Origin: a virus
Virus record (IMG/VR): IMGVR_UViG_3300044858_003100
Location: 1-36,245 of that record
Direction: 5' to 3' (one strand)
Length of the DNA: 36,245 nt
Position 1 is the first letter of the stretch; each line of letters begins with the position of its first letter. This document shows positions 1 to 36,245 of the stretch, piece after piece. The position numbers were made by a program, and so were the translations under genes. The notes beneath the pieces were generated by a model. The model was not told where the DNA came from and did not search any database. It saw nothing but the letters and a program-made list of their open reading frames with translations.

Positions 1-1929
1 GTCACCCAGCGCCTCCTTGGCTTCGTTGATGACGGCCCGCATCCCATCCAGCCCGATGTCGCCCACCACCAGCCACTTCACCTGGGCGATCACGCCCGCG
101 ATTCGCTTGTTCGCTCGGTGCCGGGCGCCCCACGCCTCGCGCAGCCGCACGGCCCGCTCCTCGGCGGGGCTATTGGGCGCGCCGCCACGCTTGGCCAGCG
201 GGGCCAAGATGGCGAACTGCCGGTTCCCGCGGACATTGCCGCCCTTGCGCCAGATCTCGGGGTACTCGCGCTTCAGGGTCTCGGCCTCGCCTACGGGAAA
301 GCGCCCCCACTGGCTGTTGCGCAGGCTGACGGCCTTGTTGTCGCCCTTGGCGGGGAAGTCCGTCGCCGGGTCGGCGCGGTCCTCCTCCCCGTCGTCCAGC
401 TCGTCGTCGTCCTCGTCGTCCTCGTCCTCCAGCTCCTCCTCGTCTGTCTCGCCCTGCAATGCCGGGGGCGGGCCGTCCTGCGCGGGGGCCTGCTCCATGA
501 CCGCCCGGGGGTCGATGACGGCCACCGCGGCGGGGGTCAGCGTGGCCCCGGCGGTCACCAGAATCGTGTCGGTGGGCTCAGGGATCGGGGACAGCCGCAG
601 CGCCCGCCGCGACTCCTCCCACGTCCTGAGCCCGTCGCGGAACTCGGCCCGCACTCGGGTGCTCGTGGCGCTGTCGTCCTCCACCAGCTCGCGCAGCAGG
701 TCATGGTCGTAGGTGATCCAGACGTCCCCGAACTCGGGGGCCAGCCAGTGGTTCAGCTCGTCCTCGATGGCCGCCAGCATGGGCTCGATGGTATGCTGCA
801 CCAGCCGCGCCCGCGCCTCGATGTATTGCGCGCCCGACAGCCCCGCGTCCGACGTGGCCGACGCTATCCCGATCATGCGCGGGTCCACCCCGAAGGCGGC
901 GCAGATGTCCTCGCGGGACACCCGGCGCAGGTCGGGAAACTCCAGGTCGGATAGCGTGAACCCTAGAGGCTTGATGTCGCGCACGGCCCCGAAGAAGGCG
1001 GGGGTGCCCCGCTTGCCGCGATCCACCACCCGGGCGCTGTACCGCTGCTGCATGGCGGTGGCGTCATCCTGCGTGGCCTCGTCGGCCAGCAGCACGGCAA
1101 AGGTCGGGGTGCCGTCGTTGGTCACCACCTGGCGCACGTACTTCGTCGCTTCGTTGTCCGCCGCGATCGACGCCAGCGCCGTGGCGCCCCGGGGGAACCC
1201 GAAGGCGTCGGGCGTGAAGGGGCGGGGCATCTCCAGGTCGCGCACATGGATGATGTCCGCCACGTCCCGTTGCACGATGATGCCCGACCAGTTGGCGTAG
1301 TCGTACCGCCGCGGGTCGCCGTCCGCATCTACCCACACCGACTGAAGCGACTCGGGGTTGATCGCCCCCAGCCGACGCGGCAGGCCCTGCCCGCTCGGGC
1401 CGCGGTCCATCTCCAGCATGGCGTTCCCGTAGCCGAGAAAGTCCACCGCCAGGCGGGCGCGCATGGTCCGGGCCGTAAACCGCGGCCCGGGGTAGTCCAG
1501 CAGCCGCTGGAGCGGGTGCGACTCGGGCACGCGGCTCTCGTAGTCGCCCCGGGCGCGCAACACGACCAGCGGCACGGACGCCACCACGTCGGCGATGACC
1601 CGCATACAGGCATGGACCACCGGATGCTTGCTGAAGCCCTCGACGCGGATCGACGCGCCCTCGGGCTTGTACTCCTGGGGATTGGCCGTGCGCACGAGCG
1701 ACATCTGGGGCGTCCCGCTGGCCAGCCCGTTGGGCGGCTGCCCGCTGCTTCCGGCGATGGCCGGGAAGTTGGGGTACACCAGCGGGATCACGGCGCGGCT
1801 TGCGTCGGGCGCGGTGATGTCCCCGCGCAGCGCCTTCAGGGCGAGCCCCACGCGCTCGCGCAGGGTCGGGACGGCCACAGGGGCCGGGGCGTCAGCCATG
1901 GTCCGAACGCTAGGCACAGCGTCTGCCAT
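1..1929 (-). CDS. HK97-type portal protein, N-terminal part of a portal-MuF fusion (runs off window start)
   Basis: This is the portal ring subunit through which DNA is packaged and ejected. The frame opens at ATG 1929, 19 nt after the large terminase stop, and stays open to base 1 (643 codons, no stop). Residues 1-445 look like the HK97/lambda-type portal family: HPVVHACMRVIADVVASVPL near residue 105, a region proposing DP..ML..R type packing, then GVDPRMIGI and the typical LSGAQYIEARARLVQHTIEP segment. A very acidic linker follows at about 494-518, then a block with YPEIWRKGGNVRGN (about 555-568) that I have seen in phage morphogenesis proteins but cannot name. Because the window ends overlap in frame, the protein continues into the MuF-like part at 36086-35088, giving about 975 aa in total. 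Portal and MuF are usually separate neighbouring genes. Family assignment is confident; the fusion depends on the circular join. Confidence 0.9.
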   Translation of the reverse strand, partial: MADAVPSVRTMADAPAPVAVPTLRERVGLALKALRGDITAPDASRAVIPLVYPNFPAIAGSSGQPPNGLASGTPQMSLVRTANPQEYKPEGASIRVEGFSKHPVVHACMRVIADVVASVPLVVLRARGDYESRVPESHPLQRLLDYPGPRFTARTMRARLAVDFLGYGNAMLEMDRGPSGQGLPRRLGAINPESLQSVWVDADGDPRRYDYANWSGIIVQRDVADIIHVRDLEMPRPFTPDAFGFPRGATALASIAADNEATKYVRQVVTNDGTPTFAVLLADEATQDDATAMQQRYSARVVDRGKRGTPAFFGAVRDIKPLGFTLSDLEFPDLRRVSREDICAAFGVDPRMIGIASATSDAGLSGAQYIEARARLVQHTIEPMLAAIEDELNHWLAPEFGDVWITYDHDLLRELVEDDSATSTRVRAEFRDGLRTWEESRRALRLSPIPEPTDTILVTAGATLTPAAVAVIDPRAVMEQAPAQDGPPPALQGETDEEELEDEDDEDDDELDDGEEDRADPATDFPAKGDNKAVSLRNSQWGRFPVGEAETLKREYPEIWRKGGNVRGNRQFAILAPLAKRGGAPNSPAEERAVRLREAWGARHRANKRIAGVIAQVKWLVVGDIGLDGMRAVINEAKEALGD

Positions 1930-1948
1930 GCGCCACCCGTCTAGTTGA

Positions 1949-3199
1949 CTAGACCACGAACGCTTCGACCTGCTTGAGCATCAAGCTCGACAGCGCCCAG
2001 ACCAGCGCGTCCACGCGGTCGGGGCTGCCGTCCATGGCGTCGGGGCGGAAGCTGCTCATCTGCTGCTCTAGGATCGGGAGCTGCCCGACGTGGAACACTC
2101 GCCCTTCCTGGTACAGCGCATAGACCGGCTCGGCCCGGGCCAGCTTGCCCTTGGTGGCCCGGACGTCCACGATGCGGACGCCGTGCGCCTTGTCGCCCTG
2201 CGCCGCCAGCACCGACCGCACCATGTCCCCGCCCTGGTTGACCTCGGCCACGATGCTCGCGCCCCACCGGCGGGCGGCGTCAATGGCCACGGCGCCCCAC
2301 TGCGCGGGGCTATAGCGCCCGCTCAAGTCCTCCAGCACGTAGCCGCGGCGGTCGCGGCCCAGCCCCACGACCACGATGCCCGTTTCGTTGCTGGCCGTGT
2401 TGGCCGTGACGGCGGGGTCCACCCCGACCAGAACCCTGGCGAAGCTGTCGGGCGGCTGCTCCACCCGCGCCCGCACAATGTCGGCGCCCGTCCATAGCAG
2501 CCCTTCGGTGGCGTGGGTCCACTCGCCCAGAAAGACATGGGCAAACCGGGCGGGGTTGGTCTCGCGCAGCCGCTCGGCCTGCTCGATGAAGCTGGGGCTG
2601 AGGTTGTGGGCGTTCTGCTCGTAGGTGGTGTGAACGTACAGCGTATCAGCCCGGGGCTGGGCCACGAACCGCTCGTAGAGGAAATGGGCGCGGGCGGCAG
2701 GGTTGAGCACCAGAATCACCCGGTTGGGGCGTCCCACCTGGCGGATGCTATAGTCGATCGTGTCGAAGCTCTTGGCGTCGACCAGCTCCTCGGCCTCGTC
2801 CAACACCCAGGTGGTGACGCCCTGTATCGACTTGAGCCGCGCCGATTGATTGCCGCTGCTGGTCTTGATGCCGCGGAACAGGATAGCCGAGCCGGTGCGC
2901 TTGTTGCGGATCGTGTCGCGGGTCACGTCGAAGTCGTCGGCCAGCCCCAGTAGCTCGATCTTGTCCACGAACTCGGGGATGATGGAGATGGACGCCGCGA
3001 CCATGGTCCACCGGGTGAACAGGATGACGTGCCCCGGCTCGTAGGTCAGGTTCAGCAGGAACAGCGCAATGTGAAAGCTCTTGCCGCTGCCGCGCCCGCC
3101 CGTCAGGAAGGCATAGCGCCACGACGGGGCGGGGTTGAATAGCGGCTGATAGGCACTCAGCAGCTCCAGCGGGCGGGGCTCACCCGGCGGGCTGGTCAT
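1949..3199 (-). CDS. terL: Terminase large subunit (PBSX/Terminase_3-like)
   Basis: This is the ATP-driven packaging motor and headful or cos nuclease that threads DNA through the portal. Numbering from ATG 3199 gives 416 aa. Walker A is GGRGSGKS at 34-41, Walker B is WVLDEAEE at 131-138, and the coupling-motif-like LVLNP follows at about 163-167. The C-terminal RNase H-like nuclease shows VGVDPAV (D261), a middle acidic residue in IVAEVN (E319) and the terminal SPDRVDALVWAL (D397). The frame is open further upstream to 3259. ATG 3199 is preferred because it overlaps the preceding methyltransferase gene by only 20 nt and starts where family members usually do. It is followed by portal, as in most tailed phages. 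The packaging mode (cos or pac) cannot be read here. Confidence 0.95.
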   Translation of the reverse strand: MTSPPGEPRPLELLSAYQPLFNPAPSWRYAFLTGGRGSGKSFHIALFLLNLTYEPGHVILFTRWTMVAASISIIPEFVDKIELLGLADDFDVTRDTIRNKRTGSAILFRGIKTSSGNQSARLKSIQGVTTWVLDEAEELVDAKSFDTIDYSIRQVGRPNRVILVLNPAARAHFLYERFVAQPRADTLYVHTTYEQNAHNLSPSFIEQAERLRETNPARFAHVFLGEWTHATEGLLWTGADIVRARVEQPPDSFARVLVGVDPAVTANTASNETGIVVVGLGRDRRGYVLEDLSGRYSPAQWGAVAIDAARRWGASIVAEVNQGGDMVRSVLAAQGDKAHGVRIVDVRATKGKLARAEPVYALYQEGRVFHVGQLPILEQQMSSFRPDAMDGSPDRVDALVWALSSLMLKQVEAFVV

Positions 3200-3815
3200 C
3201 CATATAGATGGTGAGGATGTGGTCAGTCGCGGGCCGTGCCCAGCTCCACCGCAGACCACGCGCCTTGAGCCACGCCTCGATACGCTCGCGGCTGTACACG
3301 TTGCAGTAGGTGCCGTGGGCGAGCGTGCGGTCGATGACCACCGAATCTTGGTCGCCCTCCCCGAGCTGGAAGAACACCACGATGACGGCGCGGCGGGCGT
3401 GGGCCAGCAGCGTCTCTAGGGCGTTGTGATACCCCGGGAGATGCTCCAGCACATGGCGGCAGTATGCCACGTCGGCCTGCCCGTAGTGGTCCACGCTGGC
3501 GATGCTGCCGAGCGCGACCTGCGCCCCGAGCCCCTGCCCGTAGGCGACCAGCTCGGGGGTGAGCTCCACGGCCCGGTAGCCGATCCACGGGTGGGCGCGC
3601 CAATAGGTCTGGAAGTCAAGGAAGGTGCCGGGGCCGAACTCCAGCACGGTCTTGGCCCCGAGCGTCTCCACTTGCTGGAACACGGCCCGGCGGCTGTGCG
3701 GGTCTGACTGTTCCAGCCAGCCCGCGAAGGTGCTGCCGGTAATGCCGTGCGCCTGGATGTGGTGGGACCACCAGACTTCGTGGGGCGGGCGGGTGGCGCT
3801 GGTCGGCTCGGTCAC
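3180..3815 (-). CDS. SAM-dependent methyltransferase (class I fold)
   Basis: The predicted 211-aa enzyme transfers a methyl group from S-adenosylmethionine; its acceptor is unknown. A glycine-rich motif I, TVLEFGPGTFLDF, lies at about 57-69. An acidic motif II follows (YRAVELTPE), and the ADVAYCRHVLEHLPGY segment is the typical Methyltransf_11/25 pattern. There is no DPPY/NPPY or Pro-Cys motif, so a DNA adenine or cytosine methylase is unlikely. Small-molecule, protein or sugar methylation fits better. It starts with GTG sharing GTGA with the upstream stop and overlaps terL by 20 nt, so it is co-translated with the packaging genes. Together with the two glycosyltransferases it could decorate virion proteins or glycans; that is inference. 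Confidence 0.75.
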   Translation of the reverse strand: MTEPTSATRPPHEVWWSHHIQAHGITGSTFAGWLEQSDPHSRRAVFQQVETLGAKTVLEFGPGTFLDFQTYWRAHPWIGYRAVELTPELVAYGQGLGAQVALGSIASVDHYGQADVAYCRHVLEHLPGYHNALETLLAHARRAVIVVFFQLGEGDQDSVVIDRTLAHGTYCNVYSRERIEAWLKARGLRWSWARPATDHILTIYMDDQPAG

Positions 3816-4156
3816 TTGGGCGGCTCCACGTGGGGGACGGTGATCCAGCTAATAGGCGGGGTGGCGATGGGCTTGTCCCCGCTGGTGACATCGGTGCGCT
3901 GCACGGCCTTGCCGAAGGCGCGGTCGAGCAGGGCTTCGGCGGCGCGGACGTCCCCCTTGGTGGCCTTGGCACGCAGGGCGCGGATGGTCTGCTCTAGGGC
4001 CGTCATGCCGCCTTCTTCTTCGGACAGCACGCGGGCGAGGGCCTCGCGCAGGTCCGGGAGCTTGGGCGGTCCCTTCATATTGCGGCGCGGATCGTGCCCC
4101 GGCTTGAAAGGCTTCAGGTTGGCTAGGCTCGCGGCCGGTCGCTTTTTCTTAGTCAC
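3812..4156 (-). CDS. DUF5681-like protein, candidate small terminase subunit
   Basis: This is a 114-aa basic protein. Residues about 15-30 read PFKPGHDPRRNMKGPPK, close to the KPGQSGNPKGRPKG-type start of DUF5681 proteins, which often sit just before phage large terminases. A helical region (about 33-82) follows. The start is GTG 4156 with a good GGGGAA ribosome site 4-6 nt upstream. It overlaps the methyltransferase by 4 nt. Position and family suggest the DNA-recognition (small terminase) role, but no DNA-binding fold is proven and the neighbouring HTH gene is an alternative candidate. Confidence 0.6.
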   Translation of the reverse strand: MTKKKRPAASLANLKPFKPGHDPRRNMKGPPKLPDLREALARVLSEEEGGMTALEQTIRALRAKATKGDVRAAEALLDRAFGKAVQRTDVTSGDKPIATPPISWITVPHVEPPK

Positions 4157-4169
4157 AGGTTCCCCACAG

Positions 4170-4505
4170 CTAGAACGGGCGGATGGTCGGGATGCCGATG
4201 CCCACGATCCGCGGCATGGGCGGGACGGGCGGCACCTCGGGCGGGTGGCTGGGCGGCACGTCCCACGGAATCGGGCCGACCGGCTTGTCCTGCCACGCCC
4301 GCTGGTCGCGGTAGGCCAGCACGTCGGCGGTGTCGAGGTGCAGAACGATGCGCTGGGCGTGGGGCGGGCTCACGACGATGGTGCGGAACACCGGGGGGAC
4401 GGCTTCGCACAGCTTGTGGACGGCTTGGCGTGAGACCCCGATGAGCGCGGCGGCTTCCGGGATGGTCAGCCAGGCGGGGCGGCTGGGCAGCGGGGTCGGG
4501 GTCAT
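4170..4505 (-). CDS. Helix-turn-helix protein, MerR/excisionase-like N-terminus
   Basis: The gene encodes 111 aa. The segment LTIPEAAALIGVSRQAVHKL at about 13-32 is a clear HTH_17/MerR-type helix-turn-helix. A short strand-rich part and a proline-rich tail (about 78-100, PPSHPPEVPPVPPMP) follow. It starts at ATG 4505 and ends 13 nt before the DUF5681-like gene. No integrase is present, so excisionase is unlikely. It could be a transcription regulator of the late genes or the true small terminase, since many small terminases carry a similar fold. The motif is visible; the role is open. Confidence 0.7.
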   Translation of the reverse strand: MTPTPLPSRPAWLTIPEAAALIGVSRQAVHKLCEAVPPVFRTIVVSPPHAQRIVLHLDTADVLAYRDQRAWQDKPVGPIPWDVPPSHPPEVPPVPPMPRIVGIGIPTIRPF

Positions 4506-4523
4506 AGTGTGAAAACTAGTGGG

Positions 4524-4928
4524 CTAGCCGTGCCGGTAGGTATCGCGGACGATAGCCCACGCCTCCTCGGCGCTGCGGGCGATCTCCACGCGCCAGCCGC
4601 AGGCGGTGAGCTGCTGGTGCCACGCGAGCTGTTCGGGGGTGGGCTTGGTGCGCTTGTCCGGGCGCTTGAACTCGATGGCGAGCCCGACGCACGGGGTGCC
4701 GTGGGGCATATGCCCGGGGCGGAAGCACAGCCAGTCGGGCACGCCCCGGCTGACGCCTTCTGCCTTGAGGATGGATGCCTCCACGATGCCACGGCGCCCG
4801 CCGTTGGGGACAGCGCAGGCGGGCCAGTCGCGGGTGCGAGGGTCGAGCCGCCAGCGGGCGACGAACGCGCGCTGCACTTCGGATTCGGGGTGGCGCGGCT
4901 TGCGTGGGGCGGTGGCGGGGGCGGTCAT
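4524..4928 (-). CDS. VRR-NUC domain nuclease
   Basis: This is a 134-aa PD-(D/E)XK nuclease of the VRR-NUC family, known for structure-specific cleavage of DNA in repair and phage replication intermediates. The visible motif is GVPDW (D65) followed after a loop by GLAIEFKRP (E86, K88), then PEQLAWHQQL (Q100), all typical of the family. ATG 4928 is chosen because it shares ATGA with the stop of the preceding gene; the open frame extends to 4967. It lies at the end of the early region with ERF and Gp157 upstream, so it may resolve branched DNA before packaging. Confidence 0.85.
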   Translation of the reverse strand: MTAPATAPRKPRHPESEVQRAFVARWRLDPRTRDWPACAVPNGGRRGIVEASILKAEGVSRGVPDWLCFRPGHMPHGTPCVGLAIEFKRPDKRTKPTPEQLAWHQQLTACGWRVEIARSAEEAWAIVRDTYRHG

Positions 4929-5125
4929 ACCCACGTTTCCGGGCTCCGGCTGGCGATTTCGCAGCACAGGTCGGACAGCCGCTCGGCCAGCGGCAGGGCC
5001 AGCGGGATGGACCGGCGCCCGTCGCGGCGGGCGGCGCCGACCTCAGCGGCCAGCCATGCGGCAGCTTGCACCACCTGCGCGTGGGTCAGGCGCTCGGGAA
5101 GGGCGGGGGTGTGGGGGCGGCTCAT
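4925..5125 (-). CDS. Small hypothetical protein (66 aa)
   Basis: No family is recognised. The start at ATG 5125 shares ATGA with the stop of the HNH gene, and its own stop shares ATGA with the VRR-NUC start, so it is one link in a translationally coupled chain. The protein is mostly helical, with a LTHAQVVQAAAWLAAEVGAA stretch and a short RRDGRR basic loop. The open frame reaches 5227, but that extension would overlap the HNH gene deeply. Confidence 0.6.
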   Translation of the reverse strand: MSRPHTPALPERLTHAQVVQAAAWLAAEVGAARRDGRRSIPLALPLAERLSDLCCEIASRSPETWV

Positions 5126-5724
5126 GCTGCCGTTTCCTTGTTGGTTCGCGATCTTCTCATCCACTCTCGCTTTTTCTCTTTTTGCCGTGCTACCCATTCC
5201 TTGTCCTGGCGCTTTTTTTGATACCAAAACCGTTTAGCATACTTCTGGTTCTCTTTGTATGCCGGGTCGCTTCGTTGCTGTGCGGAGTATGCCATTCTGC
5301 ACGCCGCACAAAACCGCATAGCTCTAGCTTTGCCTTCGATTACAACGCGCCTTGTAGTATAGCCGCCGCCACATTTCGGACACGCCATTTTTTTGACGTG
5401 CCGTTCGCAATAGCCTTTTATGCCATCGTTTGCGTTATGCCATAGCTTGTGTTCGGATGCGGTCATGGGGGCACAATGCGCGGGATTTACGCAACATGGG
5501 TTCTTGCACATGTGATGCAGGTGCTGTGCGCGGCTTAAAGCATTACCGGCTGCCGCAAAAAACACCCGATGCGCCGCCCTTTGCCTTGGCTTCTGTTGTA
5601 GGCCTTGTTTAATCCAAACAATGCCATATCCGCGTGTCGTGCGAGACGCCATCCATTCCCAGCAAAAAGTAACCGGATTGACGCGTACTGACGGGTGGGA
5701 AGCATCAAACACCGTGCCGCTCAC
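5122..5724 (-). CDS. HNH endonuclease (HNH_3-like, homing-type)
   Basis: This is a 200-aa free-standing HNH nuclease. A CWEWMASRTTRGYG start (about 21-34) and AHRVFF are followed by the beta-beta-alpha-metal core LHHMCKNPCCVNPAHC at about 69-84, the standard phage HNH_3 pattern. C-terminally there are two zinc-knuckle pairs (CPKC about 115-118, CAAC about 139-142) and a very basic tail. Such genes cut related DNA and spread as mobile elements. Sampled lines are about 50-55% G+C, well below the neighbours, which supports recent acquisition. Even so it sits seamlessly in the chain: GTG start sharing GTGA, stop sharing ATGA. Confidence 0.85.
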   Translation of the reverse strand: MSGTVFDASHPSVRVNPVTFCWEWMASRTTRGYGIVWIKQGLQQKPRQRAAHRVFFAAAGNALSRAQHLHHMCKNPCCVNPAHCAPMTASEHKLWHNANDGIKGYCERHVKKMACPKCGGGYTTRRVVIEGKARAMRFCAACRMAYSAQQRSDPAYKENQKYAKRFWYQKKRQDKEWVARQKEKKREWMRRSRTNKETAA

Positions 5725-5969
5725 GCGCCCCCCTGGCGGATGCGGTCGATGAGCTCGGGCACGGTCACCTGCCGCAGCACGGCCAGCCGCTGGGCATCCG
5801 TGGCAATGCGGCGGCGCTGGTAGTACGCCTCGCGCTCCTGCATGGCCTGCACGACGGCGGTCAGGTCATGCACCTGGCGGGCAAGGATGGCGAGCACCTC
5901 GGGCACGTCCTCGGCGGCGAACGGGCCGAACGTGTCGGGCTGGGCAGGCAGCTCGGGGTGCTCAGTCAT
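5721..5969 (-). CDS. Small hypothetical protein (82 aa)
   Basis: An acidic helical protein with a long central helix (about 20-70: ILARQVHDLTAVVQAMQ, then a YYQRRR basic patch). No family is recognised. ATG 5969 lies inside the last codons of the preceding membrane-protein gene (8-nt overlap), and its stop shares GTGA with the HNH start. The helix could form a coiled coil. Confidence 0.6.
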   Translation of the reverse strand: MTEHPELPAQPDTFGPFAAEDVPEVLAILARQVHDLTAVVQAMQEREAYYQRRRIATDAQRLAVLRQVTVPELIDRIRQGGA

Positions 5970-6123
5970 GGCGAGGGCGGGTCAGACGGCGGCGAATGGC
6001 GTCGGCGGTCTCGATCAGCAGCCAGTACGCTTCGTGCAGGCAGACCGCGGCGCCGACAAGGGCGAGGGTGCCGACCAGCCACCAGAGCTGCTGGGCGAGG
6101 GTGATGGACACGGGCTCGGTCAT
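5962..6123 (-). CDS. Single-pass micro-membrane protein (53 aa)
   Basis: ATG 6123 shares ATGA with the stop of the HTH gene upstream, and the stop is at 5962-5964. One hydrophobic segment (about 12-31, LWWLVGTLALVGAAVCLHEA) is followed by a basic C-terminus (IRRRLTRPRH), so the positive end probably stays in the cytoplasm. An alternative frame over the same bases (5966-6166) gives only low-complexity arginine/proline sequence and is rejected. Function is unknown. It is one of three micro-membrane proteins in the early region. Confidence 0.6.
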   Translation of the reverse strand: MTEPVSITLAQQLWWLVGTLALVGAAVCLHEAYWLLIETADAIRRRLTRPRHD

Positions 6124-6563
6124 GGGGTCTTGCGGGTGTGGGGGCTTCGGCGCACGCGGATGTCATATGCGCGCAGCCAGCGGCTGACGGTCTTGGTGCA
6201 GCGGCCCAGCGCGTCGGCGATCTGCGGCAAGGTGTAGCCTTGCGCGGCGAGCGTGGCGATGCGGGCCAGCTCGGCCTGCGAGAACGGTTTACGGTTCATC
6301 TCGGTGGCCTTGGGCAGCTCGGCCACGGGCTGCGGGATGGCGGGCACCTTGACCCGCTGGGCGGCGTCCAAACGCCAGGCGCTGTGCCGCTGGACGGCGA
6401 GAAAGACGTGACGGTCGTGGTCGTGACGGCTGGCCGCGGCCATCGCGGCCCACTCCTCCCGCGTCATCGGCTCGGGCAGCCCGCCCGCCTCGGCCTCCTC
6501 GCGCGTGAGGCGGCGGCGGTTAGCGCCCGTGCCGGTGGGGATGCGGTCACCGGAGCGGATCAT
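6120..6563 (-). CDS. Helix-turn-helix protein, homeodomain-like C-terminus
   Basis: The gene encodes 147 aa. The C-terminal part FSQAELARIATLAAQGYTL followed by PQIADALGRCTKTVSRWL (about 93-130) is a typical resolvase/HTH_23-type DNA-binding helix-turn-helix. The N-terminus begins MIRSGD, identical to the next gene upstream because both start inside an 18-nt direct repeat. The middle carries TREEWAAMAAASRHDHDRH. It is probably a DNA-binding regulator; no enzymatic domain is seen. Confidence 0.7.
   Translation of the reverse strand: MIRSGDRIPTGTGANRRRLTREEAEAGGLPEPMTREEWAAMAAASRHDHDRHVFLAVQRHSAWRLDAAQRVKVPAIPQPVAELPKATEMNRKPFSQAELARIATLAAQGYTLPQIADALGRCTKTVSRWLRAYDIRVRRSPHTRKTP
6546..6563 (-). 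repeat. 18-nt direct repeat at a gene start, copy 1
   Basis: GTCACCGGAGCGGATCAT, identical to 6746-6763, exactly 200 nt away. On the coding strand both give the start MIRSGD. Confidence 0.9.
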
Positions 6564-6763
6564 GCGTCCTCCGCCGTGTTGTTAGAAGCAGACGAAATCG
6601 GCAGCTTGCCGCATAACGTTAGCAAGTTGCCACCGGCACACTCAAACTGAAATTCTATTGAGTTGCCATGCGCCCTAGGCGAAGGGTCGATCCACCTCAC
6701 AATGTACGGGCACACCTTGCATTGCTTGTAACTGTGCCGGACGCTGTCACCGGAGCGGATCAT
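6560..6763 (-). CDS. Small cysteine-containing hypothetical protein (67 aa)
   Basis: It starts MIRSGD at ATG 6763 like the following gene, then has YKQCKVCPYIVRW (a CxxC pair) and two further cysteines (FECAGGNLLTLCG), so a small zinc-binding fold is possible. Base composition is less G+C-rich than in most neighbours. The gene is bounded almost exactly by two copies of an 18-nt repeat 200 nt apart, so it could have been inserted, or could be lost, as one unit. No family is recognised. Confidence 0.6.
   Translation of the reverse strand: MIRSGDSVRHSYKQCKVCPYIVRWIDPSPRAHGNSIEFQFECAGGNLLTLCGKLPISSASNNTAEDA
6746..6763 (-). repeat. 18-nt direct repeat at a gene start, copy 2
   Basis: Same 18 bases as 6546-6563, also covering a start codon and the first codons (MIRSGD). 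Confidence 0.9.
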
Positions 6764-6999
6764 AGCGCCACCTGCTCGCGTGTGAGCGTGTAGCCGTCAA
6801 TCTGTGCCACCCACGTTTCGGCTTGGGTAGCGGACGCGATTTCGCACATCGTCCCGAGGCGATTAAAAGGAAAGACCCCGGTTTGCTTGCTCATCCAGTC
6901 GTCGTTTGCCCACACATCATCTAGTGCGCTGCGGTAGCTCACCACACTCATCCCGATCACCCTCCCTTGCGGGTCGCGCACGACGTAGGCTTCGATCAC
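6760..6999 (-). CDS. Hypothetical protein, paralogue A of a tandem pair (79 aa)
   Basis: GTG 6999 shares GTGA with the preceding gene's stop. It begins MIEAYVVRDPQGRVIGMSV and ends DGYTLTREQVAL. Paralogue B just upstream (6996-7223) begins MTEAYIVRDPQGRVIGKSV and ends DGYTIKREQVDL. The ends are conserved while the middles have diverged completely. The short beta-rich N-terminus (VRDPQGRVIG) resembles a small strand-turn-strand module, but I know no family. The central part has lower G+C than the neighbours. Confidence 0.65.
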   Translation of the reverse strand: MIEAYVVRDPQGRVIGMSVVSYRSALDDVWANDDWMSKQTGVFPFNRLGTMCEIASATQAETWVAQIDGYTLTREQVAL

Positions 7000-7223
7000 A
7001 GGTCCACCTGCTCGCGCTTGATGGTGTAGCCGTCATGCTCTGCCTCAATCGCAACGCGCCCCCAGCCCGAGTTTTCGTTTTCGCACCCTCTCTTGAGGGG
7101 CCCGAACGCCGCCGCTGGCAGCCTGCCCCCAAAAAAAGCACCGACAAGCGCGGTGTTGTAGCTAGAAACACTCTTCCCGATCACGCGCCCTTGCGGGTCA
7201 CGCACGATGTAGGCCTCGGTCAT
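6996..7223 (-). CDS. Hypothetical protein, paralogue B of a tandem pair (75 aa)
   Basis: ATG 7223 shares ATGA with the stop of the metallopeptidase-like gene. The N-terminal VRDPQGRVIG and C-terminal DGYT..REQV blocks match paralogue A at the protein level and largely at the DNA level (6955-6999 against 7179-7223). The middle (FFGGRLPAAAFGPLKRGCEN) is unrelated to that of A. The open frame runs on to 7961, but that extension lies over two well-supported genes. Function unknown. Confidence 0.65.
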   Translation of the reverse strand: MTEAYIVRDPQGRVIGKSVSSYNTALVGAFFGGRLPAAAFGPLKRGCENENSGWGRVAIEAEHDGYTIKREQVDL

Positions 7224-7603
7224 TGCCACCCCCACCGGATGTCCGGGTGCTGGGCATGGGCCACCAGCGCCTGCTCGCCGTAGGCCTTGATCTCCTCGGG
7301 CATTGCGTAGTAGTCGAAGCCGCACGCCACCCACGACCACAGGTAGGCGGCGAGGTCGAGGGCCACGGCCAGCCCGTAGGATTGCCGCCACACCCGGCGA
7401 CGGCGGCGCACGAAGTCCAGGACATGCACCAGCTCGTGCCCCAGCAGGATGTCGCTCGTCTCGGTCATCGGCTTGCGCAGGTAAACCGTGGTGCCGATGG
7501 CGGTCCCGTCCGTGTGCAGCAGCCGGGGCAGCCAATGCTCGGGGCGCAACGTGACGGTGACCGGCTCGCCGTCGAACCGGGCGCGGATGGTGTAGCGGAT
7601 CAT
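7220..7603 (-). CDS. Putative zinc metallopeptidase (HExxH)
   Basis: This 127-aa protein has HELVHVLDF at 56-64, the HExxH zinc-binding and catalytic signature, preceded by SDILLGHE as in small gluzincin-type peptidases. A glutamate-rich PEEIKAYGE at 102-110 could supply the third ligand. A hydrophobic helix (about 77-95) lies between them. Substrate and role are unknown. A phage early protein of this kind could act on a host factor, but that is speculation. ATG 7603 shares ATGA with the upstream stop. Confidence 0.6.
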   Translation of the reverse strand: MIRYTIRARFDGEPVTVTLRPEHWLPRLLHTDGTAIGTTVYLRKPMTETSDILLGHELVHVLDFVRRRRRVWRQSYGLAVALDLAAYLWSWVACGFDYYAMPEEIKAYGEQALVAHAQHPDIRWGWQ

Positions 7604-7998
7604 GCGTCACCGTCCAAGGCGCGAAGGGTGGGGCAGGGGTAAAAATCCCAGTCGCTGGAATCGCTGGAATGGCAAACCACGCAATGCGCGCCCTCAAGCG
7701 TCGGTCGGTGCAACGCCCGCACCCGCTCAATGGCGGCGCGAAGCATGTTGATCCCCCGCCCCATGTTGAGGCGTATGCTGCGCAATTCATCGTTCTCCAT
7801 TCGCAGCCAAACGATCTCCGCCAGCAGCACCGCCTCCCACCCGCTCTCCAGCGTGGAGCTGGGGTGCTTCCGCAGCCACTCCTCCACGCGGGCGACTTTG
7901 TCGCCGTACCCGCCGCGGTGCGAGCCTTGGAAGGCGCCGTCCGCCTTGGCGTCGGTGGCACGGTCTGCCGGGTCGCCCGGCTTGATGTCAGCGGTCAC
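7600..7998 (-). CDS. Hypothetical protein with CxxC motif (132 aa)
   Basis: GTG 7998 has a good GGAGG ribosome site 7 nt upstream, inside the end of the preceding gene. Residues about 35-95 are helical (VARVEEWLRKHP, then LLAEIVWLRMENDELRSI), with coiled-coil character. A C-terminal HCVVCHSSDSSDWDFYPC segment has four Cys/His residues suited to zinc. Similar phage early proteins exist, but I cannot name a family. Confidence 0.6.
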   Translation of the reverse strand: MTADIKPGDPADRATDAKADGAFQGSHRGGYGDKVARVEEWLRKHPSSTLESGWEAVLLAEIVWLRMENDELRSIRLNMGRGINMLRAAIERVRALHRPTLEGAHCVVCHSSDSSDWDFYPCPTLRALDGDA

Positions 7999-8164
7999 GG
8001 CTCGCCTCCACCGCCCGCATCACCGCCTCGGCGCGGCGCCGGTCGTACTCGATCTGGGCGGCGCGGGCCTCGCGCACGCGGCGCGCCCACGCCATCGCCA
8101 GGTAAAAGGCGATCCCGCCCAGCCCGATCAGGACCAGCGGCACCGCGTCAGGGTGTAGTCGCAT
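7988..8164 (-). CDS. Single-pass micro-membrane protein (58 aa)
   Basis: ATG 8164 has GGGAGA about 10 nt upstream, and the stop is at 7988-7990. Residues 7-26 (AVPLVLIGLGGIAFYLAMAW) form one membrane segment, followed by a highly charged helix rich in Arg and Glu (RRVREARAAQIEYDRRRAE), presumably cytoplasmic. It overlaps the start of the next gene by 11 nt and the end of another micro-membrane gene by 17 nt. The membrane-plus-charged-helix shape recalls an inner-membrane spanin, but the lysis cassette is elsewhere. Confidence 0.55.
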   Translation of the reverse strand: MRLHPDAVPLVLIGLGGIAFYLAMAWARRVREARAAQIEYDRRRAEAVMRAVEASRDR

Positions 8165-8315
8165 CGTCCGTGCTCTCCCGTGAAGGTTGGTCCTGCTTGG
8201 CGTCCAGCAGGGCGGTGACGATGGCGAGCGCCACCACCCCAGCCCAGATCACCAAAATCAGCGCCAGCGTGGCGATCGCCCGCCAGGCTACGTCCCACGT
8301 CATGCCCGACGTCAT
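8148..8315 (-). CDS. Single-pass micro-membrane protein (55 aa)
   Basis: ATG 8315 shares ATGA with the upstream stop; a second in-frame ATG lies at 8303. A membrane segment at about 13-37 (WRAIATLALILVIWAGVVAL and on) is followed by an acidic C-terminus (ESTDDATTP). It overlaps the next micro-membrane gene by 17 nt. Function unknown. Confidence 0.55.
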   Translation of the reverse strand: MTSGMTWDVAWRAIATLALILVIWAGVVALAIVTALLDAKQDQPSRESTDDATTP

Positions 8316-8623
8316 GCGCCGGTCACCCGGTAACGGAACACCCGCCGGGGCGGGCCTTGCATCCGCTGGTACGGCACGCGCGCCGCGCGCGCCTCCTGCT
8401 TGGCGAAGTAAATGCGCGCCCGGACGTCCTCGTCCGTCTCCATCTCGCGTTCGACTATGCCCGCGGCCAGCATCTCTAAGAGTTGCTTTGAGACGTGGGC
8501 GGGGCTCATGTCAAGCCAGACGGCAAGCTGGGCGGCAGTGCACCACCGGTCGCCCATGCGGGCTACGATGTCGGCTTTGGTGTCGTCCGTTGACCGCCGG
8601 GGGATGATCTTGCTCAGGCTCAC
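8312..8623 (-). CDS. Winged-helix DNA-binding protein (103 aa)
   Basis: GTG 8623 has AGGAG 7 nt upstream, within the end of the previous gene, and is preferred over the longer open frame to 8773. RWCTAAQLAVWLDMSPAHVS followed by KQLLEMLAAGIVER (about 26-60) is a typical winged helix of the ArsR/MarR kind. A basic C-terminus (RRVFRYRV) follows. It is probably a transcription or replication regulator of the early operon. Confidence 0.65.
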   Translation of the reverse strand: MSLSKIIPRRSTDDTKADIVARMGDRWCTAAQLAVWLDMSPAHVSKQLLEMLAAGIVEREMETDEDVRARIYFAKQEARAARVPYQRMQGPPRRVFRYRVTGA

Positions 8624-9108
8624 TAGGCGCTCCTGCGGTGAATGACGCCCCGGGCGTCCCGCACGATGACCGGCTCCTTGATCGCGGCGTCTCCCCACCC
8701 CAGCAGGTGGTACAGGATTCTGGTGTGGGTGCGGTGCTCGGCCATGGTCCACTGCTCGTAGGGCTTGCCCCACTCGCGCTCCAGCCGCACGCGGGTGAAG
8801 TCAAACGGGTTCTTGGGGGTCCAGCCGCCCGGGGGCTCCTCGGCTACCATCTTGGCCTGCATCGGCCCGTTGCCGCGCAAGCCATACCGCTTGGTGTCCC
8901 GCAGCCGGTGGCACTCCAGGCACCGCCAGCAGCCGGTCAGCGGGCGGTTGGGGCGGTCGCGCACGTAGTACGCCAGCCGGTCGGGCGGGTGGTTGTGCAG
9001 GCAGATCGGTTGCGACCGGCGCAGCGCCAGATACCGCCCGTCCGCGTCCAGGCGTGGCCGCGGCACCCAATCCGGCGCAGTGGTCAGGCTATAGCGGACG
9101 GTCGGCAT
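8623..9108 (-). CDS. Hypothetical zinc-finger-like protein (161 aa)
   Basis: ATG 9108 lies 2 nt after the upstream stop; the frame is open to 9531, but that part overlaps another gene. CLHNHPPDRLAYY and CWRCLECHRLRDTKRYG (about 37-77) carry a C/H set suited to one zinc ion and resemble the start of an HNH-type finger without a clear catalytic His pair. The C-terminal half (PFDFTRVRLEREWGKPYEQW) is of unknown fold. Function is uncertain. Confidence 0.6.
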   Translation of the reverse strand: MPTVRYSLTTAPDWVPRPRLDADGRYLALRRSQPICLHNHPPDRLAYYVRDRPNRPLTGCWRCLECHRLRDTKRYGLRGNGPMQAKMVAEEPPGGWTPKNPFDFTRVRLEREWGKPYEQWTMAEHRTHTRILYHLLGWGDAAIKEPVIVRDARGVIHRRSA

Positions 9109-9110
9109 GG

Positions 9111-9470
9111 TCAGCGCCCGCCGAACACGTCCGCGCAGGCGACCGCGCCCGCGTCGGTCAGGCCGTACAGGGCCAGCGTGCCGCGCCCGCTGCGGCGCGG
9201 CTTGTGGATCTGCACCACGAGCCCGCGGTGGCGGAGCTGCGCGAGGTTGGCGCTGGTCGACTCGGTGGTGGCGTTCAGGATTTCGGCCAGCTCGCCGCAC
9301 GAGATGAACGGGCAATCGGGGCGGCTGGCGTCCTGCGCCGTAATCCAGAGCTGCCGGGCAAGCCGCCCCATCTTGGTGAACGGGTGCGGCACGAACTGCC
9401 GCGTGCGCGAGGCCGCGGTGGCGGCGGCGGGCTCGGTCACGGTCTCGGGGATGGTTTCGAGGTCGGTCAT
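9111..9470 (-). CDS. Winged-helix DNA-binding protein (119 aa)
   Basis: After a disordered N-terminus (about 1-25), CGELAEILNATTESTSANLA then QLRHRGLVVQIHKPRRSGRG (about 58-97) gives a helix-turn-helix plus wing of the MarR/IclR type, ending in YGLTDAGAVAC. It is likely a regulator acting on phage promoters. It is followed 2 nt later by the zinc-finger-like gene. Confidence 0.65.
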   Translation of the reverse strand: MTDLETIPETVTEPAAATAASRTRQFVPHPFTKMGRLARQLWITAQDASRPDCPFISCGELAEILNATTESTSANLAQLRHRGLVVQIHKPRRSGRGTLALYGLTDAGAVACADVFGGR

Positions 9471-9472
9471 GG

Positions 9473-9979
9473 TCAGCGGACGCGGAGGGATTGGGTGGTG
9501 ATGAGCGTGGCGCCGTCGATAGTCTCGCCACGCTTGAGGGCGTCCCGGATGGCGGTCTTATCCGGCTCGCGCTGCTCGGGGATGGTGCGCACGTACTGCG
9601 GGGGCAGGGCGTCCGCGCCCACGGTCAGGGTGACACTGGGCGGGTTGTTCTGCACCGCCAGGGTGAACAGGTCGCCCGACACCTTGGGGCGCTCCATGCG
9701 CTGGAGCGCCAGCAGGCCGTACTGCTTGAGCTTGGCGGTGCGGGCGATCACGGCCCGGCGGCGGGCGGTCAGGCGGGTGATCTCCGCGGCCAGCGCCTCG
9801 TCCTGCGCCTCCAGCCCGCGCAGGTAGCCGCCGAAGGCGTCGGCCTTGGTGGCCAGCTTGCCCGCCAGCTCGGTGGCCAACGCCTCGGCCTCGTCAGTCC
9901 ACTCGCCGTCGTCCATGGCCAGCAGGTCGTCCAGCGCCACGGCCTCCTCGGCCAAGTCGTACAGGTGCAGGGCGGTCAT
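9473..9979 (-). CDS. Gp157 family protein
   Basis: This is a 168-aa member of the Siphovirus Gp157 family, found next to recombination genes and linked by some authors to phage resistance, with no proven activity. The diagnostic layout is an N-terminal helix LYDLAEEAVALDDLL, a long coiled coil (about 40-110) and the segment ERPKVSGDLFTLAVQNNPPS. ATG 9979 overlaps the upstream TGA by one base (TGATG). It sits near ERF, the usual partner, in the replication-recombination module. Confidence 0.85.
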   Translation of the reverse strand: MTALHLYDLAEEAVALDDLLAMDDGEWTDEAEALATELAGKLATKADAFGGYLRGLEAQDEALAAEITRLTARRRAVIARTAKLKQYGLLALQRMERPKVSGDLFTLAVQNNPPSVTLTVGADALPPQYVRTIPEQREPDKTAIRDALKRGETIDGATLITTQSLRVR

Positions 9980-10341
9980 CAGCGGGTCTCCGGGGTGTGG
10001 TCGGTGGTGGTCAGGGAGGCGGGGGGGTGGCTGCCGGGGCGGACGGCCACCCACACCTGCTGGCGGTCGCGGATGCCGGCAGGGGCCACGAGCCCCATGC
10101 GGGTCAGCTCGGTGCGGCGCTTGCGGGCGGTGGACGGGCGCAGGTCGTCAAACGCCTGGGCGTTGTCCAGCTCGTCGTCGGTCAGGCCGCGGGAGCCCAC
10201 GGCGACGAGGTAGGTCAGCACCCGGGCCTGCGTGGCGCTCAGGCGCTGGCCCACGCGGGCGGCGGCGGCGTGGCTGGTGGCCGGATCGTCCCGGCGCACC
10301 AGCGAGCGGACCGCGGTGGTGATGCAGTCGACGGGGCGCAT
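9979..10341 (-). CDS. Winged-helix protein (120 aa)
   Basis: The N-terminal RDDPATSHAAAARVG (about 17-31) is a common signature of small phage replication-region proteins. LSATQARVLTYLVAVGSRGL, then LRPSTARKRRTELTRMGLV (about 34-85), forms a winged helix-turn-helix. ATG 10341 overlaps the ERF stop by one base. It probably binds DNA; whether it regulates or helps start replication is unknown. Confidence 0.65.
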   Translation of the reverse strand: MRPVDCITTAVRSLVRRDDPATSHAAAARVGQRLSATQARVLTYLVAVGSRGLTDDELDNAQAFDDLRPSTARKRRTELTRMGLVAPAGIRDRQQVWVAVRPGSHPPASLTTTDHTPETR

Positions 10342-11075
10342 CAGAACGGCAAGCTCCCGCCAAGGGTGTCGATGTCGCCTTCGTGTGCGTGCAGCCCGCT
10401 GCCGTCCGCGGCTTGACGAGACGCCTGAATAGCGTCGATGGCGGCAAGGATAAACCCGTTCCCCTTATCCTGCGCCCACGCGCGCAGCTTGTCCAACCGG
10501 TCGTCCTCCATATCGGCAAGCAACTGTCCTTTGAGCTCTACCGTATTCGCCTTGGCGAGGCTCATGCCCTCGGGCGGCGGGGTGGTCGGCACCCGGTCGT
10601 GCAGCCGCTGGCCCGGGGCAGGCGCGGCGGGCGCGGGCTTCGCCTGGGGCTTGGCGGGCGGGGCCTTGGCCGCGGCGTTGCCGTCGTCGTCCTCGTCCGT
10701 GGACAGCGCCAGCAGGGCCGAGATGCCATAGCGGCGACCGTAGGACAGCGCCGAGCCGAGCCCGTGGGCGTCCCCCTTGGCCACCGGCACCGGCACCACG
10801 GACGCCAGCCACTCGCCCGAAGTATGCAGCAAGCGGGTCTCGAGCATGATGCCCACCAGCCGCCCGCCCTCGCCCGTCTCGGGGTGGACCACGCCCTGCA
10901 CCACGGCCAGCCCGTGCGCGGCCAGCGCGGGGCGTACCGTCTCCATGATGCCGTCCAGCGTGGCGTAGCGGCTGCGGAAGGCGGGGTTCTTGCCGTCCTT
11001 GGCGATGGGCTTCAGGCCCGCCTGCGCGGCCACCAGCGCAGCGCACAGGGTCGCGGTCGTCTCGGAGCTGGTCAC
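10341..11075 (-). CDS. erf: ERF single-strand annealing recombinase
   Basis: This 244-aa ERF superfamily protein anneals complementary single strands in phage recombination and genome circularisation. The family core is visible: an N-terminal helix followed by KNPAFRSRYATLDGIMETVR (about 28-47) and GLGSALSYGRRYGISALLAL (about 104-123), ending in the acidic STDEDDDG patch. The middle is an Ala/Pro-rich linker. The C-terminus (DTLGGSLPF) is the kind of short acidic-aromatic tail that contacts single-strand binding proteins. GTG 11075 shares GTGA with the upstream gene. No exonuclease partner is recognised nearby. Confidence 0.9.
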   Translation of the reverse strand: MTSSETTATLCAALVAAQAGLKPIAKDGKNPAFRSRYATLDGIMETVRPALAAHGLAVVQGVVHPETGEGGRLVGIMLETRLLHTSGEWLASVVPVPVAKGDAHGLGSALSYGRRYGISALLALSTDEDDDGNAAAKAPPAKPQAKPAPAAPAPGQRLHDRVPTTPPPEGMSLAKANTVELKGQLLADMEDDRLDKLRAWAQDKGNGFILAAIDAIQASRQAADGSGLHAHEGDIDTLGGSLPF

Positions 11076-11566
11076 GGCTGGGCCTCGCGGGTCTCGGGGC
11101 GGCGCCGCGCCAGCTCCAGCACCGGGGTGTGGAAGGAGCCGTGCTCGCGGGCGTATGCGGCACGCTCGACGTCGGCGCGGGCACAGCCCCACAGCTCGGG
11201 GCGCTCGGACCAGTCGAGCGTATCGCGGCGGGACCACTCGGTGGGGATATACCCGATCATCCGGTGGGCCGTGTCCACGGCGTGCCGCGCCGCCTCCAGC
11301 GCCGTGATGGCGGCGTACAGCTCATCGTAGGCGGCAGTAATGATGGCGTGGACGGGCTCGCGCTCCTCCAGGGCGATGCGGTAGTCGCCGGTCACCTGCT
11401 GGGCGGTCGGGCGGCGCACGGCGAGGATGCGGGCGGCAGTCATTGCCAGGGCGATGCCGCGGGCCATGTCCTCCCGGGCGCCGCGGATGTCCTCGCTCCA
11501 CCGCAGCATGGTGCGCCCGGCGAGCGGGCCGTGCGTGGCCTCGCTAGGGATGGTGTGGCCGGTCAT
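11072..11566 (-). CDS. Hypothetical protein (164 aa)
   Basis: ATG 11566 shares ATGA with the preceding stop. The open frame extends to 12445 through the complement of the 12-bp repeat and is not believable beyond this start. The protein is helical, with ILAVRRPTAQQVTGDYRIAL near the middle and no visible catalytic motif. It lies directly before erf, so a replication or recombination role is plausible but unproven. Confidence 0.6.
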   Translation of the reverse strand: MTGHTIPSEATHGPLAGRTMLRWSEDIRGAREDMARGIALAMTAARILAVRRPTAQQVTGDYRIALEEREPVHAIITAAYDELYAAITALEAARHAVDTAHRMIGYIPTEWSRRDTLDWSERPELWGCARADVERAAYAREHGSFHTPVLELARRRPETREAQP

Positions 11567-11781
11567 GCCCAGCCCCCGGCGGCGGTGGTGGCCTCGTAGG
11601 CCTCGCGGCTGTCCTCGGCGCGGCGGTACGCCAGCTCGTCGGCGATGGCGCGGCGCTCGGCCTTGAGCTGGTCCAACGTGGCGGGGAAGTAGACGCCCGC
11701 CGCGTTGATCTCGTGGGTCAGGAAGGCCACGCGCTGAAGCAGCGTGTTGCTGTGGGCGCGTGTGATCTCGTGCTTGGTCAT
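11563..11781 (-). CDS. Small hypothetical protein (72 aa), first gene after promoter P2
   Basis: ATG 11781 has a good ribosome site (GGGAG, 7 nt spacing) and follows a 102-bp gap with a promoter candidate, so it probably opens a transcription unit leading to erf. The protein is a helical hairpin type: TKHEITRAHSNTLLQRVAFL then LDQLKAERRAIADELAYRRA. No family recognised. Confidence 0.65.
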   Translation of the reverse strand: MTKHEITRAHSNTLLQRVAFLTHEINAAGVYFPATLDQLKAERRAIADELAYRRAEDSREAYEATTAAGGWA

Positions 11782-11840
11782 GGTGCGTCTCCCGTGGTGG
11801 TGGTGCGTGGCGCCCGACAGGCGGGCCGAGCGCCGTCCCT

Positions 11841-11869
11841 AGTATTGCACTAACTCTAGAAAAGCGCAA
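11841..11869 (-). promoter_or_regulatory. Candidate promoter P2 (extended -10)
   Basis: Reading the minus strand, TTGCGC (11869-11864) is a weak -35 and AATACT (11846-11841) a -10 with 17 bp between them. TGC directly before the -10 supplies an extended -10 element. Expected start of transcription is about 11,835, giving a leader of about 54 nt before ATG 11781. The rest of the 11782-11883 gap holds nothing else I can see. Confidence 0.45.
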
Positions 11870-11870
11870 T
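11844..11870. promoter_or_regulatory. Operator-like inverted repeat over promoter P2
   Basis: ATTGCAC (11844-11850) and GCGCAAT (11864-11870) form a dyad with 6 of 7 positions matching and centres 20 bp apart. It covers both promoter hexamers, an arrangement typical of a dimeric helix-turn-helix repressor site. Several HTH proteins are encoded nearby. Confidence 0.4.
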
Positions 11871-11883
11871 AGGCAATGTAGCG

Positions 11884-12087
11884 TCAGTCGCTGCTGTCGA
11901 TGTGGACCACCAGCCCGCAGACCTGGCAGGTCCAATCGGTGATGCAGCGGCCCAGCTTGTGTTCGGACCACAGCCCCACCGGACGGTGGGACGGCCAGCC
12001 ATGGTGGACGCCGTCCTTGCACGCGGGCATGGGGGTCGTGGCGAAGTTGGCGGTCCAGCGGCGTCCGACGTTCGGCTTGTCGGTCAC
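11884..12087 (-). CDS. Small zinc-ribbon-like protein (67 aa)
   Basis: GTG 12087 shares GTGA with the alanine-repeat gene's stop. CKDGVHHG and [15 protein letters not shown] supply two pairs of Cys/His ligands, as in a small zinc ribbon. It ends just before the P2 gap. Partner and function unknown. Confidence 0.6.
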
Positions 12088-12749
12088 GCGTCCTCCGTGC
12101 AAAACAGACGGCGAAACTCGGCAGCCTGCACATCCCCTGCCGCATCCCTTGCCGCATCCCCTGCCGCATTCCCTGCCGCAGCCCATGCCGCAGCCCATGC
12201 CGCAGCCCCTGCCGCAGCCCCTGCCGCATCCCTTGCCGCATCCCTTGCCGCATCCCCTGCCGCATTCCCTGCCGCAGCCCATGCCGCAGCCCATGCCGCA
12301 TCCCCTGCCGCAGCCCCTGCCGCATCCCTTGCCGCATCCCTTGCCGCATCCCCTGCCGCATTCCCTGCCGCATTCCCTGCCGCAGCCCATGCCGCAGCCC
12401 ATGCCGCAGCGCGTGCCGCAGCCCGTGCCGCAGCCAACTCGGCATCCGTGGTCAGCCCGTCCGCGTGCCGCTCGGCCACGTCTAGCGCGCGCAGGCTGCG
12501 CGGGTCCGTCATCAGGTGTTGGACCTGCCGCGCACACCACACGGCATAAAGTCGGATGGCGCGGTCGTGTCCCGTGACGCACCGCAGCGCCCACAGCGCG
12601 TCATCCAACCCGTTGCTGTCCAAGATCGTGGCGAGCGTCACCGGCTCGTCGTCCGGGCCGGTCTTGCCGAGATGGGCCAGCAGCTTCTGCCATCCGTCGT
12701 CGCACGGATCGTGGGCGCGTATGGCGTTCAAAGTCGTCGTCAGCATCAT
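12084..12749 (-). CDS. Alanine-repeat protein, similar to phage proteins annotated as putative immunity (Imm5-like)
   Basis: The gene encodes 221 aa. The N-terminal 100 residues have the familiar layout [40 protein letters not shown] and DVAERHADG. From about 105 to 207 comes a strict four-residue repeat of [20 protein letters not shown] and DAAG types, then EFRRLFC. Proteins of this shape occur in many phages and are often labelled Imm5-like; I recall this from family knowledge and no function is proven. The repeat should be continuous helix. Start ATG 12749; ATG 12746 is an alternative. It ends with GTGA shared with the next gene. Confidence 0.75.
12128..12436. repeat. 12-bp tandem repeat array encoding the alanine repeat
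   Basis: About 26 units of 12 bp in the style CCTGCCGCATCC, with variable third-codon and first-codon bases. A higher-order period is visible: the unit order W, W, G, N, (N), D-R, D-R, D-G, A-G recurs as blocks of 9, 8 and a partial 7 units (about 108, 96 and 84 bp). Unit copy number may vary between relatives by slippage or recombination. There are no unique spacers, so this is not a CRISPR array. Confidence 0.9.
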
Positions 12750-12752
12750 CGG

Positions 12753-13052
12753 TCAGCCCTCCAGCCCGGCGGTGCAGTCCTCGTGCCCGTTGCCAGCCCA
12801 GCACCAACAGCCCGCGTACCCGATGTCCCAGGCGGCACCGCCGGACACCGTGATGGCCGAGCCGTCCGGAAACACCGCGCGCCACGAATTGCAGCCGGTG
12901 TTGGGCTGGCACTCAATGCGCCCGTCGTGCAGGTCGATGAGGTCGTCCATGATCACCCCGTCGCTGGTGATCCAGCGCTGGCCGTCGTTGTCCAGCGCCG
13001 CGGCGATCAGCTCGGCGGCGGTGGGGGTCACCGTGTGCGTGGGGCGGGCCAT
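12753..13052 (-). CDS. Small conserved-type phage protein (99 aa)
   Basis: ATG 13052. VFPDGSAITVSGGAAWDIGY followed by CWCWAGNGHEDC (about 60-95) is a pattern I associate with small phage proteins of unknown role found in early operons. The cysteine cluster could bind metal. It lies 3 nt from both neighbours' edges in the chain. Confidence 0.6.
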   Translation of the reverse strand: MARPTHTVTPTAAELIAAALDNDGQRWITSDGVIMDDLIDLHDGRIECQPNTGCNSWRAVFPDGSAITVSGGAAWDIGYAGCWCWAGNGHEDCTAGLEG

Positions 13053-13055
13053 GGC

Positions 13056-13256
13056 TCAGCCCTCCCCGCGAAGGGCCGTGTACACGTCGGCGGCGATCTC
13101 GGCGAAGGTGCCGTCCCCGAGCACGGCGTCCAGCGCCCGATCCAGCGGGATGCCCATCTTCACCATGTTGGCAATGGCGAACGACACCACGGCGAACTTG
13201 TCGGCCTGCGTCTTGGGCTGCGCGATCTGCATGAGCTGCGCGGTCAGTGCGGTCAT
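13056..13256 (-). CDS. First gene of the early operon, small hypothetical protein (66 aa)
   Basis: Two in-frame ATGs exist (13262 and 13256). GGGAG lies only 2 nt from the first but 8 nt from the second, so ATG 13256 is the better start. The helical protein (LTAQLMQIAQPKTQADKFAV, then AIANMVKMGIPLDRALDAVL) has no recognised family. Being first behind the strong promoter P1, it should be made early and in quantity. Confidence 0.65.
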   Translation of the reverse strand: MTALTAQLMQIAQPKTQADKFAVVSFAIANMVKMGIPLDRALDAVLGDGTFAEIAADVYTALRGEG

Positions 13257-13316
13257 CGTCATATCTCCCGTGGCGTTTCGTCTCGGCTGGTGGCGTCCAG
13301 CGTCTCGACACTAGGG

Positions 13317-13344
13317 AATATAGCCCGTGGGCTAGTCTTGTCAA
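13317..13344 (-). promoter_or_regulatory. Early promoter P1, near-consensus sigma70 type
   Basis: On the minus strand a perfect -35 TTGACA (13344-13339) is followed by 16 bp and a -10 TATATT (13322-13317, five of six matches). Transcription would start at about 13,310 and run a leader of roughly 54 nt to ATG 13256. This is the best promoter in the window and heads the whole early chain. Confidence 0.8.
13321..13334. promoter_or_regulatory. Palindromic operator candidate inside P1
   Basis: TAGCCC-GT-GGGCTA is a perfect 6+6 bp dyad that lies between the -35 and -10 and overlaps the -10. A protein bound there would block RNA polymerase. Confidence 0.5.
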
Positions 13345-13358
13345 TAGGTCCACAAAAG

Positions 13359-13375
13359 AAAGTCTCGGGAACTTT
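13359..13375. promoter_or_regulatory. Second dyad upstream of P1
   Basis: AAAGT and ACTTT flank a 7-bp centre (CTCGGGA) about 15 bp upstream of the -35. It may be an activator or repressor half of the P1 control region; the match is short. Confidence 0.25.
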
Positions 13376-13466
13376 AGGGCGCACCCCCCCATACCCGGTC
13401 ATCCGTAGTGGGGATGATAGGGTGGGGCCGTTGCTTGCCAGACTGACCAGCAGTGGGGCCGAGTGC

Positions 13467-13491
13467 GGGACACGCGGGGTGGTCGTGTCCC
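13467..13491. other. Hairpin, 8-bp perfect stem
   Basis: GGGACACG (13467-13474) pairs with CGTGTCCC (13484-13491) around a 9-nt loop. No U-tract follows on either strand, so it is not a classical terminator. Confidence 0.5.
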
Positions 13492-13546
13492 CCCTTCCTC
13501 GGGGTGCCGTGCGAGATGCCTCGCCAGGAGCTGCTGTGCCTCGCTG

Positions 13547-13566
13547 CCTAGACGTCCCCGTCTAGG
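13547..13566. other. Perfect 20-nt palindromic hairpin
   Basis: CCTAGACG and CGTCTAGG are exact inverse complements separated by TCCC. It could be an operator for a dimeric regulator or an RNA hairpin; no T-run follows on either strand. Confidence 0.55.
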
Positions 13567-13663
13567 GTGACCGCAATGCGCAGGGGGATGACCGGCCGGG
13601 TCGCAGGGCGGCGTTGCCCGGATTTTGTGCTACGCTGCGCACGTCATTGGCTCAGGATTGATC

Positions 13664-13685
13664 GTGGGGCGTCTGGTCGCCCCAC
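13664..13685. other. Hairpin, 8-bp perfect stem with 6-nt loop
   Basis: GTGGGGCG (13664-13671) pairs with CGCCCCAC (13678-13685) around TCTGGT. No U-tract follows on either strand. Its position in the leader would suit a protein-binding RNA or an operator. Confidence 0.5.
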
Positions 13686-13752
13686 CGCGGGAGAGCCGCA
13701 CTAGGCCCGCTGTGGCTGTCGCAATAGTGTCGGCCCACCCCCGGAAACACAG

Positions 13753-13818
13753 AGCCCCCGGCTCGTCGGTGTCCGACCCGCCCCGCTAGAGCGAGGCGGC
13801 ACCGAGAGCGCGGGGGCT
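13753..13818. other. Long imperfect GC-rich hairpin (66 nt)
   Basis: AGCCCCCG (13753-13760) pairs with CGGGGGCT (13811-13818). The stem continues GCTC/GAGC and TCGGT/ACCGA past single bulged G residues at 13810 and 13765. It is capped by CCGCC..CGCT with AGCG..GGCGG (13778-13799) after a 7-nt internal loop, about 27 bp paired in all. On the minus strand it is followed by CTGTGTTTCC, almost the same tail as the late terminator, so it may be a second terminator, a processed RNA or an antitermination element. Confidence 0.5.
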
Positions 13819-13897
13819 GTCCCTGCGTATGGCTGCCCGATGGTCGGAACACCGAGCGACATCAATACTCACCCTCGCGCGCCATCCGTCAAGGGGG

Positions 13898-13935
13898 AAA
13901 CACAAAACCCCCCGGAATGAGCCGGGGGGCTTGTG
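13898..13935 (-). terminator. Rho-independent terminator of the late operon
   Basis: On the minus strand CCCCCCGG (13929-13922), loop CTCATT and CCGGGGGG (13915-13908) form a perfect 8-bp G:C stem, followed by TTTTGTGTTT. It lies about 70 nt after the last late gene (stop at 14004), where the late transcript should end. Confidence 0.85.
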
Positions 13936-14003
13936 CTGCGACGGGTTGCCCCGCGCATCGCCATGCTGACTCGCCACGGGAGTAACGGCCAGCTTCGACT
14001 ATT

Positions 14004-14468
14004 CTACCGCACAAGCAGCCCAAATGCCACCCCGCCCGCCGCGGCTAGGCCGTGCGTCACGGCCTGCTCCCGCCGCGTGGGGATGCGCCTACGGTGGATC
14101 GCCAGCTCCTCCTCGGCCAGCTCGGCCCGCCGCGTGGTCAGCGCCACCCGCTGCTCGCAGGTCAGGACCGTGGCGCGGCACGCCTGGACCGTGCTGTCGG
14201 CCACCCGCACCACGCGCTCGACCGTGATGGTGTCGTGCTTCCAGCGGTCCACCGTCTCGCGCAGCGTGTCCCACCGGGTGACCAGCCGCCTAAGCCGCAC
14301 CGTGTCGCGCCGGTACACCGTGTCCAGCACCGCCAGCGTCTCGACCACCGCCGCGCGCTCAACGGCCAGCCCTTCGGCCCTGCCGTCCCGCCGCCCCAGC
14401 TCCCACGCCCCCGCCACCAACGCCGCCGCCGCGCCGAGCGCTAGCAGCACCAGCCGCGCCTGACTCAT
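14004..14468 (-). CDS. Spanin-like membrane coiled-coil protein (Rz-like candidate)
   Basis: The gene encodes 154 aa, last of the late operon. An N-terminal membrane anchor (about 5-22, RLVLLALGAAAALVAGAWEL) is followed by a long charged helix (about 25-137, with RRDTVRLRRLVTRWDTLRET) and a second hydrophobic end (VTHGLAAAGGVAFGLLV). N-terminal anchor plus periplasmic coiled coil directly after the endolysin is the Rz layout, needed to disrupt the outer membrane. I find no embedded Rz1 lipoprotein with a lipobox, and the C-terminal hydrophobic end is unusual, so the call is tentative. Confidence 0.5.
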   Translation of the reverse strand: MSQARLVLLALGAAAALVAGAWELGRRDGRAEGLAVERAAVVETLAVLDTVYRRDTVRLRRLVTRWDTLRETVDRWKHDTITVERVVRVADSTVQACRATVLTCEQRVALTTRRAELAEEELAIHRRRIPTRREQAVTHGLAAAGGVAFGLLVR

Positions 14469-14475
14469 GCGCGCC

Positions 14476-14988
14476 TCATGTGTAGTCGTGCCGATAGAAA
14501 TTGGGGATCAGCGTCGGGTCACGCTTGCGCCCCGGCGAGATCATGGCATGGGTCAACACCCCTTCAATGCTCGGGTAGCGTGCCCGCCAATCCTCGATCA
14601 GCCAGCGGGCCGCGTCCACCTGGGCATCGGTCAGCCGCTCCAGCCCGTCGTGCCGGTTGCCGAAGGCCAGGCTGAGGGTGTGCCGGTTGAGCCCCACCAC
14701 CCCGCCGTATTCGCTGGCCCCGCAGGACCACGCCGCCCGGCTGTCCACCACGAACCGCGTGACCTTGCCGTCCCGGTGGACCAGCGCGTGGTAGCTGACC
14801 TTCGACGCCGCCGACAGCAGCCACGAAACCGTCGACGACTCCCGCGGGGACACGTCGGCATGAAGCACGATCCACCGCACCGCCGCGCCGCGCCGCTCGC
14901 TGTGGTGCGTCGAGCGCGCCCACACAATCGGCGGCGCCGCTCGCGTCCCGAGCTGGTCGACCTGCGCAGGCCCCGGGCTCAGTCCCAC
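14476..14988 (-). CDS. Endolysin: N-acetylmuramoyl-L-alanine amidase (Amidase_2)
   Basis: This 170-aa single-domain zinc amidase cuts between muramic acid and the peptide stem of peptidoglycan. Family layout: APPIVWARSTHHS, then VRWIVLHADVSP with zinc ligand H43, SYHALVHRDG with Y67, the NRHTLSLAFGN strand, and LTHAMISPGRKRDP with H147, K155 and D157. The His-His-Asp set fits the AmpD/AmiD-like branch. There is no signal peptide and no cell-wall-binding domain, so export should depend on a holin. GTG 14988 overlaps the preceding gene by 10 nt. Confidence 0.9.
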   Translation of the reverse strand: MGLSPGPAQVDQLGTRAAPPIVWARSTHHSERRGAAVRWIVLHADVSPRESSTVSWLLSAASKVSYHALVHRDGKVTRFVVDSRAAWSCGASEYGGVVGLNRHTLSLAFGNRHDGLERLTDAQVDAARWLIEDWRARYPSIEGVLTHAMISPGRKRDPTLIPNFYRHDYT

Positions 14989-15323
14989 GTGACGTCCCGG
15001 TCATCCGGTCCCCGCTCGTCCTGGTCCATGCCGGCAAACGGCGGGCTGGTGGCCGCGCCCAGCGCACCCATGGCCTTGGGCAGCGCCGGGGCCAGCAGGC
15101 GGGCGCGGTCAATCGGCACCTTGATGATCGCCAGCAGCAGCACGGACACGGCGTTATAGCTCAAGGCCGCAAGAAAGGCCTGTTTCCCGTGAAACAGCGA
15201 CGCCACCACCAGCACCACGCCCAGCCCCAAGTGCAGCGCGAGGAACAGCCACAGCGGGTCGAGCTCGCCCGCCTGCGTGTACAGCCACGTCCCCCGCCGC
15301 GGGCTCGGCCCGGGGCTAGACAC
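14979..15323 (-). CDS. Two-segment membrane protein, candidate holin
   Basis: The gene encodes 114 aa from GTG 15323. Two hydrophobic segments (about 24-43, LWLFLALHLGLGVVLVVASL, and about 49-67, AFLAALSYNAVSVLLLAIIK) are followed by a soluble acidic tail ending DERGPDDRDVTWD. Size, two membrane spans and position directly before the amidase fit a holin or a holin partner. No named holin family is recognised. It overlaps both neighbours by 8-10 nt. Confidence 0.55.
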   Translation of the reverse strand: MSSPGPSPRRGTWLYTQAGELDPLWLFLALHLGLGVVLVVASLFHGKQAFLAALSYNAVSVLLLAIIKVPIDRARLLAPALPKAMGALGAATSPPFAGMDQDERGPDDRDVTWD

Positions 15324-15618
15324 GCTCGCCCCGCGGGGCGCCCCGCCGTTCCATCGTCCCTTCGATGCGCGCCACCCGCTCAGCGGTGGCGTGCGTGGTC
15401 TCCCGGATCGCGGCCAGCTCGCGGGCGAAGTCCGCCACCTGGCGGTTCAGCGTGTCGACCGCGCCTTTCAGGATGCCGTAGGCGATCCCCGCCCCAAGGA
15501 TGCCCGACACGAGCGGCACCACCATGGGCAGCGCGGACGGCTGCGCCTGCTCGATGGCGACCGAGCCGAGCGCGGTCAGGACGCCGACCTTGAGGGCGGC
15601 AATGGTCTCCGTGGTCAT
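15316..15618 (-). CDS. Membrane-anchored protein of the lysis cassette, holin or antiholin candidate (100 aa)
   Basis: ATG 15618 has a strong GGGGGAG ribosome site. The hydrophobic N-terminal half (about 9-52, with PMVVPLVSGILGAGIAYGIL) holds one or two membrane helices. A charged coiled-coil half follows (LNRQVADFARELAAIRETTH, then ERVARIEGTMERR). It starts the lysis cassette and overlaps the next membrane gene by 8 nt. Which of the two makes the lethal hole cannot be told from sequence. Confidence 0.55.
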   Translation of the reverse strand: MTTETIAALKVGVLTALGSVAIEQAQPSALPMVVPLVSGILGAGIAYGILKGAVDTLNRQVADFARELAAIRETTHATAERVARIEGTMERRGAPRGERV

Positions 15619-15629
15619 GCGTCTCCCCC

Positions 15630-16742
15630 TTACCACCCGGTCGCCGGGAAGCGCCCGGCACGCAGCGGCTCTTGCACCGTGCGAAAGATGTCCGCGTAGG
15701 TTTGTCCCACCGTCTCCAGCCGATACCGCTGCCGCGCCAAGCTGCGCACCGTGCCGCGGTCCAGATGTCCCACCTCGTCCAGCGCCCGCGTGAAATCCGC
15801 TAGGGTGTTGCACCGGATGCCGGTCTGCCCGTGCAGCACCGTCTCGGCGAACGCCCCGAAGTCCGACGTGATGGCAGGCGTGCCGCACAGCGCCGCCTCC
15901 ACCACGGCCCCGCAGAACGGCTCGGCGTACCGGCTGGGGGCCACGATGGCCGTGGCGTTGCCAAGGAACTCGGCCCGCTCGGTGGTCAGCGGTCCGACAA
16001 ATTCCACGTTCGCGGGCGCCTCGCCGAAAGCGTCCGGGTCGCCTTGGCCCGCCAGGCGGAACCGCAGGTCTGGGCGGCGCCGTGCCAGCTCCAGCACCAC
16101 GGCCACGCCCTTGCCCTCGGTCAGCCGCCCGAGGAAGGCGATGTAGTCGCCCTTGCCGCGCCCACGGGGCCAGTCGTCCACGTCATAGTAGTTGGGCGCC
16201 ACGAACTCCATGCGCGGGCTGTCGAGCTGCACGCCGTGCCGCCCCTCTTTTGCCATGACGCCGTGCCGCACCGCGTACGACTCGTAGATGCGCCACGGAA
16301 GCAGGCAGTCGTAGTAGCCGATCCCCGACTCAATCGCCCCGGCGCCAGCCGCCAGCACCGGCAGCCCGCGGATGGCCGCGGCGTGCGCATGACCGAACGG
16401 CAGCAGGATCAGGTCACCGGGCTCCACCCGCTCCTTGAGCTCCTCGCGGGCATACAGGTTCCACTGCCGGTAGACCGGCGAGCCGTCCACGGCGTCCGCC
16501 CCGTAGAAGCCGCGCCCGACCTCGTGGTAGGCGTGGCCCAGCAGCGCCTGGTGCTCGTCCTGCTCCATCAGCACCACGTCCTCGGTCGCCCCCGTCTCGC
16601 TGCCCGCCACCCCGTAGTGGATCACGCGGTAGCCGTGCGGGAACAGCATGGGGCCGAACCGCTTCACCTTTTGCGTGAAGGCACAGTGCGTAAAGTCTTG
16701 CCGCGTCACGGTATGCGGCACGGAAAGCAGGTGCAGTTGCAT
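15630..16742 (-). CDS. Glycosyltransferase, GT4-like
   Basis: The gene encodes 370 aa with a GT-B-type C-terminal half: YIAFLGRLTEGKGVAVVLEL, LRFRLAGQGD, VEFVGPL, then SRYAEPFCGAVVEAALCGTP, which holds the EX7E motif of family 4 retaining transferases, and TSDFGAFAETV. Such enzymes move a sugar from an NDP-sugar to an acceptor. The N-terminal half shows a PHGYRVIHYG strand. ATG 16742 is preferred over TTG 16748, which would overlap the tail-tip stop. It sits between the tail-tip gene and the lysis genes, so modification of a virion protein is a fair guess. Confidence 0.85.
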   Translation of the reverse strand: MQLHLLSVPHTVTRQDFTHCAFTQKVKRFGPMLFPHGYRVIHYGVAGSETGATEDVVLMEQDEHQALLGHAYHEVGRGFYGADAVDGSPVYRQWNLYAREELKERVEPGDLILLPFGHAHAAAIRGLPVLAAGAGAIESGIGYYDCLLPWRIYESYAVRHGVMAKEGRHGVQLDSPRMEFVAPNYYDVDDWPRGRGKGDYIAFLGRLTEGKGVAVVLELARRRPDLRFRLAGQGDPDAFGEAPANVEFVGPLTTERAEFLGNATAIVAPSRYAEPFCGAVVEAALCGTPAITSDFGAFAETVLHGQTGIRCNTLADFTRALDEVGHLDRGTVRSLARQRYRLETVGQTYADIFRTVQEPLRAGRFPATGW

Positions 16743-16744
16743 CG

Positions 16745-19700
16745 TCAAGTCAGGAACGTACCGGCTCGGAAACGCGACATCAGCACCGTGTCACTTAGGC
16801 GAGCGAAAACCGTCATCTGGTAGGTCGGGTTGATACCGATAGTATAGCCGCTGGTGACGGTAACCGGGCTCGTCTGGTTGGTTAGGAAGCCGTCCTCCAC
16901 ATCCCCGGTCGTGGTCACGGTGCGGTACTGGAGGTCGTAGACGGTCCCGGTCGGGAAGCCGCTGCCCGTCCAGGTAAACTCGTACTCGTTGGTTACATCG
17001 TCCGCGTTTTGCTGGCCGATGGTGATGGTGGCTGACGTAGCGTCCTTCGCTGGCACCGTCACCGATTCCCCGATGGCGCTGCCGTCCTTGGTCACCTTGA
17101 AGGATGCCACCTTGGCGGCGCCAGTAAAGTCGTTGCGCGTCACCGTGACCGTCTGCGGCGAGCTCCATCCGCTCACGGACTGCGACACGTTGTCCAGGTA
17201 GTATTCCGGCGTCCCCACGTAAGTGACCGCCAGCGAGTAGCTCGATGTACCCGGGGTGGTCACGATGCTCAGGCTTGGCCCCACGATGTCCTGCGCGATC
17301 ACGTCCACGGCATCCACCGCTGCCACGCGCGAGGCCGCGGTCACGGTGAACGTGATGCGCCCCGGCGGGTTGCCCACCGCCGGACGCGGCACCGTGTAGT
17401 CCACGAAGCTCCCCACCGCTTCGCTGGTGCTGTCCGACAGCTCCGGCGTGACCGACTGCGGATTGGTCGGCGGCGGCGAGCCGAACGTGATGCCCGTGGC
17501 ACTATAGGTGATGCCCGCCGTATTGGGCGATGGCGCCACCGGGCACGCCACCGCCACGCGCACCGTCACGTCCGTTGCCGTGGTCGCCGTGATGCGCGCG
17601 CGAGCCGTCAGGCTGATCGTGTCCCGCGAGCCGTTGACATAGCTGTAGCGATACGGCCCACTGACGTTGCCCGCCCCGCTCGCGCCATCGTACGCGGCAA
17701 TGGCGAGGTACACCGTCGAGCCCACCGCATACGGTCCTGCCAAACTGATCGTGCCGTTGCGCGCATTGACGAGCGTGCCCGCCTGCGCCGCGGTGTACGC
17801 CGCCGCATCGCTCGCCCATGGCGTGGTCGCTGCGGCCCACCGGAACGACGCCGTGTCCGTGTCCGCCTGCACGGCGATGGTCAGCCCGCCCGCCAGGTCA
17901 AACGTGCCCGCCGCGCTCACAATATTGGCGATGCGGTTCCGATCAAACGACTCCACCCCGCCCGCGATCACGCGGTCGCGGTCATCGGCGTCGAACGCAC
18001 TCACTTCGTACTCGATCTTCAGAAAGCCAGTCGTCGGGATCGTGCCCGTGTAAGTGTAGGGCGCCGCCGACACGACCGTCCACGCGCCGAAGCCGCTGCC
18101 CGTGTCCTCGCGAAAGCGCACCTGCGTCAAGCGCCCCTGCGGGTCAACGATGCTGAGCGTGACCGTGCCCTGCGTGCTGGTCTCCGTGACCGCCACACCC
18201 ACGGTGGGGACCACCGCGCCAGGGCGCACTAGCGGCTGCGGGATGCCACGCGCCTGCCCCGACACCTCGCCCGTCGCGCTGCTGGTCGTGAAGCCGCCCA
18301 GCGCGTGCTTGAGCCGGTAATAGTAGGTGGTGGCGTTGCGCGGCAGCAGATCGGCATAGGTCGCGCTCCCCCCGCTCACGCGCGCAAGCTCCGCAAAGCC
18401 CGTCCCCGACACCGGGCTGCGCTCGATGATCAGGTCTTTCGTGGGGTCACTGGCGAACAACCCGAGCGCGATGCCTTGCGGCAACGATAGGTCATCTGTC
18501 TGCGTGATCAGTGCCAACCCCGCCGGGCGCGTGGCCGTGGCCAGCGAGCCGCTGGCGGTGATGCTGGCCGTGGCGAACGGCCCGAGCCCGGACGGCGTGT
18601 CGTACGCGAGCCCCACCTGATAGGTCAGCCCGGCGCTCAGCGAACGCACCACAGCCACCGTGGTCCCCGCAGGCACCGTGGCAATCCGATAGGGCGCCCA
18701 ATTGGCGGGCGCGCTGCCGCCCAGGTACAGGTGCACTGCAATCGGGTAGGCGCTGCTGCTGTTGCTCCACTGAAGCTGCGCGCTCGTGTCGGTCACGGTC
18801 GCCGTGGGCGTGCCCGGCGTCGGAATGGCCGTCAGCGTCACCGACGCCCACGCGGTCCACGCGGAGGGGCGCCGCCCGCTCTGGAGCGTGCGCGCGCGCA
18901 CGTGCACCGTCTGCGCAGACCCAGTGACTGCGGGCAGGTCCACCGCCCCGGTCGGCACCGCGCCAGCCGCGTAGACGATAAACGTCTGCCCGTTGCCCGT
19001 GGGAGCGCTCGCGCCGACGCCCCACTCCACCTCCACGCCCAGCACGCCGCCGCTGTTGATCGTGGCCGCGTTCGTGATTGTGAAGCGCGCCACCGACAGC
19101 GGCAGCGTCGAGCTGGCCGCGATGCTAATGGTGGCCGCGGGGCTGACCGGCTGGGCGTTGATGCCGCTGTCCAGCAGCCGGAACACCGGCCCGGCGGGCG
19201 TCTCGGTGCGCCGGATCACCTGCATGATGCGCGCCCCGATGGTGCTCTCGCCTATCCGGTAGTTGCGGTTGGGGTAGTGCGGCGCCTCTAGGTACACTTC
19301 CTCCCCCACCTGAGCCGCCGCGCTGGCCGCGCTGGCGAGCACCGCCACCTCGGCGCTGGGCGCCCCGTACCCGAACCGGTCGATGGTCTCCTGCCCAATT
19401 GTTTGCAGGAACTCGGTGATAGACGGCAGAAAGCTGGCCGCGTTATGCACCATGCCCGGGATGTCGTACGCAATATCACGCGCCCCGAACACCGTGCCGC
19501 TGGCATTGGTCATGCGCTGCGTGAGCGTGGTGACCGCGATGCCATCCGGCGGGATGGGCGAGCTGCTGGTGTCGGGCGCCGCCAGATACTCGCCCAGTGC
19601 CTGCATGGTGACGCTCACCGACTGCACCGCCGACCGTTCGTCGATCTCGAACACGACCGGGGACTGGTCTCGCAGGTCTCCGGCGGCAATCGTCAGGCTC

Positions 19701-20920
19701 GGGGTAGTAGTTACCCGAATGCGCGACGGGACGAGCTCTTGCCGCCCTAGGCTATCCGTGCGGGTGGTTAACCCGAACGGGCCGTAGATCGTATTCCGCA
19801 GGAACTCGTCAATCGTTGGCGTCTCGGTCAGCCGCAGCGCGATCCGCACGTCGGCCCCGATCAGGTTCCGTACCGCGTCAATCCACGCGCCGCTGCTGTC
19901 GTAGTCAATGCCCGCGTCATCCCACACGGCCAGCGCGATGTTGACCGGGTGGGCGTCAATAAGCAGGGGCGCCACGGGCGAAACGGTCGTCTGCGCCATG
20001 CTCAGGTACAGCCGGTCCCCGCTGGACGGTAGCGCCACGGGCGCCGTGGTCGGCCAGTACACCGTGAGCGCAGCCAGTCCGTAGCTGTCCAGGTTCGGCC
20101 CGAACCACCCCGGCGCCGCCAGTTGGACGTTCGTGGCGACGGCATTGGTGCGCGTGGTGCCGATGAACAGCGTCAAGTCGAGCACCACGCGGCCACCGCC
20201 AAGCGCCCCGACCGGCTCCGGCGCGAAGGCCGATCCCAAGCTGTTGATGGCCGCCACCACGTCATCACGATACAGCTTGCTGAAGTCCGTCACCTCTGGC
20301 GACTGCGCGTTGGGAGCATAGCCACGCCGAAAGGCCAGAGACACCACCCGCCCTGTGATACCCGTTACCTCGTATTCCCACCCGCCCCGCGCCTTGACCG
20401 GCCCGAAATCCGCCGTCACCGGTCCGCCGAGCAAGCAGCCGCGCGTGTCGTAGGTGCCGATGCTGCCGCTCACAGCGACGGGCTGCGTCACGTCCACGCG
20501 CCGCGTATCGCCCACCGTGATGGCATAGCGCACGGGCGAGACGAGCCGGATACCTAAGACGTATCCGGCAATGAGCGACTGCCACGCCCCGCCGTCCGTG
20601 CGCGTCTCCAGGTAGGCGCGCCGCGACAGGAACTGCTGCCGGTACGCCGTGTCCTCTAGGTTATTCGTCAGCACGCGCACGGTACCGGTACCGTCGACGC
20701 TGGTGGCCACGTCCACCACTTCGACCACATACGCGCCCGTCCGCACGGCGCCCGTCACCGGGTCGAGCTCCTGCCCGTCCCCGCTGGGCGGTCCCGCCAA
20801 GTAGGGGTTCGTGCCGCCCGCTATGCTGGTCAGGACCAGCGCGTCCGCCGTGCCGTTGGGGCTGCCCGACGTAGACGCATTGCGGATGCGCAGCCGGTAC
20901 TCGATCAGATAGTTCGGCAC
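16745..20920 (-). CDS. Large tail-tip / central fibre protein with fibronectin III-like domains (1391 aa)
   Basis: The largest gene, downstream of the tape measure, where phages keep the tail hub and receptor-binding tip. The N-terminal half (about 1-600) looks like a hub with beta-rich domains and contains RRVDVTQPVAVSGSIGTYDT and NLIGADVRIALRLTETPT. From about 600 to 890, three fibronectin III-like units can be seen; one begins PTPGTPTATVTDTSAQLQWS and includes LSAGLTYQVGLAYDT, the next includes NATTYYYRLKHALGG. The last 500 residues are further beta-sandwich-like modules rich in Thr, Ser and Val. GTG 20920 is 4 nt after the previous stop. Receptor binding is inferred from position and architecture. 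Confidence 0.8.
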   Translation of the reverse strand: MPNYLIEYRLRIRNASTSGSPNGTADALVLTSIAGGTNPYLAGPPSGDGQELDPVTGAVRTGAYVVEVVDVATSVDGTGTVRVLTNNLEDTAYRQQFLSRRAYLETRTDGGAWQSLIAGYVLGIRLVSPVRYAITVGDTRRVDVTQPVAVSGSIGTYDTRGCLLGGPVTADFGPVKARGGWEYEVTGITGRVVSLAFRRGYAPNAQSPEVTDFSKLYRDDVVAAINSLGSAFAPEPVGALGGGRVVLDLTLFIGTTRTNAVATNVQLAAPGWFGPNLDSYGLAALTVYWPTTAPVALPSSGDRLYLSMAQTTVSPVAPLLIDAHPVNIALAVWDDAGIDYDSSGAWIDAVRNLIGADVRIALRLTETPTIDEFLRNTIYGPFGLTTRTDSLGRQELVPSRIRVTTTPSLTIAAGDLRDQSPVVFEIDERSAVQSVSVTMQALGEYLAAPDTSSSPIPPDGIAVTTLTQRMTNASGTVFGARDIAYDIPGMVHNAASFLPSITEFLQTIGQETIDRFGYGAPSAEVAVLASAASAAAQVGEEVYLEAPHYPNRNYRIGESTIGARIMQVIRRTETPAGPVFRLLDSGINAQPVSPAATISIAASSTLPLSVARFTITNAATINSGGVLGVEVEWGVGASAPTGNGQTFIVYAAGAVPTGAVDLPAVTGSAQTVHVRARTLQSGRRPSAWTAWASVTLTAIPTPGTPTATVTDTSAQLQWSNSSSAYPIAVHLYLGGSAPANWAPYRIATVPAGTTVAVVRSLSAGLTYQVGLAYDTPSGLGPFATASITASGSLATATRPAGLALITQTDDLSLPQGIALGLFASDPTKDLIIERSPVSGTGFAELARVSGGSATYADLLPRNATTYYYRLKHALGGFTTSSATGEVSGQARGIPQPLVRPGAVVPTVGVAVTETSTQGTVTLSIVDPQGRLTQVRFREDTGSGFGAWTVVSAAPYTYTGTIPTTGFLKIEYEVSAFDADDRDRVIAGGVESFDRNRIANIVSAAGTFDLAGGLTIAVQADTDTASFRWAAATTPWASDAAAYTAAQAGTLVNARNGTISLAGPYAVGSTVYLAIAAYDGASGAGNVSGPYRYSYVNGSRDTISLTARARITATTATDVTVRVAVACPVAPSPNTAGITYSATGITFGSPPPTNPQSVTPELSDSTSEAVGSFVDYTVPRPAVGNPPGRITFTVTAASRVAAVDAVDVIAQDIVGPSLSIVTTPGTSSYSLAVTYVGTPEYYLDNVSQSVSGWSSPQTVTVTRNDFTGAAKVASFKVTKDGSAIGESVTVPAKDATSATITIGQQNADDVTNEYEFTWTGSGFPTGTVYDLQYRTVTTTGDVEDGFLTNQTSPVTVTSGYTIGINPTYQMTVFARLSDTVLMSRFRAGTFLT

Positions 20921-20924
20921 AGGC

Positions 20925-21359
20925 TCAGTCGTAGGTGCAGAGCATGTCTGCCCCGCTCAGGTTGATGAGACTGAACCGCACGGTATAAAGCAGGTTCTGC
21001 GCGTCCTGCATGGCGATCTCGGTGGTCCCTTCGGGGTCCAGCCCGCAGTTGTTGTAGGTGCGGCTGGACGTGTCGCCCGTCGTCACCGTGCAGACGCCGC
21101 CGCCTTGCAGGTGCCGCACCAGTCGCAGCGCCGTCGCAAGGTTGGCCACCGGCACGTCACGCATCTCGAAGGTCGCGCCATAGTCCACCCGAAAGGTGAA
21201 CATGCTGCGCGCGCCCGTCGCCAGCGCCACCGCCGCGTCACCCACGCGCCGCGTAAACGGGACATAGTTGGCGAAGCGCGAGCCGACACCCGCCGCGATG
21301 CCGGTGGTGCCGTTGTCCAGCGTGGCGCTGGTGCCGTCGTTGAAGGTGATCGAGGCCAT
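20925..21359 (-). CDS. Minor tail protein between tape measure and tail tip (144 aa)
   Basis: Start ATG 21359, 3 nt after the tape-measure stop. It is beta-rich (MASITFNDGTSATLDNGTTG, RSMFTFRVDYGATFEMRDVP) and ends NLSGADMLCTYD. Size and location match the small distal-tail or tail-completion proteins that follow the tape measure in siphoviruses. The family is not certain. Confidence 0.65.
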   Translation of the reverse strand: MASITFNDGTSATLDNGTTGIAAGVGSRFANYVPFTRRVGDAAVALATGARSMFTFRVDYGATFEMRDVPVANLATALRLVRHLQGGGVCTVTTGDTSSRTYNNCGLDPEGTTEIAMQDAQNLLYTVRFSLINLSGADMLCTYD

Positions 21360-21362
21360 GGG

Positions 21363-23468
21363 CTACACCGCGTAGACGTTGCCGCGCCGGTTCGCGTTGG
21401 TGATCAGCTCCTGCATCTGCCTCTGGGCGCTTGGGTCGTTGGGGCCGATTATCGTGATGTTCATCGGCTGCATGGGCGACAGGCCGCTCGCCGTGGACGC
21501 CATGGTCGGGCTATAGGACAGCCCCGGCAGCGTGATGCCGCTTTGCCCGCCCGCGGTGTAGCCGAACCCGCCCGACGAGACCGGCGCACCCGCGCCCGTG
21601 GTGGTCATGCGGGACGCTACGCCCTTCATCATGCCGCCGAGCGCGATCAACCCGACCGCAGCGGCCACCATGCCGGCAGGGCTAAGCGACGCCAGTGACG
21701 CTCGAACTGCGGCCATCAGTTTGGCGACCGGCAGCAGGCTCGTGCCAAGCTGAATCAGCATATCCCCAAGACCGGACAGAATGGTCTGGCCGAGCGCCTT
21801 GAAGGCGTCCCCAATGTTGCCGCCACGAGCGGTCAACGCCTGGAAGGCGTTGACCACGCCCGCGCTCAGAATCTGGCCAAGCTGGTTGCCCATCTCGCGG
21901 GCGGGCTCCAGCACGTTGCGCTCGTAGGCCGCGATCATCTCGTCCCGCTTGGCGTCGAGACCGGCGATGGCCTGCGAAACGCCCAGACCGATGCCCTCAA
22001 AGCTGGCCACCTGAAAGGCCGTCACGGTACCCGTCACCGTGCGCGCCACCTCGGCGCCGACCGTTTTCGTGCGCGCCAGCAGTGCCTCAAGGTCGCGGCC
22101 AACGCTCGGCAGCACCGTGCGCGTCCCCTCGCCCGCGTCCATCTGGTCGCGAAGCTGCTGCACCATGCGCAGCCACGGCGCGAGACGGCGCGCCTGCGCC
22201 TCCTCCGCGGCCATCATCTGCTCCAGCTTGCTCGGCTCCTTCGTCTTGGCGACGGGCTGACTCTTGGCTAGCAGCGCCTGAAGCTCCTTGCCGTAGTCTG
22301 CCGCCGCCGTAATGCCCTGCTGCGTGGCGTTGGTGTTCTTGCCAATCGACGCGGCCAAGGCATCGATGCCTTTTTGCACTTGGCCGCTAATGACCTTATA
22401 TGCCAAATAGCCAGCGCCAAGGGCCGCGATAGTGGCCGCTACCTTGAGCGGCCCGCCCGCCGCGCTCAAGGCGATCTGCGTAAACGCGATGCCATCCGCC
22501 ACGGTCTTAATGCCACGCGCCAGCGAGACCAGCGCGCTTATGGTGGCGGCGCTGCCCAGCAGAGCAGTGGCGCCTGCCGCCGCCCACGCCGCTCCTTGGT
22601 AGGCAATCCACGCTCCCGCTGCCGCGCCGATTAGCCCAATGATGTCCGGCAGGTTGGCCCGCAGGAATCCCAACAACTCGGCAATTTTGCCGGTGGCGTC
22701 CACGCTCTTGTTGATCTCGCCCGCCAGCAGGATGAAGTCGTTGCGGAGCGTGGTGAGCTGCTGAGCCAGCGTCGGCGCGAAGTTCCCGAACTGCTGCGCC
22801 ACCGTCGTGTTGGCTAGCATCGCCTTGGCGAACACTTCGGACGACAGCCGCCCTTCAATGGCCAGCTTGCGCAGCCCGCCCGACACAAGACCCAGCGTTT
22901 TTTCCACGGCGCGGATCAGCGCCGGGGCGCCTTCCTGTACGCTGTTGAACTCCTCGGCCCGGACCGTGCCAGCCGCCAGCGCCTGCGAAAGCTGGATCAG
23001 CGCCCCGCGTGCCGCGTCGGCGCTTGTGCCAGAGATGGCAAGCGACTTGCCGACGAACTCGGTGATCTTTGCCGCGTCAGACGCCGACAAGCCCAACGCC
23101 TCGGCAGACTGCGCGGTCTTGCCGTAGAGCACCGCCACGTCATTGATCGGCTGCCGGGTGAGCTGCGCAATGCGGTACACCTCGGCCTGCGCCGCGGCCA
23201 GCCCCTCGGCGCCCGTCGAAGCCAGCTTCAACTGGTTTGTCAGGTTCGTGTAGCTATCCAGCGCAGCGCCAATCTGTTGCGCACTAAAGGCCGCGCCCAC
23301 CGTCGCCGCCAGCGTGCGGAACGAGCCGGTCAAGTCCTGCGCCGCCTTGTCCGTGCTTTGCAGCTTGCCCGACGCATTGCTGGCGGCCTTGCCCAAAGAG
23401 TCAAGCGCCGCCTGCACCGCCTTGGCGCCGATCTCCTTGATAGCCACCGCCACGCTCATCACGTCCAT
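21363..23468 (-). CDS. Tape measure protein
   Basis: The gene encodes 701 aa. The N-terminus (about 1-200) has the tape-measure domain pattern: AAQDLTGSFRTLAATVGAAF, LTRQPINDVAVLYGKTAQSA, AARGALIQLSQALAAGTVRA and EEFNSVQEGAPALIRAVEKT. A hydrophobic central stretch (about 272-360) may insert in the host membrane at DNA entry, and the C-terminus is Gly/Ser-rich (GGFGYTAGGQSGITLPG). By the usual 0.15 nm per residue the tail would be about 105 nm. It directly follows the frameshifted chaperone genes. Confidence 0.93.
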   Translation of the reverse strand: MDVMSVAVAIKEIGAKAVQAALDSLGKAASNASGKLQSTDKAAQDLTGSFRTLAATVGAAFSAQQIGAALDSYTNLTNQLKLASTGAEGLAAAQAEVYRIAQLTRQPINDVAVLYGKTAQSAEALGLSASDAAKITEFVGKSLAISGTSADAARGALIQLSQALAAGTVRAEEFNSVQEGAPALIRAVEKTLGLVSGGLRKLAIEGRLSSEVFAKAMLANTTVAQQFGNFAPTLAQQLTTLRNDFILLAGEINKSVDATGKIAELLGFLRANLPDIIGLIGAAAGAWIAYQGAAWAAAGATALLGSAATISALVSLARGIKTVADGIAFTQIALSAAGGPLKVAATIAALGAGYLAYKVISGQVQKGIDALAASIGKNTNATQQGITAAADYGKELQALLAKSQPVAKTKEPSKLEQMMAAEEAQARRLAPWLRMVQQLRDQMDAGEGTRTVLPSVGRDLEALLARTKTVGAEVARTVTGTVTAFQVASFEGIGLGVSQAIAGLDAKRDEMIAAYERNVLEPAREMGNQLGQILSAGVVNAFQALTARGGNIGDAFKALGQTILSGLGDMLIQLGTSLLPVAKLMAAVRASLASLSPAGMVAAAVGLIALGGMMKGVASRMTTTGAGAPVSSGGFGYTAGGQSGITLPGLSYSPTMASTASGLSPMQPMNITIIGPNDPSAQRQMQELITNANRRGNVYAV

Positions 23469-23471
23469 GCG

Positions 23472-24205
23472 TCAGCCCTCCCCGACCACGGCCAGCCGCT
23501 CGTGCTGCGCCACCAGCGCCAGCGCCCGCGCCTTCGCCTGGTCGATCATGGACGTCAGCCGCCCCGCCGCCTTCAGGTAGCGCAGCTCGGCCTGTTGCAG
23601 CTTGCTCGGCTCGTGAAATGCCACGGCGACGAGGCCCGCTAGGTCCGTTCGCTCCCCCATGCGCTCCACCGTCGCCTCCCGGTCCATCGCCATAATCTCG
23701 CCCCACGTCCACAACGTCAGGGCGAACGAGTCCCGCGCCACCTCGGCCACCGGGCGGGCCGTCGCCCGCGCCACCTGCACCACCACCCGCGCCACATATT
23801 GCGAGACCGACCGCGGCACCGAGACCGTCGCCCCGGTGCCCACGGTCAGTTTCCCGCCGCTGGCTCCGCTCCGCTCCGCTCGTCCTGCCCGGCGTCCTGG
23901 CTCGCCAACTGCGCCTCCACCTCCGCCACCGCGCCCCGCGTGAGCTGCACCAGCGCGCCGAGCTGGTCCACCGTCAGCCGATCCACTTCGGCCGCCGTGA
24001 GCTCGGGGCACGAGGCCCGCACCACGTCCAGCAGGGCGCCCATCAGGGACACCCCGGTGGGGTCCGCCTCCTGCGCCACGGCCAGCTTGTGCGCCGCGGC
24101 GCCGGAAATGGGGCGCACCGTCACCTCCCGCCCGAACAGCCGCACCCGCGGCAACCGGGCGTCCGACACCAGCGCGTCGAGGTCCACTACCTTGGCGGTC
24201 AGCAT
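23472..24205 (-). CDS. Tail assembly chaperone fusion made by -1 frameshift (gpGT-like, 244 aa)
   Basis: The zero-frame gene (119 codons from ATG 24205) reaches G GGA AAC directly before its TGA. Slipping back one base at 23849 continues as K-LTVGTGATVSVPRSVSQYV through 125 more residues to the stop at 23472. The extension (with SFALTLWTWGEIMAMDREAT and LQQAELRYLKAAGRLTS) has no good start codon or ribosome site of its own in the right place, which supports expression only by frameshift. In lambda the G and GT proteins coat the tape measure before tube assembly, and here the pair lies directly between tail tube and tape measure. The open frame listed from 24011 is the extension frame overlapping the first gene. 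Confidence 0.85.
23815..23855 (-). promoter_or_regulatory. Programmed -1 ribosomal frameshift signal
   Basis: On the minus strand the heptamer GGGAAAC (23855-23849) is read G GGA AAC in the zero frame, an XXXYYYZ slippery site, with TGA next. After an 8-nt spacer a perfect 7-bp hairpin follows: GGCACCG (23840-23834), 12-nt loop, CGGTGCC (23821-23815). Heptamer, spacing and stem are all within known limits. Confidence 0.85.
23846..24205 (-). CDS. Tail assembly chaperone, zero-frame product (gpG-like, 119 aa)
   Basis: ATG 24205 overlaps the tail-tube stop by one base (TGATG). LFGREVTVRPISGAAAHKLA and LTVDQLGALVQLTRGAVAEV are typical of these helical chaperones. It ends GN-stop straight after the slippery heptamer. 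Most ribosomes should stop here, giving an excess of this short form over the fusion. Confidence 0.85.
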   Translation of the reverse strand: MLTAKVVDLDALVSDARLPRVRLFGREVTVRPISGAAAHKLAVAQEADPTGVSLMGALLDVVRASCPELTAAEVDRLTVDQLGALVQLTRGAVAEVEAQLASQDAGQDERSGAEPAAGN

Positions 24206-24768
24206 CAGACGCTGGCGAGGTACTCGATCCGGTACGACATGTCGCCGACGTTGGCGCCCGAAACGGTCATGTCGAGCCGCGCCTCGATCTCGATGGCGAT
24301 GGCGATCTCGGCGGCGTCCTGCGAGGTCATGTCGTACTTGGTCAGCAGCGCCGCCGGAAACCGCACCTGCACGAACGCCCCCGAGCCGCGCAGCCAGATG
24401 GCCCGCACGTCGGTCAGGTAGTCGCCCGACGCCAGCAGCGAGCCCGCCCGCTTGCCCTGGTAGCTGGTCGAGCCGGTCCACGCGCCCGACGCCACCACGG
24501 TGGCCCCCGGCTCGATCTGGCCCACATTGGTGGTGCTAAGCTGAATCATGGTGCCGGTCAGCTTGGGCATGGTCGCCGCCTTGCGGTCCAGTCCGCGCAC
24601 GGGCGAGCGGCGCCCGTCGAACTCGATGGCTCGGTACTCGGTGCCGGGGTCGAACTTGAGCCCGCCGGTCATCGCGCCCAGCACGCTGGAGCCGATATAC
24701 AGGACGCCCGAGTCCAGCAGGACGTCGGTCGGAAGCGCGCTAGTGTAGCCAGTCAGTGGGGCAGTCAC
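24205..24768 (-). CDS. Major tail (tube) protein
   Basis: The gene encodes 187 aa from GTG 24768 with GAGGTGA 3-4 nt upstream. LPTDVLLDSGVLYIGSSVLG at the start, GGLKFDPGTEYRAIEFDGRR, MPKLTGTMIQLS, and the late IEIEARLDMTVSGANVGDMS are typical of phage tail-tube subunits that stack as hexameric rings. Position right before the chaperone pair supports it. A gap of 82 bp separates it from the terminator gene upstream; that gap holds only its ribosome site as far as I can see. Confidence 0.8.
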   Translation of the reverse strand: MTAPLTGYTSALPTDVLLDSGVLYIGSSVLGAMTGGLKFDPGTEYRAIEFDGRRSPVRGLDRKAATMPKLTGTMIQLSTTNVGQIEPGATVVASGAWTGSTSYQGKRAGSLLASGDYLTDVRAIWLRGSGAFVQVRFPAALLTKYDMTSQDAAEIAIAIEIEARLDMTVSGANVGDMSYRIEYLASV

Positions 24769-24850
24769 GGGTCACCTCGGTGGTTGGGGTCGCCGCTGGG
24801 GAAGCTATCGGGCGCAGCGGCACGCGCCCACGGCTGGCACGTGGCCACAG

Positions 24851-25342
24851 TCAACGGGTCGTCAGGACGGTGGGCCACAAGATCAGGTCATAGGTGGCGA
24901 CCACGCCCACCACGGTGCTGTCGGCGGGGTCGGTGAACTGCGGGATGGTGTTGCGCTGGCGCGTGCGACCGACCATCAGCCCCGCGCCGCTGTCCGTCAG
25001 GCTGAGCAGGCAGCCGTCCACGATGTCCATGGCCGACTCGATCACCGGGAGCTGCGCTTCGGGCTGGCCGATGGCCTGCACTTCGAGCTGGGCCGTCTCG
25101 CGGTAGCCCGACGCCCATGGCGTGGACGCCCGATCTAGCCGCAGGGTCAGGTACGGGAACGTCGGCGGCTGCGGGTGGGCGCGGACCCAGATGTTGTCGC
25201 TGCCCAGGTAATCGGCCAGCCGCTCGCCCTGCGGGGTCCGGTGCGCCAGCAGCAGCGACCGGATGCGGGCGTAGATGGCCACCGTGGACCCGGTGCCTTG
25301 CCGCAGGTTGTTGTTCGGGACCACCCACTTCGGCTTGGTCAT
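24851..25342 (-). CDS. Tail terminator / tail completion protein (163 aa)
   Basis: ATG 25342 shares ATGA with the gp10-like gene; the frame open to 25573 is not needed. The protein has an N-terminal helix (GSTVAIYARIRSLLLAHRTP) and strands around FPYLTLRLDRAST and TAQLEVQAIGQPEA, then VVGVVATYDLILWP. This matches the small proteins (lambda gpU or SPP1 gp17 type) that cap the tube and join it to the head. The family is judged from layout and position. Confidence 0.65.
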   Translation of the reverse strand: MTKPKWVVPNNNLRQGTGSTVAIYARIRSLLLAHRTPQGERLADYLGSDNIWVRAHPQPPTFPYLTLRLDRASTPWASGYRETAQLEVQAIGQPEAQLPVIESAMDIVDGCLLSLTDSGAGLMVGRTRQRNTIPQFTDPADSTVVGVVATYDLILWPTVLTTR

Positions 25343-25785
25343 ACTTCCCACCGCTTCATGTACCGCTTGACCGTCTTGGCGTACTCGGCGCCCAGCGCCG
25401 GGGTCGCCTCCACCCCGGTGGGGCGGAAGATCTCGCGCCGCTCGTGGCGCCGGGTGAACACGTTGTAGTGCCCCAGCTCCCAATAGAGCGGCACCATCCA
25501 CGCCTTCCCCCGCTGCACGCCGCCCGCCTGCGGCGCCGCCCCGCCGAACCGCGGCCCCACCCGGATTGACCACCCTTCTCGCCCGAGTGTCGGTTCGTCC
25601 TCCCGCTGGATGGACGCCTTTACCTTGAGCGTGTCGCGAAAGCGCCCGCCCTTATAGTAGCCTGAGCCGAAGGCCTTCTTGAGCCGACGCACGAGCACGT
25701 TCCCGCAGGCCACCACGCCTTGCCGACGAGCGAACTCCAGGTCGAAAGCGAACCGGGCCGCGTTGTTCGTGAACCTGACGGGCAC
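25339..25785 (-). CDS. HK97 gp10-like minor structural protein (148 aa)
   Basis: GTG 25785 overlaps the previous TAG by one base. The N-terminal helix (AARFAFDLEFARRQGVVACG) and RFRDTLKVKASIQRED, then WELGHYNVFTRRHERREIFR and the closing helix EYAKTVKRYMKRW match the HK97 gp10 family of head-tail joining proteins. It lies next to the tail terminator as expected. Confidence 0.75.
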   Translation of the reverse strand: MPVRFTNNAARFAFDLEFARRQGVVACGNVLVRRLKKAFGSGYYKGGRFRDTLKVKASIQREDEPTLGREGWSIRVGPRFGGAAPQAGGVQRGKAWMVPLYWELGHYNVFTRRHERREIFRPTGVEATPALGAEYAKTVKRYMKRWEV

Positions 25786-26138
25786 TAGAGGTACCTCGGC
25801 TGCTCGACCAACAGCGGCACCACGCCGTCCAGGTCGGGGATCAGCGCGTTCGGTCCCATGCGGACCACCTGGTAGATCGTCTGGCCCGCGTAGGGGATCA
25901 GCAGGTTCGTGCTGCTCGGGTCGATCTGGGCGTAGTAGACGCCCGCCACCCCTTCGGTCAGGGCGAAGTTGCTGAGCCCCGGAATGACGCTCGCCCCGAG
26001 CGCGTCGGTGCAGAAGCTCACGAACCCGCTCGTCCCCGTCCACGTGACGTAGGCGTTCGTGGCGGGGTTGTACCGCGTCAGCTCCACCCGCGCCAGGTAC
26101 GTGTTGCGGGGCTGGATTGTCTTGCGCGACTGGCTCAC
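25785..26138 (-). CDS. Structural protein of unknown family (117 aa)
   Basis: GTG 26138 shares GTGA with the upstream stop and has a GGAGGG ribosome site. Beta-rich sequence: YLARVELTRYNPATNAYVTW, FALTEGVAGVYYAQIDPSST and a final DGVVPLLVEQPRYL. It looks like the small beta proteins placed near head-tail joining genes. No firm family. Confidence 0.6.
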   Translation of the reverse strand: MSQSRKTIQPRNTYLARVELTRYNPATNAYVTWTGTSGFVSFCTDALGASVIPGLSNFALTEGVAGVYYAQIDPSSTNLLIPYAGQTIYQVVRMGPNALIPDLDGVVPLLVEQPRYL

Positions 26139-26881
26139 GGTGCTCCCTCCGAAGTGTCCCACGCCACATAGTAGGCGCCGCTGCCCTCCACCAGCGCATA
26201 GGCTGGCCCGCTGCCGTCCACGGCCCGCGCCCGGTAGATCGGCCCCGCCACCAGCCGCGCAACCTGCCCTGTGAGCACATAGGCGCCCGCCGCGGCCCGC
26301 TGGCTGAGGCGCAGCGCCGCCACCTGCCCGGTGAGCCCATACCCCGGCATCCCCGTCGTGGAGCTGCCCAGCGAGGCCATGGGCGCCGACGCCAGGGGCG
26401 GCTGCGGCCCGCCGGTGCCCAGCGCCGCGGCGTCCCCGCGCAGCACGTAGCGCGCCCGTGCCGGTTGCCCGTCGACCTGGTAGGTGCCCGCCGCGCCGAT
26501 CAGCGCCACCCCGATGCGGAAGATGGCGTCCTGCCCGGTGACGGCGACCGCGCCCGCGTCGGCGGGCATGGTGAGCCCCTGCCCGAGCGTGGCGTCCTGC
26601 CCGGTGACCGTGTAGGCGCCCGCCGCGCTGGCCCGCGTGAGCCGCAGGCTGGCGGGCTGCCCGGTCAGGTAGAAGTCGCCCGTTTGGCACCGGAAAAAGA
26701 GCGACGGGTCCAGCTCGGCGTCCTGCCCGGTGAGCGTGTACGCCCCTGCCCCGCCCCCGACACCTAGCCCCCAGGTAGCGTCCTGCCCCGCGACGGCGTA
26801 GCTGCCCGCATCGCCTGCCAGCGCAATCGCCAGCCCGAGCGAAGCGAGCGGCGCCGCCGCCATGGGGGTGAAGCCAAGCAT
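26135..26881 (-). CDS. Repeat-rich virion protein with about eight GQDA-type repeats (248 aa)
   Basis: Copies of a short beta-type motif such as GSYAVAGQDATW, GAYTLTGQDAEL, GAYTVTGQDATL, GAVAVTGQDAIF, GTYQVDGQPARA and GAYVLTGQVARL recur every 20-30 residues. At DNA level the phrase GCGTCCTGCCCGGTGA recurs too. Similar AGSYALTGQDA repeats occur in many phage structural proteins; their function is unknown, though surface decoration is often supposed. ATG 26881. It ends with GTGA shared with the next gene. Confidence 0.7.
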   Translation of the reverse strand: MLGFTPMAAAPLASLGLAIALAGDAGSYAVAGQDATWGLGVGGGAGAYTLTGQDAELDPSLFFRCQTGDFYLTGQPASLRLTRASAAGAYTVTGQDATLGQGLTMPADAGAVAVTGQDAIFRIGVALIGAAGTYQVDGQPARARYVLRGDAAALGTGGPQPPLASAPMASLGSSTTGMPGYGLTGQVAALRLSQRAAAGAYVLTGQVARLVAGPIYRARAVDGSGPAYALVEGSGAYYVAWDTSEGAP

Positions 26882-26882
26882 G

Positions 26883-27140
26883 TTACGCCGCGTCCTCGGC
26901 GACGAGCTGCGGGCGCGTCTCCACCGGCACGGGCACCAGCAGGGACCACGTGCCGTTGTCGTGGTGGAAGGTGGCTGCCTGCCCGCTCAGGCCGTGCGCG
27001 TCCAGCACGACGGCAAGGCGGGCGTTGGCGCTGGCCTGAATCTCGGCCTGCGCCCGCTGCGCCCACGCGGCGACTTCCGCGACCAGCGCCTGCTCCACCG
27101 GGGAGAGCGCCACCGGCACCGGCATCGTCTCGGCGCTCAT
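26883..27140 (-). CDS. Small protein of the structural operon (85 aa)
   Basis: ATG 27140 shares ATGA with the upstream stop. One long N-terminal helix (VEQALVAEVAAWAQRAQAEI) leads into a strand pair around FHHDNGTWSLLVPVPVET. No family is recognised. It may be a structural or assembly accessory. Confidence 0.6.
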   Translation of the reverse strand: MSAETMPVPVALSPVEQALVAEVAAWAQRAQAEIQASANARLAVVLDAHGLSGQAATFHHDNGTWSLLVPVPVETRPQLVAEDAA

Positions 27141-27469
27141 GCCGCGCCCTCCACGGCGTCCACGGCGTCAGCGGTCTCAGCGGCGTCAACGGCGCCAGCC
27201 GCTGCCAGCTTCGCCGCCTTCGCCTCCTCCCACACGACGGGTCCGGGCGCCACGCTCACGTCCGCCACGTCCACGTCCAGCTTCGCGGCGACGGCGGCGC
27301 ACAGGTCGGCGTCGGTCCAGTCGGGGCCGAGGTCGTCCGACGCCAGCGAGACGCTGCGCCCGACGTAGGTCGTGCCGATGGTGGGCACGTCCACCGCCAC
27401 GCTGCACGCGCAGTCGGTGGTGCCGCTCGTGTAGTTGATGCTGGCGGTACTGATGGCGATGAGGGTCAT
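27137..27469 (-). CDS. Small structural-operon protein with alanine-rich tail (110 aa)
   Basis: ATG 27469 has AAGGA about 9 nt upstream. The N-terminus (LIAISTASINYTSGTTDCAC) is strand-rich, the middle acidic (SDDLGPDWTDADLCAAVAAK), and the tail an Ala/Asp/Glu helix. It follows the tail-fibre gene by 15 nt; a fibre chaperone is one possibility among several. Confidence 0.55.
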   Translation of the reverse strand: MTLIAISTASINYTSGTTDCACSVAVDVPTIGTTYVGRSVSLASDDLGPDWTDADLCAAVAAKLDVDVADVSVAPGPVVWEEAKAAKLAAAGAVDAAETADAVDAVEGAA

Positions 27470-27484
27470 GATGTGGTATCCTTG

Positions 27485-29578
27485 TTAGTGGAGATCGACC
27501 CACGATCCGCCAGCGCGGACGCGGAGCTTGTTGGTGCCGGAGTCGTAGTACACATCGCCATCTTCGACGTTGGTAGTCGGCGCTGAGGCAAGCGGGAGGA
27601 AGCGCACCTGCCCCGGTCCTTTGATGCGAAACCGTTCGTTGATCGCCCCGGACACCCCTGCATAAAACTCAATCTGCGAGTTCGTTGCGTCCGCCGTTCC
27701 TGCAAAAATGCGCGTGGAGCGGCCTACCCAGTCAAAACCGCCGTATGCCCCGCTGAATGTGGACAGCGTGTTGGTGGTAGACAGCGTCGTGCCAGCAATG
27801 GCAAGTTTGGCCGCACCCACAGTGCTGGTCAAACCTACTAGCAAGTCCCCCGCCGCCGTGATGCGAGCGCGTTCGGTGGGGCCAGTTAGAAATGCCATCG
27901 GTGGGGTTGTGCCGCCAGCGCCAGAATACCAATCGGTTTTAAATGTCGCAACATCAGACGCCATGCCCATCGTGACGTATTGGCGCTTGGCATCCATAGA
28001 ACTGAACGTGCCATCAGTTCCGACTCTTCCGTTTACAACATACGGGGAACCAACGCCCAGATTCCCGCTCGCATCCAGCGTCATCGCCTGCGTGAACGTG
28101 ATCGCGTTGCCAGCGGTGCCGCTGGGAGCAATGTCCCAATAGTGCCCGCTTGCGTTTTGGTAGTAGCGTGAAGCGAAACCGTTGGCGACGTACTTCCACC
28201 CAGTTCCGTCATTGTTGCCGTTTTGAATTACACCAATCGTATCAGTAGAGCCATCTCCGGTATACACAGCACCACCGGAGATCTGGAATGCCTTTCTATT
28301 CCCCCACGCACTCGGCGTCACCCCGAGACCGAGGTTGCGATTGGCGTCCAGCCGCATTCCCTCAACCGGAGAAGCAGATCCGTCTGGTGTAGTCGAAAAC
28401 ACCAAACAACCCGGCATGTCGCTGGCTCCGGGCGATCCGTTAACCAACGCAGCGATTGCTGCGCCTTGCCGATCAACACTGCCGTCATATCCGGCAAAAG
28501 CTATAGCCCCCAGCACATCATTATTCTGCACAACGGTCGTTCCGCCAATTACACCAGCACGGCTTTTGACCAAATACAAGTATGCGCCGTCAATCGTGTT
28601 GGAGTTGGCAAAGACTTGCAGCCCAGCAAATGATGCTGACTCCACCTGCAATTGCCCGCGACCCAAGAAATTGGTTTGGCGCGGCGTCGCGTTGCCAGCG
28701 CACACGACATTATTCGCTGCGTCCACGAACAGCGTGTTGGTGTCGACGGTCAGGTTCCCGCTCACCGTCAGGCTCGACAGCGTGCCGACGCTGGTCAGGC
28801 TGCTCGCCGTCACGCCCGACGCCAGCGTGTTGCCAGACAGCGTGCCCGCTGCCGCCGTGACCGTGATGTCCGCCGTGCCGTTGAAGCTGACGCCGTTGAT
28901 GTTGCGCGCCGTCTGCAAGGCGGTCGCCGTCGCGGCGTTGCCCGTCGTGCTGCCGCTGCTGCCGCTGACGCTGCCGGTGATCGTGTTCGTGACCGTCAGG
29001 TTGGTCAGCGTCCCCACCGACGTGAGCGACGACGACACCACGTTGCTGGCGAGGGTCGTGCCCGTCAGCGTCCCGGCGGCAGCCGTCACGGTGATGTCAG
29101 CGGTCCCGTTGAACGACACGCCGTTGATGTTGCGTGCCGTCTGGAGCGCCGTGGCCGTGGCCGCGTTCCCCGTGATGCTGCCCGACAGCGTGGCCGTGAT
29201 CGTGCCCGCCGCGAAGTTGCCCGAGCCGTCGCGCTGCACCACCGCGTTCGCCGTGTTGGCGCTCGCCAGGTTGTCGGTCAGCACCAGTCGAGACGCCGGG
29301 ACCGAGCAGAACACGTCCTTGGTTCCCGCGCTAAAGGTCACCTTGGTCGTGCCGCCCGCACTGCTGCCGATCACCGTGTCCCGCGACAAGGTGCCCGCGC
29401 CGGTCGTGCCGATCCCCACTTCCCACTCCGCACCGCCCGCGATCACGTAGTACACCGAGACGCCGTTGCCAAACGCCGCCGTGAATGACCGGAACCCCAC
29501 CGCCGCACCGGCGAGCGTGACGGTCCCCTGCCCCGTGGTCGCGGTGCTCTCCTTGACGCGATCCGCCAACGCCGCCAT
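27485..29578 (-). CDS. Tail fibre / virion host-contact protein (697 aa)
   Basis: The N-terminal 100 residues (MAALADRVKESTATTGQGTV, YYVIAGGAEWEVGIGTTGAG and KVTFSAGTKDVFCSVPA) are a common phage virion attachment domain. Residues about 130-275 contain two copies of a 36-residue block (136-171 and 212-247) plus LTSVGTL-type fibre repeats. From about residue 300 on (below base 28,690) G+C falls to near 50% in sampled lines and the sequence becomes a globular shaft-and-tip type, with LDANRNLGLGVTPSAWGNR and LDASGNLGVG motifs common in tail fibres. No S74 chaperone domain ends it. The modular make-up suggests the tip was exchanged. Confidence 0.8.
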   Translation of the reverse strand: MAALADRVKESTATTGQGTVTLAGAAVGFRSFTAAFGNGVSVYYVIAGGAEWEVGIGTTGAGTLSRDTVIGSSAGGTTKVTFSAGTKDVFCSVPASRLVLTDNLASANTANAVVQRDGSGNFAAGTITATLSGSITGNAATATALQTARNINGVSFNGTADITVTAAAGTLTGTTLASNVVSSSLTSVGTLTNLTVTNTITGSVSGSSGSTTGNAATATALQTARNINGVSFNGTADITVTAAAGTLSGNTLASGVTASSLTSVGTLSSLTVSGNLTVDTNTLFVDAANNVVCAGNATPRQTNFLGRGQLQVESASFAGLQVFANSNTIDGAYLYLVKSRAGVIGGTTVVQNNDVLGAIAFAGYDGSVDRQGAAIAALVNGSPGASDMPGCLVFSTTPDGSASPVEGMRLDANRNLGLGVTPSAWGNRKAFQISGGAVYTGDGSTDTIGVIQNGNNDGTGWKYVANGFASRYYQNASGHYWDIAPSGTAGNAITFTQAMTLDASGNLGVGSPYVVNGRVGTDGTFSSMDAKRQYVTMGMASDVATFKTDWYSGAGGTTPPMAFLTGPTERARITAAGDLLVGLTSTVGAAKLAIAGTTLSTTNTLSTFSGAYGGFDWVGRSTRIFAGTADATNSQIEFYAGVSGAINERFRIKGPGQVRFLPLASAPTTNVEDGDVYYDSGTNKLRVRAGGSWVDLH
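28838..28945 (-). repeat. Intragenic repeat copy 2 in the tail fibre
   Basis: Encodes the same 36 residues (TGNAATATALQ to AAAGTL) as 29066-29173, 228 nt away, with many silent base differences. Confidence 0.85.
29066..29173 (-). repeat. Intragenic repeat copy 1 in the tail fibre
   Basis: Protein-identical to the block at 28838-28945 over 36 residues but different at many third-codon positions. Confidence 0.85.
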
Positions 29579-29590
29579 GATGCCGCCCCC

Positions 29591-30016
29591 TTACTGAATG
29601 GTGAGCACGCCCGTGCTCGGATCGAAGTCCACCGAGAACGTGTCGCCCGCGCCCAGCGTGATGCTGGTGCCGTAGTCCCACCACGCGATCAGGTTCTTGC
29701 TCGCCGCCGTGTCGTTGTACAGGACGGCATAGCGAAAGGGGCCGATGCTCCCGCCCGCCGCCGTCCACGTGGCTGGATCCGCCAGGACGAGCTTGTAGAC
29801 GCCCGCCGTCTGCGACGAGCTGGTCTGCGTGGCGGTGTTGCCGCCCGCCGTGTAGCCGTTGCCCGCGCTAATCTCCGCCAAGTCGGCCTTTACGGCATCG
29901 TTCGCCGCGTCGGGCGTGGCGTTGCTCAGGTACACCTTGAGGGTATCGCTGCCGAGGTTGTGCACCTTCTCGGCCAGCGCCTCGACGAATGCGTTGAACT
30001 TGTTGTAGGTCGCCAC
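29591..30016 (-). CDS. Phage structural protein (141 aa)
   Basis: GTG 30016. MATYNKFNAFVEALAEKVHN, LGSDTLKVYLSNATP and EISAGNGYTAGGNTA form a layout known from many siphovirus structural proteins between head-tail genes and fibres. Beta strands at the C-terminus end DFDPSTGVLTIQ. The exact location in the virion is unknown. Confidence 0.7.
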   Translation of the reverse strand: MATYNKFNAFVEALAEKVHNLGSDTLKVYLSNATPDAANDAVKADLAEISAGNGYTAGGNTATQTSSSQTAGVYKLVLADPATWTAAGGSIGPFRYAVLYNDTAASKNLIAWWDYGTSITLGAGDTFSVDFDPSTGVLTIQ

Positions 30017-30029
30017 CGTCTCCTCCGGG

Positions 30030-30584
30030 TCAGGTCATGAAGCCGACGCCACCTAGCGTCAGCACGGAAGCCGTGATTGCCGCCGTACTCGTGTCGTTCT
30101 TCACCACCACCGAGATGATGTCGTCCTCGGCGATGGGGATGAGTCCCGACAAAAAGACGCCCGCCGGGTTGCCGCTCAGGTTGCCAAAGAAGGCGGTGAA
30201 CGCCAGCCCGGGGATCGCTACGCCGTTCTTGGCGAAGGTGAACGTGTAGCGTTTGTTATTGCCAGCGGGCAGCACTTCCAGCGTAGCCTGCGCGTTCAGA
30301 ACCTGCGTGCTCGCCTTCTCCCACCGGAGCTGGCCGTTGGCGGGCATCGACACACAGGACGTGCAGACCGCCGTGTCCAGCGCGGTGGTCCCCGCCACCG
30401 GCACATAGGTGCCGCTGCTGGCGAATGTAGTCGCCACCGCGCCGCCGCTTGCCAGCTCAAGCTGGCCTCGGCTCGGGTAGAGCGAGACCGTCAGGTCGCG
30501 CACCACTTGGGCGGTGATGTTGCCGCTCGTGTTGTCGGCCAGCAGGGCCAGCAGCGCCGACAGCGTGCGTGGGGTGTCAGCCAT
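30030..30584 (-). CDS. Phage structural protein, fibre or decoration type (184 aa)
   Basis: ATG 30584 overlaps the previous TGA by one base. An N-terminal helix (LSALLALLADNTSGNITAQV) leads into a jelly-roll-like domain (YVPVAGTTALDTAVCTSCVS, RYTFTFAKNGVAIPGL and EDDIISVVVKNDTST). Such proteins occur as small virion or fibre-associated proteins. The family is not firm. Confidence 0.6.
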   Translation of the reverse strand: MADTPRTLSALLALLADNTSGNITAQVVRDLTVSLYPSRGQLELASGGAVATTFASSGTYVPVAGTTALDTAVCTSCVSMPANGQLRWEKASTQVLNAQATLEVLPAGNNKRYTFTFAKNGVAIPGLAFTAFFGNLSGNPAGVFLSGLIPIAEDDIISVVVKNDTSTAAITASVLTLGGVGFMT

Positions 30585-31024
30585 CAGGCGAAAGCCTCGT
30601 CGAAGGCGGAAGAAAACTCGTCGGTGGTCACCAGATGCACGCCGTCCAACGTGGGCAGCGCCTCGAAGCCCGCGAACTCCACCGCGTCGGTGGGGGCCAC
30701 CGCCTCCAGGTCAAGCCGCTGCGACCGGAGCTGGCGCTGCGGCACCACGCCCCGCACCCAATAGACGGCCTCGTCCCCCTCCAGCCGCACGAGCCCCGCG
30801 AGCGGCACCGGCACATAGTCCGCCACCGTGGCCCGCGCCGTGGTGCGGTAGGAGATGTGCATCTGGGGATCGGTGCCCACGTTCTGCCCGTCGCTGGTAG
30901 CGTCGATTCGGCCCCAATAGGTGCCTTGGTAGGCGTAGACCGGGCGCATGAACCCGTCCGCGCCCGCGTCCTCGCGTGCCCATAGGCTCACCCGCTGGTC
31001 CAGCCGCCCCGCCACCATGGTCAT
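30584..31024 (-). CDS. Head-tail joining protein (SPP1 gp16 / HK97 gp7-like)
   Basis: The gene encodes 146 aa. GRLDQRVSLWAREDAGADGF, YWGRIDATSDGQNVGTD and the strand pair HISYRTTARATVADYV match the head-tail joining (Phage_H_T_join) family, the stopper ring closing the filled head. ATG 31024 shares ATGA with the connector gene; ATG 31018 is an alternative. Confidence 0.8.
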   Translation of the reverse strand: MTMVAGRLDQRVSLWAREDAGADGFMRPVYAYQGTYWGRIDATSDGQNVGTDPQMHISYRTTARATVADYVPVPLAGLVRLEGDEAVYWVRGVVPQRQLRSQRLDLEAVAPTDAVEFAGFEALPTLDGVHLVTTDEFSSAFDEAFA

Positions 31025-31581
31025 TGGGCCACCCCCAGCCGGAACAGCCGCAGGCTCTTGACCACCCGCGCCACCGTCTCGCGGCTCGCGTCCCAGCTTA
31101 TCGTGGTGTCGCCCGCCTTCTCGCTGGCCGCGCCCGGGGTGCGGCGCTGGTACAGGTCGGCGGCAAGGTCCAGAATCATCTCGGCCAGCAGCGGCTCGAT
31201 GCGCGCATAGTCCGACCGCAGGGACAGGCCGCAGCTCGCGGTTATCGTATACGGCCCGTTATAGAAACTAGTGAGCGGCTTAGCGTAAACCATCCCCGAC
31301 GCCCCGTATACGGTATACGTGGTCGGGTCCACCGTCGCGCCCTCGCTGTCGGTGATGCTGACCGACGCGATCGGGCGCCGCGGGAAGATCAGGCTGGTGA
31401 CCGGCTCGTCCAGCGACTCGGCCCGGTCTACCGCGGTCTGGCTCTCGGCGGTAATGGGGCAGTCGATCCACCCCTCCACCATCGCCTGCGCCCGCGCCAC
31501 CAGCGCGGCCAGCAGCGCGTTCTCCGCGTTGGTCTCGATCCGCAGGTACGTCTTGAGGTCGGTGCTAGTCGGCAGCGCCAC
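31021..31581 (-). CDS. Head-tail connector (gp6-like adaptor)
   Basis: The gene encodes 186 aa from GTG 31581, which lies 17 nt inside the previous gene. The N-terminal helices STDLKTYLRIETNAENALLA and LVARAQAMVEGWIDCP with a closing helix bundle (LLAEMILDLAADLYQRRT) are the pattern of the HK97 gp6 / SPP1 gp15 adaptor, which forms the ring under the portal. A Thr/Tyr-rich beta insert (VDPTTYTVYGASGMVY) lies in between. Confidence 0.8.
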   Translation of the reverse strand: MALPTSTDLKTYLRIETNAENALLAALVARAQAMVEGWIDCPITAESQTAVDRAESLDEPVTSLIFPRRPIASVSITDSEGATVDPTTYTVYGASGMVYAKPLTSFYNGPYTITASCGLSLRSDYARIEPLLAEMILDLAADLYQRRTPGAASEKAGDTTISWDASRETVARVVKSLRLFRLGVAQ

Positions 31582-32950
31582 GGACGGCCTCGCGCAGGAT
31601 GGTGGCGTACTTGGCCCCGACGACCGGGTAGTCGTGATAGGCCACGGTGTAATCGTATACGCGGCGCGCCTCGGCGGCGTAGTGGCCACTGTCAACGCAC
31701 AGCCGCCGCACCGCCTCGCGCAGCTCCTCGCGGCTGTCGGCAAACGTCCACGGGCACGGGATGCCCAGCTTCGCCAGGTCGTCGACCGCGCCATGATCCC
31801 CCGCGATGACCGGCAGCCCCATCGCCGCGCCCTCCAGCCCGCTGCCCTGCATGCCGAGCCAGAAAGAGTCGAACACCACGTGGCACGTGGCCTTGAGCGC
31901 CAGCGCCTCGCCGTGGCTCATGTCCTCGATCAGCACCGGCTCCACGGGCAGGCCGTAGTCCTTGAGATAGCCCATGACGGCCAAGAAGTCCGACGTGCCC
32001 TTGATCTCGCGCCGGGTCGGACTGTGCGCCACGCGCAGGCGCCCGCCATTCCACGGCGGCGGGTAGCGCGTCACGCTCGCCCGCAGCGCCTGGTAATTGC
32101 TGACCGGCATCGGGATCGGCAGCCAATGCTCTACCCCGTGCCGGTGGTGGTAGGGCCGCGCCCCGAACGTCACGCTGCCCAGCTTCTCGTCCGTGTCCCG
32201 ATCGCGGTAGGTCACCCGCGGGTCGCCCGGGGGCAGACTCCCGTGGTAGGTCACCGCCACCCGCTGCCGCTCGGTCGGGGCTACCCGCAGCTTTTGGAAC
32301 AGGCCGCGGTAGTCCATGTGGCAGTGAATCACGTCTGCCGTCGCGGCCAGCACGTCCACCGTCACGCGGTGGGCGTCCCCGTCCCACTGCCGCCAGTGGC
32401 AGTGCGGGTTGGTATAGTCGTAGCGCACCAGCGCCGACAGCACGCCCGGGGCCGTGTTGGCCGCGGAATGGTAGCGGTAGACCGAGCTACCCGGATCGTA
32501 CTCGGTGATCTGGAGCACCCGCAGCGCGTCCGGGGTCGGGTCCGCCGCGGCATAGTGCTCGGGCACCTCCGGGGGAGACAAGATCCGCCCCGCGCCGCCC
32601 CACAGCCGAGCTATCCCGTCCTCGTCCACCACCAGCGCGTTCGTGGACAGCCCCGGCGTCATCTGTGTGGCGGCTTCCTCGAACGCGGCCCGTAGGCTGG
32701 CCGCCATGACCCACGCCATCGGATGCGACAGCACCAGCCCCCACTGCACCAGATCGCCCACCCGGTCGGCGGGCACCTCGAACACCTCCCGCGCCGCACG
32801 CCGCACGCCACCAATGATGCAGGGCTGGATCGCCATGACCTTGGCCGCGGCGGGCGCGGGCGTCGGGGGCACTACGGCCTCGGCCACCGGGGGGAGCGCC
32901 CCGGTGGCCTTGGCCTTCCTGCTTGCCGCCTTACGAGCTGGCGGGGACAT
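31565..32950 (-). CDS. Glycosyltransferase, GT4-like, with extra N-terminal domain (461 aa)
   Basis: ATG 32950 overlaps the capsid gene by 20 nt. After a basic/Ala/Pro start and a block I cannot place (about 30-130, with FEVPADRVGDLVQWGLVLSH), the GT-B part begins RVLQITEYDPGSSVYRYHSA. It continues with ADVIHCHMDYRGLFQ, TYHGSLPPGDPR, SNYQALRASVTRYPPPWNGG, RVAHSPTRREIKGTSDFLAV and ends near GLEGAAMGLPVIAGDHGAVD. This is a glycosyl transferase group 1 layout; the last acidic EX7E pattern is less clear than in the other copy. It is wedged between capsid and connector, an unusual place, so a virion acceptor is suspected. Confidence 0.8.
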   Translation of the reverse strand: MSPPARKAASRKAKATGALPPVAEAVVPPTPAPAAAKVMAIQPCIIGGVRRAAREVFEVPADRVGDLVQWGLVLSHPMAWVMAASLRAAFEEAATQMTPGLSTNALVVDEDGIARLWGGAGRILSPPEVPEHYAAADPTPDALRVLQITEYDPGSSVYRYHSAANTAPGVLSALVRYDYTNPHCHWRQWDGDAHRVTVDVLAATADVIHCHMDYRGLFQKLRVAPTERQRVAVTYHGSLPPGDPRVTYRDRDTDEKLGSVTFGARPYHHRHGVEHWLPIPMPVSNYQALRASVTRYPPPWNGGRLRVAHSPTRREIKGTSDFLAVMGYLKDYGLPVEPVLIEDMSHGEALALKATCHVVFDSFWLGMQGSGLEGAAMGLPVIAGDHGAVDDLAKLGIPCPWTFADSREELREAVRRLCVDSGHYAAEARRVYDYTVAYHDYPVVGAKYATILREAVRGAAD

Positions 32951-34289
32951 CCAGCACGACAAACGGGCTGTGCGGATCGACCTTCACGCCCGCCACCGTC
33001 TTGTAGGCGTAGGTGGACGTGGGGATCGGGATGCCGCCACCACGCGCCAGGAACCGGTACGTAGTGATGTCCTGCACGAACTTGACGTGGATCGAGCTCT
33101 CCACCGTCAGGGCCTGCCGCAGCCCCATGGCGTAGAAGTCGCCGTTGACCAGCGCCACGTCCCCCTTGGTGCCGAGCGAGTTGAGCAGGTCGGTGACGAT
33201 GACCGGCAGCCCGAGCAGCAGCATGGTGGGACGGTCCCGCAGGTTCGCGATCCAGGTGACCATCGTGTTGTTCGTGGTCTGCATCGCGAAGAGCTGCGCC
33301 AGCACCCGGCGGGAGATCATCCACACCGAGTTGGGGCCGATGGTGTGGCGCTCGTACATGGCGAAGGCGTCCGCCGCGACGAACTGGTTCGACGTGGTGC
33401 GGTTGACCGAGATAAGCGCGCCGTTGTTGCTGTTGAGCGCGCCGAGCGGCTGGGACGAGCCCGTGCCGTCGATGGTCAGGTCTTCGTTCAGCTTGTTGAT
33501 GATCTGCCCGCCGACCGCCGTGGTGACCTCGCTGGGCAGCTCGCCCGTGAAGTCGTCACCGAGGATTTCGTCGCCGAACTCCGTGATGGCGGCGTACTTG
33601 TAGATCTCTAGCAGCCGCTGGCCAAACACCGGGTCGCGCTCCGGCTTGGTCCCGCCCTCGCCGACGATCGTGACGTTGGCGATCTTACCCGCCATCGGGC
33701 GGTTCAGGGTGGTCGTGCCCTCGTCCTGGATCAGGTACGGGATGCGCAGCGACCGGCCCGGGACGTTGTACCGGCGGGCGTACTGGAAGATGCCCGGCTG
33801 GGCGTTGGACACCGAGAAGATCTCGGGCACCTGCGTCAGCGGCAGCAGGTACTCGCCGCCCGACGTGGAGCCGGTGATCGTGCGGGTCATCTCGGCCACG
33901 CGGCGCAGCCCCTCGATCTCGCGGGCGTTCTTGGTCCCCTTGGCCGCGGCGCGCAGGTAGGCGCCAAGCGTCGGGAAGTGGTTCACCAGCACCTTCTTGA
34001 CGTCCTCCATGGCGTCCTTCATGCCGCGGAACTCGGTCCGCTCGGCCTCGCCGCCCACGTCCACGCGGGTCAGCCCCTCGGCCCCGCCCTGCCGGTCAAT
34101 CTCGGCGTCGGGCGTGAACTCGGCCGCGGCCTGCGCCCGCATCTCCAGCGCCACGATCCCGTCCGTGCGCGCCTTCACCTCGTCCGCACTCAACGTGAGC
34201 GCGGGGTCCATCAGCTCGGCGCGCAGCTTCTGCGCCTGGGCGCGCAGCTCGTTCGCGGCGCGGTTCTTGGTCACCAGCGTGTTCTGCAT
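32931..34289 (-). CDS. Major capsid protein, HK97 fold
   Basis: The gene encodes 452 aa. The N-terminal 100 residues (RAANELRAQAQKLRAELMDP, DEVKARTDGIVALEMRAQAA) form the helical delta/scaffold domain normally cut away by the prohead protease. SGGEYLLPLTQVPEIFSVSN, GEGGTKPERDPVF, YKYAAITEFGDEILGDD and DGTGSSQPLGALN are hallmarks of the Phage_capsid family. ATG 34289 follows AGGAG by 3 nt. The order protease then capsid is standard. Confidence 0.95.
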   Translation of the reverse strand: MQNTLVTKNRAANELRAQAQKLRAELMDPALTLSADEVKARTDGIVALEMRAQAAAEFTPDAEIDRQGGAEGLTRVDVGGEAERTEFRGMKDAMEDVKKVLVNHFPTLGAYLRAAAKGTKNAREIEGLRRVAEMTRTITGSTSGGEYLLPLTQVPEIFSVSNAQPGIFQYARRYNVPGRSLRIPYLIQDEGTTTLNRPMAGKIANVTIVGEGGTKPERDPVFGQRLLEIYKYAAITEFGDEILGDDFTGELPSEVTTAVGGQIINKLNEDLTIDGTGSSQPLGALNSNNGALISVNRTTSNQFVAADAFAMYERHTIGPNSVWMISRRVLAQLFAMQTTNNTMVTWIANLRDRPTMLLLGLPVIVTDLLNSLGTKGDVALVNGDFYAMGLRQALTVESSIHVKFVQDITTYRFLARGGGIPIPTSTYAYKTVAGVKVDPHSPFVVLDVPASS

Positions 34290-34302
34290 CGTCTCCTCGG
34301 GT

Positions 34303-35091
34303 CTATACGGAATAGGTCTGCCGCACGGCTGCGAGCCGGTCGGCCATCGTGACCGCGGCATCCTCGCGGACTGGCGCGGGCGTGGGCGGGGCGCAGCAAT
34401 CCGTGCGCGTGCCCGGGGCCGCATCGTCCAGGTACGGGGAAGCGTAGGCATCCAGCACCGCCTGCCGGTCGGTGACGCTCAGGGCGTCGAGCGCCGTGCG
34501 GGCGGCTAGCATGAGCAGGTCACGGTCCGTGCGCACGGAATCGCGGGGCTGCTCGGGAACATCCGGGGTGCTCTTGTCGCTGCGTGCCCCCAGCACGTCG
34601 GTGCCGGGGACGCTGGGCATCGGGGTCAGGCTGACCTCGCGCAGCTCGATTTCAAGGAACCGCTCGACGGGCTTGCCGTCCACCACGGCCATCTCGGTCC
34701 GCTTGGGGACGAACCCAATCGACAGCCCGGTGACGGCGCCCGCGGCCATGACGGCCTTCACGTAGTCCCGCGCCTCGCGCCCCGCCTCGGTGTCGAACAG
34801 GTCGGCCACCATGACCAACCCGTCGCCGGTGTCCGTCAGGCTGGCCACCACGCCGACGTGGGCGTCCACCTCGCGCTCGTGGTCCATCAGGAAGGGGACG
34901 CGGCGGGCCTTGACCTTGGTGTCAATGGTGCGCTTGGCGCAGCCCCGAGCGAACACGGTGCCGTAGGTGTCGACCTGCTCGTAGGTCAGCGCCACGCCGG
35001 TGATGCGGCCCGCGATCCCTTCGGGCAGCCCTTCTTGGCGGGCTTCGAGCGCCACCTCGCGGCGGTACAGCGTCACGGTGTCGATGGTCAT
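34303..35091 (-). CDS. Prohead protease, HK97 U35 family
   Basis: This 262-aa serine peptidase trims scaffold and capsid during head maturation. Catalytic His is H71 in FLMDHEREVDAHVG, Ser is S124 in TGLSIGFVPK, and the acidic partner is probably E152 in LREVSLTPMPSVPG. An Asp/Pro-rich C-terminal tail (about 170-262) is probably removed by self-cleavage. ATG 35091 shares ATGA with the MuF end; the frame open to 35334 is a shadow extension. Confidence 0.92.
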   Translation of the reverse strand: MTIDTVTLYRREVALEARQEGLPEGIAGRITGVALTYEQVDTYGTVFARGCAKRTIDTKVKARRVPFLMDHEREVDAHVGVVASLTDTGDGLVMVADLFDTEAGREARDYVKAVMAAGAVTGLSIGFVPKRTEMAVVDGKPVERFLEIELREVSLTPMPSVPGTDVLGARSDKSTPDVPEQPRDSVRTDRDLLMLAARTALDALSVTDRQAVLDAYASPYLDDAAPGTRTDCCAPPTPAPVREDAAVTMADRLAAVRQTYSV

Positions 35092-36245
35092 AGGACGCCC
35101 TGCGCCTCCTCGGGGGTCTCGGTGTAGTAGACTAGGGTGCAGCGGCAGTTGATGACCTCGCCCGCGGGGCCGCGTGGGTCCAGCGGGTACAGCAGGCCAT
35201 TGCCGAACGGGTCGTCGATGCCGATGGGCGGCTGGGCGCCCGCGGCGGCGTGCGTCGGGCGGGTCTTGCGGTCCTCGAACGCCAGCCACTGCTTGGCCCG
35301 GAACAGGTCGCCTTCGGCTTTGGCTTGGTCCCACGAGCCCTGTGACTGCGCGCCCGCCACCTCGGTCTTGGCGATCCGCGTGGCCCGCACGTCCGTCATC
35401 TGCTCGCCGTAGACGCTGGCCTGAATCAGCCGCGCCGTCTCGGCCACGCTCAGCTCGGCCAGCTCCGCCGACCGGATCGCCGCGGTGACCTGCTTGGCCG
35501 TGGTCTCCCCGATCAGCTCGGCCAGCCGGTCGGCCCGGTTGGCGATGGCCTGTAGCACGCTGGGCGGCTTGAGCCCGAAGCTATAGCCCGCGCCGATGAC
35601 CTCCTGCGCGCCGAAGAGGTACATGCGCTCGATCAGCTCCAGATACGCGGCCCGCCACGCGGCGTAGTATTCCCCGCCCCGGGCGTAGTTTTCCCGGATC
35701 TGCCGCTCGATGGCGTCCAGCACGGGGTCGTCCGCCCGGGTCGCCCGGGCGAACAGCCGCGCCACGGACGCCGCGTCCTCGCGGAACCGGGCGCGGGCGG
35801 TGGTATAGAAGGGCGCCTCCTGCCGGTCCATCTCCTCCATCTGCCGCACCCAATAGCGGTACAGGATGTGGTCCTCGTCCGGCTCGCCGTCCTCGCGGTA
35901 GAGCGGGGCGCGCAGCACCTCGGGATGGTGGACCCACCACGGGCGCCCCTGCTCGTCTACCAGGGGGCTGGCATTCCGTACCGGCGCACCAGCGGCAGCC
36001 GGTGCCGCATCGTCCGCTGCCACCGCCGCCACGGCGAAACGCGCCGGTAGGGGGGCACGACCTGCCGGAACACGTTGCGCCGCACGGTCACCCAGCGCCT
36101 CCTTGGCTTCGTTGATGACGGCCCGCATCCCATCCAGCCCGATGTCGCCCACCACCAGCCACTTCACCTGGGCGATCACGCCCGCGATGCGCTTGTTCCC
36201 CCGGTGCCGCGCCCCCCACGCCTCGCGTAGCCGCACGGCCCGCTC
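35088..36245 (-). CDS. MuF / SPP1 gp7-like head morphogenesis part of the portal-MuF fusion (runs off window end)
   Basis: This part shows the C-terminal MuF signature: RATRIAKTEVAGAQSQG, LAFEDRKTRPTHAAAGAQPP, IDDPFGNGLLYPLDPRG and EVINCRCTLVYY. Before it comes a helical region (about 100-250 of this part). Such minor head proteins bind the portal and are often ejected with DNA. No start codon with a ribosome site is seen; the frame simply continues from the portal gene through the 159-bp end overlap (the GTG near 36236 is an internal Val). With 1-1929 it makes one protein of about 975 aa. Confidence 0.85.
   Translation of the reverse strand, partial: ERAVRLREAWGARHRGNKRIAGVIAQVKWLVVGDIGLDGMRAVINEAKEALGDRAAQRVPAGRAPLPARFAVAAVAADDAAPAAAGAPVRNASPLVDEQGRPWWVHHPEVLRAPLYREDGEPDEDHILYRYWVRQMEEMDRQEAPFYTTARARFREDAASVARLFARATRADDPVLDAIERQIRENYARGGEYYAAWRAAYLELIERMYLFGAQEVIGAGYSFGLKPPSVLQAIANRADRLAELIGETTAKQVTAAIRSAELAELSVAETARLIQASVYGEQMTDVRATRIAKTEVAGAQSQGSWDQAKAEGDLFRAKQWLAFEDRKTRPTHAAAGAQPPIGIDDPFGNGLLYPLDPRGPAGEVINCRCTLVYYTETPEEAQGVL
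36087..36245. repeat. Terminal direct repeat of the window start (159 bp, six mismatches)
   Basis: Bases 36087-36245 match 1-159. The first 102 are identical; mismatches fall at 103, 113, 115, 124, 127 and 142 of the start copy. In the shared reading frame five are silent and one changes Ala to Gly. It indicates circular closure of the assembly with two sequence variants. Confidence 0.9.

Follow-up and report, generated by a model that had tools for sequence, protein, structure and literature searches.

Arrays of tandem 12-bp units are already known from mycobacteriophages, in which Tweety gp54 (2007) is built from units with a fixed Ala pair and fixed silent sites, and in which sister phages have 48, 26 and 15 copies (PMC2884959); the corresponding proteins are Tweety gp54, Che8 gp57 and PMC gp51. 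In the accounts given in later reviews, gp54 is a counter-defence protein, and Tweety defence-escape mutants that gain or lose gp54 repeats overcome Phrann or MichelleMyBell prophage defence (PMC9262239, PMC8549241); the mechanism of this tuning is described as obscure. The other described system that concerns us is the Imm5 family of immunity proteins, of which SsdAI blocks the active site of its toxin through a protrusion formed by a loop and short helices (PMC7901873). The array design and its tuning are thus known from Tweety; what appears to be new, in the literature that was searched, is the connection to Imm5 and the size and spread of a second family. Searches for Imm5-like phage proteins returned nothing relevant, and the Imm5 link was found nowhere in that literature.

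The array described here lies in a window of 36,245 nucleotides (that is, the whole stretch analysed, positions 1 to 36,245 of IMG/VR virus record IMGVR_UViG_3300044858_003100; Table 1). TRF finds a 12-bp unit in 25.2 copies at 12131–12432 and, over the array, a 96-bp higher-order period (3.1 copies, 94% match), and lag-12 identity reaches 0.89, where the highest values are 0.43 elsewhere in the window and 0.42 over 2,000 shuffles, so that the array is confirmed as real and far above chance. The coding frame is a minus-strand ORF, fixed by the conserved N and C termini of its relatives, and the other long ORFs across the array are by-products of a 12-bp unit without stop codons. An earlier note on this DNA had counted about 26 near-identical units; the array itself stands, and the exact count is 25 tetrads of the form XYAA followed by a degenerate GDVQ, a copy number that is provisional because short-read assembly breaks within the array, as in an independent contig (L232:1–240, window position 12229) that is 100% identical to the window over 7,886 bases and stops there. 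X is W, R or G and Y is A, D or N, encoded as (TGG/GGG/AGG/CGG)-(GCT/GAT/AAT)-GCG-GCA in all 25 units with minor variants in the first of them. The threefold higher-order repetition proposed in the note (108, 96 and 84 bp) holds for the 108- and 96-bp blocks, whereas the third is not an exact 84 bp but an incomplete block. Each block opens with a Trp pair (at W117, W153 and W185), and the WWND order of the third is common to three relatives (L002, L004 and L005). The array contains 7 Arg and 9 Asp and is close to neutral in charge, and membrane or DNA binding finds no support.

Table 1. Features of the array gene and its surroundings in the window.
Feature	Coordinates	Strand	Basis or remark
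Whole gene, 221 aa, PHROG 18326 (function unannotated)	12084..12749	-	PHROG E 5e-64
N-terminal head, residues 1-104, predicted all-helical, Imm5-like core in second half	12438..12749	-	AF2 + hhalign
12-bp tandem array, 25 XYAA units	12138..12437	-	Residues 105-204; predicted hairpin arms, tip near residues 155-164
Higher-order block 1, W W N N D R R A D, 108 bp	12294..12401	-	
Higher-order block 2, W W N D R R A A, 96 bp	12198..12293	-	TRF + codon reading
Higher-order block 3, incomplete, W W N D R + GDVQ, 72 bp	12126..12197	-	
C-terminal cap, conserved (stretch of 17 residues), predicted packing back onto head	12087..12137	-	
Downstream 67-aa ORF, overlaps stop codon (GTGA)	11884..12087	-	Kept only in L002 and L004
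Promoter-like TTGACA-16-TATATT, 11/12	13317..13344	-	Ahead of operon 13262 -> 12749 -> Erf
Erf-like ssDNA-annealing gene, same operon, downstream	10341..11084	-	PHROG 155, E 1e-41

The array gene is the third after a strong promoter-like site, with Erf and a Gam-like gene downstream. Three such sites were found in the stretch against 0.2 expected, and the 100 bp around this one are 95–96% kept in two relatives (L003 and L004). Elsewhere, neighbours of the relatives include exonuclease, RecT, Bet, Erf, NinG and helicase genes, and in L003 the array gene sits at the opposite end of the same gene block, which points to a mobile accessory cassette. A toxin–antitoxin pairing was considered and rejected: no toxin partner turned up near the window gene, the loci examined have no conserved downstream neighbour, and the overlapping 67-aa ORF, which contains a CxxC pair, is too restricted in distribution to be a conserved partner. 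A non-coding RNA was likewise rejected, there being no Rfam match; nor does the window protein match a known defence protein in PADLOC. The ‘tail fiber’ label of a relative in Curvibacter phage P26059A conflicts with the early-region setting and was set aside. Among the virion genes of the window, two glycosyltransferase-like genes (15630–16748 and 31565–32962, minus strand) and a methyltransferase-like gene (3180–3815) were recognized by eye.

Against Pfam, the window protein has no match at E < 1 and stays below the gathering cut-off of PF21805 (Imm5_like), which is matched weakly by 2 of 62 relatives (best, 0.028). The loci that bridge this distance resemble Imm5_like: an intermediate, L106, which shares 46% identity with the window head, passes PF21805 (27 over 25 bits) and also matches PF14423 at 2.6e-4. 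Once all Ala regions had been removed, hhalign aligned the head with the bacterial Imm5_like core at a probability of 92.7 and a score of 37.1 (null maximum, 18.9; reached in 0 of 150 column shuffles). On this profile evidence we take the head core to be homologous to bacterial Imm5_like, which, together with L106, backs the Imm5-like label that the gene had been given. The L106 locus (438–1354; G007:C51), on a Pseudodesulfovibrio MAG contig, holds two tandem Imm5-like paralogues over the PF21805 cut-off that overlap by 4 bp. No solved relative of the window protein was found by sequence; PDB entry 7jtu_B (SsdAI), which is Imm5 by sequence (E 1e-14), is the top PDB fold match of both phage models at E values that are not significant (2.6 and 4.9), and a BFVD match carries the name Imm-5-like domain-containing protein. 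Scans for Imm5_like gave almost nothing in one bacterial phylum and one class, and 28 of 249 in another phylum. Three bacterial Imm5 genes of one phylum (L116, L147 and L148) all lie directly behind large toxin genes, whose products, judged by eye, end in a deaminase-like HAE...CxxC motif, in agreement with the placement of Imm5 beside deaminase-type toxins described by Zhang et al. 2012 (PMC3482391). A cognate toxin beside the gene, a trait of PF14423, is absent from the phage loci examined, unlike bacterial Imm5.

A second line of comparison leads to gp54, which belongs to phrog_3416 and whose head motif, GSHxxGSGKGCAMNVIS, is absent from the window family. Six relatives that share the gp54 head (L342, L344, L346, L347, L350 and L351) contain the core of the window family ahead of their own Ala-rich tract (hhalign probability 93.2, score 38.9; null maximum 18.3, with 0 of 100 shuffles reaching the score), as in the alignment of ARQVQHLN...AAEAWADNP with a 26-letter stretch of the window family, and they also match Imm5_like (80.4; 0 of 100 shuffles). 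As these relatives hold the core, both families share an Imm5-type core, an Ala-rich tract and a C-terminal helix; in Tweety's own clade, hhalign detects no homology between the core and that of the window family, and the link to gp54 therefore runs through the gp54 relatives only. In Gordonia phages, a gp54-head relative sits between RecE and RecT genes. The gp54 relatives also come near DUF6931 (PF22011; 25.9 of 27 bits over core and Ala tract at L347:1501–2190), and the window family may be part of that superfamily.

Relatives of the window protein number 478 in IMG/VR, with 21 phage records and 24 loci in bacterial assemblies. All but the shortest follow one plan (that is, a head of ~105 aa, an Ala-rich tract and a C-terminal helix with a conserved Gln), and the tract has a median length of 66 aa and a range of 3–120. 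Strict tetrads are not universal, as some members have tracts with 3/4 spacing and a few (L050, L092) are almost without a tract. Of 61 distinct members, 35 have a head-to-cap distance of 3 modulo 4, which is what 12-bp steps would produce. Two variants stand apart: in L006 (5001–5606) the head–array junction motif ATDEELAAAW is repeated three times, a duplication unit larger than 12 bp, and in a Vibrio phage version of 375 aa (L086:5004–6131) a degenerate Ala-rich tract is fused to a C-terminal DUF5983 (40 bits).

Constancy of copy number in all relatives, combined with no phenotype on deletion, had been named as the result that would speak against a role for the array, and constancy is not what we found: the window has 25 units, L002 11, L003 about 20, L004 18 and L005 13. 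The heads of the window and L002 differ by one silent base in 315, and as their flanking DNA is only 88–92% identical, recombination is also possible. In ten contig pairs at no less than 99% DNA identity, tract length is equal throughout. Over evolutionary time, then, changes in copy number are frequent, and switching within populations was not seen, within the limits of assembly. A fast phase-variation mechanism was rejected on these equal lengths and on a frame that is always kept, gains and losses being multiples of 12 bp. The proposal that copy number acts as a tunable switch therefore survives as a tuner, for which Tweety gp54 is the precedent, and not as a fast on/off switch.

Within arrays, pS is 0–0.05 in most members and pN is 0.1–0.2, with pN above pS in 34 of 41; the minimum number of steps is 23.5 silent against 137.5 replacement, a ratio of 0.17 versus 0.38 under neutrality that is indicative, the members being kin. 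The arrays of gp54 likewise show pS far below pN. The codon pair for the fixed Ala–Ala is of nine types across phages and nearly constant inside each array: silent sites are homogenized among the units of a gene, and X and Y keep their variety of residues. At Y, Asp (a C-to-A transversion) occurs 150 times and Val (a C-to-T transition) 6 times, and as Val is rare despite being the transition, selection sees the protein. The head is under purifying selection (dN/dS 0.08–0.20 among close relatives). Unit order, by contrast with a coded arrangement, is indistinguishable from random in shuffle tests of 26 relatives, and it is therefore likely that composition and length, rather than a code or a stripe, are selected. 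The slowly rotating stripe of Trp, Arg, Asp and Asn envisaged in the earlier note was rejected in the same 26 members, in which W, R, D or combinations of them are unclustered at 3.5, 3.6 and 3.65 residues per turn; the Trp face of the window (0.89 at 3.6) reflects three pairs spaced 36 and 32 residues apart and is not general.

An AlphaFold2 model of the window protein, built from 62 sequences, gives the head a pLDDT of about 95 and places helices at residues 102–159 and 165–216, with confidence dropping from both feet towards the hairpin tip. In the model of L077, a 141-aa member with six units, pLDDT is 92.6 and a short hairpin carries the cap at 91–95. The array is accordingly modelled as the arm of a helical hairpin from which the cap returns to the head; for long arms the tip is of low confidence and the hairpin is a prediction only. 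Of the all-helical alanine repeat put forward before, the models retain the helices but replace the single continuous helix with a hairpin.

Taken together, we lean towards reading the gene as an early, dispensable phage counter-defence protein with a hairpin arm tuned by copy number. The architecture is well supported, and we infer the function (that is, counter-defence, dispensability and tuning) by homology and analogy: from the likeness in design to gp54, the genetics of gp54, the shared core and the early recombination-operon setting. A conserved head with its Imm5-like core and the C-terminal helix would be held at the base of the hairpin, whose arm is the array. Unequal recombination or slippage could add or remove whole units without a frameshift, changing arm length in four-residue steps, and this length, with the mix of W/R/G and A/D, would set the placement of head and cap towards a partner. 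The likeliest partner is a defence toxin, of the host or of a prophage, or the complex of such a toxin, and the array protein would block it as Tweety gp54 is reported to do, in the accounts cited above, when its repeat number changes. More tentatively, as a possibility that we would not yet call probable, the two phage families may descend from a single immunity core of Imm5 type and form a class of counter-defence inhibitors whose specificity is retuned as 12-bp units of the hairpin arm are gained or lost, a heritable length dial against toxin-based defences.

Other readings were weighed against this one. The protein could be an orphan Imm5 immunity protein that uses its head and arm to plug a deaminase-type toxin at the active site, as SsdAI plugs SsdA, with the array serving only to diversify the binding surface; the toxin would come from competitors or be one that the host uses against phage. 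The deaminase-like toxins adjoining all three sampled Imm5 members and the identity of the best fold match of both models point this way, but those fold matches alone are not significant, the phage gene has neither a toxin nor a conserved partner next to it, and a random-looking unit order is ill-suited to a specific plug; we consider this unlikely. It is quite improbable, in our estimate, that the protein is a recombination or replication accessory whose helical arm works with Erf/RecT and exonuclease as a spacer or scaffold: recombination genes do adjoin it in many phages, yet it occurs in only 2 of 49 sampled Erf-bearing loci (many of them incomplete), its neighbour changes from phage to phage, and the same operon region also houses counter-defence genes. 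The early operon region of phages keeps such genes in lambda, namely gam, kil and the Ea genes.

We give very little credence to the idea that the array is a selfish low-complexity expansion, neutral for function, which an Ala-rich helix tolerates. Such an expansion would agree with freely varying tract lengths, with the random-looking order and with GC-rich 12-bp units that slip easily; however, replacement variation exceeds silent variation in most arrays, Asp greatly outnumbers Val at the Y site, Ala is retained at positions 3 and 4 across nine different codon pairs, independent arrays reuse the same residue alphabet, and repeat number has a phenotype in Tweety as recounted in the reviews.

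The counter-defence reading joins the tuning of gp54 to a family with a solved toxin–immunity complex (SsdAI), providing a concrete structural hypothesis, and carries the idea beyond mycobacteriophages to hundreds of phages, among them phages of Pseudomonas (such as AF and PPpW-3, which have the gene), Burkholderia, Erwinia, Vibrio and Curvibacter. PHROG 18326 thereby gains a testable role, with repeat number as the parameter to vary.

Set beside the known systems, the window family shares with Tweety gp54 the array design of two fixed Ala and two variable residues with fixed silent sites, a copy number that varies among closely related phages, conservation at both the N and the C terminus and the status of an early accessory gene; it differs in its alphabet (W/R/G and A/D/N, against G/W/Q and S/Y in gp54) and in its N-terminal head, and function has been shown, in the accounts cited, for Tweety only. 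Bordetella phage BMP-1 bbp36 VR2, compared by its description as cited in PMC2884959, is likewise a dispensable phage gene with variable short tandem repeats, although its unit is 24 bp. With Imm5_like and Imm5, the phage family has in common a helical core (xxWAxxCAxxVLxx...DxRxxxAlexAxxWxxG) followed by Ala-rich helices, whereas the bacterial members have ordinary Ala-rich helices and no 12-bp arrays, and the window family adds a TTLNxIR...SNGLDDALW head and stands without an adjacent toxin.
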